Shown here piece by piece: positions 1 to 64,000 of a stretch of DNA of 64,000 bases. Position 1 is the first letter of the stretch. The number at the start of each line of letters is the position of its first letter. Made by a program: the position numbers and the translations under genes. The notes beneath the pieces are model-generated. The model did not search any database and had not been told where the DNA came from. It saw only the letters and a list, made by a program, of their open reading frames with translations. Location: positions 2,671,001-2,735,000 of the forward strand of contig CM073321.1 of assembly GCA_037043015.1 (NCBI GenBank). The letters run 5' to 3'. The stretch is from Bryum argenteum. Lineage: Eukaryota; Streptophyta; Bryopsida; Bryales; Bryaceae.

Positions 1-517
1 CTGGAACCTCGGCTGGACTATCTGCCAGGAGAAGGACTTCAATGGGGATTTCCCCAACCTGCACTTCCCTTGTCGGGGTCTGCACTTCCGGGGTAGGGTC
101 AGCAGGTTGCGGGGCTCCCTCAGCCTCGGCATCTCCTAGCTGTAGCGCGGCCCCTATCTCCTGTCCTCCTGGCAAAGAGGAGGAGTCGGTCTCCACCAAT
201 CGGAGGACTCGCCCTGACTTCCTCCGACGTAGGACAGGGAGCTCCTCTCCGTCACTGTCATTCCCTTGTACAGGTTGCAGGGGTGGTGGAGAGGCAATTT
301 CGGGAGCTGGAGGGGTCGCCATGGCTACCGGAGAGCCTTCCCCTACTCCGGGCAAAGTCGGACCTTGCTGGCTGGGCCCGGGTGCAGCTACACTCCAGGT
401 TGCCATCCTGTGGGTGGAAGCTGGCCCGGGTGGAATGCTTCTCTCCGCCATTGGTATGGCCGCTCCCCCTGCACCGGGTCTTGGTGCTCCTCCATCTCCT
501 GGTCCGGGTGCACCTGG

Positions 518-1318
518 TCATGTCCTCCGAGGTCCCTGCGGTCCTGGTGGTGGTGGAGGTGGAGAGAGTGCCCCTACTCCTGGGGCAGGCACCGTGGGGA
601 GGAGCCTGGCAGCAGCGGGGACTCCCACCTCGGGAATCTGTTCCCCGGAAAACATGTCTCTCCTGCCCTCCATGAGCATCCGGAGGAGCATGATCTCCCC
701 CGGGTTGAGGCACTCGTAGTGCGCGTACAAGTGGTACATGTATGGCGCCAGGGGGCAGCCCTTTGCATTGGTGGTCTTCTTTGAAGCCCGGATGATCACC
801 TCCTCGAGGATGTGCCTCCATCCAACTCGCTTCCGGCCCAGGTAGGACTCCATGATCGCCTTCAGGAGCCTGTTCGAGACGAACTGGGGCTTCTCCGGGC
901 TGAGGATCGGGGCCAACAATCTGAGCAAACGTCGCTCCCGAGCATTCACGCAATTCTCCACTCGGTACCCGTCATGCTCATGCGCTGGATTGTGGAACAT
1001 CCCACCGAGGGAGGGATCATTCCGCACCTGTATGTATCCGGTGGAGGAATCCGGAAAACCGTACGTCGCCCTCCAACACGCCACTTGCCAAAAATGCGGC
1101 TTGGCTCGGACACGGTTGTCTGCGAACGTCGGTGGGTCCTGTCCGGACACGGCCTCCTCGATGATCCCTGCGTCCTCCACGTTCCAGGGCACCCAGTACA
1201 ATCCCGCGCACCCCATCCGAGTGAGGTCTTGCACCAACTGCGCCTTGGCATCTTCCGCCATTGGAATGTCAGCTTGGATGATTTTACTCCGGGTATGCGA
1301 AGCTCTGTCCCCGGCCAT
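518..1318 (-). CDS. Element ORF, plant transposon-protein-like
   Basis: A 266-residue open frame. Residues ~25-60 (LVQDLTRMGCAGLYW...) and ~125-220 (NCVNARERRLLRLLAPILSPEK..., GWRHILEEVI, CPLAPYMYHLYAHYECL) align by eye with the minus-strand ORFs at 55550-56177 and more loosely with the ORF at 24613-25524. This arrangement resembles the 'putative plant transposon protein' domain (PF20167-like) found in accessory ORFs of plant Ty3 elements; its biochemical role is unknown. The tail is proline-rich. No catalytic motif is visible. The frame is open throughout, and the ATG at 1318 fits the related ORF at 56177, which also begins MAG. Family assignment is from memory and moderate. Confidence 0.55.
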   Translation of the reverse strand: MAGDRASHTRSKIIQADIPMAEDAKAQLVQDLTRMGCAGLYWVPWNVEDAGIIEEAVSGQDPPTFADNRVRAKPHFWQVACWRATYGFPDSSTGYIQVRNDPSLGGMFHNPAHEHDGYRVENCVNARERRLLRLLAPILSPEKPQFVSNRLLKAIMESYLGRKRVGWRHILEEVIIRASKKTTNAKGCPLAPYMYHLYAHYECLNPGEIMLLRMLMEGRRDMFSGEQIPEVGVPAAARLLPTVPAPGVGALSPPPPPPGPQGPRRT

Positions 1319-2524
1319 TCTTCCATATCCTCCCTCTCCTGGCTATGGCGTGCCGGACGAACGCGTGGAGAGCTGTCGTAACGTGCTTTTCCGATTCGTG
1401 CCCGGATAACCCTTTTTCGCGGTAAAAGAGGTTTCCTAAACAAGAACCCGAGTATTCGTTCCACGGAGATCCTGTGAAGTGCAAACGCAACAGTTTCCAC
1501 CAGTTAGCTAACCCGGATTTGTGCTATCCGGGTTCTATCCTATCCCCTCTGTGCCCTATATCCCGTCCCGGAAGAGCGCCCGGACGGAGAGAGAGAGGGT
1601 GTTTAGTCTTTGTGGTTTAATTTAGCCTCTGTATTCACCTCGGAGGGATTTTCCCGGACTTAGATAAGTGGGGGATTAGGCCACTTCTCCCGTTGATTAA
1701 CGTGACCGGAAAGGTCACCGAGACTCTCTCTCTCCTACCCTGTTAGGAACTTCCCTTATACCTCCCTCTACGCCCGGACTCTAAATCCACACGCATGTCA
1801 CAAAGGTTGGTATCCGGTTCTCCTATGGTCCGGTTATCACAACTTACTACCCGGGTTAGTAGATCCCGGTTTCTTGGATCGGGGATGGTGCGATCGCCCG
1901 GAGTTCACCGCTATCACCTACGCACAAACCCCGCCTACCCGGACTTGGCGATCTAGGGGACTCAACCGATGGTGTTCTCGAGTCGGTTGAGCGGCCGGAA
2001 TCCCTTCCCGGCCGCTGTAATCCCGACGCTACACGGACGCACCGGACCGAACCCTAAGTGGCAAGTGCCGTTCGCTAGCCGCACTCCTCCCCGTCGCCTT
2101 CTCTACCTCCCGTACTACTCTCCGTTCAAGGACGGAACCGCTCTCTCTCTTGCCCGGATAGCAAGGGTCCTCTGGACTCAAACACCCCGACCAGCACAAG
2201 ACAAGACAGAAAAGGAGAAGGACACACAATCGACACACACGCACACACACGAGGGAGATGAGAAAGAGGCGTGCTTGCACCGGGGATTAGGGTATTGCGA
2301 ATCACAAAAAGACCCCGAGGAGTATCCTCCCCTCGGCTAAGTAGCGATCCTCCCGGCATCCTAGAGAAGACAAAATCCTGTGCCGGGAATCTTTCTAAAT
2401 CTAGCCTCGACACTCTAGCGCCGTCATTCTCCTCGCCATAAAGGCACCGAAATCCAACCCTATCTTCGGCCACCGCATCCGCCCTCAATCGACTCGGCCT
2501 TGGTTCTTCCCCGTCCCGCCCATC
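1319..2524 (-). other. Non-coding, LTR-like stretch with CCCGGA words
   Basis: No convincing gene. The DNA is crowded with CCCGGA/TCCGGG-type words (for example around 1565-1600, 1655, 1765, 1815-1870, 1935). A segment near 1440-1480 resembles 53330-53375, which lies in probable LTR sequence of the related element, so this may be LTR. A short CA-rich simple repeat lies at about 2225-2252. LTR ends could not be fixed. Confidence 0.4.
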
Positions 2525-3559
2525 CTACTTGCAGACCTCGGAAGCCTCGGCGATCTCGGTAGTCGCGACCTTCCGTGCTCCCAACCCGGGTTGGGAAGTG
2601 ACCTCCTCCTCCTCGTTCCCCGTCTTACGAGCGCTGAGCGGTATCCTCACTCCCAAGGATCTCGGTGTCTCCCGAGAAGGCATCGGGCCGAGGTGTCCGG
2701 AGGGCCTCCCGATCTCCGGGACCTCGATCAAGTCCTCGTGGATGAGGGGGATGATCTCCGCGGGCAGTGCCTTCTCGGGGAGGGCCCCGAGATCAGATGG
2801 CTCCAATGGGACGACCGGATCCGGGCAGGGGGGTGCCTGCAGCATCTCTATGCCCAGTCCGGGTTGCCGGGTGCCGGCTTCCCTTTCCGGTCCTGGTTGG
2901 ATCGTGGCCTCCGTAGCAGGGTTAGGACTCCTGCTGTCGGGGTCCACGGTCCGGTCCGGGGAAATGGGAGAGGGATTTCTTACCCTGGTATCCTCCTCTG
3001 CTGTTCGGGAGACCTCCTCCCCTGCCCGGGGAACTGCCTCGACTACCCGGGTTGCCTCTGCCTCGACTACCCGGGAAGCCTCTGCCTCGACTACCCGGGG
3101 AGCCTCTACCTCGGTGCTCTCCGGTAAGTCGCTGCTGAGGGGATGTGAAGTCCCTGTCTCCTTCGGGGTCTTCTCCGGGCTCAGGCTCGTGGGCGGAACC
3201 GGTTCCTCCATTACCGCGGGTGCGGTGGGCTCCTCCTCCTCGGCCCTGACATCCTCGATCACTTCGGGGTCGCCCTGGATGGGATTATCCTCGGGGAGGA
3301 GTGGCAGTGCGCTTGCCCCGGCCGGAACCTTCTCCGGGCTGCGGACGGGCGGAGGAATGGGCTCCTCCATAGCTGCGGGGTCGGCAGACCCCTCTTCCTC
3401 TGCTCGGACAGCCTCCACAGACTCGGATGCCCCCCGGGTAGGAGGGTTTTCAACTGCCTCCGGTGGGGGTGCTTCTCCGGGAAAAGCCTTAGCCATTTCC
3501 CCAATGAGGGTCCTCATCTCCTGGAGGGCTCCCTCCATCCTCTCTGCAGCCTTCTTCAT
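2525..3559 (-). CDS. Acidic Pro/Glu-rich element ORF
   Basis: A 344-residue open frame starting MKKAAERMEGALQEMRTLIG, a likely short amphipathic coiled coil, followed by a long low-complexity stretch rich in Pro, Glu, Val and Ala. It has internal repeats of the form VEAEASRVV/VEAEATRVV at residues ~150-175 and several EE-PVPPTSLSPEK-like blocks. Its position before a ~1 kb non-coding stretch parallels the ORF at 54279-54770 of the related element, which also has a coiled-coil start and acidic tail. No enzymatic domain recognised. I infer an element-encoded accessory protein; function unknown. Confidence 0.45.
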   Translation of the reverse strand: MKKAAERMEGALQEMRTLIGEMAKAFPGEAPPPEAVENPPTRGASESVEAVRAEEEGSADPAAMEEPIPPPVRSPEKVPAGASALPLLPEDNPIQGDPEVIEDVRAEEEEPTAPAVMEEPVPPTSLSPEKTPKETGTSHPLSSDLPESTEVEAPRVVEAEASRVVEAEATRVVEAVPRAGEEVSRTAEEDTRVRNPSPISPDRTVDPDSRSPNPATEATIQPGPEREAGTRQPGLGIEMLQAPPCPDPVVPLEPSDLGALPEKALPAEIIPLIHEDLIEVPEIGRPSGHLGPMPSRETPRSLGVRIPLSARKTGNEEEEVTSQPGLGARKVATTEIAEASEVCK

Positions 3560-3920
3560 ATACGCGCCGCCCGGTTGTCCCCGCCCGACCCGTTCGTGGC
3601 TACCGACCCGCCGCCGCTTTCCCCCCGGTTGAGGTATACCCGGTTGAGGCGACCCTTTCCCGGGTAGGAGTCAACCCGCGAAGAGCCGCTACGCGTTATC
3701 CGGGTCCGCAGCGGGCCGACTGGATACGACTAGGCAGGATCCTGGCTCGAGAACAGGAGATACAAAGCAAAAGAAAATTCAAAAAGGTAGTGCTACCCTA
3801 CCCTGTCCACTAAGCCTAAGGATGCTCCTGGGTGGGCAGGTTCCTGGCCGAGCTAACCTTACCCGGTCATTACCCGGGTAGGCCAGGATATGGGCGTTTA
3901 TTTCTCCTAATTAGCTATAA

Positions 3921-6193
3921 CTAACCGCTATCCGGACTTACGTGGGGCAAAAACGAAAAAATGAGGTTTGACAAGAGCTGCAGCGTGCGACAATCGGGGA
4001 GCGGCAGAGTCGGCAAGGAGCACGAAAAACAAGGGAGAAAAAGGAGGGTAACGGCCAAATTTGTACGAGAGGAGAAATGTGTACCATCTAACGTCGCGAG
4101 TTGAAGCGTGTTGTTTGGACAAACATCCAAAACTTCAAATGGGCCTAGCCATATGGCATCGAATTTACATGGAAATTCCAACCTCTTGGCATCTTGGAGC
4201 ATTGCTAAGTCTCCAGGAGCTAAAAACCGCTTCTTATGAAGCTTGTCTAAGGCCAACTTGCGGCGCCGGGCCATTGTCTCAATATGTTGAGCGATAAGGC
4301 ACCTTGTCTCACTCAACCGTTCAAGCATGAGGACCCGATCGTGGATAGAGTCCGAAATAGGAAGTCTAGCCTCGATCGCTATTCGTAAGGAGGGTATCTC
4401 GATGTCGATGGGTAAAACCGCCTCTATCCCATAAACTAGGGCAAACGAGGTTTGCTTTGTGGTGACCTTGAACGTGGTTTTTTATGCCCACAAAGCGGCA
4501 TTGAGCTTGGTGTTCCAATCCCGTTTGTTGTCATGGATAGTCTTCCTCAAAATCCTCACGATGGTTAGATTACATCGTTCGGCTAAACCGTTGGTTTGAA
4601 GATGGTAAGGGGTGATTTTACGGTGATCAATCCTGTAAGTCGCGGTAAGTTCCTCAATGAGATCATTGAGGAACTGGGTGCTCCGGTCGCTAACCAAAAC
4701 CCGTGGAACTCTGAAACGAGAGAAAACATTCCGAAACAAGAAGAGTGCCGTGGTTTTCTTATTTGCAACTTTGATCGCTTTGGGCTCTACCCATTTGGTC
4801 AAATAATCGGCCGCAAGAATGATGTACGCCATTTGGCGCAATGAAGTGGGGTGCACGGGGCCCACATAGTCAATTCCTCACTTTTCAAAGGGAAACAAAG
4901 GTAACGAGGGTATTAGAGGAAACGCCATGTGGAGGTCATTCCGAGCAAATCGTTGGCATGCGTCACACTTGGTGACGTGCCGGTGGGCGTCGGCAAATAT
5001 GGTGGGCCAAAAATACACGGTTCTAAGGATTTTTTGGGCCGTGAGACGGCCCAAAAAATGCCTGCCATAAGAGTCACCGTGGCATGCTAGAATAATACGT
5101 GATTCCTCAGGCTTACTAACACACCGGCGGAGGACCCCGTCAATGCCATGCCCGTACAACCGGTTTGCTATAATAGCATAGTGGCGGCTATTGACCCGGA
5201 TTTTGCGCCGTTCATTGGTGTCTAGGTGATCAGGGAGTTTTTGAGTGCTCAAAAACTCCAAGATATAGGTGTACCACGTGGGGGTCACGGTGATGGAGAA
5301 AAGGTTGGCATCGGAAAGCTCATCCTGAATGTCAACCATGCCCCTTGATTGAGAGAACCGTGAGAGGTGGTCTGCCTGAAGATGCAAGCGGCCGGGTTTA
5401 TACTCCACGGTATAATCTAACTCCTCTAGGAAAAAAATCCATCGGGCCGGACGGCCGCTAAGGTCGGGTTTGTTAACCATGTAGCGTAACACTTTATGGT
5501 CGACAAAAAATACCACGGGGTTCATGAGTAAGTAGTGCCTAAATTTCTTAGCACTAAACACTATGGCCAAACATTCCCTCTCCGTGGTGGAATAATTCCT
5601 TTCCGTGGCAATCAATTGGTGACTAGGAAATGTCATGGGGCGGTCCTTGCCGTTAGGTCCATGTGGTTGGCACAAGGTAGACCCCACGGCTACCGCCGAT
5701 GCATCACAATACATATGGAAAGGGATGTCTCAATTGGGGGCACAAGACATAGATAGGAGGTCAATTTGGTCTTGAGGGCATCAAAACCCTCTTGACACTC
5801 ACGGGTCCACTCAAATTTGACCTCCTTCTTTGTGAGGTTGGTCAAGGGTATGGCAGCCGTGGTATAATTGGCCACGATGTCTCGTTACCACCCAAAATGG
5901 CCAAGAGCACGTTGTATGCCATTGACCGAAGTTGGGGGTTCAAAGTTGAGGATTACTTCAACCTTTTCGGGGTCCGGTTCCTTGCCGGCCTTGGAAACCA
6001 CGTAGCCCAACAATACCCCTTTTTGCACCCCTAGGTACACCTTGGCGGGATTTAAGGAAAGTCGGTTTCGACGGCACCGCACAAAACACTCACGCAACAT
6101 TGCGTAGTGCTCTAATGCACTTGTTTGGGTGCTAAAATCGTCAATGAAGACCAACATGGACTTATCGAGGAGATAAAAAAAGACAGAAGTCAT
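3921..6193 (-). pseudogene. pol remnant (RT end, RNase H, integrase)
   Basis: Fossil polyprotein segment on the minus strand. Recognisable parts in order: end of reverse transcriptase (FIDDFS, LLGYVVSKAG), the RT-RNase H connection (EFEWT-like EVKFEWTRECQEGFDALK), RNase H (YCDASAVAVGSTL, TTERECLAIVFSAKKFRHYL, VDHKVLRYM), the integrase zinc-binding region (CDACQRF) and integrase core (ADYLTKWVE, SDRSTQFLND), then the integrase C-terminal region. Clearly broken, with several breaks; not functional. Confidence 0.8.
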
Positions 6194-6220
6194 GACCCTT
6201 AGGAACGCCGAGGGTGCGTT

Positions 6221-6819
6221 TGTTAACGGAATATTCGTAGTATATTCGTTAGGCTATTATTTGTCTAGTCTATACCCGGCATGTATAGACCTGGCAGGCG
6301 ATACCCGATAGGGTTAGCAGGTCGGATCTCTAGTTGTTGTTTTTAGAGTCTTAGACTCATTTTGGACACCCGACCTTTCTGGCCGACCTGGCAGACTGGT
6401 CGGCTGACCTGTTGTTCTCACCTGGATCTGACAGTCAGTCAGACCCAGCCGACTATATGTACTACTGCTCACTATGTGAGGAGTGTTACTAGTTTATACA
6501 CACTGTTTGCTAGTATCCTCATCTTCTTATCTCGTCTTTCTCTGTTGTTCACTTGTATGTTTGTGTATTTAGCAGACTCGATCCTGACCGGTAGGATTTT
6601 GACTGTTGTTAGAACTGCGTTATTCTCTACTCTCGTCTGTTTGGAAGATCCGACCTTAGTGCCTACAGATACACTAAGTCGTCTCACAGACGGTAGAGCG
6701 TACGCCAATCTCTTGTTGTTTAGACTGCTTTTGATGTTCCGATCAGGCTTAGCATGTCTGGTAGCTCAAGATCAGACTAGACTCGTTTAAGGTTGTTTAC
6801 AGCAAAAACCCCCTTAACA
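6221..6819 (+). repeat. 5' LTR (599 bp)
   Basis: Begins TGTTAACGGA and ends CCCTTAACA, giving imperfect inverted TGTTAA/TTAACA ends. It is followed by TTTGGTGACC, a plausible but unassigned primer-binding start. No second copy lies in the window, so the limits rest on the end motifs and context only. Confidence 0.55.
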
Positions 6820-7418
6820 TTTGGTGACCTATGCTTGAGTTCGATTCCATTGTTTCCAGATCGCGCAGATCTGAAGTAGAGCAGGTAGATCTCCCTCAAC
6901 ATTGGGCTACCGTGCGATTGTCTGGTCCAGCATTTTCGATCTGTAAACAAGTAGAAACTGTGTAGAGCATGCCGACCCAGATGTCGACCCTGAACAAATC
7001 TGCTCTGAAAGTGTCTGCTATAGAGGTTTAGGAGTATGCTACCTACCGGTCAGTTGGCACAAAAGTTGTTGGTATCAAGGTTTCAGTAAAAATCCGTCTC
7101 CTACACTCAACAACATCTGACCCAGTCAGGTAGAGTACGGCATCATAGCTAAAACGCGCCTCGGAGATCATAGTCGCTACATGTCTATCCAGCAAAAGTA
7201 GAGTCGTCTAAAAGTGCTAAGAAATCTGTAGAGCGGTGTGTGGAAAAAGCTCACGGTGCCAAAAGAGCAACTAAGTGAACTCACACAAAACACCAGCCAA
7301 GCAGACTGCAGCGCCAGACTCTACCTGCCAGATCCAAATTCAGATTCAGATTCAGATCTAGATCTAGATCAAGATCCAAAAAAACCGGATCTCGATCTGA
7401 AAGTGACACGTCACCATT
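6820..7418 (+). other. Leader region with short simple repeat
   Basis: Untranslated leader between the LTR and gag of the element at 6221. No gene seen. A short GATTCA/GATCTA simple repeat occupies about 7330-7375 and would encode Asp/Ser-rich sequence in one frame. Confidence 0.45.
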
Positions 7419-8593
7419 ATGATGGGTCCACGCACGCGTGCTGCCGGCTCTCCTGAGCCAGTCGACTTACCACCCGACCAGCTGGAAAATTCCAGACTGT
7501 ATCGGGAATGGCGCAGGTTGCAGTCCCGGATAAATCCAACTCCAGAGACCCGACAGTCGACCCCAAGGACCAACCCCCTCCCGACATATAGCGTCAGAAG
7601 ACAAGTCTTAGCATCCACTTCGGATGAAGCGTCCCTGCACCACCTGGTCGAATACACCCAAGGTATGACGAACGTCCCGGAAGGTACAGTCTTTCACAAA
7701 ACGTCTTTTCCAATGAATCGTGGCGGGTATACCGACCCGATCCGACCTGTGGCCAATTTGCCACTAACTTCGTCAACAGCGGATCGGTACACCCGACCGA
7801 GTGTGGCGACACATACAATTTCAAACCCATCAACGCCTCGACAGAACCGGGACGACCAACCACCACTTCCTGACCGACCGTCTAGTGCCAACCAGCGGCT
7901 TGTCAGGTACAATCCTGACCCTTCCATCATTATGGAAGAGCGTCAGCACAAAATTGATTTACTACGTAGTAGTCGGGCCGAACTCGACCTCCGTCTGGCC
8001 ACTCTGTTGTCTAACCCAGGCCAGGCAGAGCACCCGCCCCTACCAGGTTGGACCTCCCAGTCGGCATCATATTACCAGGAACCTAGTTCTCCTGGCCCAA
8101 TGATGAGCCGACCAGATACACCCCTAGAAGAAAGTCATTCCCCCACTGCTAGCCAGGAGTTCGACCCCCATACGGTCCATCAGATGCAGACTATATATAA
8201 TCAAGGAGTTGACCCGCTAGCAGTCAGACCCACCCTACCCAACATTCGTACGCACCCACCGGACGTATTAACATTAAATCCGCCCGTCAACCTTCCACCC
8301 GACCATAGAATGTCGACCCCACAGGCTTTGACCCAACACAGTCATCAGGCACAGCCGGCACAACGGGTCTTAGTTACCCAACCGACCGCCACACCCGTAT
8401 CATCCTCGACTTTTTCCTGGCCATTCTCAGCCAGCACTTATGGTCGACCGGTAGACCCACATTCACTACCTATGCAGGCTGTGAGTCTACCGACTGCACC
8501 TATACAAACGGTCACCCGACCAACCACCCTACCCCATCCGTCGGTGTGTACATACTGTCACACCCCGGGCCATACTATTGAATACTGCCCCTA
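7419..8593 (+). pseudogene. gag, first part
   Basis: Open frame of about 390 residues up to the insertion point. It starts MMGPRTRAAGSPEPVDLPP and is rich in Pro, Thr, Ser and Gln, typical of a gag N-terminal region rather than an enzyme. Near the break it contains CTYCHTPGHTIEYC, a CCHC zinc knuckle. The frame is interrupted by the TRIM-like element at 8594 and continues in kind at 11341. Fossil. Confidence 0.55.
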
Positions 8594-9889
8594 TGTGAGA
8601 GCATGTTATTGCTCTCTTTTGATGTTATTGTTTATTTGTTACTTTTATGAATGAATTGTTAATTAGCAAATGTCATTTTGAAGTAGATTGGTGAAATTAA
8701 GATAATTAAGTTTTGAATACAATATGCATGTTTGAGGATGGTTGTTGTAAGGCCTTGGATAGGATGTTTGGCATTTATTTAAGCTTTAGATTAGATTTAG
8801 TGTGGAAGGGCTAGAGGAGGAATGAATCCCCCTAGTGGATCCATAGTTTGATGGGGAAGGACTAGAGGAGGAATGAATCCCCCTAGTGGATCCTTAATTA
8901 GAAATAGGGTTAGTTGCTTGATTAAGAGTTAGATGTTTTACCATTGGCCTTGCACAATTAACCTCGGGTGTTCATATTTGTGTTTGAGACTTGATTGTTT
9001 TGGTCTTGTCCAATTGACTTTGTGGTGGCAATTGTGAGTTACATTCGTTTGTAGGGGTTCTTCAAGGTGGAGGGCCATGGAGGATGAAGCGCCATGGAGG
9101 ATGGAGCGTTATTCATCCATGGAGGCCTTAGATTAGGGCCTTAGGGTTAGGGTGAGCCGCCTCTTTGGCGGCTCCTCCATTTGTACTTAAGAGCTTGTTT
9201 TCAAGCTATAATCAATCAATCAATCCATTCCCCTCTTGTTCATTGATTCATGTTGGTGTTCTCCCTCTCCCTCTTCTAATGCTTAGTTAGTGAAGAGAAG
9301 GAAGGCCATGGGCCTCCTTCTCTCTCTTCTTGCTCCCCTCTTTCCTTGTTTTTGCTCTTCCTTGTAGATTGTTGTCATTTGCTCATCTCCTTGGAAGTGC
9401 CTCTCAGTCAAATAGCCATCAGTCCCTCGGTTTTAGTCCAAATCGATTGAGATTTTTAGGATGCTGGTAGATCTCCTCAGTAGCTTTCTTTTGGTATATG
9501 GCTCGTCCAATTCCGATCTGTAGGGAGGGAGAAATCACCTCCCAAAGTCAGTAGTGTTGAAGGTGTTCTCGGCCGGATGGTATAAAAACAAGGCCCAGTC
9601 AAATGGCAATCAGTCCTAGGTTTTTGTCCTATGCTTTTGAGATTTTCAGGGTAGATGCACAATTAAGTTGGCTTTCTAAAAGCTAATGCACGCCCAATTC
9701 CGAGCTAGGATGGAGAAATGGCGGCCTAGAATCTGAAGGGTACTTAAAAATGCATCCGGCCGGTGGTTTCTTCTTGTTCTTTCCCTTGTTCTTCATCCTC
9801 TCCTTGTTTCCCTTCTTCCCTTCTTCATTTCTCTTGTGATCTTGATCCTTGTGACCAATTGCCACCCCAAAGTGGTTTTTTGGCTCACA
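8594..9889 (+). repeat. 5' LTR of TRIM-like element
   Basis: 1296 bp. Contains a direct duplication of about 50 bp (units with GAGGAGGAATGAATCCCCC at ~8812 and ~8866), paired GCCATGGAGGATG words near 9075-9105, and a hairpin GAGCCGCC/GGCGGCTC near 9160. Other copies lie at 10039-11335 and, as a solo LTR, at 57078-58373. Confidence 0.9.
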
Positions 9890-10038
9890 AATTGGTGCGT
9901 CTGCCGGGAGCTTTCTTTGTAGGCTTGTTAGCCTTGTTGGTCCATTGCTTGGAAGGCAATTATCATATGACCGTGTTGCCCATTGAGCATAGTTTTGGGG
10001 TTCTTCTCCTCTTCGAGTCGTCCCAGATGGCCGCCACC
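9890..10038 (+). other. 149-bp internal region with primer site
   Basis: Starts two bases before TTGGTGCGTCTGCCGGGAG (9892-9910), a primer-binding-site-like sequence matching the 3' end of a tRNA that I cannot name with certainty. The rest has no ORF of note. A clear polypurine tract before the second LTR is not seen. Confidence 0.65.
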
Positions 10039-11335
10039 TGTGAGAGCATGTTATTGCTCTCTTTTGATGTTATTGTTTATTTGTTACTTTTATGAATGAA
10101 TTGTTAATTAGCAAATGTCATTTTGAAGTAGATTGGTGAAATTAAGATAATTAAGTTTTGAATACAATATGCATGTTTGAGGATGGTTGTTGTAAGGCCT
10201 TGGATAGGATGTTTGGCATTTATTTAAGCTTTAGATTAGATTTAGTGTGGAAGGGCTAGAGGAGGAATGAATCCCCCTAGTGGATCCATAGTTTGATGGG
10301 GAAGGACTAGAGGAGGAATGAATCCCCCTAGTGGATCCTTAATTAGAAATAGGGTTAGTTGCTTGATTAAGAGTTAGATGTTTTACCATTGGCCTTGCAC
10401 AATTAACCTCGGGTGTTCATATTTGTGTTTGAGACTTGATTGTTTTGGTCTTGTCCAATTGACTTTGTGGTGGCAATTGTGAGTTACATTCGTTTGTAGG
10501 GGTTCTTCAAGGTGGAGGGCCATGGAGGATGAAGCGCCATGGAGGATGGAGCGTTATTCATCCATGGAGGCCTTAGATTAGGGCCTTAGGGTTAGGGTGA
10601 GCCGCCTCTTTGGCGGCTCCTCCATTTGTACTTAAGAGCTTGTTTTCAAGCTATAATCAATCAATCAATCCATTCCCCTCTTGTTCATTGATTCATGTTG
10701 GTGTTCTCCCTCTCCCTCTTCTAATGCTTAGTTAGTGAAGAGAAGGAAGGCCATGGGCCTCCTTCTCTCTCTTCTTGCTCCCCTCTTTCCTTGTTTTTGC
10801 TCTTCCTTGTAGATTGTTGTCATTTGCTCATCTCCTTGGAAGTGCCTCTCAGTCAAATAGCCATCAGTCCCTCGGTTTTAGTCCAAATCGATTGAGATTT
10901 AGGATGCTGGTAGATCTCTCTCAGTAGCTTTCTTTTGGTATATGGCTCGTCCAATTCCGATCTGTAGGGAGGGAGAAATCACCTCCCAAAGTCAGTAGTG
11001 TTGAAGGTGTTCTCGGCCGGATGGTATAAAAACAAGGCCCAGTCAAATGGCAATCAGTCCTAGGTTTTTTGTCCTATGCTTTTGAGATTTTCAGGGTAGA
11101 TGCACAATTAAGTTGGCTTTCTAAAAAGCTAATGCACGCCCAATTCCGAGCTAGGATGGAGAAATGGCGGCCTAGAATCTGAAGGGTACTTAAAAATGCA
11201 TCCGGCCGGTGGTTTCTTCTTGTTCTTTCCCTTGTTCTTCATCCTCTCCTTGTTTCCCTTCTTCCCTTCTTCATTTCTCTTGTGATCTTGATCCTTGTGA
11301 CCAATTGCCACCCCAAAGTGGTTTTTTGGCTCACA
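10039..11335 (+). repeat. 3' LTR of TRIM-like element
   Basis: 1297 bp. By eye it differs from the 5' LTR almost only in the lengths of short homopolymer or dinucleotide runs, so the pair is very recent, or part of the difference is sequencing error. Followed directly by the target duplication CCCTA. Confidence 0.9.
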
Positions 11336-11340
11336 CCCTA

Positions 11341-12547
11341 TTTAGTGGCACCCAGACCAACAGCACCAGGTCCGGTACCACCTGTCTACCCGGCAGCGGT
11401 AGGACCGACTTACTCAGTCGTTCCGACAGCACCTGGTCCAGTACCGCTTGTCTACCCGGCAGCGGTAGGACCGACCTACCCAGTCGTTCTGACAATATCT
11501 ACACCTGTACCGCCCGTCTATCCGACAGGTACGGTACCACTATACCCTCCTTACCTGACCGGAGCAGTCCCACCACACCCTGTCTATCCGACAGCAACCT
11601 ATCCAGCCTGCACGACTGCCAGGAAACCAGTGGTCATGCCGACCTATAAAGAAGGTAAGTGTGCCATGACCCATGTCAACCGTCTTGTCAATGCGTTGAT
11701 GCTAAACGGAGAAACAGATCCGAATATATGCATTGCCCTGTTTGGTAATTCCTTAGTCGATGCAAATAATTATAATTGGTTCACCAACCAACGGTCGACC
11801 CTACCCTACCAAGACCTGCAGGGTTTAATGGAGGCCTTTAAATACCGGTATCAGGATATTGACAATGATGACCAAGCCTACCTCATATTCCGTAGTCTCA
11901 AAGAGGACACTAAGGAGTCGGTGGATGACTATTATGAGCGTATGATGAAACTGGCCGGTTAGATCAAAGTATCTCCAGCCGACAATTTCCTACTAAGCAA
12001 CTTTCGAGCTGGCTTCCTGAAGTATTTGCAGGTTATGACAGTTGGACTACCCAGATCGACCCTAGCATAGGCAAAGCAGTCGGCCAAGCTCGCTGAGAGC
12101 AGACTACCGAAGGAACCCTACCCAACCCCTGCTGCCACCCGACCAGATCAGGTCGACTGGACAAAACGAGTTGTATGCAACTTGTGCAAAAAATCGGGAC
12201 ATGGAGAGAGCGACTGCTGGCGGAATCCGGAGAGCGACTTCGCAAAACAACGAGCAGCAGCAACACCGACCGTACCAGTAGCAGTCGCCACACCAACACC
12301 GTCGACATCCGGATCCAGGAGTCGACCCCCTCGGGACACAACTCCAAAGCGCATATTTCCGTGCTCACTTTGCAAGCAGTTGGATCATCCGACCCACTTG
12401 TGTCCAATGTTGATGGACCCACGGGTGGTCAAGTTTCTGAATCAGCACACGAAGGAAAACAAGCCTAGTATTTCGACACTGGTGATCGAGGATCTGCCGA
12501 CAGCTACAGTAGGCGTGGTGACAGTCGCAGCTATCACTCGGAACTAG
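11341..12547 (+). pseudogene. gag, second part with two zinc knuckles
   Basis: Continuation of the gag region begun at 7419. It has a Pro/Val-rich repeat region (PGPVPPVYPAAVGPTY units at ~11370-11480), a capsid-like helical region (NWFTNQRSTLPYQDLQGLMEAF, LKEDTKESVDDYYERM), then CNLCKKSGHGESDC and CSLCKQLDHPTHLC, two CCHC-type knuckles. Broken, with few breaks, and cut off before any pol by the LTR at 12581. Confidence 0.65.
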
Positions 12548-12580
12548 TCGACACCCGACCAATCGACACTCGACCAGTCG

Positions 12581-13876
12581 TGTCGCAACCCTTGCTAGCT
12601 CACCTTAGCTTACACCAACTTTTTCCCAACTCTAGCAAGTGTCACGAGCGCTAACTCTGCACATCCCCCACATGCACAAAGTTAGCTCTCCATACCAACC
12701 ACCGAGCTCACCGCTTGGTTATCAATCCCTCTTACTCATGCAACCGGGACTCAACCCCTTCGTAGGTAGCCAATGGTTAGGTGCGGACTTCCACTTATGG
12801 CCAAGGCCCAACTTGGTGGCACTCCCATACCACGCGGCCTAACCGCACTTGGTGGTGTCTCCTCACCACCGCCCATGACCACCATGGTGACCCCAAGGCC
12901 ACCAAGTAATCACAACGCCGGCGGTGAGACACCACCCCACATCGGTAGCACTCATGGTCCTCAATTTGCCTATATGAGTCCCCGTGGTGAAGCCCCAACA
13001 CTAGCTCCCCCACCGGGACTCACCTTGTCCTTATAAGCCACCGTGGTGAAGCCCCAACACTAGCTCCACCCACCGTGCCTCATTTTGCACTTTGAGTCCC
13101 CATGGTGGAGCCCCAACACTAGCTCCACCCATTGGGACTCACCTTGGCTTGGGAGTCCCCATGGTGAGGCCCCAACACTAGCCACACCACTCGGGACTCC
13201 CACCTTGGTCACCACCAAGGCACCATGGGAGTGGGGAGGGAGACCAGCCCTCCCCATAGTATACTCTGTGGGATTCGGCAGCCCCCTGGTCCTAGGTGAA
13301 GGGCTGGACCCTCACACCTCTTAGTTTTGGAAGACCACCCAATCTCCCAATGCCTTAGCCGCTGGAAGGCCCCGGGAGACTTCCCGAACCTTCCAGGGCT
13401 CGTATCTACCTCGTCCCGCATCCAAACGCGACGAGCGACCACTCTATCGACATCTACTCGTCAAGTAGATGCCGATAGACACCTTACTTGCCTCATTCCG
13501 ACAAGTATTGAGGGAGTTATGCCCCTCTGAAGATTCGGGAGTCCCGGGCCAGCTTCCCAGTCCAGCACTGTCCCTGGACAGCACTCCCTTTAGTCCCACA
13601 ATCTTCCAACTCCCATAACTTTTAGCTCACACCTCCAACTGAGGTGCTCCTTAGCATCCCGGAATCGTGGCAACATGAGCTTCCATAATCTCATGTCCAT
13701 TCCGTCGTGGCTCCTAGTCTCCGTGGGTGAGAGGCGTCTCCAACGCCCGGGGTCCTCTCCCACACTAGGCCCACTTAGGTTCCCTTCACCTTGGCACCCC
13801 AAGGCCCGGGCGTCACTCCGGTGTCCCCCTTGGGCCCTTGGTGTTGCGGGCACTCCTCAAGGAGAGGTGCGCGACA
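12581..13876 (-). repeat. Family-2 chromovirus LTR
   Basis: 1296-bp LTR, minus orientation, matching the LTRs of the complete element at 40800-48856 from TGTCGC to GCGACA. The flanks do not show a matching 5-bp duplication (AGTCG left, ATTTT right), and different elements lie on each side. It is therefore probably a rearranged rather than a clean solo LTR. It carries the ~70-bp tandem units and the hairpin described for this family. Confidence 0.85.
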
Positions 13877-15655
13877 ATTTTGCTTGAACTTGATCATACC
13901 TTGATGAAGCCGGATTCTGTTGGGCTTCTTGCCACACCTTAGTTCACTTAAGAACTTTTGAGCCTCGGGGTCTTTCATATACGCCTCCCATATCCGTTTT
14001 GCCAAATCACCTTCTCCCGCATACATCACTCTCAAGACTTGCGTGGTATTTGACTTATGTTCATCATTCCAACCTAGTGCCTCCGGTGCCCATTCACTCG
14101 GCCCGACTTGTGAATCAACTCCACATTTATAAGCACAAAGGTAACATGCCACCTGAATTGCTTGGGTGTAACTTTGGCTTATGTTTCAACGTACTTCAAT
14201 GAAACATTATTGGAAAATACCTTGGTCTTGTGGAGACCAAGGTAATGTTGCCATGTCTTCAAAGAATGCACCATGGCAAACATCTCCTTTTCATGCAATT
14301 GGCTTCCTTTTTGCATGAGCACTCCCCCGACGGCAAAGTCTCTTGCATCGGTGTGCACCTCAAAAGGCTTATCAAACTCCGAGAACTTCAATACCGGCGG
14401 GGAGGAGAGCTTCTCCTTGAGTTTTTTTGAAATGCTTGCACACATGAATCAGTCCCATCCAAGGCCAAGTTTTTCTTAAGCAAACCGGAAATGGGCTTAG
14501 CAATCTTGGAGAAGTTCTTTATGAACCTCTCATAATAATAGGCCAACCCAAGCAATGATCTCACTTCCCTTTGTGAAGTGGGTTGGCTCCCCTTCTTGAT
14601 TGCTTCCACCTTCTTGAGGTCCGGTTTGACACTTTGCCCCGTCATAATGTGTCCCAAGATCTCCATCTCTAGCAAGCCAACTCACTCTTCTCCCCATTAG
14701 CATGTAACTTATTGTCCCTAAGTTTTTTGAGCACAATTGCAAGGTGCTATGCATGCTCTTCCGCCGATTTGGAGAACACCAATATGTCATGAATGTAACA
14801 ATGACAAGCCCATCCATCTCTTGATGGATACCGTATTCATGAGGGTTGTGAACATTGATGGGGCGTTGCACAACCCAAAAGGCATCACCAAAGCCTTAGA
14901 TGACCTCCCAAATCCACTTAGGAGGTGTGGAGTTAGAAGTGGGCTTATTCCCTTCAACTCCCAAATCGGTTCTTAGCATTATCAAGAACCGGTTTTCCTC
15001 TAACTCCTCCAAGTTCACCAAGTTGATTCTACTCCGTAACACGTTGAGAGCCTTGGTGAACTCTAACTCAATCTCCCTGCCTTCGGGGTTGGCAACCACT
15101 CTCAATGGCCGCTTCATTATCTTTACCTCATCGGTATCAAAGGAAGTCTTACATAAGATGAGATCAATCCCATCCATCTCACTTATGATGAAGTTTTCGA
15201 CAAAAGTGAAGTTTTGACACTCCACTTCCACTTCCATAGCTACAAGGCATGTTTCGTGGAGCTTGCCTTTTTGCAAACCTCACTTCGATGAGCTTGCTTA
15301 CTCTAATGCGAGCCCATCCTCTTCGATGCTTCGGGACTTATGAAGGAGTGGGTTGCCCCTTTGGATTGGAGCAATGCATTGCCATGTGGCCCTCTTCACC
15401 ACAATTCAAACAAGTAATATAACTTGTCTCTTTTTATTATGGACTTGTCCCCACGTTGGGCTTGTCCTTGGCAAACTTGTCCTTCCCATCCTTGGAAGGC
15501 CCACTCTAACCACCCTAAAGCTTTTGCCAACTTGAGCAATTTGGCACAAGTCTCCGGCAATCTCGGCATCTTGAATAATGCCCGCTCCACCCAATCTTAG
15601 AGTCCATTGAAGAAAATGACCTATTTGGCCAATTCATCTAACTTCGGGAGCACAT

Positions 15656-16384
15656 TCAAATGTGCATTGAAACCTTCACATAGGCATGAAGGGTGCCCGT
15701 TTGCTTCAATTGCACAAGGGCCATGCCATCCCAACTCTCTTGGTACTCCGGGGTGAAGCGATCACTTAGGATCCCCTTGAAACCGGTCCAAGTCAAGTTG
15801 CTCACCACTGCCGCGTTCTCATTCCGGTAACAAGTCCACCACAAAAGAGCATGCTCTTTCAAGAAGGTCACGGTAATGTTGATCTTGTCCTCTTCACGAG
15901 CTCTTTGGGCCTCAAAGTTGAGCTCAAGTTCCACAATGAAGTCCTTGACCTTGTTTACCTTGCCCAATCCCGTGAAGGAAGAGGGCAAGTTGGTCTTGCA
16001 CAACTTGCGGGAAGAAGGGCATGATGCCCTTCCCTTGAGCTCCTTAATCTCTTCTTCCAAGACTTGAAGAGTTTTGACAAGCTCATTGAACCATTCATCT
16101 CGTACCTTCCGCTTGTGGCCGTGATTCCCGGGAACGGGACTTAGAGGATTTTCTTCCTCCCCATGGTGAGTGACCTCCTCACCACTAGCAACTTCTCTTG
16201 GTTCCCCTTGCTCCTCTTTTATTTCCATCCGCACATTCGATGGACCTAAAGAAGACTCCTCATGAGGGGCAACCCCGGCCTCAAAGGCTTGACTACGTGT
16301 CTTCGGGCCACATCGCGAGCTTCCGGCCTCTGGTGCCATCCTACTCTTGATTGGATCCCGTTGCGTAGCCTGCTCTGAAACCAA
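15656..16384 (-). pseudogene. gag fragment, family 1
   Basis: About 240 residues of gag: acidic N-terminus, [21 protein letters not shown] coiled coil, then the capsid-like segment ([31 protein letters not shown]). The open frame reaches into the primer site, but the first ATG is about 15 codons downstream (MAPEAGSS), a likelier start. Compared with the gag at 34238-35641 it is shortened. Fossil. Confidence 0.75.
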
Positions 16385-16385
16385 G

Positions 16386-17903
16386 TGTCGCGACCCTAAT
16401 TACTCCAACTCTTCTTTTTCTTAGTGAGCCTTACTTGGTAGCGGAATCACGGCTCACTTAGTTGGTAGCAACCGCCACGACTTTCTTGACACTTGCATGT
16501 GCCCCACACATACAATGTTAACACCATTCTAAGTCAAGGTGTCCAACCCACCTTGACTCCATAACTCATTATCCGGTACTCATTACCCGGAACTCCCACC
16601 AACACATGGGTATGCCAACCCGGAACTCCCACCAACACATGGGCATGCCACTTGGTGGCACGGGGCGGCCTTCCACACATGTCCAAGCTCCCAAGGGTGC
16701 TACTAATCACCCCCGGAGCTAACCGCCCTTATCCATTTTCCAACTTCCCACTAGTCCCCTTCCACTCTTGTTTCTCACCCCATTCGGGACTTTGCCAGAA
16801 ATCCTCCCGGAATCCGGCACTAGTTTTCCCGGGGACTAGTTTGGAGCGGGACTCTTTCCAACCCAATGTTGCCGGATGCTCAAGAGCATCCCACAATGCC
16901 CAAGATGTAGCAGTGAGGCTTTCTCTCCATGCCTCACCTTCTTGAGCCATTCCCGGTCACTCCCGGGAACCGGCACTACTTATCACGGGGACTAACTTGG
17001 AGAGGGACACTTCCCTACCCCATGTTTTGAGATGCTCCAAAGCACTCTCTACTTTCCACAAGGTGCGGGAGTGAGGCCCCATCCCAAGCCTCACCCCTTG
17101 GAGCCACCCCGGCTCCTCAAGGCACCATGTGCAAGTGAGGAGGGAGACCACCCCTCCTCATAGTACTCTCTGGAGTCTTCGGTAGGCCCCCCCCTCTTGT
17201 GTTGAGGGGCCTTCCGTGACACACTTTTGTTTTGGAAGACCACCCGTTTTTGCCTTAGCCTCAAAAACGGGCCGTATCTTCTTCTCGGGCTAACTTGTAG
17301 CTCAGTTATCCAAATGGGACATGCGAGCCCATTTTCGACATCTACTCTTTGAGTAGATGTCGATGGACTCCTCACTTGTCCCAATCGGCGCTTCCATGCG
17401 GGAGCTATGCTCCTCTGAACATTCGGGAGTCCCGGGAGGCAGCAGTCCCGGAGTCCCGAAGTCCCGATGCTTTGGAGAGCCATATCTCCCAAAGCATTGA
17501 TTTTCTGCTCACGAGCCTTAGCATTTTGGAAAGCTCTTGTCCAGAGCTTTCCAAAGACATGCGACATGCCGCCATCCATGAAGGACGACATTTTGAGTCC
17601 CGAAAGGCAACCTTCCCGAGTCCCGGAGTGTCCCGGAACGCGCTCCAACTTTGGAGAGTCATATCTCATGACTCACAACTCCAAATAGCGCGTTCTTTGG
17701 ACCCATGGATGCGTGCTCAAACAAGGTTTCCAACCATGTAAGACACGCGACCAAGTTCGTCCCGAGCACGACGCCATTGCGTGCTGTTTGCTCGGGACTC
17801 CCCTTGGTCACTTCACCTTGTCTCTTGCTAAGCCTGGGCGTCACTCCCGGGGTCCTCTCGGCTCACCACGGTGTTCGGGCATCCTTTGGAAAGGGATGTG
17901 ACA
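16386..17903 (-). repeat. 5' LTR, family 1
   Basis: 1518 bp, TGTC...GACA ends. Contains a perfect 13-bp-arm hairpin with loop TTT at 17335-17363 and many GTCCCGG/CCGGGAC words. A shortened relative of the 38-bp palindrome seen in the LTRs at 29278 and 35643 lies near 17240-17275. Confidence 0.9.
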
Positions 17904-18870
17904 ATGTCCTGATACATCGAGCAGTGGCCGAGGCACTCCGTCGAGTGTACCACGGCGAAGAACCCCCTCGTAGCGGTCGGCAATTTCCCCGGGAGCAAGC
18001 CAGACCGAACAGGAGGCCCGCCCCCACGCGCCGCTAAGCCAGCAATTCGAGGATGAATTGCACTCTGGAAAGGAGGGCAAAATGTTACCTGCCGAACCAC
18101 GGGTATCATCATCGAAGACCACAGCCACGGGGAGACCAGGAGTTAACGACGACCCCGGGGCTCGAGGCCAAGGACACAGTGATCAGAGGACCACGAGGAT
18201 CGAGAGCGTGGACACAGGCAGTAAAGTCGAAGGGCAGCGCAAGGGATTAGGTTTTATTATAAATAAGGGTAGAATGATACAATAGCAGCTCCTTGTATTG
18301 CTAGAACAGGATGTTAGCCACGAGTGCGTACTCACGAACTTTGTAGCCTTACGGCATTCTCCAATTCAATGTAAACACAGGACTCAATCCAATTCTATCT
18401 TACCCCGCCTCTATCTATTTTCTACTACCTTCCTCTAATCGCGCTTCTGTCTGCGGAGGCCTTGGCACCGTGGTAGTCACTGAGTCGGAGCCGTGGTGTC
18501 TCAATCTCTCACGTGGTTGTGCAGCTGCCGTCGCAAACGCCCCGCCCAAGGATCTGTCTCGCCGAACCAGCACCGTGGCCGTGGAAGTGAGCCAAGGACG
18601 AGTCACCCCGGGAGACTGTAACCCTGGGTCTTGACTCCCCTCGATCATACCTCGGCCGCTCAGGACTAGCTCGCCCGACCGAATTAATCACTAGGTGATT
18701 GCGGCCCGGTCAACGACCGCCATACCCTACCCGGACCCTGGGAGTAATTGTGAGCGTCGTCTCCAAGCCCCGGTCTTCTCCCTGTTTCCTACCTTTACCT
18801 TCCCCGTTCTCATACCTCGGGCATCTCCATACCCGTACCCCGGCTAACAATCTCCGTAGTATACATGTAA
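17904..18870. other. Unassigned DNA, LTR-like in part
   Basis: No gene recognised. A stretch with TTATAAATAAGG at 18258 followed by low-complexity 3'-end-like sequence (to ~18420) and a preceding TGTTACC near 18083 looks like part of an LTR of an otherwise absent element. The second half is GC-rich with no clear structure. It may be the outer part of the unit holding the palindrome array, or older debris. Confidence 0.3.
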
Positions 18871-18883
18871 ACTTTCAACTGTA

Positions 18884-19883
18884 CAATTTCAACTCGAGTC
18901 GAGTTAAATTGTATCTCGTCAAGTATCAGACATGGTGGCCGAATTAGGAATGATATATCCATGGGTGTTGATATTCAACTCGAGTCGAGTTGAAAGATAT
19001 AATCCTCTAGTTTCAGTTGGATTATTAAGAAGGGGATGCTCCCTGTATTGGTGTGGAATTTCAACTCGAGTCGAGTTGAAATTCACGGTGTCAATATTCG
19101 TTAGAAATAGCTGATATTGTAATCAGCCCAATTATATTTAACTTGAATCGAGTTAAATATGAATTATCACATAATTGGAGATATATTCGTTAAGTATCAA
19201 TATTATTCACAGAATCAAGAATGCTCTATCTCTGGGTGATAATATTCTACTCGACTCAAGTTGAATTGGACATCATCGAGTCCTCTGGTTTATCCGTGAG
19301 AAGATAATCTCTCTCCGAAATCTAGTGTTCAACTCGATTCAGGTTGAAATTCAGGGAGCGGATTTTTGGCTGCGCTACGTGATATTTGATCAAGCTAGTA
19401 ATCTTTAACTCGATTCGAGTTAAATTAGAAATCTCACATAGTTAGAGATATACTCAACCGTGCAATGAAGTCGCCTTAAATATTTGTGGATATTTAGCTC
19501 GACTTGAGTTAAATTCAAAGATATATTTTCGACCTAGAAGCAACTTAAGGACACTGTAAAGTGTAAATAAACTCATATACAATATACCGCATACATATAT
19601 TTTTGATCGGTGTCAATTTATGGGTTCTTTTCAACTCATAGAGACTCTCGTGCCACTTAAAACGCATTAAGTATCTTGAGTACTAGATTCTACGATAATG
19701 AATGTTTTGAATATCGTAGGATTACAAATCTAGGGATTCCAACTCGAGTTGAGTTGAATCTATTCATACATCTTTTCATTTTCATGATAATTTCCTCCTA
19801 TTTCTCATTCCTGGATCGAATTAGCGGATATATAAAACTAGGGAGGTTCAGTCATTTCAGTATTCAACTCGACTCGAGTTGAA
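18884..19883. repeat. Array of ~10 spaced palindromes
   Basis: Ten copies of a 19-bp odd palindrome with consensus TCAACTCGANTCGAGTTGA at about 18884, 18974, 19056, 19134, 19244, 19327, 19404, 19492, 19737 and 19863. The first eight are spaced 77-110 bp, mostly 77-90. Several extend the symmetry beyond the core (29 bp perfect at 19056-19084; 27 bp at 19134-19160). The intervening DNA is AT-rich and unrelated between sites. The array ends about 60 bp before the start codon of the DUF7869 reading frame, so it sits where the promoter or subterminal region of that unit should be. Likely cognate sites for a dimeric DNA-binding protein, or structured DNA/RNA; see findings. Confidence 0.9.
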
Positions 19884-19941
19884 CCGCAACCGATTCTTTT
19901 GTTTCTAAGCTATCATTTGTGATGATTTTTTAATCTCAACC

Positions 19942-22243
19942 ATGGCTGCTCAAGATGTTCAAATGCTTGGTGATTACTCCTGTGATGAGGATGTTGTGGT
20001 GCAACCGGAGGAGCTGGAAAACGTTCCAAACTGTGAAGGTATTCCTTGACGTCTTTGGGCTACTAAGTTCGTTACCCTTTACGGTGACGACGGTCGGCCT
20101 ATAGCGGAGGGCCTATGTCACTGCATCAATTACGATCTCGTTCTAGGTAGAAACGGTCCACTTCGGCACTCCCGAGTCGGAGTTCAGATCTCAAAGACCC
20201 TTGATGCCACAGTGGTGCCAGATGAGTGGAGATACTTAGTCCGGGCCTGGCCGTTCGATAAAGTCTTCTATAATGGGGCTAGTCTCAGAGACCATGAGAT
20301 AAGACACAATCATGACTCTCGTATTGCACTTCTTACGAGACCTTAGTCATATCGTAGCGGACGTTACAACAATACAGCTCGGAACCCGCCTCGTGAAACA
20401 TCCGTCAAATCTAAAGGATTATTAACTCAAGAGTCTATCAATTCTATCTCAAGCAAAGTTTGCTCCAAAAAGAACTGCGTTTAGCCCTTCCCGAGGGAGA
20501 AAATCCGATGTTTCTGAGAGCGGATGTATAGTGGAACGACGTACCAATTCAGGTTTCACATGAAGCTTGACGTTCACAGGCAGGTTCATCGGAATGCTGA
20601 CGGGAAGAGGGTGGTCACGGTTGAGGGAGTCGATGTTTGCTTGCCTGCATGGAGACATATTGCTGGAGTGTCCGAAGCAACCTTCCATTGGTTTCAGACG
20701 CACGTTGCCAATGGCTTCATGGCGCATCCCCATGGAAATTCGTCTTTGCTTAAACCGCGTAAGCACACGTCACAGGCAACTGCAACTCTGCGTTGCATCC
20801 TAGAGAACTCTGCGGATCACATGCCCCACCGAACGATGACATTGAAATCTGGACTGAAGGTTGTATCGATGATTCTTCCCGCTACGTGTAAATGGAAGAG
20901 TGCCATCCCGGAGATCAAGGCCGCAAATGAAGGCTTCAGTTTGAAGATGGTCTCGCCATCTTATCTGAGTAGAATTTGGAAGTTACACTTTCGTGAATGT
21001 GATGCGAAGAAACTCGGGGATAACTTCGCTCGGTGCTCCAAATGTGATCGGTTGCACACACTCCGTCGTGGCTCTATTGCTGGGTCGCAACAAGCACTAC
21101 TTTGGGCAAAGAAGCTCGAGGTACACTTGGCTGCAGCCCGTGCTTATCAGGAGTTATATTATGCAAATAGGTATAGGTCAAAAACCTACCCGCATGAGTG
21201 TTTGACCATTATGCATGACAAAATGGATCATGCAAAGACCGCTTCCCCTGTCTTTTCTGACAAGAGTAAGGAGCTCAATGGTCTGATGAAGCTACCAGTA
21301 TCCGTCACAGGAATGATCACTCATGGCCACGGAGATGTACGCTACGCACATTACGGTCTAGATATTTTTGCAGACGATTCAAATTACACGGTGGGCTCTT
21401 TTGCTAAGCTGCTCCGAGATTAAGAGTTGCCACCAAAGTACTCTTCGAGGGAGCTTTTTGTTGGGTCGAGGTCGGCACCTATCTTTGATGCTGTTCTCCA
21501 AGGTGCGGAGACTTGCATATCATCACTCCGTCCAGCACCAACTCTTCTACTTCCAGGGATTCCTCTTCCGCCAAATCTCAATGTTCAGATGGACAATGCA
21601 GCATGTGACAACAAGAATAGATGTGTTCTTTTTTTGGTCTCTCCTTGTTGCAAAGAAGATCTTCCAGGAGGTATACGTCAATTTCATGTTGGTTGGGCAT
21701 ACCCATGATGACATCGATGCAATGTTTGGGAGGTGGAGCATGTTGTTGAGGAAAGACAATTTCCCCACTATTCCGTAACTCATGAAGTCTTTCATGGACG
21801 TCGAATCTATTCCATCCATCCCCCACCCTGTTGAAGAGGTGCCGGATTTTAAAGGATTTATCAATGGGTTTATCAGGGATGGAGGAGAAGCACTTGTTGG
21901 TCATACGAAGGCTCAACAATTCAAGTTTTTTTTGGATTCTACAGGTTGTCCCGTGATGAAGTACAAGGTTTCGTGCACAGCAGAAGATTGGTTGCCAAAT
22001 GATACAATCGGAATTAAGTTGTGGAGAGAGGACTCGGAAGGTCATTGTTTGTGGCCACGTGGTAATCCAACTCCTACGACGCATCGTGCAATGAGGGGTG
22101 TAGAGGACATTGTGAAGGGCATATATGAATTTATCAAGTACTGGGAGGCAATGTCTGATGAAGATAGAACTAGACAGTATAGAAGACGATATGAACATCT
22201 TGTATTCTATTGGCACGCTATGAAGGCAGCATTAGAGGTTCCC
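19942..22243 (+). pseudogene. DUF7869-type transposon-like gene, broken
   Basis: Starts at MAAQDVQMLGDYSCDEDVVV (19942) and continues to the LTR that truncates it at 22244, about 765 codons with several in-frame stops and at least one frame change near 21420-21720. Landmarks: KVCSKKNCV (~20470), FRFHMKLDVHRQVHRNADGK (~20560), VCLPAWRHIAGVSEATFHWF (~20635), a CSKCDRLH zinc pair (~21040), then VQMDNAACDNKNR (~21590) and VGHTHDDIDAMFGRWS (~21695). The last two blocks are hallmarks of DUF7869 proteins, a large repeated family in plants and algae that I believe is transposase-like; the spaced acidic residues would suit an RNase H fold, but this is inference. No introns are evident. The palindrome array precedes it. 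The C-terminus is lost to the LTR insertion. Confidence 0.7.
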
Positions 22244-23731
22244 TGTCACATCCCTTTCCAAAGGATGCCCGAACACCGTGGTGAGCCGAGAGGACCCCGG
22301 GAGTGACGCCCCGGGCTTGGCAAGAGACAAGGTGAAGTGACCAAGGGGAGTCCCGAGCAAACAGCACGCAATGGCGTCGTGCTCGGGACGAACTTGGTGG
22401 TGTGTCTTACATGGTTGGAAACCTTGTTTGAGCACGCATCCATGGGTCCAAAGAACGCGCAATTTGGAGTTGTGAGTCATGAGATATGACTCTCCAAAGT
22501 TGGAGCGCGTTCCGGGACACTCCGGGACTCGGGAGTGTTGCCTTTCGGGACTCAAAATGTCGTCCCTCATGGATGGCGGCATGTTGCATGTCTTTGAAAA
22601 GCTCTGGACAAGAGCTTTCCAAAATGCTAAGGCTCGTGAGGAGCAAAGCAATGCTTTGGGAGATATGGCTCTCCAAAGCATCGGGACTTCGGGACTCCGG
22701 GACTGCTGCCTCCCGGGACTCCCGAATGTTCAGAGGAGCATAGCTCCCACATACAAGCTCCGATTGGGACAAGTAAGGAGTCCATTGACATCTACTCAAA
22801 GAGTAGATGTCGAAAATGGGCTCGCATGTCCCATTTGGATAACTGAGCTACAAGTTAGCCCGAGAAGAAGATACGGCCCGTTTTTGAGGCTAAGGCAAAA
22901 ACGGGTGGTCTTCCAAAACAAAAGTGTGTCACGGAAGGCCCCTCAACACAAGAGGGGGGGGCCTACCGAAGACTCAGAGAGAGTACTATGAGGAGGGGTG
23001 GTCTCCCTCCTCACTTGCACATGGTGCCTTGAGGAGCCGGGGTGGCTCCAAGGGGTGAGGCTTGGGATGGGGCCTCACTCCCGCACCTTGTGGAAAATGG
23101 AGAGTGCTTTGGAGCATCTCTAAACATGGGGTTGGGAAGTGTCCCTCTCCAAGTTAGTCCCCGTGATAAGTAGTGCCGGTTCCCGGGAGTGACCGGGAAT
23201 GGCTCAAGAAGGTGAGGCATGGAGAGAAAGCCTCACTTCTACATCTTGGGCATTGTGGGATGCTCTTGAGCATCCGGCAACATTGGGTTGGAAAGAGTCC
23301 CGCTCCAAACTAGTCCCCGGGAAAACTAGTGCCGGATTCCGGGAGGATTTCTGGCAAAGTCCCGAATGGGGTGAGAAACAAGAGTGGAAGGGGACTAGTG
23401 GGAAGTTGGAAAATGGATAAGGGCGGTTAGCTCCGGGGGTGATTAGTAGCACCCTTGGGAGCTTGGACATGTGTGGAAGGCCGCCCCGTGCCACCAAGTG
23501 GCATGCCCATGTGTTGGTGGGAGTTCCGGGTAATGAGTACCGGATAATGAGTTATGGAGTCAAGGTGGGTTGGACACCTTGACTTAGAATGGTGTTAACA
23601 TTGTATGTGTGGGGCACATGCAAGTGTCAGCAAAGTCGTGGCCGGTTGCTACCAACTAAGTGAGCCGTGATTCCGCTACCAAGTAAGGCTCACTAAGAAA
23701 AAGAAGAGTTGGAGTAATTAGGGTCGCGACA
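22244..23731 (+). repeat. 5' LTR, family 1
   Basis: 1488 bp, inserted in the DUF7869 coding region. The shared hairpin lies at about 22785-22812; its single arm change preserves pairing as a U-G wobble. Confidence 0.9.
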
Positions 23732-24328
23732 CTTGGTTTCAGAGCAGGCTACGCAACGGGATCCAATCAAGAGTAGGATGGCACCAGAGGCCGGAAGCTC
23801 GCGATGTGGCCCGAAGACACGTAGTCAAGCCTTTGAGGCCGGGGTTGCCCCTCATGAGGAGTCTTCTTTAGGTCCATCGAATGTGCGGATGGAAATAAAA
23901 GAGGAGCAAGGGGAACCAAGAGAAGTTGCTAGTGGTGAGGAGGTCACTCACCATGGGGAGGAAGAAAATCCTCTAAGTCCCGTTCCCGGGAATCACGGCC
24001 ACAAGCGGAAGGTACGAGATGAATGGTTCAATGAGCTTGTCAAAACTCTTCAAGTCTTGGAAGAAGAGATTAAGGAGCTCAAGGGAAGGGCATCATGCCC
24101 TTCTTCCCGCAAGTTGTGCAAGACCAACTTGCTCTCTTCCTTCACGGGATTGGGCAAGGTAAACAAGGTCAAGGACTTCATTGTGGAACTTGAGCTCAAC
24201 TTTGAGGCCCAAAGAGCTCGTGAAGAGGACAAGATCAACATTACCGTGACCTTCTTGAAAGAGCATGCTCTTTTGTGGTGGACTTGTTACCGGGATGAGA
24301 ACGCGGGAGTGGTGAGCAACTTGACTTG
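22244..24328 (+). mobile_element. Family-1 chromovirus, 5' fragment
   Basis: Plus-strand mirror image of 13877-17903: 5' LTR 22244-23731, primer site TGGTTTCAGAGCAGGC (23734-23749), gag to 24328, where the sequence switches abruptly to a GC-rich repeat and another element. It shares nearly all gag residues with the left arm, including sites where both differ from the fuller copy at 34238. 3'-truncated. Confidence 0.85.
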
Positions 24329-24392
24329 GAGGCAGGCCAGGCCAGGGAGGCAGGCCAAGCCAGGGAGGCAGGTCAGGCCAGGCCAGGGCGGC
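24329..24392. repeat. Short GC-rich minisatellite at a junction
   Basis: About 64 bp built of GGCAGGCCAGGCCAGG and GGCAGGCCAAGCCAGG-type units, exactly between the family-1 gag fragment and the next element. Possibly filler DNA from break repair. Confidence 0.6.
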
Positions 24393-24612
24393 AAGTCGGG
24401 AATGGAGGTTCCAAGGAACGTGGAGAAGGAGACACCTCAATCTATTAGGGAGTCTAGACCACTAGTAGAGGCGGAACCCAGTACGAGGAGAAAATCTACA
24501 AATCCACTGAAGCGTGTCCCGGGGACGCTGCTCGTTGAAAGGAAAATGGAAAGAGCTATTCAGCTCACATTCCTTCGCATGCAACATTGGAAGAACTGGA
24601 GAGAATTGAAAG

Positions 24613-25524
24613 ATGATGTCTGGGCAGAAGAAGTTGGTTTGGGGAGCTTTTACGAATTTACCTGAACCACGTACAGAGTTGGTGGCGGATTTTGTTGAAG
24701 GTTTTTACTACATCAAAGGAGACATGACTGATACTAGAGATGGCCTCGACTTTGCACTAAGAGCTACACTTCAAGGAAAAGCAGTCGAATTTACTGCTTG
24801 GACAGTTCAACAGGCCTTGGGTATCGAAGGCAAGAAGGTACTAAAGAGGGGCAAGAAAGACCTTGATCCAAGGTATGTGGAGGTGTTTGGAGTGAAGCCT
24901 ACTGATTTTAGCTCTGATCGAGCTAAAATCAATGCATTCACACATGTATACCAAGATAGGGTCAAGGCCCTAGTAGAGATCATGTGTTTAAAAGTAAAAT
25001 TGGAGTACGCTAGCAAATTGTTGCTCCAGTATATGTTCCAGGGGATTGAGGAAGGAGATGTGAACTGGGCCCCACTTCTTTTGTTCAGCTTAAGGCGAGT
25101 TCTCATTCAGGTTCATACAAGCAATACGAGGAACATCAAAGGGGCCGAGTTGATAGATGCCCTACTAAGGCCATGGTTTCCAGATCATAAGGAGTATGTA
25201 AAACCAGACTCATTTGCTAAGGAGGAGAGTTCAGAGGATACCAGGGACGGCAGTGAGAGATTGCCAGAGAAGTCACTAACGCAATCAAGAGCAAATCCAC
25301 CACTAGATGCATTTAGTGGAGAAGGTTCGATGAGACCATTTACAGGCTTACTGACCACCCAGGAAGACCAGACGGGAAAAGGACACAAATCTTCGTCACC
25401 ACGAGAAAACTTGGTGTATCAGAGAAGAAGAGCAAAACGGTTAGAGTTCTCTCCCATGTCTTCCCCAGAGATAGGACACACAATTAAACGACTACGGGAG
25501 CGGGGAAACAGACCAAGGTATTGA
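24613..25524 (+). CDS. Element ORF, plant transposon-protein-like
   Basis: 303-residue open frame. Residues ~9-70 (VWGAFTNLPEPRTELVADFVEGFYYIKGD, then TLQGKAVEFTAWTVQQALGI) fit the plant transposon-protein pattern: a helical start, 'L-x-x-F-x-x-x-F', then a 'GK-x-V-x-F' strand before another helix. Residues ~105-190 (LVEIMCLKVKLEYASKLLLQYM, GDVNWAPLLLFSLRRVL) form the helical second half. The C-terminal 100 residues are polar and basic, with a possible nuclear signal (RRRAKRLEF). Related at low identity to the ORFs at 518-1318 and 55550-56177. Role unknown. Confidence 0.6.
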   Translation: MMSGQKKLVWGAFTNLPEPRTELVADFVEGFYYIKGDMTDTRDGLDFALRATLQGKAVEFTAWTVQQALGIEGKKVLKRGKKDLDPRYVEVFGVKPTDFSSDRAKINAFTHVYQDRVKALVEIMCLKVKLEYASKLLLQYMFQGIEEGDVNWAPLLLFSLRRVLIQVHTSNTRNIKGAELIDALLRPWFPDHKEYVKPDSFAKEESSEDTRDGSERLPEKSLTQSRANPPLDAFSGEGSMRPFTGLLTTQEDQTGKGHKSSSPRENLVYQRRRAKRLEFSPMSSPEIGHTIKRLRERGNRPRY

Positions 25525-25680
25525 GATAGCACAACAGATACAACAAACTTGGAGGATGAAGACGAGATCACGTTGTCGACTCCGTAGGTGCAGAGGAAGG
25601 GCAAAGAACACATGAAGCAGAATCCTACGTGGGCTACATGTACGATTCAATTGACTAGCACCTCTTAGAATCTACATCAA

Positions 25681-26226
25681 TTGGATGACAAACCGTTCAG
25701 CAACCGAATTGAGCCCATTCGTCTACATCAAGAGCAGAGAAGCCAGATAGAGGAGCATGTGAATCACCTGGATCCATTGCCTGAGTCACATGATCCATCG
25801 GAAGAACAACAGTTTGTACTGCTTCAAGATGTTTACCGATCACCTGAACAAGGTGAGATTGCTTCAAAGGTACGAGTTCTGCAGGAGCAACAGTCCCAAT
25901 CAGATGAGTTGCCATTGTTACAAGAACATGGAGAGATTGCACTAGAGGAGCAAATACAGGAGAGCCGACGAAATGAGCAGTATCAGCTACAACATCCACA
26001 TGAGCAAGTCACGGAGGGACCAGAGCAACCAAACAGGGCATCTACCCCTGATCTGCCACGGATCTGGACACCTACTCATTGTAGTACTAAATCATTTGGT
26101 ACACCAACTACACACAGTATTGACAGATGTGGCAAGGGTGCAAGAGCTTCAGGAGATGGAGGACACGTCAAGAGATGGAGGACAGGTCAGGAGACGGATA
26201 GAGGAGGTTGGTCACAACCAACTTAG
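25681..26226 (+). CDS. Gln/Glu-rich element ORF
   Basis: 181 residues, very rich in Gln, Glu and His, with EEQQFVLLQDVY, VRVLQEQQSQSDELPLLQEHGEIALEEQ and similar repeats predicting coiled coil. It lies between two other accessory ORFs of the same element and on the same strand. No domain recognised; probably part of the same accessory reading region. Confidence 0.4.
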   Translation: MDDKPFSNRIEPIRLHQEQRSQIEEHVNHLDPLPESHDPSEEQQFVLLQDVYRSPEQGEIASKVRVLQEQQSQSDELPLLQEHGEIALEEQIQESRRNEQYQLQHPHEQVTEGPEQPNRASTPDLPRIWTPTHCSTKSFGTPTTHSIDRCGKGARASGDGGHVKRWRTGQETDRGGWSQPT

Positions 26227-26363
26227 ATCTACAAGGACAAATACATGAACTGACTGCCTAGCTTCAACTTGCACACCGAGAATATGCTCTAAGGGAGGAC
26301 GTGTCGGCAAATACAACAAAGCAGTTGAGGATTCTATAGGATGAGCAGTTCAGGGCACTCCAT

Positions 26364-26774
26364 GTGAAGGCGGTACGGCAACGACGTTTGGAGTTGGAGG
26401 CCAGTCTGAGTGCCAGAATCCAAGATTATGGCAGACTGGCACAAGAGCACCAACACGTGCAGCTTTGGTTGGAGTTGGTAGAGGCCAGATCGACTCAAAC
26501 ATTTCGAGACTTAAGCAGACATCTTCTGACGACTGCTAAGAAACAAGTTTTGCAGGAGATCCAAGCCTATACCACGGACCAAGAGAGATCCAACAGATTC
26601 TTGATGAGGTTTGCAGAAGCCTACTCCACCTTTGTTTATTGGTCAGATGACGAGGAGGAGAACGAGGAGGAACCAATCGTGCCAACTATGACACAACCAT
26701 TGGAGGGCGTTGGAGCATCAAGCAGTGCCCCAGGGAGTACTTCAGCTACTGAGTTAGAGATTTGTGGAGGATAA
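26364..26774 (+). CDS. Coiled-coil element ORF with acidic tail
   Basis: 136 residues. A long helix (MKAVRQRRLELEASLSARIQDYGRLAQEHQHVQ... to ~85), then an acidic patch (SDDEEENEEEP) and a Ser/Thr-rich tail. The layout (coiled coil, acidic stretch, then non-coding DNA leading into the LTR) parallels the ORF at 54279-54770. Function unknown. Confidence 0.45.
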   Translation: MKAVRQRRLELEASLSARIQDYGRLAQEHQHVQLWLELVEARSTQTFRDLSRHLLTTAKKQVLQEIQAYTTDQERSNRFLMRFAEAYSTFVYWSDDEEENEEEPIVPTMTQPLEGVGASSSAPGSTSATELEICGG

Positions 26775-27168
26775 GCGGAGGCGGCACCAGTATGGAGACC
26801 ACCCAGTGGAAATGGCAGAGGAGAAATTTATCACTACTTGAGCAGTGTAGGTCAGTCATCTGGCCAACATGCTCATGCTAGAGAAACACGGAGTTTAGCA
26901 GGAGAGAGTATTCATGCCATCCCACCCGGGCCAAATACAGTAACGCCAAGACTCAAGAGCGTAACGGAAGGAGCGACATCACCAGGACTATGAGGACATT
27001 GATACAGTCAAGACCTACATAGTAGACTAAGTATTTACAATAAATATTTGAGTGTAATTGCGGCTAGTTTGTGGGTGTGCACCGAGTTGTTGTGGATTTT
27101 AGGAGTTTCGTTAACATTTAACTCTAGCGAGGACCATCTGAGGACAAATGTAAACTAAAAGGGGATAA
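26775..27168 (+). other. 3' untranslated region and polypurine tract
   Basis: No gene. Ends in AAAAGGGGATAA (27157-27168), a good polypurine tract for second-strand priming, immediately before the TGTTAACC that opens the LTR. Confidence 0.6.
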
Positions 27169-28140
27169 TGTTAACCGGGTAATTACCTAGCTTGTAATCC
27201 TTTAGTTACAGGACCAGTAGTCAGGACTTTCTAGGTTACCCCAAGTCAGATTTTGGATGAAATCTGATAGATGGATGAAATCCTGTAGATGGATGAAATC
27301 AGTTAGGGTTTGGAGACCAGTGAGGCGGCTAGGGTTTGGAAGGGGTTTGGGGAGCGAGGGCTCTTTCTCTCGCTCTGTCTCTCTCTCAGGAAGTTAGATC
27401 TGGAGCTAGAAGGTGTGTGTATGAGTGTGTAGGTGAGTGTGTGTGTGTTGGATAGAGGAGAAAACTACTGCTTTAGACATTGATATATCCGGAGGGACCA
27501 GAGAGTGGAGTGCCACGGGCAGAAGTTATCTGTACTATCATGAGTTTTCAATGAAGTTTGACTGGATTTGTGTGTAAATGAGTTGGAACGTGATTCTAAG
27601 TTTCTCACTCTGGAGTATAGGAGGAAAAGAGTTAGAAGGTGGGTTGATAAGTAGTATTGTTGGAATTGTAGTACCAGTGTGGTACTGTCTAGGGCTTGTA
27701 CGAGTAGTGTCCAAGCCAGTTTTAAAATTGGTTCAGGGCCAGTTTCAAGGTCAGTTCAGAACTAGTTAAAGTCCAGGGTAGGATCAGTCAAGGTCCAGGC
27801 CAGTTTCTAGTCCAGTTGAAGATAAGTCTGGAATCTAGGGTAAGACCAGTTTTGACTCTAAGACAGTGTTAGGAATAGGTCAGGACGAGTTTGTAATCCA
27901 AGGCAAGACCAACTTTGAGTCTAGTCCAGTTCCAAGTCTAGACCAGAAACAGTTTGGAGACCAGGCCAGAATTAGTTTGGGGTCCAGGCCAGGATCAGTT
28001 TGAGATTCAGGCCAAAACCAGTTTGGAGTCTTAGGTAGGATCACTGTTGAGTCTAGGACAATTTCCGGTTTCAACAAGGACCAGTTTGAGGTCCAGTGTG
28101 GGGTCTAGACCAGTTTGTGGATCCAGCACTAGAGGAAAAC
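27169..28140 (+). repeat. 3' LTR, right end unresolved
   Basis: Begins TGTTAACCGGGTAATTACC directly after the polypurine tract. It contains a TG-rich stretch (~27415-27450) and, in its second part, an array of CCAGTTT/GGTCCAG words. No second copy in the window, so the right end is only placed where the word composition changes. Confidence 0.5.
27700..28130. repeat. Degenerate CCAGTTT / GTCCAGG array
   Basis: About 430 bp with roughly ten CCAGTTT or near-identical words alternating with GTCCAGG/GTCTAGG words, spaced about 20-45 bp. The units are too diverged for a simple tandem repeat, but all lie in one orientation. Inside the LTR; possible regulatory binding array. Confidence 0.65.
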
Positions 28141-29277
28141 AATGATTTGTCCCGCGTTATTTCACGTCAAAAGTGACGTTTACCCAGACTAGTCAAAATT
28201 AGTGTGGGTAACTTGACCACAATGACTTTTTGCATGTTAATCGGTTTAACATACTTCCGTCACTATTGACTATGGTTTAACAGCGAGTGTCATAGTAACA
28301 CTCATGGATTTTGAAAGAACAGAACCGCGTTAAAACAAACAGAACCACGTCAACGTTGACATGTACGCTCCCAGGGGGGGGTAACTTTAGCACTTCATTT
28401 TTTACCCTCTAATAATATTTAAATGATTAAATATATTCATGATCCACGTCAGCACTTTTCTTTTAATATTGATGACGTTTAAAGTGACATGGGCGACGTT
28501 CAGTGTGTTACTTTTGACATATTCATAAATCCTACGTGGAATGCCCTGGTGAGGTGGAAGGCTTATGTGGAGGATAGGGGTAAGTAGGACAAGTTGGTGT
28601 TTGTCACACGTGGATGTCAATAGTGACGTTGGCGTTTATTTTGACGCACAATTGTGTCACAGTATGTTTAAGGAAACGTAATGACAAAGCTGACGTGTCA
28701 AGTGCATTTATGATAGGGTGACGTGGCAGTTCGGGTTAAACTTGGTCAATGATCCTAGAGAGTGTCAATGGTGACGTAAATGTCAAAAGTAACATATATC
28801 ATTTTAAATTGTGCTTTAGGGTTAGGGTTTGACCTTCGGCGGCTAGGGTTTGACCTGCGTCAAAATTGACGCACGTGTCTAAAAAGACATAGGATGTGTT
28901 AGTCACTGATCCTAAAGATGTCATCATGCATGCGTTTCTATTGACGCATGGTTAACGCCAGCGAGTCATTACTAACGTCGTGTTACTTGTATAACGTGAA
29001 TGTGTCACTAGTGACATGATCACATCAACACAAACATGTGAAGAAAGACGTCTACTATGACGTCTAGAATAACGTACTTTAGTCCGTTCAGAGAGATGAC
29101 GTTCATCGGGGTGGATGAACAGAGGCGGCTAGGGATAGCCGCCATAGTTAGGTCATGGTACTTTTAGGGAAGATATAAGCTAGAATCTCACTCTTGCTTT
29201 CATTTCTACACATTTTGTGTTGGAGTTCTACAGTTTTAGAGATTAACATGTTAGATTGTTAAAGTATGAGTTGCAGA
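28141..29277 (+). promoter_or_regulatory. TGACG/CGTCA-saturated promoter-like region
   Basis: No gene. I count about 16 TGACG or CGTCA words in ~970 bp (28141-29110), against about two expected by chance. A core-promoter-like stretch follows: a GGCGGCTA...TAGCCGCC hairpin near 29127, TTAGGGAAGATATAAGCTAG near 29165, then pyrimidine-rich sequence. The downstream transcription unit is cut off by the LTR at 29278. The same word saturation, and a shared GCGTTAAAACAAAC word, occur at 63185-64000, so these look like two copies of one element's terminal or promoter region. Confidence 0.6.
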
Positions 29278-30609
29278 TGTCGCGGCCCTAATTACTCCCA
29301 ACTCGTTTTCTTCAAGTAAGCCTTACTTGGTAGCGGAATCACGCCTTACTTTGTTGGTAGCAACCGGCCACAACTTAGCTAACACTGCACATGCCAAGCA
29401 CACACAATGTTAGCACCATTTCTAGTCAAGGTGTCCAACCCACCTTGACTCCTCCAACTCATTACCCGGAACCCGTAAACCGGAACTCCCATAAAACACA
29501 TGGGCATGCCACTTGGTGGCACGGGGCGGCCTTCCACACATGTCCAAGCTCCCAAGGGTGGCACTACTCACCCCCGGAGCTAACCGCCCTTGCATATTGT
29601 CCAACTCCCCACTAGTCCCCTTCCATTCATGTCTACACTCTCCAATCGGGACATTACCGGAAACCGGCACTACTTTTCACGGGGACTAGTTTGGAGTGGG
29701 ACACTTTTCCAACCCAATGTTTCGGGATGCACACCACAAACATCCCATAGTGCCCAAGGTGCGGGAGTGAGGCTCCATCCCAAGCCTCACCCCTTAGAGC
29801 CACCCCGGCTCTCCTCGGCACCATGTGGAAGTGAGGAGGGAGACCACCCCTCCTCATAGTACTCTCTGGAGTCTTCGGTAGGCCCCCCCCTCTTGTGTTG
29901 AGGGGCCTTCCGTGACACACTTTTGTTTTGGAAGACCACCCGTTTTTGAGGCTAAGGCCTTAGCCTCAAAAACGGGCCGTATCTTCTTCTCGGGCTAACT
30001 TGTAGCTCAGTTATCCAAATGGGACGTGCGAGCCCATTTTCGACATCTACTCTTTGAGTAAATGTCGATGGACTCCTCACTTGTCCCAATCGGCGCTTCC
30101 ATGTGGGAGCTATGCTCCTCTGAACATTCGGGAGTCCCGGGAGGCAGCAGTCCCGGAGTCCCGAAGTCCCGATGCTTTGGAGAGCCATATCTCCCAAAGC
30201 ATTGATTTTCTGCTCACGAGCCTTAGCATTTTGGAAAGCTCTTCTCTAGAGCTTTCCAAAGACATGCAACATGCCGCCATCCAAGAAGGGCGACATTTTG
30301 AGTCCCGAAAGGTAACACTCCCGAGTCCCGGAGTGTCCCGGAACGCGCTCCAACTTTGGAGAGCGATATCTCATGACTCACAACTCCAAATCGCGCGTTC
30401 TTTGGACCTATGGGTGCGTGCTTGAACAAGGTTTCCAACCATGTAAAGCACACCACCAAGTTCGTCCCGAGCACGAAGCCATTGCGTGTTGTTTGCTCAG
30501 GACTCCCCTTAGTCACTTCACCTTGTCTCTTGCCAAGCCCGGGACGTCACTCCCGGGGTCCTCTTGGCTCACCATGGTGTTTGGGCATCCTTTTGAAAGG
30601 GTTGTGACA
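29278..30609 (-). repeat. 3' LTR, family 1
   Basis: 1332 bp. Contains the perfect 38-bp palindrome (29939-29976) and the shared hairpin (~30041-30069). Confidence 0.9.
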
Positions 30610-31471
30610 CTCACCCCCACCAAAGAGCGTCGATGCCCTCATCGAGAATCTCTCTTGTCGGCAGTATCAAGTTCTTGAGGTAGCCTCCTCCTCGGCACTT
30701 GCATTGCGTTCCAGGGTAGCTAGCCCCGCAATGCTTTAAGCATCCTGCCACTTAGAAATTGGCTAAGTCCTCAAAGGTGGCATTAGATAGGTCTAAGGTC
30801 CTTGGCACCCTAGAGTTTGCCTTCAAAGGACCTACAAAATCTAGACCTATCTACTTTGAGACTTACTTGGAATGCCCCCAATGGCCCCAAGTTAGGCTCA
30901 ACTAGCCTATCATACTCACATGACTTAGGAATAAATTCAAGGTTAACCAATACTTTCTTGGTCGCAACACCAAGCCCTCTTTTAAGCACTTAGGCTCTCA
31001 AGTGGTAAACTTTGCTCGCCTAGGGATAATGCTAAGTCCCGCCCGACCTAGCCTTTGCTTCACCCTACCGAGACATGGATGGCCAACCCATGCGTTGACA
31101 ATGGTCAACCCACAAAGGGCACTTTTATGAGCCCGTGCCACTATCTTGCTCCCGCCCGAGCAAGTTCTAAGCTTGAGAGTCATGGGGATTCACCCACTCA
31201 CAACTCCCAAGCCAAGGTCCCTGTTTTGCAGCATTCCAAGTATTGGCTTCGCGTATCCTTCAACCTCTTCTCACCAACCTAGCAATCCAACATGAGACTA
31301 GGACACATCTCACATTCAACATGCAATCACGGAAACTTGCCATTCAATTTGCAACTTTATTGTCAACCAAGTATTACAACATGTGCAATTTGCACCAAAT
31401 GCCAGACAAAACTTAGGCCAAGTCTACACAAGTGTGGTGATTCACCCCCACTTCAAAGGTTGATGTCCTCA
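30610..31471 (-). other. Non-coding spacer between pol and 3' LTR
   Basis: About 860 bp with no gene seen; C/T-rich on the plus strand next to the LTR (ACTCACCCCCACC), which reads as a G-rich polypurine tract on the element's strand. Confidence 0.55.
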
Positions 31472-34269
31472 TCAATGCTTTCTCGGTGTCTTGGATCTCC
31501 GTTGGCTTTCATACCTTTCCACCATCTCCTTTGCATTGGCCATCTCCTTTGCATTGGCCATGTACTTCAAAATGCCTTCTACCCTGAACTCTAAGTGATC
31601 ACCAACTAGTTCGGGTGGAGGCCGCAACACTTGCTTGCGTTCCGGCCTCACCTTATCTTCGTGATATGGCTTGTGCAATGTCACATGGAAGGTGGGATGA
31701 ATCTTGGTCTCCTGTGGTAAGTCCAACTTATAAACATCCTCAAACAACTGTTTTGCAATGACAAATGGACCCGCATACTTTTCCATGAATTTGGGAGTCA
31801 AGCCATCCGGTAAGGTGAAGTTCTTCACATTCAATCACACCTTTTGGCCCTCCTCTTACTCCTCATGGCGCCGCCCTTTGATAACTTGTTTCACATACCT
31901 CTTTTGTGCCTTGTCTAAGTACCACTTGGTCTTCTCAAGTAGTTGCTCTCTCTTGGCCACAAAGTCTTCAGCAACTTGGCTTCGTTCCAACTCCAATTGC
32001 AGTCCTTCCAAAGCTAGTTCGGCAGGCATAAGTGGCTCAACTCCATAAGCCACATTGAACGGCGATTGCCCCGTAGCTGAATGCCTTGATGCATTGTTGC
32101 TAAACTCCGCCAAACCCAAGTACTCACTCCAATCACTTTGGTCTGCACTGACATAGTTGCGAAGGTATTGATTCAAGACCCCATTCACCCGTTCCGTTTG
32201 CCCATCGTTTTGAGGGTGAAAAGCCGTACTAAATGTCAACTTTGTCTTCATCCTCCTAAACAAGTGCCTCCAAAATGCACTTGTAAACTTGGGGTCTCTA
32301 TCGGATACAATCACCTTTGGCAATCCATGGTGCCGCCACCAAACGTTGAAAAAGAGCACCGCGGTTTCAAAGGCGGTCGCCGTCCGTTTTGTTGGCTCCA
32401 TCCTTGCCAACTTACTAAACCTATCAACCACCACAAAGATGGCGTCACTCCCTCGTGACTCCGGAAGGCTTGTAATGAAATCCATAGAGACACACTCCCA
32501 TGGACCATCCGGGATAGGCAAAGGCCTTAACAAACCCACTTGCTTTCGGTATGACGCCCGGTTGGCTTGACAAGTGATACAAGTTTTTACATAATGGGCA
32601 ATGTCTTCCTTCATCCCGGGCCAATAGAACCTCTTTGAAACCGAGCATATGGTGGATTTCTCCCCCCTATGCCCGGCCAAGGGGTTGTCATGCTCCTCTT
32701 TGAGCACACTCAACCTCAACTTGCCCTTTGGAACATACACCCTATTTTGCTTGAACTTGATCATACCTTGGTGAAGCCGGATACCTTTGGGCTTCTTGCC
32801 ACACCTAAGTTCATCTAAGAACTTTTGAGCCTCGGGGTCTTTCATATATGCCTCCCTTATCCGCTTTGCCAAATCACCTTCTCCCGCATACATCACTCTC
32901 AAGACTTGCGTGGTGTTTGGCCTATGTTCATCCTTCCGGCTTAGTGCGTCCGGCACCACGTTCTCCCGGCCCGGCTTGTGGATCAACTCCACATTCGTAA
33001 GCACTAAGGTATTATACCACCTCAATTGCTTTGGTGTGACTTTGGCTTGTGTCTCAAAGTACTTCAATGAAACATTATCGGTGAATACCTTGGTCTTGTG
33101 GAGACCAAGGTAATGTTGCCATGTCTTCAAACAATGCACCACGGCAAACATCTCCTTTTCATGCGTTGGCCAATTGATTTGAGTGCCATCCAATTTCTTG
33201 CTCTCAAATGCAATTGGCCTTCCTTCTTGCATGAGCACTCCCCCGATGGCAAAGTCACTTGCATCGGTATGCACCTCAAAAGGCTTCTCAAACTCGGGGA
33301 ACTTCAATACCGGCGGGGAGGAGAGTTTCTCCTTGAGTTCTTGAAAGGCTTGCTCACATGACTCGGTCCACTCCAAGATCAAGTTCTTCTTAAGCAAATC
33401 GGACATGGGCTTAGCAATCTTGGAGAAGTTCTTTATGAACCTCTTATAATAATTAGCCAACCCAAGAAATGACCTCACTCCTTTTTGTGAAGTAGGTCGG
33501 CTCCACTTCTTGATTGCTTCTACCTTCTTGTGGTCCGGTTTGACACCTTACCCCGTCATAATGTGTCCCAAGAACTCAATCTCTTGCAAGCCAAACTCAC
33601 TTTTCTCCCCATTTGCATACAATTTATTGTCCCTAAGTTTTTGAAGCACAATTGCAAGGTGTTGTGCATGTTCTTCCTTGGTTTTGGAGAGCACCAATAT
33701 GTCATCAATGTAGACAATGACAAACACATCCATCTCTTGATGGAACACCGTATTCATAAGGATTGTGAACGTTGACGGGGCGTTGCACAACCCAAAAGGC
33801 GACACCAAAACTCATAAGACCCATATCTAGTCCTACAAGCGGTTTTCTCCACATCCTCGGCCGCAATCAAGATTTGGTAATATCCCGATTTCAAGTCGAT
33901 CCGGCTAAAATACTTGGCCCCCGCCAACCGGTCAAAGAGATCATCAATTCGAGGCAAAGGGTAGTTGTTTTTTAAGGTGATTTTATTGAGCGCCCGGTAA
34001 TCCACGCACATGCGTAGTTTCCCTCCTTTCTTGTCCACAAACAAGACCGGTGCTCCATAAGGTGATTTGCTTTGGCGGATATATCCCTTTGCCAAAAGCT
34101 CATTGAGTTGTTTCTTCAACTTTATCAACTCCCTTTGGTTCATCCGGTAAGGTGCCTTGGATGGCGGTGCCGCTCCCGGCACCAACTCGATCTTGTGATC
34201 AACTTCTCTTCGTGGCGGTAACTCCTCCGTGAGAACATCACCAAAGCCTTGGATGACCTCCTTTTGCAA
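31472..34269 (-). pseudogene. pol: RT, RNase H, integrase, chromodomain remnant
   Basis: In order on the minus strand: reverse transcriptase ([50 protein letters not shown]), RNase H (EVHTDASDFAIGGVLMQ), integrase zinc finger (CITCQANRASY) and core (SMDFITSLPESRGSDAIFVVVDRFSKLA, VSDRDPKFTSAFW, PQNDGQTERVN), GPY/F-like region (KYAGPFVIAKQ) and a decayed chromodomain. These are the parts of a plant chromovirus, whose chromodomain steers insertion to marked chromatin. Fossil with a few breaks. Confidence 0.85.
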
Positions 34270-35641
34270 ACCTCACTTGGATGGGCTTGCTTGCCTTGCT
34301 CAAATGCAAGCCCATCCTCTTCGCAGCTTCCGGACTTATGAACGAGTGGGTTGCCCCTGTATCCAACAGAAAGCAATTGTCACTTTTACCAACAATTCCT
34401 TTTAGGAACAACAAGCCACTACCTAACTTGGAGCAACTTGCTCTTGCAATGAAACCCCCTTCCATTAGGTGACTTGTAACAAGGATTCTCCTATTTTCCA
34501 AACTCACCTTTGGTTTGGAGCAATCCTTTGCCATGTGGCCCTTTTCTCCACAATTGTAACAAGTTATGTGACTTGTCTCTTTCTTGGACTTGTCCCCACT
34601 TTTGGTTTTGTCCATGGCAAACTTGTCCTTCCCATCCTTGGAAGGCCCACCCTCACCGCCTTTATGCTTTTGCCAACCATGTTTCTTGTGTTGGCGCTTT
34701 GACTGCGACTTGCCTTGCTCTCCGGTGGAAGTCCCTTCTTTAGAAGTCTTCCGGTGACCTTCATCATCACCAATTCTTTCTGCCAACTTGAGCAACTCAG
34801 CACAAGTTTCTGGCAGCTTTGGCATCCTAAATAATGCCCGCTCCGCCCAACCTTGGAGTCTATTGAAGAAAATGACCTTTTTGGCCAATTCATCTAACTT
34901 CGGGAGCACATTTAAATGTGCATTGAAATCCCTCACATAGGCATGAAGGATGCCCGTTTGCTTCAAGCGCACAAGGGCCATGCCATCCCGTATGTCTTGG
35001 TACTCCGGGGTGAAGCGCTCACTTAGGATCTCCTTGAAACCGGTCCAAGTTAAGTTGCTCACTACTCCCGCATTTTCATCCCGGAAACGAGTCCACCACA
35101 AAAGGGCATGCTCTTTCAAGAAGGTCACGGCAATGGTGATCTTGTCCTCTTCACGAGCTCTTTGGGCCTCAAAGTAGAGCTCAAGTTCCACAATGAAGTC
35201 CTTGACCTTGTTTGCCTTGCCCAATCCCGTGAAGGAAGAGGGCAAGTTAGTCTTGCACAACTTGCGGGAAGAAGGGCTTGATGCCCTCCCCTTGAGCTCC
35301 TTGATCTCTTTTTGCATGAGTTGAAGAGTTTTGACAAGCTCATTGAACATTTCATCTCGTGCCTTCCGTTTGTAGCCTCGTTTCCCGGGAACGGGACTTG
35401 AGGGAACTTCTTCCTCATCATGGTGAGTGTCCTCCTCACCACTAGCAACTTCCCTTGGGTCCCCTTGCTCCTCTTGAATTTCCTCCCGCTCTTCCGAGAC
35501 ATCTTGAGAAAACTCCTCATTAGGGGCATCCCCGGCCTCAAAGGCTTGACTACGTGTCTTCGGGCCACGTCGCGAGCTTCCGGCCCCTCGTGCCATCCTA
35601 CTCTTGATTTGATCCCGTAACGTAGCCTGCTCTGATACCAA
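34238..35641 (-). CDS. gag and protease start, family 1
   Basis: A 467-residue open frame of element origin. Acidic N-terminus, basic patch and coiled coil ([23 protein letters not shown]), capsid-like region ([26 protein letters not shown] ... [11 protein letters not shown] ... ERFTPEY), one CCHC zinc knuckle ([15 protein letters not shown], ~350-364) and a retropepsin active-site signature [12 protein letters not shown] near residue 430. The open frame starts inside the primer site without an ATG; the first ATG (MARGAGSS) is the likelier start. The longest open gag in this family here. Confidence 0.75.
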
Positions 35642-35642
35642 G

Positions 35643-36970
35643 TGTCGCGGCCCTAATTACTCCCAACTCTTTTTCTTCAAGTAAGCCTTGGTAGCGGAAT
35701 CACGGCTTACTTTATTGGTAGCAACCGGCCACAACTTAGCTAACATTGCACATGCCAAACACACACAATGTTAGCACCATTTCTAGTCAAGGTGTCCAAC
35801 CCACCTTGACTCCCCCAACTCATTACCCGGAACCCGTAAACCGGAACTCCCACAAAACACATGGGCATGCCACTTGGTGGCACGGGGCGGCCTTCCACAC
35901 ATGTCCAAGCTCCCAAGGGTGGCACTACTCACCCCCGGAGCTAACCGCCCTTGCATATTGTCCAACTCCCCACTAGTCCCCTTCCATTCATGTCTACACT
36001 CTCCATTCGGGACATTACCGGAAACCGGCACTACTTTTCACGGGGACTAGTTTGGAGCGGGACACTTTTCCAACCCAATGTTTCGGGATGCACACCACAA
36101 GCATCCCATAGTGCCCAAGGTGCGGGAGTGAGGCTCCATCCCAAGCCTCACCCCTTAGAGCCACCCCGGCTCTCCTCGGCACCATGTGGAAGTGAGGAGG
36201 GAGACCACCCCTCCTCATAGTACTCTCTGGAGTCTTCGGTAGGCCCCCCCCTCTTGTGTTGAGGGGCCTTCCGTGACACACTTTTGTTTTGGAAGACCAC
36301 CCGTTTTTGAGGCTAAGGCCTTAGCCTCAAAAACGGGCCGTATCTTCTTCTCGGGCTAACTTGTAGCTCAGTTATCCAAATGGGACGTGCGAGCCCATTT
36401 TCGACATCTACTCTTTGAGTAGATGTCGATGGACTCCTCACTTGTCCCAATCGGAGCTGCTATGTGGGAGCTATGCTCCTCTGAACATTCGGGAGTCCCG
36501 GGAGGCAGCAGTCCCAGAGTCCCGAAGTCCCGATGCTTTGGAGAGCCATATCTCCCAAAGCATTTCTTTGCTCCTCACGAGCCTTAGCATTTTGGAAAGC
36601 TCTTCTCTAGAGCTTTCCAAAGACATGCAACATGCCGCCATCCAAGAAGGGCGACATTTTGAGTCCCGAAAGGTAACACTCCCGAGTCCCGGAGTGTCCC
36701 AGAACGCGCTCCAACTTTGGAGAGCGATATCTCATGACTCACAACTCCAAATCGCGCGTTCTTTGGACCTATCGGTGCGTGCTTAAACAAGGTTTCCAAC
36801 CATGGAAAGCACACCACCAAGTTCGTCCCGAGCACGACGCCATTGCGTGCTGTTTGCTCGGGACTCCCCTTAGTCACTTCACCTTGTCTCTTGCCAAGCC
36901 CGGGACGTCACTCCCGGGGTCCTCTTGGCTCACCACGGTGTTCGGGCATCCTTTTGAAAGGGATGTGACA
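35643..36970 (-). repeat. 5' LTR, family 1
   Basis: 1328 bp. Perfect 38-bp palindrome at 36300-36337 and perfect 13-bp-arm hairpin (loop TTT) at 36401-36429. The outer terminal base (36970) is joined directly to internal gag sequence in inverted orientation. Confidence 0.9.
36401..36429 (-). other. Conserved LTR hairpin (family 1 example)
   Basis: 13-bp perfect arms TCGACATCTACTC / GAGTAGATGTCGA with loop TTT. Recurs at 17335-17363, ~22785-22812 and ~30041-30069, and in related form in family-2 LTRs. Confidence 0.85.
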
Positions 36971-39710
36971 GATGAATTGGCCAAAAAGGTCATTTTCTTC
37001 AATAGACTCCAAGGTTGGGCGGAGCGGGCATTATTTAGGATGCCAAAGCTGCCAGAAACTTGTGCTGAGTTGCTCAAGTTGGCAGAAAGAATTGGTGATG
37101 ATGAAGGTCACCGGAAGACTTCTAAAGAAGGGACTTCCACCGGAGAGCAAGGCAAGTCGCAGTCAAAGCGCCAACACAAGAAACATGGTTGGCAAAAGCA
37201 TAAAGGCGGTGAGGGTGGGCCTTCCAAGGATGGGAAGGACAAGTTTGCCATGGACAAAACCAAAAGTGGGGACAAGTCCAAGAAAGAGACAAGTCACATA
37301 ACTTGTTACAATTGTGGAGAAAAGGGCCACATGGCAAAGGATTGCTCCAAACCAAAGGTGAGTTTGGAAAATAGGAGAATCCTTGTTACAAGTCACCTAA
37401 TGGAAGGGGGTTTCATTGCAAGAGCAAGTTGCTCCAAGTTAGGTAGTGGCTTGTTGTTCCTAAAAGGAATTGTTGGTAAAAGTGACAATTGCTTTCTGTT
37501 CGATACAGGGGCAACCCACTCGTTCATAAGTCCGGAAGCTGCGAAGAGGATGGGCTTGCATTTGAACAAGGCAAGCAAGCCCATCCAAGTGAGGTTTGCA
37601 AAAGGAGGTCATCCAAGGCTTTGGTGATGTTCTCACGGAGGAGTTACCGCCACGAAGAGAAGTTGATCACAAGATCGAGTTGGTGCCGGGAGCGGCACCG
37701 CCATCCAAGGCACCTTACCGGATGAACCAAAGGGAGTTGATAAAGTTGAAGAAACAACTCAATGAGCTTTTGGCAAAGGGATATATCCGCCAAAGCAAAT
37801 CACCTTATGGAGCACCGGTCTTGTTTGTGGACAAGAAAGGAGGGAAACTACGCATGTGCGTGGATTACCGGGCGCTCAATAAAATCACCTTAAAAAACAA
37901 CTACCCTTTGCCTCGAATTGATGATCTCTTTGACCGGTTGGCGGGGGCCAAGTATTTTAGCCGGATCGACTTGAAATCGGGATATTACCAAATCTTGATT
38001 GCGGCCGAGGATGTGGAGAAAACCGCTTGTAGGACTAGATATGGGTCTTATGAGTTTTTGGTGCTGCCTTTTGGGTTGTGCAACGCCCCGTCAACGTTCA
38101 CAATCCTTATGAATACGGTGTTCCATCAAGAGATGGATGTGTTTGTCATTGTCTACATTGATGACATATTGGTGCTCTCCAAAACCAAGGAAGAACATGC
38201 ACAACACCTTGCAATTGTGCTTCAAAAACTTAGGGACAATAAATTGTATGCAAATGGGGAGAAAAGTGAGTTTGGCTTGCAAGAGATTGAGTTCTTGGGA
38301 CACATTATGACGGGGTAAGGTGTCAAACCGGACCACAAGAAGGTAGAAGCAATCAAGAAGTGGAGCCGACCTACTTCACAAAAAGGAGTGAGGTCATTTC
38401 TTGGGTTGGCTAATTATTATAGGAGGTTCATAAAGAACTTCTCCAAGATTGCTAAGCCCATGTCCGATTTGCTTAAGAAGAACTTGATCTTGGAGTGGAC
38501 CGAGTCATGTGAGCAAGCCTTTCAAGAACTCAAGGAGAAACTCTCCTCCCGCCGGTATTGAAGTTCCCGAGTTTGAGAAGCCTTTTGAGGTGCATACCGA
38601 TGCAAGTGACTTTGCCATCGGGGGAGTGCTCATGCAAGAAGGAAGGCCAATTGCATTTGAGAGCAAGAAATTGGATGGCACTCAAATCAATTGGCCAACG
38701 CATGAAAAGGAGATGTTTGCCGTGGTGCATTGTTTGAAGACATGGCAACATTACCTTGGTCTCCACAAGACCAAGGTATTCACCGATAATGTTTCATTGA
38801 AGTACTTTGAGACACAAGCCAAAGTCACACCAAAGCAATTGAGGTGGTATAATACCTTAGTGCTTACGAATGTGGAGTTGATCCACAAGCCGGGCCGGGA
38901 GAACGTGGTGCCGGACGCACTAAGCCGGAAGGATGAACATAGGCCAAACACCACGCAAGTCTTGAGAGTGATGTATGCGGGAGAAGGTGATTTGGCAAAG
39001 CGGATAAGGGAGGCATATATGAAAGACCCCGAGGCTCAAAAGTTCTTAGATGAACTTAGGTGTGGCAAGAAGCCCAAAGGTATCCGGCTTCACCAAGGTA
39101 TGATCAAGTTCAAGCAAAATAGGGTGTATGTTCCAAAGGGCAAGTTGAGGTTGAGTGTGCTCAAAGAGGAGCATGACAACCCCTTGGCCGGGCATAGGGG
39201 GGGGAGAAATCCACCATATGCTCGGTTTCAAAGAGGTTCTATTGGCCCGGGATGAAGGAAGACATTGCCCATTATGTAAAAACTTGTATCACTTGTCAAG
39301 CCAACCGGGCGTCATACCGAAAGCAAGTGGGTTTGTTAAGGCCTTTGCCTATCCCGGATGGTCCATGGGAGTGTGTCTCTATGGATTTCATTACAAGCCT
39401 TCCGGAGTCACGAGGGAGTGACGCCATCTTTGTGGTGGTTGATAGGTTTAGTAAGTTGGCAAGGATGGAGCCAACAAAACGGACGGCGACCGCCTTTGAA
39501 ACCGCGGTGCTCTTTTTCAACGTTTGGTGGCGGCACCATGGATTGCCAAAGGTGATTGTATCCGATAGAGACCCCAAGTTTACAAGTGCATTTTGGAGGC
39601 ACTTGTTTAGGAGGATGAAGACAAAGTTGACATTTAGTACGGCTTTTCACCCTCAAAACGATGGGCAAACGGAACGGGTGAATGGGGTCTTGAATCAATA
39701 CCTTCGCAAC
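36971..39710 (+). mobile_element. Family-1 interior fragment, inverted copy
   Basis: Plus-strand copy of the interior from mid-gag ([16 protein letters not shown]) through protease, RT, RNase H and integrase to about 39710. It is near-identical to the minus-strand interval ~34893-32170 of the neighbouring element. No LTR of its own: the left edge is the outer end of the neighbour's 5' LTR and the right edge is a family-2 LTR piece. Broken, few breaks. Together they form a long inverted repeat with about 2 kb between the arms. Confidence 0.9.
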
Positions 39711-40047
39711 TGTCGCAACCCTTGCTAGCTCACCTTAGCTTACACCAACTTTTTCCCAACTCTAGCAAGTGTCACGAGCGCTAACTCTGCACATCCCCCA
39801 CATGCACAAAGTTAGCTCTCCATACCAACCACCAAACTCACCGCTTGGTTATCAATCCCTCCTACTCATGCAACCGGGACTCAACCCCTTCGTAGGTAGC
39901 CAATGGTTAGGTGCGGACTTCCACTTATGTCCAAGGCCCAACTTGGTGGCACTCCCATACCACGCGGCCTAACCGCACTTGGTGGTGTCTCCTCACCACC
40001 GCCCATGACCACCATGGTGACCCCAAGGCCACCAAGTAATCACAACC
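39711..40047 (-). repeat. Family-2 LTR fragment
   Basis: 337 bp matching 12581-12917, from the LTR end TGTCGCAACCC to ...AATCACAAC, where telomere-like repeats begin. The left junction shares CGCAAC between both partners, consistent with microhomology joining. Confidence 0.85.
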
Positions 40048-40049
40048 CG

Positions 40050-40077
40050 AAACCCTAAACCCTAAACCCTAAACCCT
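40050..40077. repeat. Interstitial telomere repeat, 4 x AAACCCT
   Basis: Four perfect copies of AAACCCT, the Arabidopsis-type plant telomere unit (TTTAGGG on the other strand), followed by ATA and then the truncated element at 40081. The C-rich strand reads rightwards, the orientation expected at a left chromosome end. Confidence 0.9.
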
Positions 40078-40080
40078 ATA

Positions 40081-40799
40081 CCTTCGTTGCCGAACGGTGA
40101 CCGGACTAATGGGGCCGATGAAGTCAATGCCCCATTTCTCAAATGGCGCCAGCGGTATTATTGGTGTTAGCGACCAGTGATTTTTGAATGAGGGTGCACC
40201 CGTACGCTGGCACTGGTCGCAGCAGGATACATATTTCTTAACGTCCCGTACTAGTCTGGGCCACCAGTATCCGGCCTGTCGGATCCGGCCAATGGTTGAC
40301 ACTGCTGCCAAATGTCCCCCGGACGGTCCTGAATGCAGCTCTCGGATCACCGTCCTCCTGTCTTTGCTTTCGACGCAGCGCCGCAGCACCTCATCTGCAC
40401 CCATTTTGAACAACACCCCATCTATCATAGTGAAAGGTGCCATTTGATGCACGAACACGCTCTTCTCCTCTCTTGTCATCCCGGCCGGGTACTTCTGTTG
40501 TGTGAGGAAATCAATTGTTTGCTGGAATTCGGACTGGTGCTCGTCCTGTACTCTGTGTACGTTGACCAATCCGTCCTCCTGCAAGAACTCGTCTGGAAAC
40601 TCTGCCCGGAGGTCGGAAACTGCTTCCTTGCCTCGCTGTCTGGAGAGGAAGTCGGCATTAACGTTGGCCTTGCCGGCTTTCACTTTGACCTCGTAGTCGA
40701 ATTCCTGGAGGAGGAGAATCCACCTTGCAATCCGTCCTGACAAATCCGGCTTGTTGTCCAAGTACTTCAATGAATCATGGTCAGTATGGAAGATCACAT
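40081..40799 (-). pseudogene. RNase H end and integrase start
   Basis: Minus-strand open stretch: FHTDHDSLKYLDNKPDLSG (end of RNase H), the linker with an HLAAVSTIGRIRQAGYWWPRLVRDVKKYVSCCDQC integrase zinc-binding region, and KWGIDFIGPIS at the start of the integrase core, where the telomere repeats cut it. The N-terminal side is separated from RT by the nested element. Confidence 0.8.
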
Positions 40800-42095
40800 T
40801 GTCGCGCACCTCTCCTTGAGGAGTGCCCGCAACACCAAGGGCCCAAGGGGGACACCGGAGTGACGCCCGGGCCTTGGGGTGCCAAGGTGAAGGGAACCTA
40901 AGTGGGCCTAGTGTGGGAGAGGACCCCGGGCGTTGGAGACGCCTCTCACCCACGGAGACTAGGAGCCACGAGGGAATGGACATGAGATTATGGAAGCTCA
41001 TGTTGCCACGATTCCGGGATGCTAAGGAGCACCTCATTTGGAGGTGTGAGCTAAAAGTTATGGGAGTTGGAAGATTGTGGGACTAAAGGGAGTGCTGTCC
41101 AGGGACAGTGCTGGACTGGGAAGCTGGCCCGGGACTCCCGAATCTTCAGAGGGGCATAACTCCCTCAATACTTGTCGGATTGAGGCAAGTAAGGTGTCTA
41201 TCGGCATCTACTTGACGAGTAGATGTCGATAGAGTGGTCGCTCGTCGCGTTTGGATGCGGGACGAGGTAGATACGAGCCCTGGAAGGTTCGGGAAGTCTC
41301 CCGGGGCCTTCCAGCGGCTAAGGCATTGGGAGATTGGGTGGTCTTCCAAAACTAAGAGGTGTGAGGGTCCAGCCCTTCACCTAGGACCAGGGGGCTGCCG
41401 AATCCCACAGAGTATACTATGGGGAGGGCTGGTCTCCTCCCCCACTCCCATGGTGCCTTGGTGGTGACCAAGGTGGGAGTCCCGAGTGGTGTGGCTAGTG
41501 TTGGGGCCTCACCATGGGGACTCCCGAGCCAAGGTGAGTCCCAATGGGTGGAGCTAGTGTTGGGGCTCCACCATGGGGACTCAAAGTGCAAAATGAGGCA
41601 CGGTGGGTGGAGCTAGTGTTGGGGCTTCACCACGGTGGCTCATAAGGACAAGGTGAGTCCCGGTGGGGGAGCTAGTGTTGGGGCTTCACCACGGGGACTC
41701 ATATGGGCAAAATGAGGACCATGAGTGCTACCGATGTGGGGTGGTGTCTCACCGCCGGCGTTGTGATTACTTGGTGGCCTTGGGGTCACCATGGTGGTCA
41801 TGGGCGGTGGTGAGGAGACACCACCAAGTGCGGTTAGGCCGCGTGGTATGGGAGTGCCACCAAGTTGGGCCTTGGACATAAGTGGAAGTCCGCACCTAAC
41901 CATTGGCTACCTACGAAGGGGTTGAGTCCCGGTTGCATGAGTAGGAGGGATTGATAACCAAGCGGTGAGCTTGGTGGTTGGTATGGAGAGCTAACTTTGT
42001 GCATGTGGGGGATGTGCAGAGTTAGCGCTCGTGACACTTGCTAGAGTTGGGAAAAAGTTGGTGTAAGCTAAGGTGAGCTAGCAAGGGTTGCGACA
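40800..42095 (+). repeat. 5' LTR, family 2
   Basis: 1296 bp, TGTCGCGC...TTGCGACA. Contains a 15-bp-arm hairpin at 41198-41232 and, at about 41490-41715, four to five tandem units of ~70 bp each holding GCTAGTGTTGGGGC and CACCATGGGGACTC. Confidence 0.95.
41198..41232 (+). other. Conserved LTR hairpin (family 2 example)
   Basis: 15-bp arms CTATCGGCATCTACT / AGTAGATGTCGATAG with loop TGACG; the single non-Watson-Crick pair is a G-U wobble. The core CATCTACT...AGTAGATG is the same as in family 1. Confidence 0.85.
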
Positions 42096-42097
42096 CT

Positions 42098-42113
42098 TGG
42101 TATCGAGCGGGCT
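42098..42113 (+). other. Primer-binding site, family 2
   Basis: TGGTATCGAGCGGGCT, two bases after the LTR; a variant of the iMet-tRNA type primer site TGGTATCAGAGC used by plant chromoviruses. Confidence 0.75.
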
Positions 42114-42145
42114 TTTAGTACCCAAGTGCAAAGTTGTGAGGAGCA

Positions 42146-43710
42146 ATGGGCAAGAAGAAGACCATTGAGGGTGATGAGCCTGGAGCTTCCAAGCGGCCAC
42201 GCACGAGGGGGAACAAAGACCCCGATCCTACAAGTGAGGCTCATTCTCATGACTCCAATGAGCAAGCTGCCACTAGTGAGGGCAATGAGCAAATGGAATT
42301 GTCACTTCAAGAGGAGCCCTTGGGTGAAGAGGAGCGCTCTAGGTCGAGACGCCTAGAGTCTTCCCAAGGGGTGGAAAAACAAGATCCTCAATTGGCTTTC
42401 CAAATGAGAATGCTTGAGTTCATGGACTCCGTGAATCAAGAGCTCAAGCGTGGGAAGGAAGAAAGGGATCGCCAAGAGAGGTTGATTGAACACCTCATGA
42501 TGCAAGGGTCCCGACCTTCATCTTCCACCAAAAAGTTGGCTAAGGTAAACATGCCAAGCACCTTCGGGACTTGGTAAGGCAAGGAAGGTGAAGGAATTCC
42601 TTCTTGAGATGGATAACTACTATGATGTCCAAAAGCCGGATGAGGAGGACAAGGTTTCCATTGCGGTGACATTTCTCAAGGATCATGCTCTTCAATGGTG
42701 GACAAGCAAAAAGGAGCAAGAGCCGGAGTTGGTGGCAAACTTGACTTGGGGTGGCTTCAAAGACTTGTTGAGTGAACGCTTCACACCGTAGTATCGGGAG
42801 TTGAGGAAGGCATGAACTTGGTGCAAATGAGGCACACCGGGTCTCTCAAGGCCTATGTGCGTGACTTCAATGCCCAAATGAATGCCACACCCAAGATGGA
42901 TGAGTTCTCTAAGAAGTGCATCTTTTTGGGTGGGCTTCAAAAGTGGGTGGTGGATGCCTTGTTCAAGTTCCCAAAACTTCCTGAGGATGTGGCGGGCATC
43001 ATCAAGATTGTTGAAAGGATTGAGGCTGATGGACCCGAGAGGAAGTCAAGTGGCCCCTCTCAACAACAAGCGGATCAAATAGGAATGCGGCTCGAGGCAA
43101 AGAGCGCAAGAAGTTTGGCTTTGGCAACAAACACAAGGGACAAGTGGATGGTGGAGCCTCTAACAAAAGGGAACACCAAGGGGGAAAGCCATCTAAAGGG
43201 GGAGACAAAGGTGATGACACCAAGGCCAAGAGGTGCCATGGTTGTGGCAAGATTGGCCACTTCATTGCGGAGTGCCCCGACAAGAAGGTGAGTACCATTG
43301 CAAGTCTTGCTTGTGTTGAAGACCGCATACTAGAAGGAGGTTTTGTGGCCAAGGCAAGTAGCCTCAAGCCAAGGCCGGGCCTCTTGTTTCTTGAGGCCCA
43401 AGTGAAGGACAAAGATGTCTCATGTTTGGTTGATACAGGGGCAACGCACTCCTTCATGAGTCCCAAACTAGCAAGGGAGTTGGGCTTGCCACTGCAAAAG
43501 GCAAGCAAGCCCATCAATGTGCGTTTTGCAAAGGGCGAACCGCACAAGACGGAGGAAGTGGCGTTGTTGCAAGTGACCTTGAAGTGTGGGACATTGGAGT
43601 TTGTTGAGAATTTCACATTATGTGAGATGGATGAGGTAGACCTCATCTTAGGGGATACCTTCTTTGAGGCGCACACACGTGGATGTGAGGCGCAAGCCAA
43701 AGACGGTTAG
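42146..43710 (+). pseudogene. gag and protease, family 2
   Basis: gag begins MGKKKTIEGDEPGASKR near 42146. Visible parts: basic and acidic N-terminus, coiled coil (MLEFMDSVNQELKRGKEERDRQERLIEHL), capsid-like block (FLKDHALQWWT ... VRDFNAQMNATPKMDEFSKKCIFLGGLQKWV), zinc knuckle CHGCGKIGHFIAECPDK near 43230 and retropepsin signature [12 protein letters not shown] near 43430. Related to family 1 gag but clearly distinct. Fossil with several breaks. Confidence 0.8.
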
Positions 43711-43783
43711 TGGTGCGCCGTGATGGCAAGGAGTTAGTGTTGAAGTTAACTCGTGGCCCTTCAATAGCGGGGGCAAATTAAAC

Positions 43784-46766
43784 TTGGTCTCTTTAGACCA
43801 AATGTTGGAACATCAATTTGTGGTGATGGCTCGTGAAGAGCAACTTGGGCATGAGGGGAAGGGGGTGCAACAACCACTTCCCAAAGAAATTCAAGAGGTG
43901 TTGGCCAAGTACAAGGATGTGCTTACCAATGAGTTACCCAAAGAGCTACCCCAAGAAGAGAAGTGGATCACAAGATCGAGGTGCTACCCGGAGCCGAGCC
44001 ACCTTCTAAGGCACCTTATCGGTTAAACCAAAAAGAGTTGATGGAGCTAAAGAAGCAACTAAACGACTTGTTGGAAAGGGGTTATGTGAGACCAAGCAAG
44101 TCACCATATGGTGCACCGGTCCTCTTTGTGGACAAGAAGGATGGCAAGCTTAGGATGTGCATTGATTATAGGGCCTTGAATAAGGTGACCATCAAGAACA
44201 ACTACCCTTTGCCTCGAATTGATGATCTCTTTGATAGATTGGCGGGAGCTAAGTACTTTAGTCGCATAGACTTGAAGTCGGGTTACTACCAAATCCGCAT
44301 TGCGGATGCGGATGTGGAAAAGACCGCGTGCCGCACAAGGTATGGGTCTTATGAGTTCCTTGTGATGCCCTTTGGGTTGTGCAATGCACCCTCAACATTC
44401 ACAACCCTTATGAACACCATCTTTCGAGAGGAAATGGATGACTTTGTGATTGTCTACATCGATGACATCTTGGTGTTTTCCAAGACGGCCGAGGAACATG
44501 CAAGGCACCTTGAGGCGTACTCATGAAGCTTAGAGACAACAAGCTTTATGCTAACGGGGAAAAGAGTGAGTTTGCACAACTTGAGATGGAGTTCTTGGGC
44601 CATGTGGTTACCGGAGATGGAATCAAGCCGGACATGAAGAAGGTGAAGGCAATTCAAGAGTGGAAGCGGCCTTCTACACAAAAAAGGACTTAGGTCATTC
44701 CTTGGCCTAGCAAACTACTATCGCCGCTTCATACGCAACTTCTCTAAGATTGCCAAGCCTTTGTCCGACTTGTTGAAAAAGGGGTGAACCAAGTATGGGA
44801 TGAATTTTGCTACCAAGCCTTTGAGGAACTCAAGAACAAGTTGTCATCTCCACCAGTGTTGAAGTTCCCTGAGTTTGATAAGCCCTTTGAGGTCCACACA
44901 GATGCAAGTGACTTTGCCATTGGAGGCGTCTTGATGCAAGATGGTAGGCCAATTGCCTATGAGAGCAAGAAGTTGGATGGGTGTCAAAGGAGATGGCCAA
45001 CTCACGAGAAGGAGCTCTTTGCGGTGGTGCATTGTTTGAAGACATGGCAACATTACTTGGGGTTGCACAAGACTAAGGTCTACACCGATAATGTGTCTTT
45101 GAAGTATTTTGAGACACAAGCACAAATGAGTGCCAAACAATTGAGGTGGCATGATGCTTTGGCGCTCATGAATGTGGACTTGATCCACAAACCGGGCCGT
45201 GACAATGTGGTGCCGGATGCGCTAAGTAGAAAGGAAGAGTTTCATGCCATGAGCACCACCCAAGTCTTGCGGCTCATGTATAAGGGTGAAGGCAATTGGG
45301 AACGGCGGATAAGAGAGGGGTACATGAAGGACCCCGAGGCACAACAAATGCTTGGTGATCTTAGGAAGGGCAAGAAGCTCAAGGAGATCAAGTTGGTGAA
45401 TGGATTGCTCAAGTATAAGCAAAGTAGGGTGTATGTTCCTCAAGGCAAGCTTAGATTGTTGGTTTTGAAGGAGGAACATGATAGTCCCATAGCCGGCCAT
45501 AGGGGAGAAAAGGCTACCATTGCAACGGTGTCAAGGAGGTACTATTGGCCGGGGATGAAAGATGACATAACCCACTTTGTGAAGACTTGTGTGAAGTGCC
45601 AACTTAACCGGGCTTCATATCAAAAGCAAGCGGGCTTGTTGCAACCATTGCCAATTCCGCCGGGTCCTTGGCATAGTGTGTCTATGGACTTCATCACAAG
45701 CCTTCCCGAGTCGCAAGGGTATGATGCCATCTTAGTGATGGTGGATCGGTTTAGCAAGTTGGCTCATATGGTGCCAACTAGAGGAACTGCAACTGCGCTT
45801 GAGACCGCCAAGATCTTTCTCGATGCATGGTGGAAGCATCACGGGTTGCCAAGAGTGATTGTGTCGATCGAGACCCAAAGTTCACAAGTGCATTTTGGAG
45901 ACACTTCTTTAGGAAGGTGGGAACCAAGTTGACATTTAGCACTGCCTTTCATCCCCAAACAGATGGGCAAACTGAAAGGGTGAATGGGGTCTTGAACCAA
46001 TACTTGAGGAACTTTGTGAGTGCGGACCAACGTGATTGGGTAGACTATGTGGGGTTGGCGGAGTTCGATTTACAATGCGGCCACACACTCGGCGACTAAG
46101 GAGTCACCTTTCAAAGTGGCCTATGGAGTGGAGCCACTCCAACCTGCCGACTTAGCTCTCGAGGGGGCACATTCAACACCGAGTTCAACCAAGATGGTGA
46201 AGACTTGGCCAAGAAGCGGGAACATATGTTGGAAAAAACCAAGTTGTTGTTGGAGAAGGCAAGAAGGCGCTATGAGAAGCAAGTCAATGCCGGAAGACGT
46301 GAAGTGGAGTATGAGGTGGGACAAAAGGTGTTGTTGAATGTGAAGAACTTCACCATGCCCGAAGGCCTCACTCCAAAGTTCATGTCCAAGTTTGCGGGTC
46401 CGTTTCCCATTGTGGAACGGGTGTTCAAAGATGTGTATAAGTTGGAGCTACCACCCGAGATCAAAGTGCATCCAACATTCCATGTTTCATTGTTAAAGCC
46501 ATTCAAGGAGGATACCTTGTGGCCGGATCGCAAGCAAGTGATTCGGCCACCACCGAGTTGGTTGGACAACATTTGGAATATGAGGTAGAGGCCATCCTCA
46601 AGAGTAGGAACCTCAAAAACAAGAGCAAGGAATACCTTGTGAAGTGGCGAGATACCACGAGAAAGAAGCAACGTGGGTGGCGGCAAAGGACATGGTGAAT
46701 GCTAAGGAGGTGGTGGAGAACTTTGAGAAGAATAGGAGCTCCAACAAGAAGCAACGTAGGCATTGA
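43784..46766 (+). pseudogene. pol with chromodomain, family 2
   Basis: RT ([38 protein letters not shown]), RNase H (EVHTDASDFAIGGVLMQ), integrase zinc finger (CVKCQLNRASY), core (SMDFITSLPESQGYDAILVMVDRFSKLAH, PQTDGQTERVN), GPF region (FAGPFPIVERVFKDVYKL) and a chromodomain with EAILKSRNLKNKSKEYLVKWR near 46585-46650. Full set of plant chromovirus domains. Fossil with several breaks. Confidence 0.85.
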
Positions 46767-47562
46767 TGAGGACATCAATCTCCGTAGTGGGGAGGATGAC
46801 TTGTAGCTTGGGCGTAGATCCACAACACTTGTACTTGTTCTTTGGATTTGGCAATAAAGTTTGGCTTTGGTGTGTGCAAAGAGAAGAGTATGAGATGGAG
46901 TCCTAGTCTTGTACTTGTGCTAAGTTGGTGGAAGAGGGGGAATAGAGATGTGAAACCGAGTTGGGAAGGCCGAGTAATGGGGACCAAGGCTAGGAGAAAG
47001 AGTGGATAAAACCATGAAGTCCCTTGGCCTTGGGCTTGTCCGGGCGGGGACAAGGTAATGGCGCGTGCTCATCAAAAGCGCCACTCCCACAAACTAGTGC
47101 AAGCTAGTGCATGGGAGTCATGAACCCATGCCTTGAAAGAGATAGTGGGATCCGAGTTGGGCGGAACTTGGCATTACCCCGTGCGATCGAGTCGTGGTGT
47201 AAAAGCCATCTTGGGTTTGCAACCAAGACAACTTGGTGGAAGCATTGAGGTCCAGCCTAGTAGTCAAGGAAGAAGTGTTAGGCTAGTGGAGCCGAACTTG
47301 GAGAGCCAAGGTAAGGGCAATCCAAGAGGGTCTCAAAGTAGGTGGGTCTAGAGTAGTTTAGTTGCCTTGGAAGAAGTCCAGGGTTCTAAACCGACCACCT
47401 AGTGACGACACCTTTGAGACTTTGCCAAAGTTTGAGAGTGCATTGTGGGGTCGCGCCCAGTGAAACACAATGCTGCACCAATGGGGATGGCAACCCAAGA
47501 GTTGGTGTGACCGACTACAAGTATAGTCGATGAGGGCATCGACTCCATTAGGTGGGGGTGAG
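46767..47562 (+). other. 3' spacer and polypurine tract, family 2
   Basis: About 800 bp without a gene after the chromodomain region. Ends in the polypurine tract AGGTGGGGGTGAG (47550-47562). Its last ~127 bp recur at 56717-56844. Confidence 0.7.
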
Positions 47563-48856
47563 TGTCGCGCACCTCTCCTTGAGGAGTGCCCGCAACACCA
47601 AGGGCCCAAGGGGGACACCGGAGTGACGCCCGGGCCTTGGGGTGCCAAGGTGAAGGGAACCTAAGTGGGCCTAGTGTGGGAGAGGACCCCGGGCGTTGGA
47701 GACGCCTCTCACCCACGGAGACTAGGAGCCACGAGGGAATGGACATGAGATTATGGAAGCTCATGTTGCCACGATTCCGGGATGCTAAGGAGCACCTCAT
47801 TTGGAGGTGTGAGCTAAAAGTTATGGGAGTTGGAAGATTGTGGGACTAAAGGGAGTGCTGTCCAGGGACAGTGCTGGACTGGGAAGCTGGCCCGGGACTC
47901 CCGAATCTTCAGAGGGGCATAACTCCCTCAATACTTGTCGGATTGAGGCAAGTAAGGTGTCTATCGGCATCTACTTGACGAGTAGATGTCGATAGAGTGG
48001 TCGCTCGTCGCGTTTGGATGCGGGACGAGGTAGATACGAGCCCTGGAAGGTTCGGGAAGTCTCCCGGGCCTTCCAGCGGCTAAGGCATTGGGAGATTGGG
48101 TGGTCTTCCAAAACTAAGAGGTGTGAGGGTCCAGCCCTTCACCTAGGACCAGGGGCTGCCGAATCCCACAGAGTATACTATGGGGAGGGCTGGTCTCCCT
48201 CCCCACTCCCATGGTGCCTTGGTGGTGACCAAGGTGGGAGTCCCGAGTGGTGTGGCTAGTGTTGGGGCCTCACCATGGGGACTCCCGAGCCAAGGTGAGT
48301 CCCAATGGGTGGAGCTAGTGTTGGGGCTCCACCATGGGGACTCAAAGTGCAAAATGAGGCACGGTGGGTGGAGCTAGTGTTGGGGCTTCACCACGGTGGC
48401 TCATAAGGACAAGGTGAGTCCCGGTGGGGGAGCTAGTGTTGGGGCTTCACCACGGGGACTCATATGGGCAAAATGAGGACCATGAGTGCTACCGATGTGG
48501 GGTGGTGTCTCACCGCCGGCGTTGTGATTACTTGGTGGCCTTGGGGTCACCATGGTGGTCATGGGCGGTGGTGAGGAGACACCACCAAGTGCGGTTAGGC
48601 CGCGTGGTATGGGAGTGCCACCAAGTTGGGCCTTGGACATAAGTGGAAGTCCGCACCTAACCATTGGCTACCTACGAAGGGGTTGAGTCCCGGTTGCATG
48701 AGTAGGAGGGATTGATAACCAAGCGGTGAGCTTGGTGGTTGGTATGGAGAGCTAACTTTGTGCATGTGGGGGATGTGCAGAGTTAGCGCTCGTGACACTT
48801 GCTAGAGTTGGGAAAAAGTTGGTGTAAGCTAAGGTGAGCTAGCAAGGGTTGCGACA
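47563..48856 (+). repeat. 3' LTR, family 2
   Basis: 1294 bp, near-identical to the 5' LTR; the visible differences are mostly run-length changes. Followed directly by the target duplication CACAT. Confidence 0.95.
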
Positions 48857-50035
48857 CACATGGTACCCAAGCAGATAATGCCTGAATTTCTTGCAAGCAG
48901 ATACTACGGCCAAAGCTTCACGCTCTGTAGTAGTATACATACGCTCGGCCGGACTCATCTGCAGGCTTGCATAGTAGATGGGATACTCCTTTTTCTCGTC
49001 GCCGGCCTGCCATAGGATTGCCCCTACACACCAGCCGGATGCATCCAGCGTGACATGGAATGGTTTGTCCCAGTCCGGAGTTGAGAGGACGGGTGCTGAA
49101 GTGAGCTTGAGCTTGAGTTTTTCGAAGGCGTCCTGCCGGACGTCCGTCCAGGTGAACTCCGTCTCCTTTTTCAGCAGCTCCGTGAGAGGTGTTGCCAGTT
49201 GCGCGTAGCTATGGATGAAACGCCTGTAGTACCCCACGCATCCTAGGAATCCACGTACTTCCTTCACGTTTGTAGGTGCCACCAGTGCAAGTATTGCCCT
49301 GACTTTGTCAATGTCCACTTGGATTCCGTCCTGGCTGACCACATGTCCAAGCAACAGGCCGGATAGCATTCCGAAGAAACACTTACCCGGATGGAGCTTC
49401 AGCCCTGTTTCTCTGCATCTCTGGAACGTCCTCCTCAGGTAGCTGAGGTGATCCGTCCTTGAGCTGAAGACGGCAAAGTCGTCTATGAACACCTCTAGGA
49501 AGTGTCGAAGAAAGTCTCTGAAGATGTCCATCATGAGGCGCTGAAACGTCCCTGGTGCATTGCATAACCCAAATGGCATGCGATTGAATGCAAACGTCCC
49601 CCACTCCATTGTGAACGTTGTTTTCAGCTGATCCTCCTTCCTGATTACGACCTGGTTGTACCCTGAGAATCCGTCCAGGAAGCTGTAGTATTCCCGTCCT
49701 GCTACATGATCTAAGATGATGTCCGTGAACGGGATCGGGAAGTGGTCCTTCTTAGTTGCTGCGTTTAACTTGCGGAAGTCCTGGCACACCCGGATTTTGA
49801 CCTTCCCGTCCGCTCCGACCTTCTTCGGCACCACTACAATTGGTGACACCCACTCCGAGTTGTCCACCGGATAAATGAATCCGGCCTCGAGGAGTTTATC
49901 AATTTCGTCCTTCACCATGAGTGAGTATTTCGGATTCAGCCGGTATTGCCTCTGCCTCACCGGAGTGGCTCCGTCCTCGAGGTCTATTCGATGCTCCCCC
50001 AACCAGGCGGGAATGCCCCTGAGGTCGGATGGCAC
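48857..50035 (-). CDS. Reverse transcriptase / RNase H segment, Tat/Athila-like
   Basis: About 390 residues, open on the minus strand from MPSDLRGIPAWLGEHRIDL to the insertion point. RT blocks: [108 protein letters not shown]; then the connection domain (EFTWTDVRQDAFEKLKLKL) and RNase H start (VTLDASGWCVGAILWQ, TTEREALAVVSACKKFRHYL). FIDDF at the catalytic site marks the Athila-like side of plant Ty3. Element protein, cut by the nested chromovirus. Confidence 0.85.
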
Positions 50036-51289
50036 CTAGGCGAACACGTCCTGGTATTCCCTCAATGTCTTTATGTACGCAGTCCTCTCCTCTTCCATCA
50101 TGGACTTGCCCAAAAAGAAGAATTTTCCCTCTATCACCTCCGTCTTCTTGTAATCATTGGGGTTTACAATGGATTTTACCTTATCCACTGCTGCCTCTTC
50201 TGGATCTGGAAGTAGGTTGGACCATGTCCGTCCTACTTTGCCAATGCTCAACCCAACTGGTGGTAGAAGGCCGTCCGAGATTTGCTGTCGAACCCATTTT
50301 GCAGTTAACTGCACGCTTGCTTCTCCCAGCGACCTATCCTCTGCTGGTTGATACACGGCCTCGGCCGTGTTGGCTTCTTCCTCATTTACGACCGGGTACG
50401 GAAACTTCAGGTCATCCTCTATCAGCCTGTCAATTGGGCTGACAAAATAGCTTGAAACTTCATCGTCTTCCTCCTCCGGCCCTGACCAGTCTGTCGTGTA
50501 CCCGTCCGAGCTAGCCGTCTCCCCCATCTTAGAGACTGTTTCCCAAGGAATCCGTACGGACGGCTTGCCGATGACGAACTCTCTTGCTCCCCAGTCAACC
50601 ATTGCTTTTGACAAATACAACCACGGCCTTCCCAGCAGTATGGGGAACGGTTGCCCAATGCCGACCCTGATGATGACGAAGTTGAGCAAGTACGTGAACT
50701 TGCTGATCCGGACGGGTACGAGTGATAACCGTCCTACTGGAATCACCCTCGTCTGATCGGCCATTCTGAGTACTTGCTTGGTCGGCTCGAAGTTTGTGAA
50801 GCCGAGTTCGTGTGCAGTGTCTTCCAGCATTATGTTGACACCGGACCCCCCGTCTACTGGAACTTTCTTGATCATGCAGCCCTCCACTTCAACTTCAATT
50901 TCTGGAGCTCCATGATCTTCCGTCCCCGTGTAGTTTACGGTCGCCACGGCCGGAAGTTTGATCCGACGTTGACGCTTCTTCGTCCAAGCGTCCTTGAGCA
51001 GCTTTTGATAATTAATATTATCATGCAGCAATTGCCCAAATGTGACGTTAAGCCATCGATTCTTAATGTCCTGGACTATGTCGTATTCGTCCACCTTCAA
51101 ACGAGGACTAATCACGATGGGGACGTCATTGAACTTCACTGTTCGGCCGGCTGATTCCGTCCTCGGGATACCGTCCTGCTCCTCTTCATCGGCTATGTCA
51201 CCTAACGAGTCCCTGATTTCTGCACTAATATCTACGTCTAATGCACTTGCTTCCACCCCCTTTTCAAAGGTGGCCGTCTCACAACTCAT
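50036..51289 (-). CDS. Protease region of Tat/Athila-like element
   Basis: 417-residue open frame. Residues ~130-175 (EVEVEGCMIKKVPVDGGSGVNIMLEDTAHELGF) match the retropepsin-like DGGSGVNI signature of plant Athila/Tat elements, followed by ILLGRPWLY near residue 220, the usual second protease landmark. The N-terminal part is acidic; the C-terminal part leads into the RT region after a stop. Between gag and RT on the same strand. Confidence 0.75.
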   Translation of the reverse strand: MSCETATFEKGVEASALDVDISAEIRDSLGDIADEEEQDGIPRTESAGRTVKFNDVPIVISPRLKVDEYDIVQDIKNRWLNVTFGQLLHDNINYQKLLKDAWTKKRQRRIKLPAVATVNYTGTEDHGAPEIEVEVEGCMIKKVPVDGGSGVNIMLEDTAHELGFTNFEPTKQVLRMADQTRVIPVGRLSLVPVRISKFTYLLNFVIIRVGIGQPFPILLGRPWLYLSKAMVDWGAREFVIGKPSVRIPWETVSKMGETASSDGYTTDWSGPEEEDDEVSSYFVSPIDRLIEDDLKFPYPVVNEEEANTAEAVYQPAEDRSLGEASVQLTAKWVRQQISDGLLPPVGLSIGKVGRTWSNLLPDPEEAAVDKVKSIVNPNDYKKTEVIEGKFFFLGKSMMEEERTAYIKTLREYQDVFA

Positions 51290-51451
51290 CGGGGCGGGTG
51301 GATTATCTCAATCCGTCCCGGTGTCTTGCTTCTCTTTGGATCTCCTCTTGCTTCTCCTATTTTTCCTACGACTATGGCGTGACTCTTTCTGCGTGGAGTC
51401 ATGGGTGGCCACTCAATACGTCCTCTCCGTCCGCTGCTCCACGTGCAAACA

Positions 51452-53074
51452 TCATTTATCCGGCCTTTCCGTCCCGGCCGTATGCGCGTAGTTGAGGCCG
51501 GTCTGCTCTCTCGGTAAGATCTGGACGTGTTTGACCGGTGCTTTCTGAACTTCCGGCTCCGGGCAATCCTTTGCTACGTGTCCCCACTTTCCGCAATTTT
51601 GACACGGTAGTGGTAGCGGAGCTCCTCCTCCCACTTCCTTCTTCCATGGGCAATTATTTGCATAATGTTCCCCACTGCCACAGAGGAAGCAGAATCCGAT
51701 CTGCATGCGTGGCCCAGTGTACGTGCTTGGAGTCGCTTGCCCAGCCGTCCGAGGTACTGTGGCCGGCCTCGCCTGAGGTTTACCTCTGCCGTACGATTGT
51801 TGAATCCGAAAAACCAGCTCGTCCATCTCTGCTGATTCTTCATCTTGCCATACGTCTTCCTCCGTGACGTACCGGACGTTCTTGACACGTTTTGGGCATT
51901 CTGTAGCAAAATGCCCCTGCCCACCGCACAAGACGCAGAACACATTTGCCCTGGAGACCGGAATCATCTTCCTTGGTTTCCGCTCTTCTGCGAGATTAAC
52001 TCTGATGGCTTCAAGAGTCTCCTGGATGCCTTTTAACGTCTTCTTTGATTCGTCATCTTCCTTCTTTACCTTTGATGCAAAGCGTGCACTACGATCCCGC
52101 TCCAATCTGAGGTCCTTGCACTTGTGCGGTCGTCTTGACGATTCCGGCCTCCTCTCTGGGGAAGAGGATTCCGGCTCTGAGTCGTATTCAGATCCGGCCT
52201 CGCTGTCACTTCCCGGCTCTGATTCATCCGAACTCCTATGCCGTCTTCCTTTGCGTCGTGCTGCCTCCTTCTCTTTCTCTTTCTTCTTCTCAGCCTTGAG
52301 GACGGATGTTCGCAGATTTGCAGAATTTTCATAATTCTGAGCGGACTCCATAGCTTCGCGTAGTGTGGCCGGCCTAGTTTGGCGGATCTGGAATCCCATC
52401 TCTTCCGGCAATCCGGCCACATACCAAGCAATCTGAATCTTTGGGGCGACATTGTCCGTCAACTTCTGGATCAGTGCCTTCACTCGCTGGCCGTACTTCC
52501 GGACTGTCTCATCCGACCTGAGGTAGATCTTGCTGAGTTGCCCCAACGCACGGTCTTCTCCTCCGGCCTCTCTAAAAGTTCGCAAGAACAATGGAATGAG
52601 CGTATTCCAATTTGTTCTTTCTGCTACCTCCAGATCTTGATACCACCTCAGTGCTTCTCCCTTCAACAATCCTTGAAAAATCCGATGTTTAGAATCCGGA
52701 GTCTCTTCGTTAGCATTCGCTGTGGCCTCAAATTCGCCATACCAATCATCCACGTCCGTCTTCCCAGTTCCTCTGAACTGTTTGTATTTTAGCCGGTTGT
52801 GGGGTGCCATCTCAACCTCTTCTTGTTCCGGCTCCCTCCTTCCCGCCTGTTCGGGATCCGGAACCAAGAAGGTTACTTCCGGCGTTGATTCTTCTATTCT
52901 TGTGTTCACCGTCCTCCCGTCCAAGGACACGTACACAATACCTCCTTCCTCTCGTGAACTGGATGCCGCGTTCGTACGTAGGACGGCTGTTGGAGTACTC
53001 ACACCTTCCGACCTTCTAGCACCAATCCGGACAGACCTCCTTACGTCCTGCACCTCTTGTGCCTTCTGACTCAT
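51452..53074 (-). CDS. gag with three zinc knuckles
   Basis: 540-residue open frame starting MSQKAQEVQDVRRSVRIG. Capsid-like region at ~105-240 (YKQFRGTGKTDVDDWYGEFEA, GLLKGEALRWYQDLE, FLRTFREAGGEDRALGQLSKIYLRSDETVRKYGQRVKALIQKL), a Lys/Arg/Glu/Ser-rich linker with ESSRRPHKCKDLRLERDR, then three CCHC knuckles: CVLCGGQGHFATEC, CFLCGSGEHYANNC and CQNCGKWGHVAKDC. Typical Ty3 gag, looks whole. Starts about 170 bp after the primer site. Dense in GGACGG/GGCCGG words even inside the coding sequence. Confidence 0.85.
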   Translation of the reverse strand: MSQKAQEVQDVRRSVRIGARRSEGVSTPTAVLRTNAASSSREEGGIVYVSLDGRTVNTRIEESTPEVTFLVPDPEQAGRREPEQEEVEMAPHNRLKYKQFRGTGKTDVDDWYGEFEATANANEETPDSKHRIFQGLLKGEALRWYQDLEVAERTNWNTLIPLFLRTFREAGGEDRALGQLSKIYLRSDETVRKYGQRVKALIQKLTDNVAPKIQIAWYVAGLPEEMGFQIRQTRPATLREAMESAQNYENSANLRTSVLKAEKKKEKEKEAARRKGRRHRSSDESEPGSDSEAGSEYDSEPESSSPERRPESSRRPHKCKDLRLERDRSARFASKVKKEDDESKKTLKGIQETLEAIRVNLAEERKPRKMIPVSRANVFCVLCGGQGHFATECPKRVKNVRYVTEEDVWQDEESAEMDELVFRIQQSYGRGKPQARPATVPRTAGQATPSTYTGPRMQIGFCFLCGSGEHYANNCPWKKEVGGGAPLPLPCQNCGKWGHVAKDCPEPEVQKAPVKHVQILPREQTGLNYAHTAGTERPDK

Positions 53075-53247
53075 AAAGAAGTAACTAGGTAACTCTCTAG
53101 TACTTCATTTACAACAATAGAAACCGACCTGCACTTGCAGCTTCTGTATCTACGCAGAACTATCCTCACAAGTAGGCCGGATAAAGAATACGTCCTATCC
53201 GAATCCGTCCTCACGTACTAACACTACCACTCGGTCAGCTGTTAGAA

Positions 53248-53265
53248 TCCCCGGCAGCGGCGCCA
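53248..53265 (-). other. Primer-binding site, tRNA-Asp type
   Basis: Minus strand reads TGGCGCCGCTGCCGGGGA, one base from the TGGCGCCGTTGCCGGGGA site complementary to plant tRNA-Asp used by many Athila/Tat elements. It fixes the element's orientation and the inner edge of its LTR close to 53279. Confidence 0.85.
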
Positions 53266-53278
53266 AAAATTTTTACAT

Positions 53279-54278
53279 GTCGGATGCCATGTATTCACTT
53301 TATCTTCCCTTACACGTATATTGGTGTAAAACCCGTGTTCAGGTGACTCGTGTATCGTTCGAGGGATTCTGTGAAGTGACCAAGGCAAGTAGTTCTAAAA
53401 CAATCAAACCCACAAACGTTCCTAGTCCCAACTTATGTTTTAGCCTTGCAGGGCAAGGGTATCCCTTTGCAAGAGGGGATGCACAAAGACTCTTTCCCTT
53501 ATATTTATCGTGGCGGAAACTTCCACACTTAGACTCTACAGACACACACACATAGTAAAGCACACATTACGTCCTCACAACTAATCCGTCCTATCCGTCC
53601 GAACTAGCAGGTCACGCAGGCCGTCCTGGTTACCCTATCACCCTTACTACAATGACAGACTCCAAGAGCTCCGAATCCGGCTAGAAGACGTCTACACGTA
53701 TTCTGGTCACGTACTGCGCTTGATCCGTCCTCTGAGACTACAGAGGAACCCAAGTCTGTGGCAGCTGGAGGTCGGATTGAAATCCGGCCTCACACACTCT
53801 ACTCCCAGAACCTCCCAGACCGTATGTGTCTACCACAGCAGTTTCCCTCTCTCAGACGCCTAGACCAGTTCAAGACACAAGGCACTCAAGAATACGCCCA
53901 ACCCGACTTCAACTCCACAGAAACGATCTAACAAAGAATCCGGATTCCTAACTCCCAACTCACAACACACAAAAGTAGATCCGGCTTTCCAAGCACTCAA
54001 CTGAAAAGGAGACAGGGAAATGATCACACCGAATATGCGCATAAGAAGGTTCGATTAACACTCGAGCAAGGAATGCCTTGGTGGACAAAACTCCCACCTA
54101 TAAGTACTTCTAAGTCAACGACTTAGATCCCTAACTGGATTGCGGCGCCGGCCTACCAGGCCTACTCCTCAAAAAGCGGCACGCATTCCCAAAAAGAAAA
54201 CACTATACTGGCCTAGGACGGATACCAATCCGACCTCCTAACTATGGCCGTCCTTTGACTGCCGGCCTCTAAGACGTC
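53279..54278 (-). repeat. Probable 5' LTR sequence
   Basis: LTR-like DNA starting next to the primer site; on the element strand the inner end reads ...CCGACA. A TATA-like CGATAAATATAAGGG lies near 53500-53515. No coding sequence. The outer limit is unclear: either near 54278, where the accessory ORFs stop, or as far out as 56716 where another GACA-type end occurs. CCGTCC/CCGGCC words are dense throughout. Confidence 0.5.
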
Positions 54279-54770
54279 CTACCTCTTTCTTCGCGAACTA
54301 ACTCCGTGCTTCGGCCGCTTCAGTGGCGTCGCTGCGATACGTCCTGCCTTCACTCTCTTGCCCGTGTCGGTGATCACGTACTCGTCCTCGCTGGAGTTAG
54401 TCTCGTCCCCGCTCTTCAACTCTTCCTCTTCGGAATGCTCGAGGCCGATGTCGTGAAGCTTCTGCGCCCCGGGAGACTTCTCGTATTCTTCGGCCGTGAG
54501 CTTCCTCTTCGCGGTGCGCGTGTTCTTGGCCGGCGAGTCTGCTGGGGCGGGTGCATCCGACTCCGTCTTCACCTTCGCCTTGCCCTTCGTGTCGGTCGGA
54601 CTGGAGGGCCCAGCATCCGTCCTCGCTGTATCCGGCCGCGGGGTCTTGGCCGGAGTAGAAGTGAAGGCCGGCATCACTACCTCCTTCATCTGCTCCCGGA
54701 CGGCGTCGAGCAGCACCTTGACCTCGGCGTTGCTCTTCTCTACTTTCGTGGCGTACGTCTTCGCCGCCAA
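54279..54770 (-). CDS. Coiled-coil, acidic element ORF
   Basis: 163 residues (MAAKTYATKVEKSNAEVKVLLDAVREQMKEVVMP...). Helical start, Pro/Thr/Ser-rich middle (AKTPRPDTARTDAGPSSPTDTKGKAK), acidic SEEEELKSGDETNSSEDEYV and a basic end (LKRPKHGVSSRRKR) that could be a nuclear signal. Parallel in layout to 26364-26774 and 2525-3559. The start is probably not the true protein start; upstream frames on the same strand suggest a larger accessory gene. Confidence 0.45.
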   Translation of the reverse strand: MAAKTYATKVEKSNAEVKVLLDAVREQMKEVVMPAFTSTPAKTPRPDTARTDAGPSSPTDTKGKAKVKTESDAPAPADSPAKNTRTAKRKLTAEEYEKSPGAQKLHDIGLEHSEEEELKSGDETNSSEDEYVITDTGKRVKAGRIAATPLKRPKHGVSSRRKR

Positions 54771-54971
54771 GAGGAATTTCTTGAATGTCTCCGCCTTGAA
54801 AACCTCCGACTCTGTGGATTCCGGCCTCGAACAGGTTCGCCCTCTGCAAAGACTTCGGCCGGAACCTCGCAGATTTCCACGAGCTTTACGACCTGCTCGT
54901 TTGCCGTGATTACGGCCTGCCTTCCGACCAGGAGTTCCTCCTCCCTTCTCCTGACCGTCTCGCGAAGACGT

Positions 54972-55553
54972 CTATTCTCCAGGATTAGCTTGGTCACTTG
55001 CTTCTCCGTCTGTCGGAACTGCTCCTCGTCCGGTTTGGAGTCCCACTTCGCCTTGACCTCCAGCAACGTCTTCACTCCAAATTCTTGGCATAGCTTCGCC
55101 AGCAGTCCTTGGTAGAGGAAATGCGGCACCGGCTTCCGTGAAGTGGTGCCATGCTCGCCTCATGGGATCCGGGTGATTGGCGGACGGACTGAGAGGTGGG
55201 GGGAGTCGGGGGTCGTTCGGATTCATGGGGTTCTCCCAATCGGCCGTAACTTCCCCTTCATCCACCGGCCTCGAGGGTTGTCCCCTCTCAGTCTGAGTTC
55301 CGGCCTCGGTCGGATTCGTGGGAGGGGACGTGGACGGAAGGATGATTACCTGCGACGCGCGTCCGCGGTGGGGGTGCCTCCGAGCCGGCTCCTGCAGTGC
55401 GTCGGGTGGAACGTCCCCTTCGACCGATCCGACCTCGTCCTCCTCCTCTTCCGAGTACACGGCCTTGCTATCCGTACTCTCCTCGACTCGAACACGCCGT
55501 TGTTTTGCGGCGACAGTAGCGATCTCATAGTTCGACTCCTCCTCATCCGTCAA
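54972..55553 (-). CDS. Acidic linker ORF of accessory gene
   Basis: 193 residues, MTDEEESNYEIATVAAKQRRVRVEESTDSKAVYSEEEEDEVGS..., then a Pro/Asn-rich stretch and a partly helical end. It lies between the plant transposon-protein-like ORF and the coiled-coil ORF of the same element, on the same strand, and overlaps the end of the former. No domain recognised. Splicing or other joining of these frames is possible, as in accessory genes of plant elements, but is not shown. Confidence 0.35.
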   Translation of the reverse strand: MTDEEESNYEIATVAAKQRRVRVEESTDSKAVYSEEEEDEVGSVEGDVPPDALQEPARRHPHRGRASQVIILPSTSPPTNPTEAGTQTERGQPSRPVDEGEVTADWENPMNPNDPRLPPPLSPSANHPDPMRRAWHHFTEAGAAFPLPRTAGEAMPRIWSEDVAGGQGEVGLQTGRGAVPTDGEASDQANPGE

Positions 55554-56177
55554 GACCTCCTCCTTCTTCTGCAGTGGTAAAGAAAAGGAGTAATAGGGCT
55601 AGGACGGGTTTTACCTACGTTTTCCGCAAGCCGGGCGACTAAGTCGCGGATGATCATCCCCCAGTCCGTCTCCCGTTCGCCGCGCAAGGAGCCCAGGACG
55701 GTGTTGGCCAGCCGTACGGTGATCCGGTGCGGCTTCTCTCCGTGGGTGATCGGCGCCAATAACTTGATGACGGCGCGCTCCCTCGGATTCCTGCAATCCT
55801 CGATCGAGTAGCCATTGTTCTTGTGTGGATCCCCGTGGAACGCCTTCTTCGCCCACTTGTGTTTCCGGCCGCACAACCCTACTCCGTTGTTTACGGTCAG
55901 GCCGTAAACACTCTCGATCTTCGGCCGTCCAGGAAGCCGGCTTCCCTCTAACCGTCCCCTCGAACTGGTTTGGCGCGCCGACCTTGATTTCGCGCACCAT
56001 CTCCGCGTCGCGCAAACCCCAGGGCGTATCCAGCAGGCCGGCTAACCCCATCCTCTCGAGGTCTTCCGTCAAGGACTTCTTCTCATTCTCCTCGATCGGA
56101 ATACACGGCGACACGAGCTTAATGGAAATCTTCAGCTCCTCTTGCTCCTGAGCGGAAGTGGACGCCGTTCCTGCCAT
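55550..56177 (-). pseudogene. Plant transposon-protein-like ORF pieces
   Basis: Two overlapping minus-strand frames beginning MAGTASTSAQEQEELKISIK at 56177. They match the ORF at 518-1318 in order: LTEDLERMGLAGLLDTPWGLRDAEMVREI, then NGYSIEDCRNPRERAVIKLLAPITHGEK, VLGSLRGERETDWGMIIRDLV, ITPFLYH. Preceded by a TATA-like element at 56342-56348. Element accessory protein of unknown role; broken here. Confidence 0.55.
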
Positions 56178-56716
56178 CGGAAAGAAGTGCGCAAGGAAAT
56201 AGAGAGTCGCCGGGCTGAGGTCGGCCAGTGGGCCGGATCGCAGCTAAGGACGGAAAGCAGAAAGACGGAGGGCAGGAGCGCAAGACGACAAGGGGCGCAG
56301 AAAACGAGGAGGCAGGTGACGACAAGGGCGGACGGGTTGCCTTATATCGAGGGGGCCGGAGTTAAGTCCGACCATCATGACATGGTCCGCCGCCATAATT
56401 GTTCTCCCCGTACGGAGTCGCCTTCTAGATTTCTCGCCATTATTAAATTCTTCGCCACTCCGTCCTTCTCCTACCATCATAACTCCTAATCCGTCCTCTC
56501 ACAGCACGTCCTAGCCGTACGGGGACAGAGTACGGATTGGCAAATCCGTCCTACTTAACATAAACTAGAGTTTAACTAATTCCTTTATTTGTAAAAACGT
56601 AATTGCCTTATAGTATACGGCTTAGCAAATACATAGGTCGGATTCTAGACACTATACTTATTCTTAATGCACATTAGAACATAATGGGCAAAAATCGAAA
56701 AAAACGGGGTCCGACA
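56178..56716 (-). promoter_or_regulatory. Upstream region of accessory ORFs, TATA-like
   Basis: No ORF of note. CGATATAAGG on the minus strand (56350-56341) lies ~165 bp before the ATG at 56177 and could start an accessory transcript. The outermost ~30 bp (a T-run with TTTTTGCCC on the minus strand) are shared with 3945-3975 of the related element. GGACGG words are frequent. Confidence 0.4.
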
Positions 56717-59440
56717 AGTGCATTGTGGGGGTCGCGCCCTGGTGAAACACAATGCTGCACCAATGGGGATGGCAACCCAAGAGTTGGTGTGACCGACTAC
56801 AAGTATAGTCGATGAGGGCATCGACTCCATTAGGTGGGGGTGAGTGTCGCGCACCTCTCCTTGAGGAGTGCCCGCAACACCAAGGGCCCAAGGGGGACAC
56901 CGGAGTGACGCCCGGGCCTTGGGGTGCCAAGGTGAAGGGAACCTAAGTGGGCCTAGTGTGGGAGAGGACCCCGGGCGTTGGAGACGCCTCTCACCCACGG
57001 AGACTAGGAGCCACGAGGGAATGGACATGAGATTATGGAAGCTCATGTTGCCACGATTCCGGGATGCTAAGGAGCACTGTGAGAGCATGTTATTGCTCTC
57101 TTTTGATGTTATTGTTTATTTGTTACTTTTATGAATGAATTGTTAATTAGCAAATGTCATTTTGAAGTAGATTGGTGAAATTAAGATAATTAAGTTTTGA
57201 ATACAATATGCATGTTTGAGGATGGTTGTTGTAAGGCCTTGGATAGGATGTTTGGCATTTATTTAAGCTTTAGATTAGATTTAGTGTGGAAGGGCTAGAG
57301 GAGGAATGAATCCCCCTAGTGGATCCATAGTTTGATGGGGAAGGACTAGAGGAGGAATGAATCCCCCTAGTGGATCCTTAATTAGAAATAGGGTTAGTTG
57401 CTTGATTAAGAGTTAGATGTTTTACCATTGGCCTTGCACAATTAACCTCGGGTGTTCATATTTGTGTTTGAGACTTGATTGTTTTGGTCTTGTCCAATTG
57501 ACTTTGTGGTGGCAATTGTGAGTTACATTCGTTTGTAGGGGTTCTTCAAGGTGGAGGGCCATGGAGGATGGAGCGCCATGGAGGATGGAGCGTCATTCAT
57601 CCATGGAGGCCTTAGATTAGGGCCTTAGGGTTAGGGTGAGCCGCCTCTTTGGCGGCTCCTCCATTTGTACTTAAGAGCTTGTTTTCAAGCTATAATCAAT
57701 CAATCAATCCATTCCCCTCTTGTTCATTGATTCATGTTGGTGTTCTCCCTCTCCCTCTTCTAATGCTTAGTTAGTGAAGAGAAGGAAGGCCATGGGCCTC
57801 CTTCTCTCTCTTCTTGCTCCCCTCTTTCCTTGTTTTTGCTCTTCCTTGTAGATTGTTGTCATTTGCTCATCTCCTTGGAAGTGCCTCTCAGTCAAATAGC
57901 CATCAGTCCCTCGGTTTTAGTCCAAATCGATTGAGATTTGGGATGCTGGTAGATCTCCTCAGTAGCTTTCTTTTGGTATATGGCTCGTCCAATTCCGATT
58001 TGTAGGGAGGGAGAAATCACCTCCCAAAGTCAGTAGTGTTGAAGGTGTTCTCGGCCGGATGGTATAAAAACAAGGCCCAGTCAAATGGCAATCAGTCCTA
58101 GGTTTTTTGTCCTATGCTTTTGAGATTTTCAGGGTAGATGCAAAATTAAGTTGGCTTTCTAAAAAGCTAATGCACGCCCAATTCCGAGCTAAGATGGAGA
58201 AATGGCGGCCTAGAATCTGAAGGGTACTTAAAAATGCATCCGGCCGGTGGTTTCTTCTTGTTCTTTCCCTTGTTCTTCATCCTCTCCTTGTTTCCCTTCT
58301 TCCCTTCTTCATTTCTCTTGTGATCTTGATCCTTGTGACCAATTGCCACCCCAAAGTGGTTTTTTGGCTCACAAGCACCTCAGTTGGAGGTGTGAGCTAA
58401 AAGTTATGGGAGTTGGAAGATTGTGGGACTAAAGGGAGTGCTGTCCAGGGACAGTGCTGGACTGGGAAGCTGGCCCGGGACTCCCGAATCTTCAGAGGGG
58501 CATAACTCCCTCAATACTTGTCGGAATGAGGCAAGTAAGGTGTCTATCGGCATCTACTTGACGAGTAGATGTCGATAGAGTGGTCGCTCGTCGCGTTTGG
58601 ATGCGGGACGAGGTAGATACGAGCCCTGGAAGGTTCGGGAAGTCTCCCGGGGCCTTCCAGCGGCTAAGGCATTGGGAGATTGGGTGGTCTTCCAAAACTA
58701 AGAGGTGTGAGGGTCCAGCCCTTCACCTAGGACCAGGGGGCTGCCGAATCCCACAGAGTATACTATGGGAGGGCTGGTCTCCTCCCCCACTCCCATGGTG
58801 CCTTGGTGGTGACCAAGGTGGGAGTCCCGAGTGGTGTGGCTAGTGTTGGGGCCTCACCATGGGGACTCCCAAGCCAAGGTGAGTCCCAATGGGTGGAGCT
58901 AGTGTTGGGGCTCCACCATGGGGACTCAAAGTGCAAAATGAGGCACGGTGGGTGGAGCTAGTGTTGGGGCTTCACCACGGTGGCTTATAAGGACAAGGTG
59001 AGTCCCGGTGGGGGAGCTAGTGTTGGGGCTTCACCACGGGGACTCATATAGGCAAAATGAGGACCATGAGTGCTACCGATGTGGGGTGGTGTCTCACCGC
59101 CGGCGTTGTGATTACTTGGTGGCCTTGGGGTCACCATGGTGGTCATGGGCGGTGGTGAGGAGACACCACCAAGTGCGGTTAGGCCGCGTGGTATGGGAGT
59201 GCCACCAAGTTGGGCCTTGGACATAAGTGGAAGTCCGCACCTAACCATTGGCTACCTACGAAGGGGTTGAATCCCGGTTGCATGGGTAGGAGGGATTGAT
59301 AACCAAGCGGTGAGCTTGGTGGTTGGTATGGGGAGCTAACTTTGTGCATGTGGGGGATGTGCAGAGTTAGCGCTCGTGACACTTGCTAGAGTTGGGTAAG
59401 AGTTGGTATAAGCCAAGGTGAGCTAGCAAGGGTTGCGACA
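56717..59440 (+). mobile_element. Family-2 3' end with nested solo LTR
   Basis: Last ~128 bp of the family-2 interior (56717-56844), matching the 3' spacer of the complete element, then its 3' LTR (56845-59440) interrupted by a TRIM-family solo LTR. The 5' part is missing. On its right it abuts intron-bearing genes without a recognisable partner LTR. Confidence 0.9.
57078..58373 (+). repeat. Solo LTR of the TRIM-like family
   Basis: 1296 bp, TGTGAG...CTCACA, flanked by the 5-bp duplication AGCAC (57073-57077 and 58374-58378). It differs from the pair at 8594-11335 by several base substitutions, so it is an older insertion than that element. Formed by recombination between the two LTRs of an element once inserted here. 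Confidence 0.95.
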
Positions 59441-59458
59441 CTGGATATTCATCCCGTT

Positions 59459-61473
59459 ATGAATTCCAGCGGCGCTCGAGTCAAGATCATCAACGACTCT
59501 CTCATCCGTTGGTGGGATGTGAAGTCTGTTGGAGACCCTTTTCCTCAAGAGTACGACAAAGCGAAATTGTTCCTAATTGAGGTACATCTTCACTCATGTT
59601 CATTTCAGAGAAGTGTATCTCGATTGAGTTTTGACATTTGCTTGTTCCATTTCCACCACAGGTTTCTGCAGGTTGCCGTCTATATTTTGAAGGTATTCTC
59701 GAAGTTGGACGTGCAGGCGTCGATTTAATGCTAGCCGACTATCCAGATGGAATACGAGTTCCAGGAGTCTCCGATCCCGAGCACCAGATTCCTCGCTGGA
59801 GTTCTCTTCAACCAAACTTTTTGAAGACAATTGCTGAATTTGCCTTCGAGTACGTGCATGACGACGGGGCAATAGTGATCTTCTATCCAGATTCTTATGT
59901 CGTGAGAAAGAAGATAGAGACATTTACGGCAAATTTCAACCTAAAGATTGCGCTAGAGTGGAAAGTTCTTAACTCTCTTCCGCTGTGCAGCCCGTCGGAT
60001 CCAACACGTTTGGTAAGATAAGAGCTTACTTGTGTTTTCGTGTGTCTTGTTAGGCGGATACTTAAGTTGTTAATAACTGATGATAATGCTAGGCAATGCC
60101 TTTGCTTCTCTATCTGTAAATGTAATCGTGTCTGGGAAATCGTCAATCCTGGGCTGTTTCGCTATGTTGCCTCGAACTCAGGGTGCCGTTGGACCGTTGA
60201 CCCATGCTGCTGCCTGCATACCCTGCTCTTGTTCCGCCGGACCCCTGCCGGTGCCGGCTTACCCCAGTTCGTATCGGCGCTCCCCCAGTGGTGCCGGCAG
60301 ACCTCTGGAAACGGCTGTCTTGCCTAAGAGCCTTGCTGGTTTCGGCGGGTGCCTGTTGGTGCCGGCAGAAGCCTGCTGGTGCCGGCAGATGCCTTGCTGG
60401 TGCCGGCGGATGCCTGCGTGGTGCCGGCGGATGCCAGCTGGTGCCGGCAGATGCCTTGCTGGTGCCGGCGGATGCCTGCGTGGTGCCGGCAGATGTCTGA
60501 GTGGTGCCTTGGTGTCCGCGGTCTTATTGACCCCTGCTGGTACCACGACCTGTTGGTGCCGGCAGACCTGCTGAGGCCTGCATAGCATCGTGTTATTTTT
60601 CTAAACTTGTATTTTTTCGTGCAGACATACATCTCCAAGGCCATCGTTATGGTGAGGGCCCTTCCGCCTAGTGCTCGTCGACAGCCAACTCCCCTCATTG
60701 TTAAGCTCAACCCATTTACACCCGGTGTTGACCTCAATAAGGAGGACATGTTATTCAACGCAATCGACGATCAGGGTCTTCTTCAAAAGACCTCAGATGG
60801 GAAACCATGGAGGGGTCCAAAGCAGCGCACGGAGGTGTTTTTCAAACCACTCATATATGGGATGTGTCCGGAGAGAGGACTCGTCCTTGACTTTGGAGCA
60901 GCAACAGGTTGGTTCTCATTCCATTGACATCATCCTTTACTCTCAACAACTACATGACTGACTGTATTAATTTCTTAACTGCAGGCCCATCCGTTCAAGC
61001 AGCGCTCTCCCTCAACCGCAACAATTTGGCACTTGAGGGCGACCGTGAGATTTTCAATGAGGTGCTTCTGCCACTTACAATTCCAAAGACAGACCATCCT
61101 CCTCGAGCACACCAAATAGTCCCAAACCGGAGGGCCTTCGAGCGACGAGTCACCAATCAAGCCGCACACAATGAGATGGATTCTGTGAGTCGCACTCCGT
61201 TGTCTTGAAATTCCATTCATTTTAATATTTTGATAATATATTCTAATCATGTTATGTGGTTGCTTGTGCAGTTTAGTGAGTGTATTTGACACACTCTCCA
61301 AGCTTCAAATTAGCCCTCCGTTATCGTTTACACTTCCCTCATATGCGGAAGGCTTAGCGGAAGCTTATAGTACTGTGTTATCAGACTCTTCTCCTGATAT
61401 TGCTACGATTCCTAGATATCATCCGGGAGTGAAGCGCTATTTAGACTTGAGTGCATCAGAATCTGACTCCTGA
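59459..61473 (+). CDS. Beta-class DNA methyltransferase-like protein, intron-bearing
   Basis: Exons inferred from GT-AG sites that keep phase: 59459-59581, 59662-60012, 60625-60907, 60985-61184 and a last exon from 61272. The first four give about 319 residues. Residues ~61-72 VDLMLADYPDGI sit where motif IV (DPPY) of N6-adenine/N4-cytosine methyltransferases lies; ~95-140 (FAFEYVHDDGAIVIFYPDSYVVRKKI ... LKIALEWKV) fit the following strands and helices; ~244-272 (LVLDFGAATGPSVQAALSLNRNNLALEGD) fit the SAM-binding motif I and the acidic end of the next strand. Catalytic half first and SAM half second is the beta-class order. The motif reads DYPD, not DPPY, so activity is doubtful. In the phase carried into the last exon a stop comes after five codons, while a neighbouring frame stays open to 61473: an early end, another acceptor, or a break. 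The 5' side may be cut by the LTR at 59440. It could be a host gene or a mobile-element gene. Confidence 0.6.
60345..60570. repeat. GC-rich minisatellite inside an intron
   Basis: Units near GGTGCCGGCRGATGCC with spacers such as TTGCTGGTGCC and TGCGTGGTGCC, repeated roughly eight to ten times within the inferred second intron (60013-60624). Long open frames here on both strands are by-products of the repeat. Confidence 0.85.
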
Positions 61474-62110
61474 GCACATTTTGTTTTTGATATTTTGATT
61501 ATTATATATTTATCTTATATATATTTTTTCTCTGGTATTCATGCTTCAATTATACTTCTGAACTCACTCTTTCCTGTGACAGCCTACCACCGTTGCGACA
61601 AAGTTCAAAATTGTCCATATCTAGGAGAAAAGCACTACACAATCAAGTTCATATCCATGCACTGGATGTGATAAATCAAATTATTTTGGCACTTGCATTA
61701 GATGCAGCTTCTGATGTAATTTAGAAAATTAGTAGGCGCAGGCATGGTTTCGAACTCAAATTTTTACTATGTAATGAAACCTTCAGTGCAAAAACAATAT
61801 GGTAGTCCTCACTTACTAGTTCGAAAGCCAAACACGTAGCCTTGATTCGTAATAGTGTTTTGATGGCACTCGCCATGTCGTTAGTCCTAGTGCTTCCAAT
61901 GTTCCATTCCTCATATCTTTCAGCTTGATGCGTAATTGCACGACGAGGCCCGTGTCCTAGGATCGCCAATCACGTCACAAAGTTGCTCAGCAGCCCGCGT
62001 TTGGGTTGTGCAAATACTAACTCAGGTAGTCGCGTAAGCCTGTCGATGCCTCGCTCGAACTTGGGCCACTCAGCGCCCTAAACCATGAACAGTAAACTAC
62101 AATTGAAGTG
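61474..62110. other. Intergenic region between convergent genes
   Basis: AT-rich 3' flank of the methyltransferase-like gene (TATATATTTATC near 61505), then unassigned DNA. A minus-strand frame of 82 codons at 61721-61969 has no recognisable domain and is not supported by anything else. Nothing firm seen. Confidence 0.4.
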
Positions 62111-62575
62111 TTAGTTGTTGAACTCCGCCTCCAGTATGAGCCCTGATATATGCTCTGGGTTGCAAAGGAAGCAAGCCCAGTACATGTCGTCCACCATGTC
62201 TCCTTCAAGAGTGTCGTCACCATAGTTCCGAATGATGCAAGCCGCACACCAGCTTAGTACGCAGCAGCTACACTCGGTGAGGTTTTCTGTTTGTCCACAC
62301 CAAGAGCATGTAGCCACTTCCACCGCCTACACAGATCCAACCTAGTGAGCACCGACTCTGGCAGATTGATTGACCTACAACTTCACACCTTTCATACACA
62401 AAAGTCACTACTTTCTTACATTATTCTGTCTGTGACAGTGGCGCACAATTCGATGCTGCAAAAACGCCACACATTCCACATTCATTATAACATTCAACTC
62501 TGGATGATAATCGACCTCCTCCAAGCTCTCTATAGTCTCTCCGCAAGCAGTGCAAATCAGTGTCTTCTTCGCCAT
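62111..62575 (-). CDS. Small ATRX-type ADD zinc-finger protein
   Basis: Two exons inferred on the minus strand: 62575-62420 (52 codons, donor GTAAGA) and 62326-62111 (acceptor TGTAG), both phase 0, giving 123 residues. The order of ligands matches the ADD domain of ATRX/DNMT3: C8-x2-C11 (ICTACGE), HP at 24-25, C35, C59-x2-C62 (CSWCG), NL then C71 and C74, WC79-x2-C82 IIRNYG, and WAC104-x2-C107 NP. Spacing and the words CI-x-RN-x-G and C-x-x-C-NPE are close to ATRX. ADD domains bind the histone H3 tail with unmethylated K4, in ATRX together with K9me3. The second pair reads N-x-x-C (N32, C35), so one zinc ligand appears replaced or supplied otherwise. The protein is almost only the ADD domain. 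It lies tail to tail with the methyltransferase-like gene. ATGs at 62575 and just upstream are both possible starts. Confidence 0.75.
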
Positions 62576-63184
62576 TAGCATCATCTGCACCTGCGAGCAA
62601 AAATTCCAACGGAAAAGCGAATAAATCCACAATTGCCAATTGTCGAGCGATTCAAAATAATAATTTTGACACTACACATATCGTCTCACCCCATCAGGTG
62701 CCGGCGGATCCTCTCCCGGCGGCAAAGTGATAACGGACTGATTTCACAATAGAGCAAGATTGGCAGCGGTCAAACTCGTGCCACTCACTACACTAAACCC
62801 TAAATCACTCTGCTAACACTTGCCGCGTCCTGCCGTATTAGCCGCCCTACTTATAAATAGTAGAATGCTGACGTCAGCCCTAATTTAGTTACTCCTACAA
62901 ATATTGTTATGAACGTAGTACACCACAGTTATATCAACATAGACCCCATATTTATAAATCCATTTCTTGGAATCTGAATATTTTGTTACCATCGCCCACA
63001 CGGTTATAGGGTTTTTCCACGGATTTGCACACCACATGTTCAACCTTTTTCAAAAATCTAAGATTGATAAAGTGTACTTTACACACTTCTAAGTGTCCAA
63101 TATTTTTTTAAAAATCTGCTCACGACTAATTAAAAGTCTGCTCATCACTCACGGCTCACGGCTCGCACAACTGCAATCTTGGTG
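62576..63184 (-). promoter_or_regulatory. Upstream region of ADD gene
   Basis: About 600 bp, AT-rich, no gene. A TATAAATA-type element at 62851-62860 reads as a TATA box on either strand and lies ~280 bp before the ADD start; GACGTCA follows at 62869. A telobox-like AAACCCTAAA occurs at ~62806. A second TATA-like TTTATAAAT is at ~62949. Confidence 0.4.
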
Positions 63185-64000
63185 TTAAAGACTGTTTTCA
63201 GAGACGTCATCATATAGAGTACTTGAATGCGTCACTATTGACGCAGGTTTAACTCTAGCGCGTCACTTTTGACGTAGTGTAACGCAAGGAATACCCTAGC
63301 ACATAGCACATATATGTAGCCTTTATGCTTTATGCTACTCAATACTTGCAACTTTGTACCAGTGGCTAATTTTCCATCTAATACAGCGAAAGCACTGACC
63401 AGGTTTATGTTGCACTCCATTTGGTGTATGTTTCTGTCAGAGTGTGTTATGTTTGACGTTGCATTTACGTTATCGAATGTGTCATATGACGTCACTTTTA
63501 ACGTTTTCATTTCCGTCATATTGTGTCATGTTGTGTTTCTTTTGACACACGTCTGCCATCGAATTGCGTCGAATGGATGACGTGGCGAACGTCATCCTAC
63601 ATCTTGTCTCTTTACTTGAAACACGCTAAAACACGTGACATTCGTGTTTAAGTGCGTCAACTTTGACACGAGGCCCTGTTTCTTTTCACACATAACTTGA
63701 TAACGTGAATGTCACCCTACGTCTAAAGACACATCCAAAACGCGTTAAAACAAACGACATTTGCGTTTATTAAACAACGTCTAAGGATGTTTTGGAAATC
63801 GCGTTAAAATAGAGGACACAAGTGTTCCTCAACGTCAATGTGGACACTATCTCCTGTTTCTTTTGATACAAACTCCGAACTTCTTTCACATTCTAGGATG
63901 TGGCCACGTGTGACGATCTCAGCCTTCGAAATTTAAATGCCACGTCAGATTTCCGATGCCACATCAGATCAGATTTCATCCATCACAAGGATGAAAAATT
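63185..64000. promoter_or_regulatory. TGACG/CGTCA-saturated region
   Basis: I count about 15 TGACG or CGTCA words in ~820 bp, many in longer forms such as GCGTCACTATTGACGC, TGACGTCA and GCGTCACTTTTGACG. No ORF of note. Shares words including GCGTTAAAACAAAC and CGTCACTATTGAC with 28141-29277. Runs off the window. Probably the terminal or regulatory part of a unit that may include the ADD and methyltransferase-like genes. Confidence 0.6.

Follow-up and report, generated by a model that had tools for sequence, protein, structure and literature searches.

ParB-methyltransferase proteins have been published for algal transposons. In Ectocarpus, such a protein is an accessory protein of a 21.5-kb transposon; the available text of the report gives 4mC/6mA as the prediction of its authors and makes no mention of an ADD partner (PMC12477816). 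Retrotransposon-borne DNMTs and the Dam-like methylases of DIRS elements are known as well; in the accessible part of the source, they are enzymes of retroelements, of the 5mC or Dam type, and have no ADD partner (PMC5890265). According to the available text on Arabidopsis, the targets of the anti-silencing protein VANC have accumulated as tandem repeats within the introns and other noncoding DNA of VANDAL elements—DNA transposons with extra genes—and differ between the subfamilies of these elements (PMC5735166). MULEs have target-site duplications (TSDs) of 8–11 bp and, in most groups, terminal inverted repeats (TIRs); SWIM is frequent in the groups presented in the accessible part of the source (PMC6446971).

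The window, i.e., the whole stretch of 64,000 nucleotides of the moss Bryum argenteum analyzed here, contains a methyltransferase-like gene next to an ADD gene, both almost certainly derived from a DNA transposon. The N4-cytosine methyltransferase of bdelloid rotifers is reportedly fused to a chromodomain. It can be likened to the moss protein, by description only, as a bacterial-type amino-methyltransferase in a eukaryote (PMC8885841, available text). The moss element resembles the retroelements mentioned above in carrying a DNA-methyltransferase-like gene, while it differs from the Ectocarpus transposon, as far as the latter is described in the available text, in its 10-bp TSD, SWIM-like transposase, ADD genes, and altered motif IV. 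A literature search of titles and abstracts found no report of an ADD domain in a transposon. The preliminary description of this locus considered that the module could be unrecorded; this holds for the ADD partners, for which no precedent was found in print, and not for the ParB-methyltransferase part, which has already been reported.

Structure of the Locus

The methyltransferase-like gene (plus strand, exons at about 59442–61473) and the ATRX-type ADD gene (minus strand, 62584–62111) are arranged tail to tail with about 0.64 kb between them, as originally described (Table 1). Their alignment with a 22,566-bp copy, hereafter the C5 copy, spans positions 59441–63182 of the window, the outermost columns being local extension. 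Leftward, the match to other copies extends no further than 59441, the last position of an LTR that interrupts a methyltransferase exon. Thus, the ATG at 59459, formerly regarded as the gene start, is internal and was rejected as a true start. The remaining parts of the element, the upstream ParB-like part among them, were searched for in the window and are absent from it; therefore, the gene pair in the window is a remnant.

The right end is common to 19 of the 30 ADD loci (the window's own counted), with divergence beyond it, and in the other 11 the match to the window ends short of this point. Its consensus across the ADD loci is ...CTGC[A/G]ATC[C/T]TG, with small variants. Positions 63112–63159 are an inverted match to the left end of the C5 copy (83% over 48 bp). 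No partner of the presumed TSD was found within the window. The ADD gene of the window has lost a cysteine (VIMNVEC vs. VIMCVGC or VVMCVVC in most other copies). A tail resembling the last methyltransferase exon of the window was found in the divergent copy L087. Of seven contig ends inspected in the genome, one had TTTAGGG repeats, one was N in the stretch inspected, and five had no such repeats.

Table 1. Coordinates of the element remnant, its genes, and the truncating LTR in the window.
Feature	Position	Strand	Remarks
Right-terminal transposon remnant	59442–63181	+	3.7 kb; 91.6% identity to the C5 copy over 3752 columns
LTR sequence truncating the element	58374–59441	+	98.4–98.8% self matches within the window
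Other copies of the truncating LTR	12580–13648 (−), 41028–42097, 47791–48857		Window self matches
Methyltransferase-like gene, cut exon A	59442–59581	+	Frame runs on upstream in other copies
Exon B, with motif IV equivalent ADYPDG	59662–60012	+	
Exon C, ending in motif I equivalent LDFGAATG	60625–60907	+	Splice sites judged by eye
Exon D (PSVQAALSLNRN...ALEGD)	60985–61184	+	Splice sites judged by eye
Last exon, C-terminal tail ...VKRYLDLSASESDS stop	61276–61473	+	5′ junction approximate
Intronic GGTGCCGGC motif array	60334–60508		Period about 20 bp
ADD1 exon 2, PHD-like half	62114–62326	−	
ADD1 exon 1, GATA-like half	62447–62584	−	One conserved Cys missing; splice site by eye
Right terminal inverted repeat, ending ...CTGCAATCTTG	63112–63181	+	Right-end site at C1:2734161
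Presumed right copy of the target-site duplication (GTGTTAAAGA)	63182–63191		Position by analogy with other copies

Element Ends, Gene Content, and Transposase

Searches with the element ends (21 bases for the left-end pattern, up to one mismatch allowed) revealed 65 left and 76 right sites in the genome, and reversed-pattern controls for both ends gave no sites genome-wide. Each left end was joined to the closest right end no more than 70 kb away; this bounded 42 elements and left 23 of the 65 left ends without a partner. The copy counts that follow are lower bounds, 150 candidates having been scored per protein search. The methyltransferase exon was present in at least 27 of the 42 bounded elements; among these 27, ADD1 was found in at least 24, the ParB-like exon in at least 25, the transposase in at least 23, and a second ADD gene on the other strand in at least 18. 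All five genes occurred together in at least 15 of the 27, with element lengths of 21.0–50.9 kb, nested insertions included. In 10 of the 42, none of the five genes was among the scored matches.

In 20 elements with both flanks available, TSDs were exact over 10 bp in 16 cases, matched at 9 of 10 positions in two, were exact over 9 bp in one, and were absent in one; of 380 mismatched flank pairs used as a control, none reached 9/10 or more. Elements of about 12 kb without a scored match to the five genes had an exact 10-bp TSD in all three cases tested; consequently, these genes are not needed in cis for movement. The TIRs were composed of short repeats. The element ends and TSDs identify the two genes, previously described as non-retroelement genes, as genes of a DNA transposon and not of the host, and the pair is almost certainly the 3′ remnant of a giant element of the cut-and-paste type. 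Retroelement cargo was ruled out by the TIR together with the 10-bp TSD.

The gene order in the C5 copy, with the methyltransferase set as the plus strand, was ADD2 at the left, a third ADD-like exon, the transposase (minus strand), the ParB-like part, the methyltransferase, and ADD1 (minus strand) at the right. The transposase of this copy consisted of two overlapping frames on the minus strand, and its methyltransferase frame was broken in one exon. The C5 copy, the only one read from end to end, was also the only one in which this third exon was observed.

In another copy, the transposase frame was 1222 amino acids long, and the protein collection contained 52 relatives of the transposase. 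Its acidic residues D508 and D574 were conserved, and a CxC...CxH stretch at the C-terminus matched SWIM below the cut-off; Pfam scans gave no match to a MULE domain. Mutator/MULE transposases are of the MULE-type DDE kind and have a SWIM or another zinc finger. TSDs of 10 bp in 18 of the 20 elements (two with one mismatch) and of 9 bp in one are within the range of Mutator/MULE elements. In the Sola1 superfamily, the TSD is 4 bp long, as against 10 bp here.

Co-Occurrence and Selection

Among the 150 scored methyltransferase matches, at least 39 exceeded 180 bits, and ADD1 was located tail to tail with 34 of these 39, the match centres being 1957–6493 bp apart (median 3169 bp). Random placement of the 150 ADD matches against the 39 gave a mean of 0.115 and a maximum of 2 in 1000 trials; for the 58 strong ADD matches against all 150 methyltransferase matches, the value was 0.168. 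Both nulls preserve contigs and ignore the clustering of mobile elements. The recurrence of the pair is not due to chance. In the reverse direction, a methyltransferase was found beside 40 of the 58 ADD1-type matches (above 56 bits). In the weaker, more distant groups of methyltransferase matches among the same 150, ADD1 adjoined only 3 of 8, 3 of 32, and 3 of 71; the pair is thus not obligatory and is a feature of one branch. Other branches have no recognizable ADD1; at L087, for example, no ADD-like frame was seen by eye in the 4 kb downstream.

The initial guess that the pair forms a mobile epigenetic module is thereby partly supported: a writer-like gene and an ADD reader do travel together in a mobile element, as indicated by genome-wide co-occurrence, common ends, and TSDs, and in this genome both kinds of domain match and the co-occurrence of the two genes were found.

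The dN/dS ratios were calculated by the Nei–Gojobori method for chosen pairs of chosen loci, with no ratio given for saturated pairs. Between two ADD1 subfamilies, exon 2 of ADD1 had ratios of 0.12–0.18 in the unsaturated pairs; for the methyltransferase exon, ratios between subfamilies were 0.03–0.10 in unsaturated pairs, with synonymous distances that were in many cases saturated or nearly so. Close pairs had ratios from 0.04 to 0.25, apart from L088/L089 with 0.68. All comparisons of the ParB-like part were saturated at synonymous sites. Both the methyltransferase-like and the ADD genes are under purifying selection.

ADD Genes

ATRX-type ADD domains combine a GATA-like and a PHD-like zinc-binding half and bind the H3 tail (K4me0/K9me3). 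A profile of seven ADD1/2/3 sequences, one row of which fuses exons from two copies, matched the ATRX ADD in the PDB with E = 7e-19 over profile positions 6–110, i.e., over the whole domain, and DNMT3B at E = 0.056 only. Pfam ADD_ATRX was listed for six of the seven members of the profile and was below the cut-off for the first one. The ADD assignment is thus confirmed by the seven-copy profile, while the ADD protein of the window alone is below the Pfam cut-offs. Judged by this comparison, the ATRX-type identity of the predicted domain is firm. The likeness to the ATRX ADD domain (PDB 2lbm, 3ql9) includes the whole domain and the Cys pattern; unlike ATRX, the ADD proteins of the element are small and have no helicase in the frames read. 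The genome contained at least 106 ADD_ATRX matches, five over the cut-off and 101 weaker; none of the five was in or near element ends, vs. 44 of the 101 weaker ones.

Methyltransferase-Like and ParB-Like Parts

The spliced protein of the window reached 15.6 bits with Pfam N6_N4_Mtase (cut-off 26.7), below the threshold that divergent copies of the gene attain. The genome search gave two copies reaching the cut-off (C4:20498341, 26.8 bits, and C7:9878472, 26.7 bits), and in both a ParB-like exon lies about 3 kb upstream, with the strand in common; the exon sequence of one of them, L115, scored 27.6 bits. N6_N4_Mtase matches were obtained for 5 of 13 alignment members, with a best E of 0.00024 and with the first member at 17.9 bits, below the cut-off. 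Both halves matched a bacterial N6A enzyme (PDB 5hfj) collinearly and sub-significantly (E = 0.78). Comparison with M1.HpyAVI-like enzymes by hhalign aligned the second half with E = 0.00098 and a probability of 22%, the controls giving 1.1% and 0.12%.

In beta-class enzymes, motif IV precedes motif I and has the form (D/S/N)PP(Y/F/W). The former order is evident here from the exon order and the collinear match to 5hfj, and by its predicted sequence the methyltransferase is beta-class-like. The canonical motif IV was not found in the copies read, where DYPD, EYPD, DIPE, DLPE, DAPE, and DTPF stand instead; D-Y-P or E-Y-P was present in 29 of the 30 close loci, with E replacing D in the second subfamily. 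Among individual loci, the D that follows is replaced by V in L019, and L020 shows YSDG, closely followed by a stop. The forms of motif I (DFGAATG, VDLTASTG, DWSASTG) are unusual as well. Catalysis is doubtful because D-x-P-x occupies the place of DPPY, and active base methylation by the putative methyltransferase appears rather unlikely.

The ParB-like part gave nothing significant against Pfam and the PDB, DndB appearing at 0.024 in one member; a GNHRL stretch was invariant in thirteen copies, and the name 'ParB-like' is used because of the GNHR-containing motif and the published analogue. Of the 31 strong loci with both parts, most had the centres of the ParB-like and methyltransferase matches 2.1–2.6 kb apart. 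From this near-constant spacing and the published analogue, we infer that both are probably spliced into one protein. With the joined 938-aa query, no relatives were found among the best 7999 candidates of a set of 5.8 billion proteins; a shorter profile retrieved at least 18 proteins of 84–238 amino acids (best 8000 candidates scored), and no match of the ParB-like profile was confirmed in viral contigs.

The GGTGCCGGC Motif

In the 22.6-kb C5 copy, GGTGCCGGC occurred 53 times, with no occurrence in the 7,980 bases set as coding, and was absent from 17.4 kb of flank. The motif was found in 14 of 30 methyltransferase loci (about 3.3 kb each), densely in one subfamily; it was absent from all ten loci L021–L030 and from the divergent L087 and L115. 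Given this restricted presence, it may be a mere minisatellite. Several loci without it were rich in other GC-rich words. By analogy, GGTGCCGGC is a candidate recognition site of the element's protein. The moss element and VANDAL elements are alike as DNA transposons with extra genes and a short noncoding tandem motif (PMC5735166, available text); the likeness is one of arrangement. In a VANC-type system, a protein frees the copies with its motif from silencing.

Proposed Role and Alternatives

Besides the transposase, the element would encode a chromatin module made up of a ParB/Srx-like and beta-class methyltransferase-like protein and two ATRX-type ADD genes. The former protein may recognize the element's own DNA, with GGTGCCGGC as the candidate site, and would mark this DNA or, given the altered motif IV, merely bind it. 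The ADD proteins would bind histone H3 tails on the same element copies, and the module as a whole may shield these copies from host silencing or steer transposition. A giant transposon remnant with a self-directed chromatin module is the best explanation overall, and we lean slightly towards it. Self-directed handling of chromatin is the most likely role; taken by itself, the chromatin or anti-silencing function, suggested by analogy, is a tentative proposal. A more far-reaching version, rather unlikely as it stands, is that of a plant-lineage giant transposon which would place a protein of ParB-like and methyltransferase fold on subfamily-specific noncoding arrays (GGTGCCGGC in that of the window), together with H3-reading ADD proteins. 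Such an element would distinguish its own copies and remove them from host silencing or selectively subject them to it, a VANC-like strategy assembled from bacterial and ATRX-like parts.

If the protein instead actively methylated the element at N4 of cytosine or N6 of adenine, with the ADD proteins reading the adjoining chromatin, the pair would be a true writer–reader module. The beta-class motif order, the collinear if sub-significant match of both halves to the N6A enzyme, the HMM–HMM alignment of the second half, strong purifying selection, and the 4mC/6mA prediction in the available text on Ectocarpus (PMC12477816) argue for this, while D[Y/I/L/A/T]P[D/E/S/F] in place of DPPY in the copies read, with E for D in the second subfamily, and the unusual motif I argue against it and leave it a modest probability. 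The accessory genes could also serve transposition, the ParB-like part and a dead methyltransferase fold assembling the ends or picking targets and the ADD proteins steering insertion by chromatin. They do lie within the TIRs alongside the transposase, and the short repeats in the TIRs are possible binding sites; against this, the exact 10-bp TSDs of the 12-kb elements without scored genes make such a role improbable.

MULEs are prone to acquire fragments of host genes, according to the available text (PMC6446971), which would suit a chance capture of ADD fragments from the host, along with a foreign methylase, that do nothing for the element. The order and orientation fixed over divergent subfamilies and the purifying selection on both genes render this very improbable. 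As to an independent host gene pair, both frames are mostly open in the window. The right end encloses the pair, the LTR cuts it at the left, the ADD copy is missing a conserved cysteine, and throughout the genome the pair accompanies the element; this explanation was ruled out and retains virtually no probability.

For the self-directed chromatin module, the conserved pair is found dozens of times in the genome, there is a candidate cis motif, and the strong ADD_ATRX matches lie outside the elements, so that the handling of host chromatin by the element is directly testable. Transposons with chromatin proteins of their own allow the silencing arms race to be viewed from the parasite's side. 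If the proposed role is true, ATRX-type ADD domains would be at work outside ATRX and DNMT3, and bacterial-type methyltransferase folds would be linked to eukaryotic silencing.

None of the five genes of the transposon (transposase, ParB-like, methyltransferase-like, ADD1, and the second ADD on the other strand) was found among the scored matches in three elements of about 12 kb, the ends of which are those of the gene-bearing transposon; these elements are possibly non-autonomous relatives. The divergent methyltransferase-like locus L115 carried DTPF as motif IV, nearer the canonical form.

Only five ADD_ATRX matches in the genome passed the Pfam cut-off, and none of the five was located in or near an element end (0/5). 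They are probably host ADD genes, and the transposon's ADD may have been derived from this set.

Regarding the surroundings of the remnant, the 301-aa frame probably encodes another transposon protein. Some of the LTR-like copies appeared chimeric. TGACG/CGTCA-type words seemed abundant by eye in the flank outside the transposon (window 63200-64000).

Locations of features in the window and in genome G000 (C, contig)
Feature	Location	Remarks
12-kb element	C2:13189272-13201360	exact 10-bp TSD
12-kb element	C4:16424401-16436768	exact 10-bp TSD
12-kb element	C5:2218700-2231446	exact 10-bp TSD
L115	C4:20498100-20500400	
ADD_ATRX	C3:29599006	above cut-off
ADD_ATRX	C8:14715856	above cut-off
ADD_ATRX	C11:2075109	above cut-off
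ADD_ATRX	C10:10654644	above cut-off
ADD_ATRX	C10:10620093	above cut-off
301-aa frame	window 20518-21423	weak DUF7869 match, 21.2 bits vs cut-off 26
Nested LTR retrotransposons	window 8594-59441	several LTR-like copies, 97-99% identical

Contig C1, where the window is located, is 44.1 Mb long (17% of bases) and, among the matches listed for the genome, held 84/150 ParB-like, 79/150 ADD, 70/150 methyltransferase, and 65/150 transposase matches. It is perhaps a sex chromosome or another poorly recombining chromosome.
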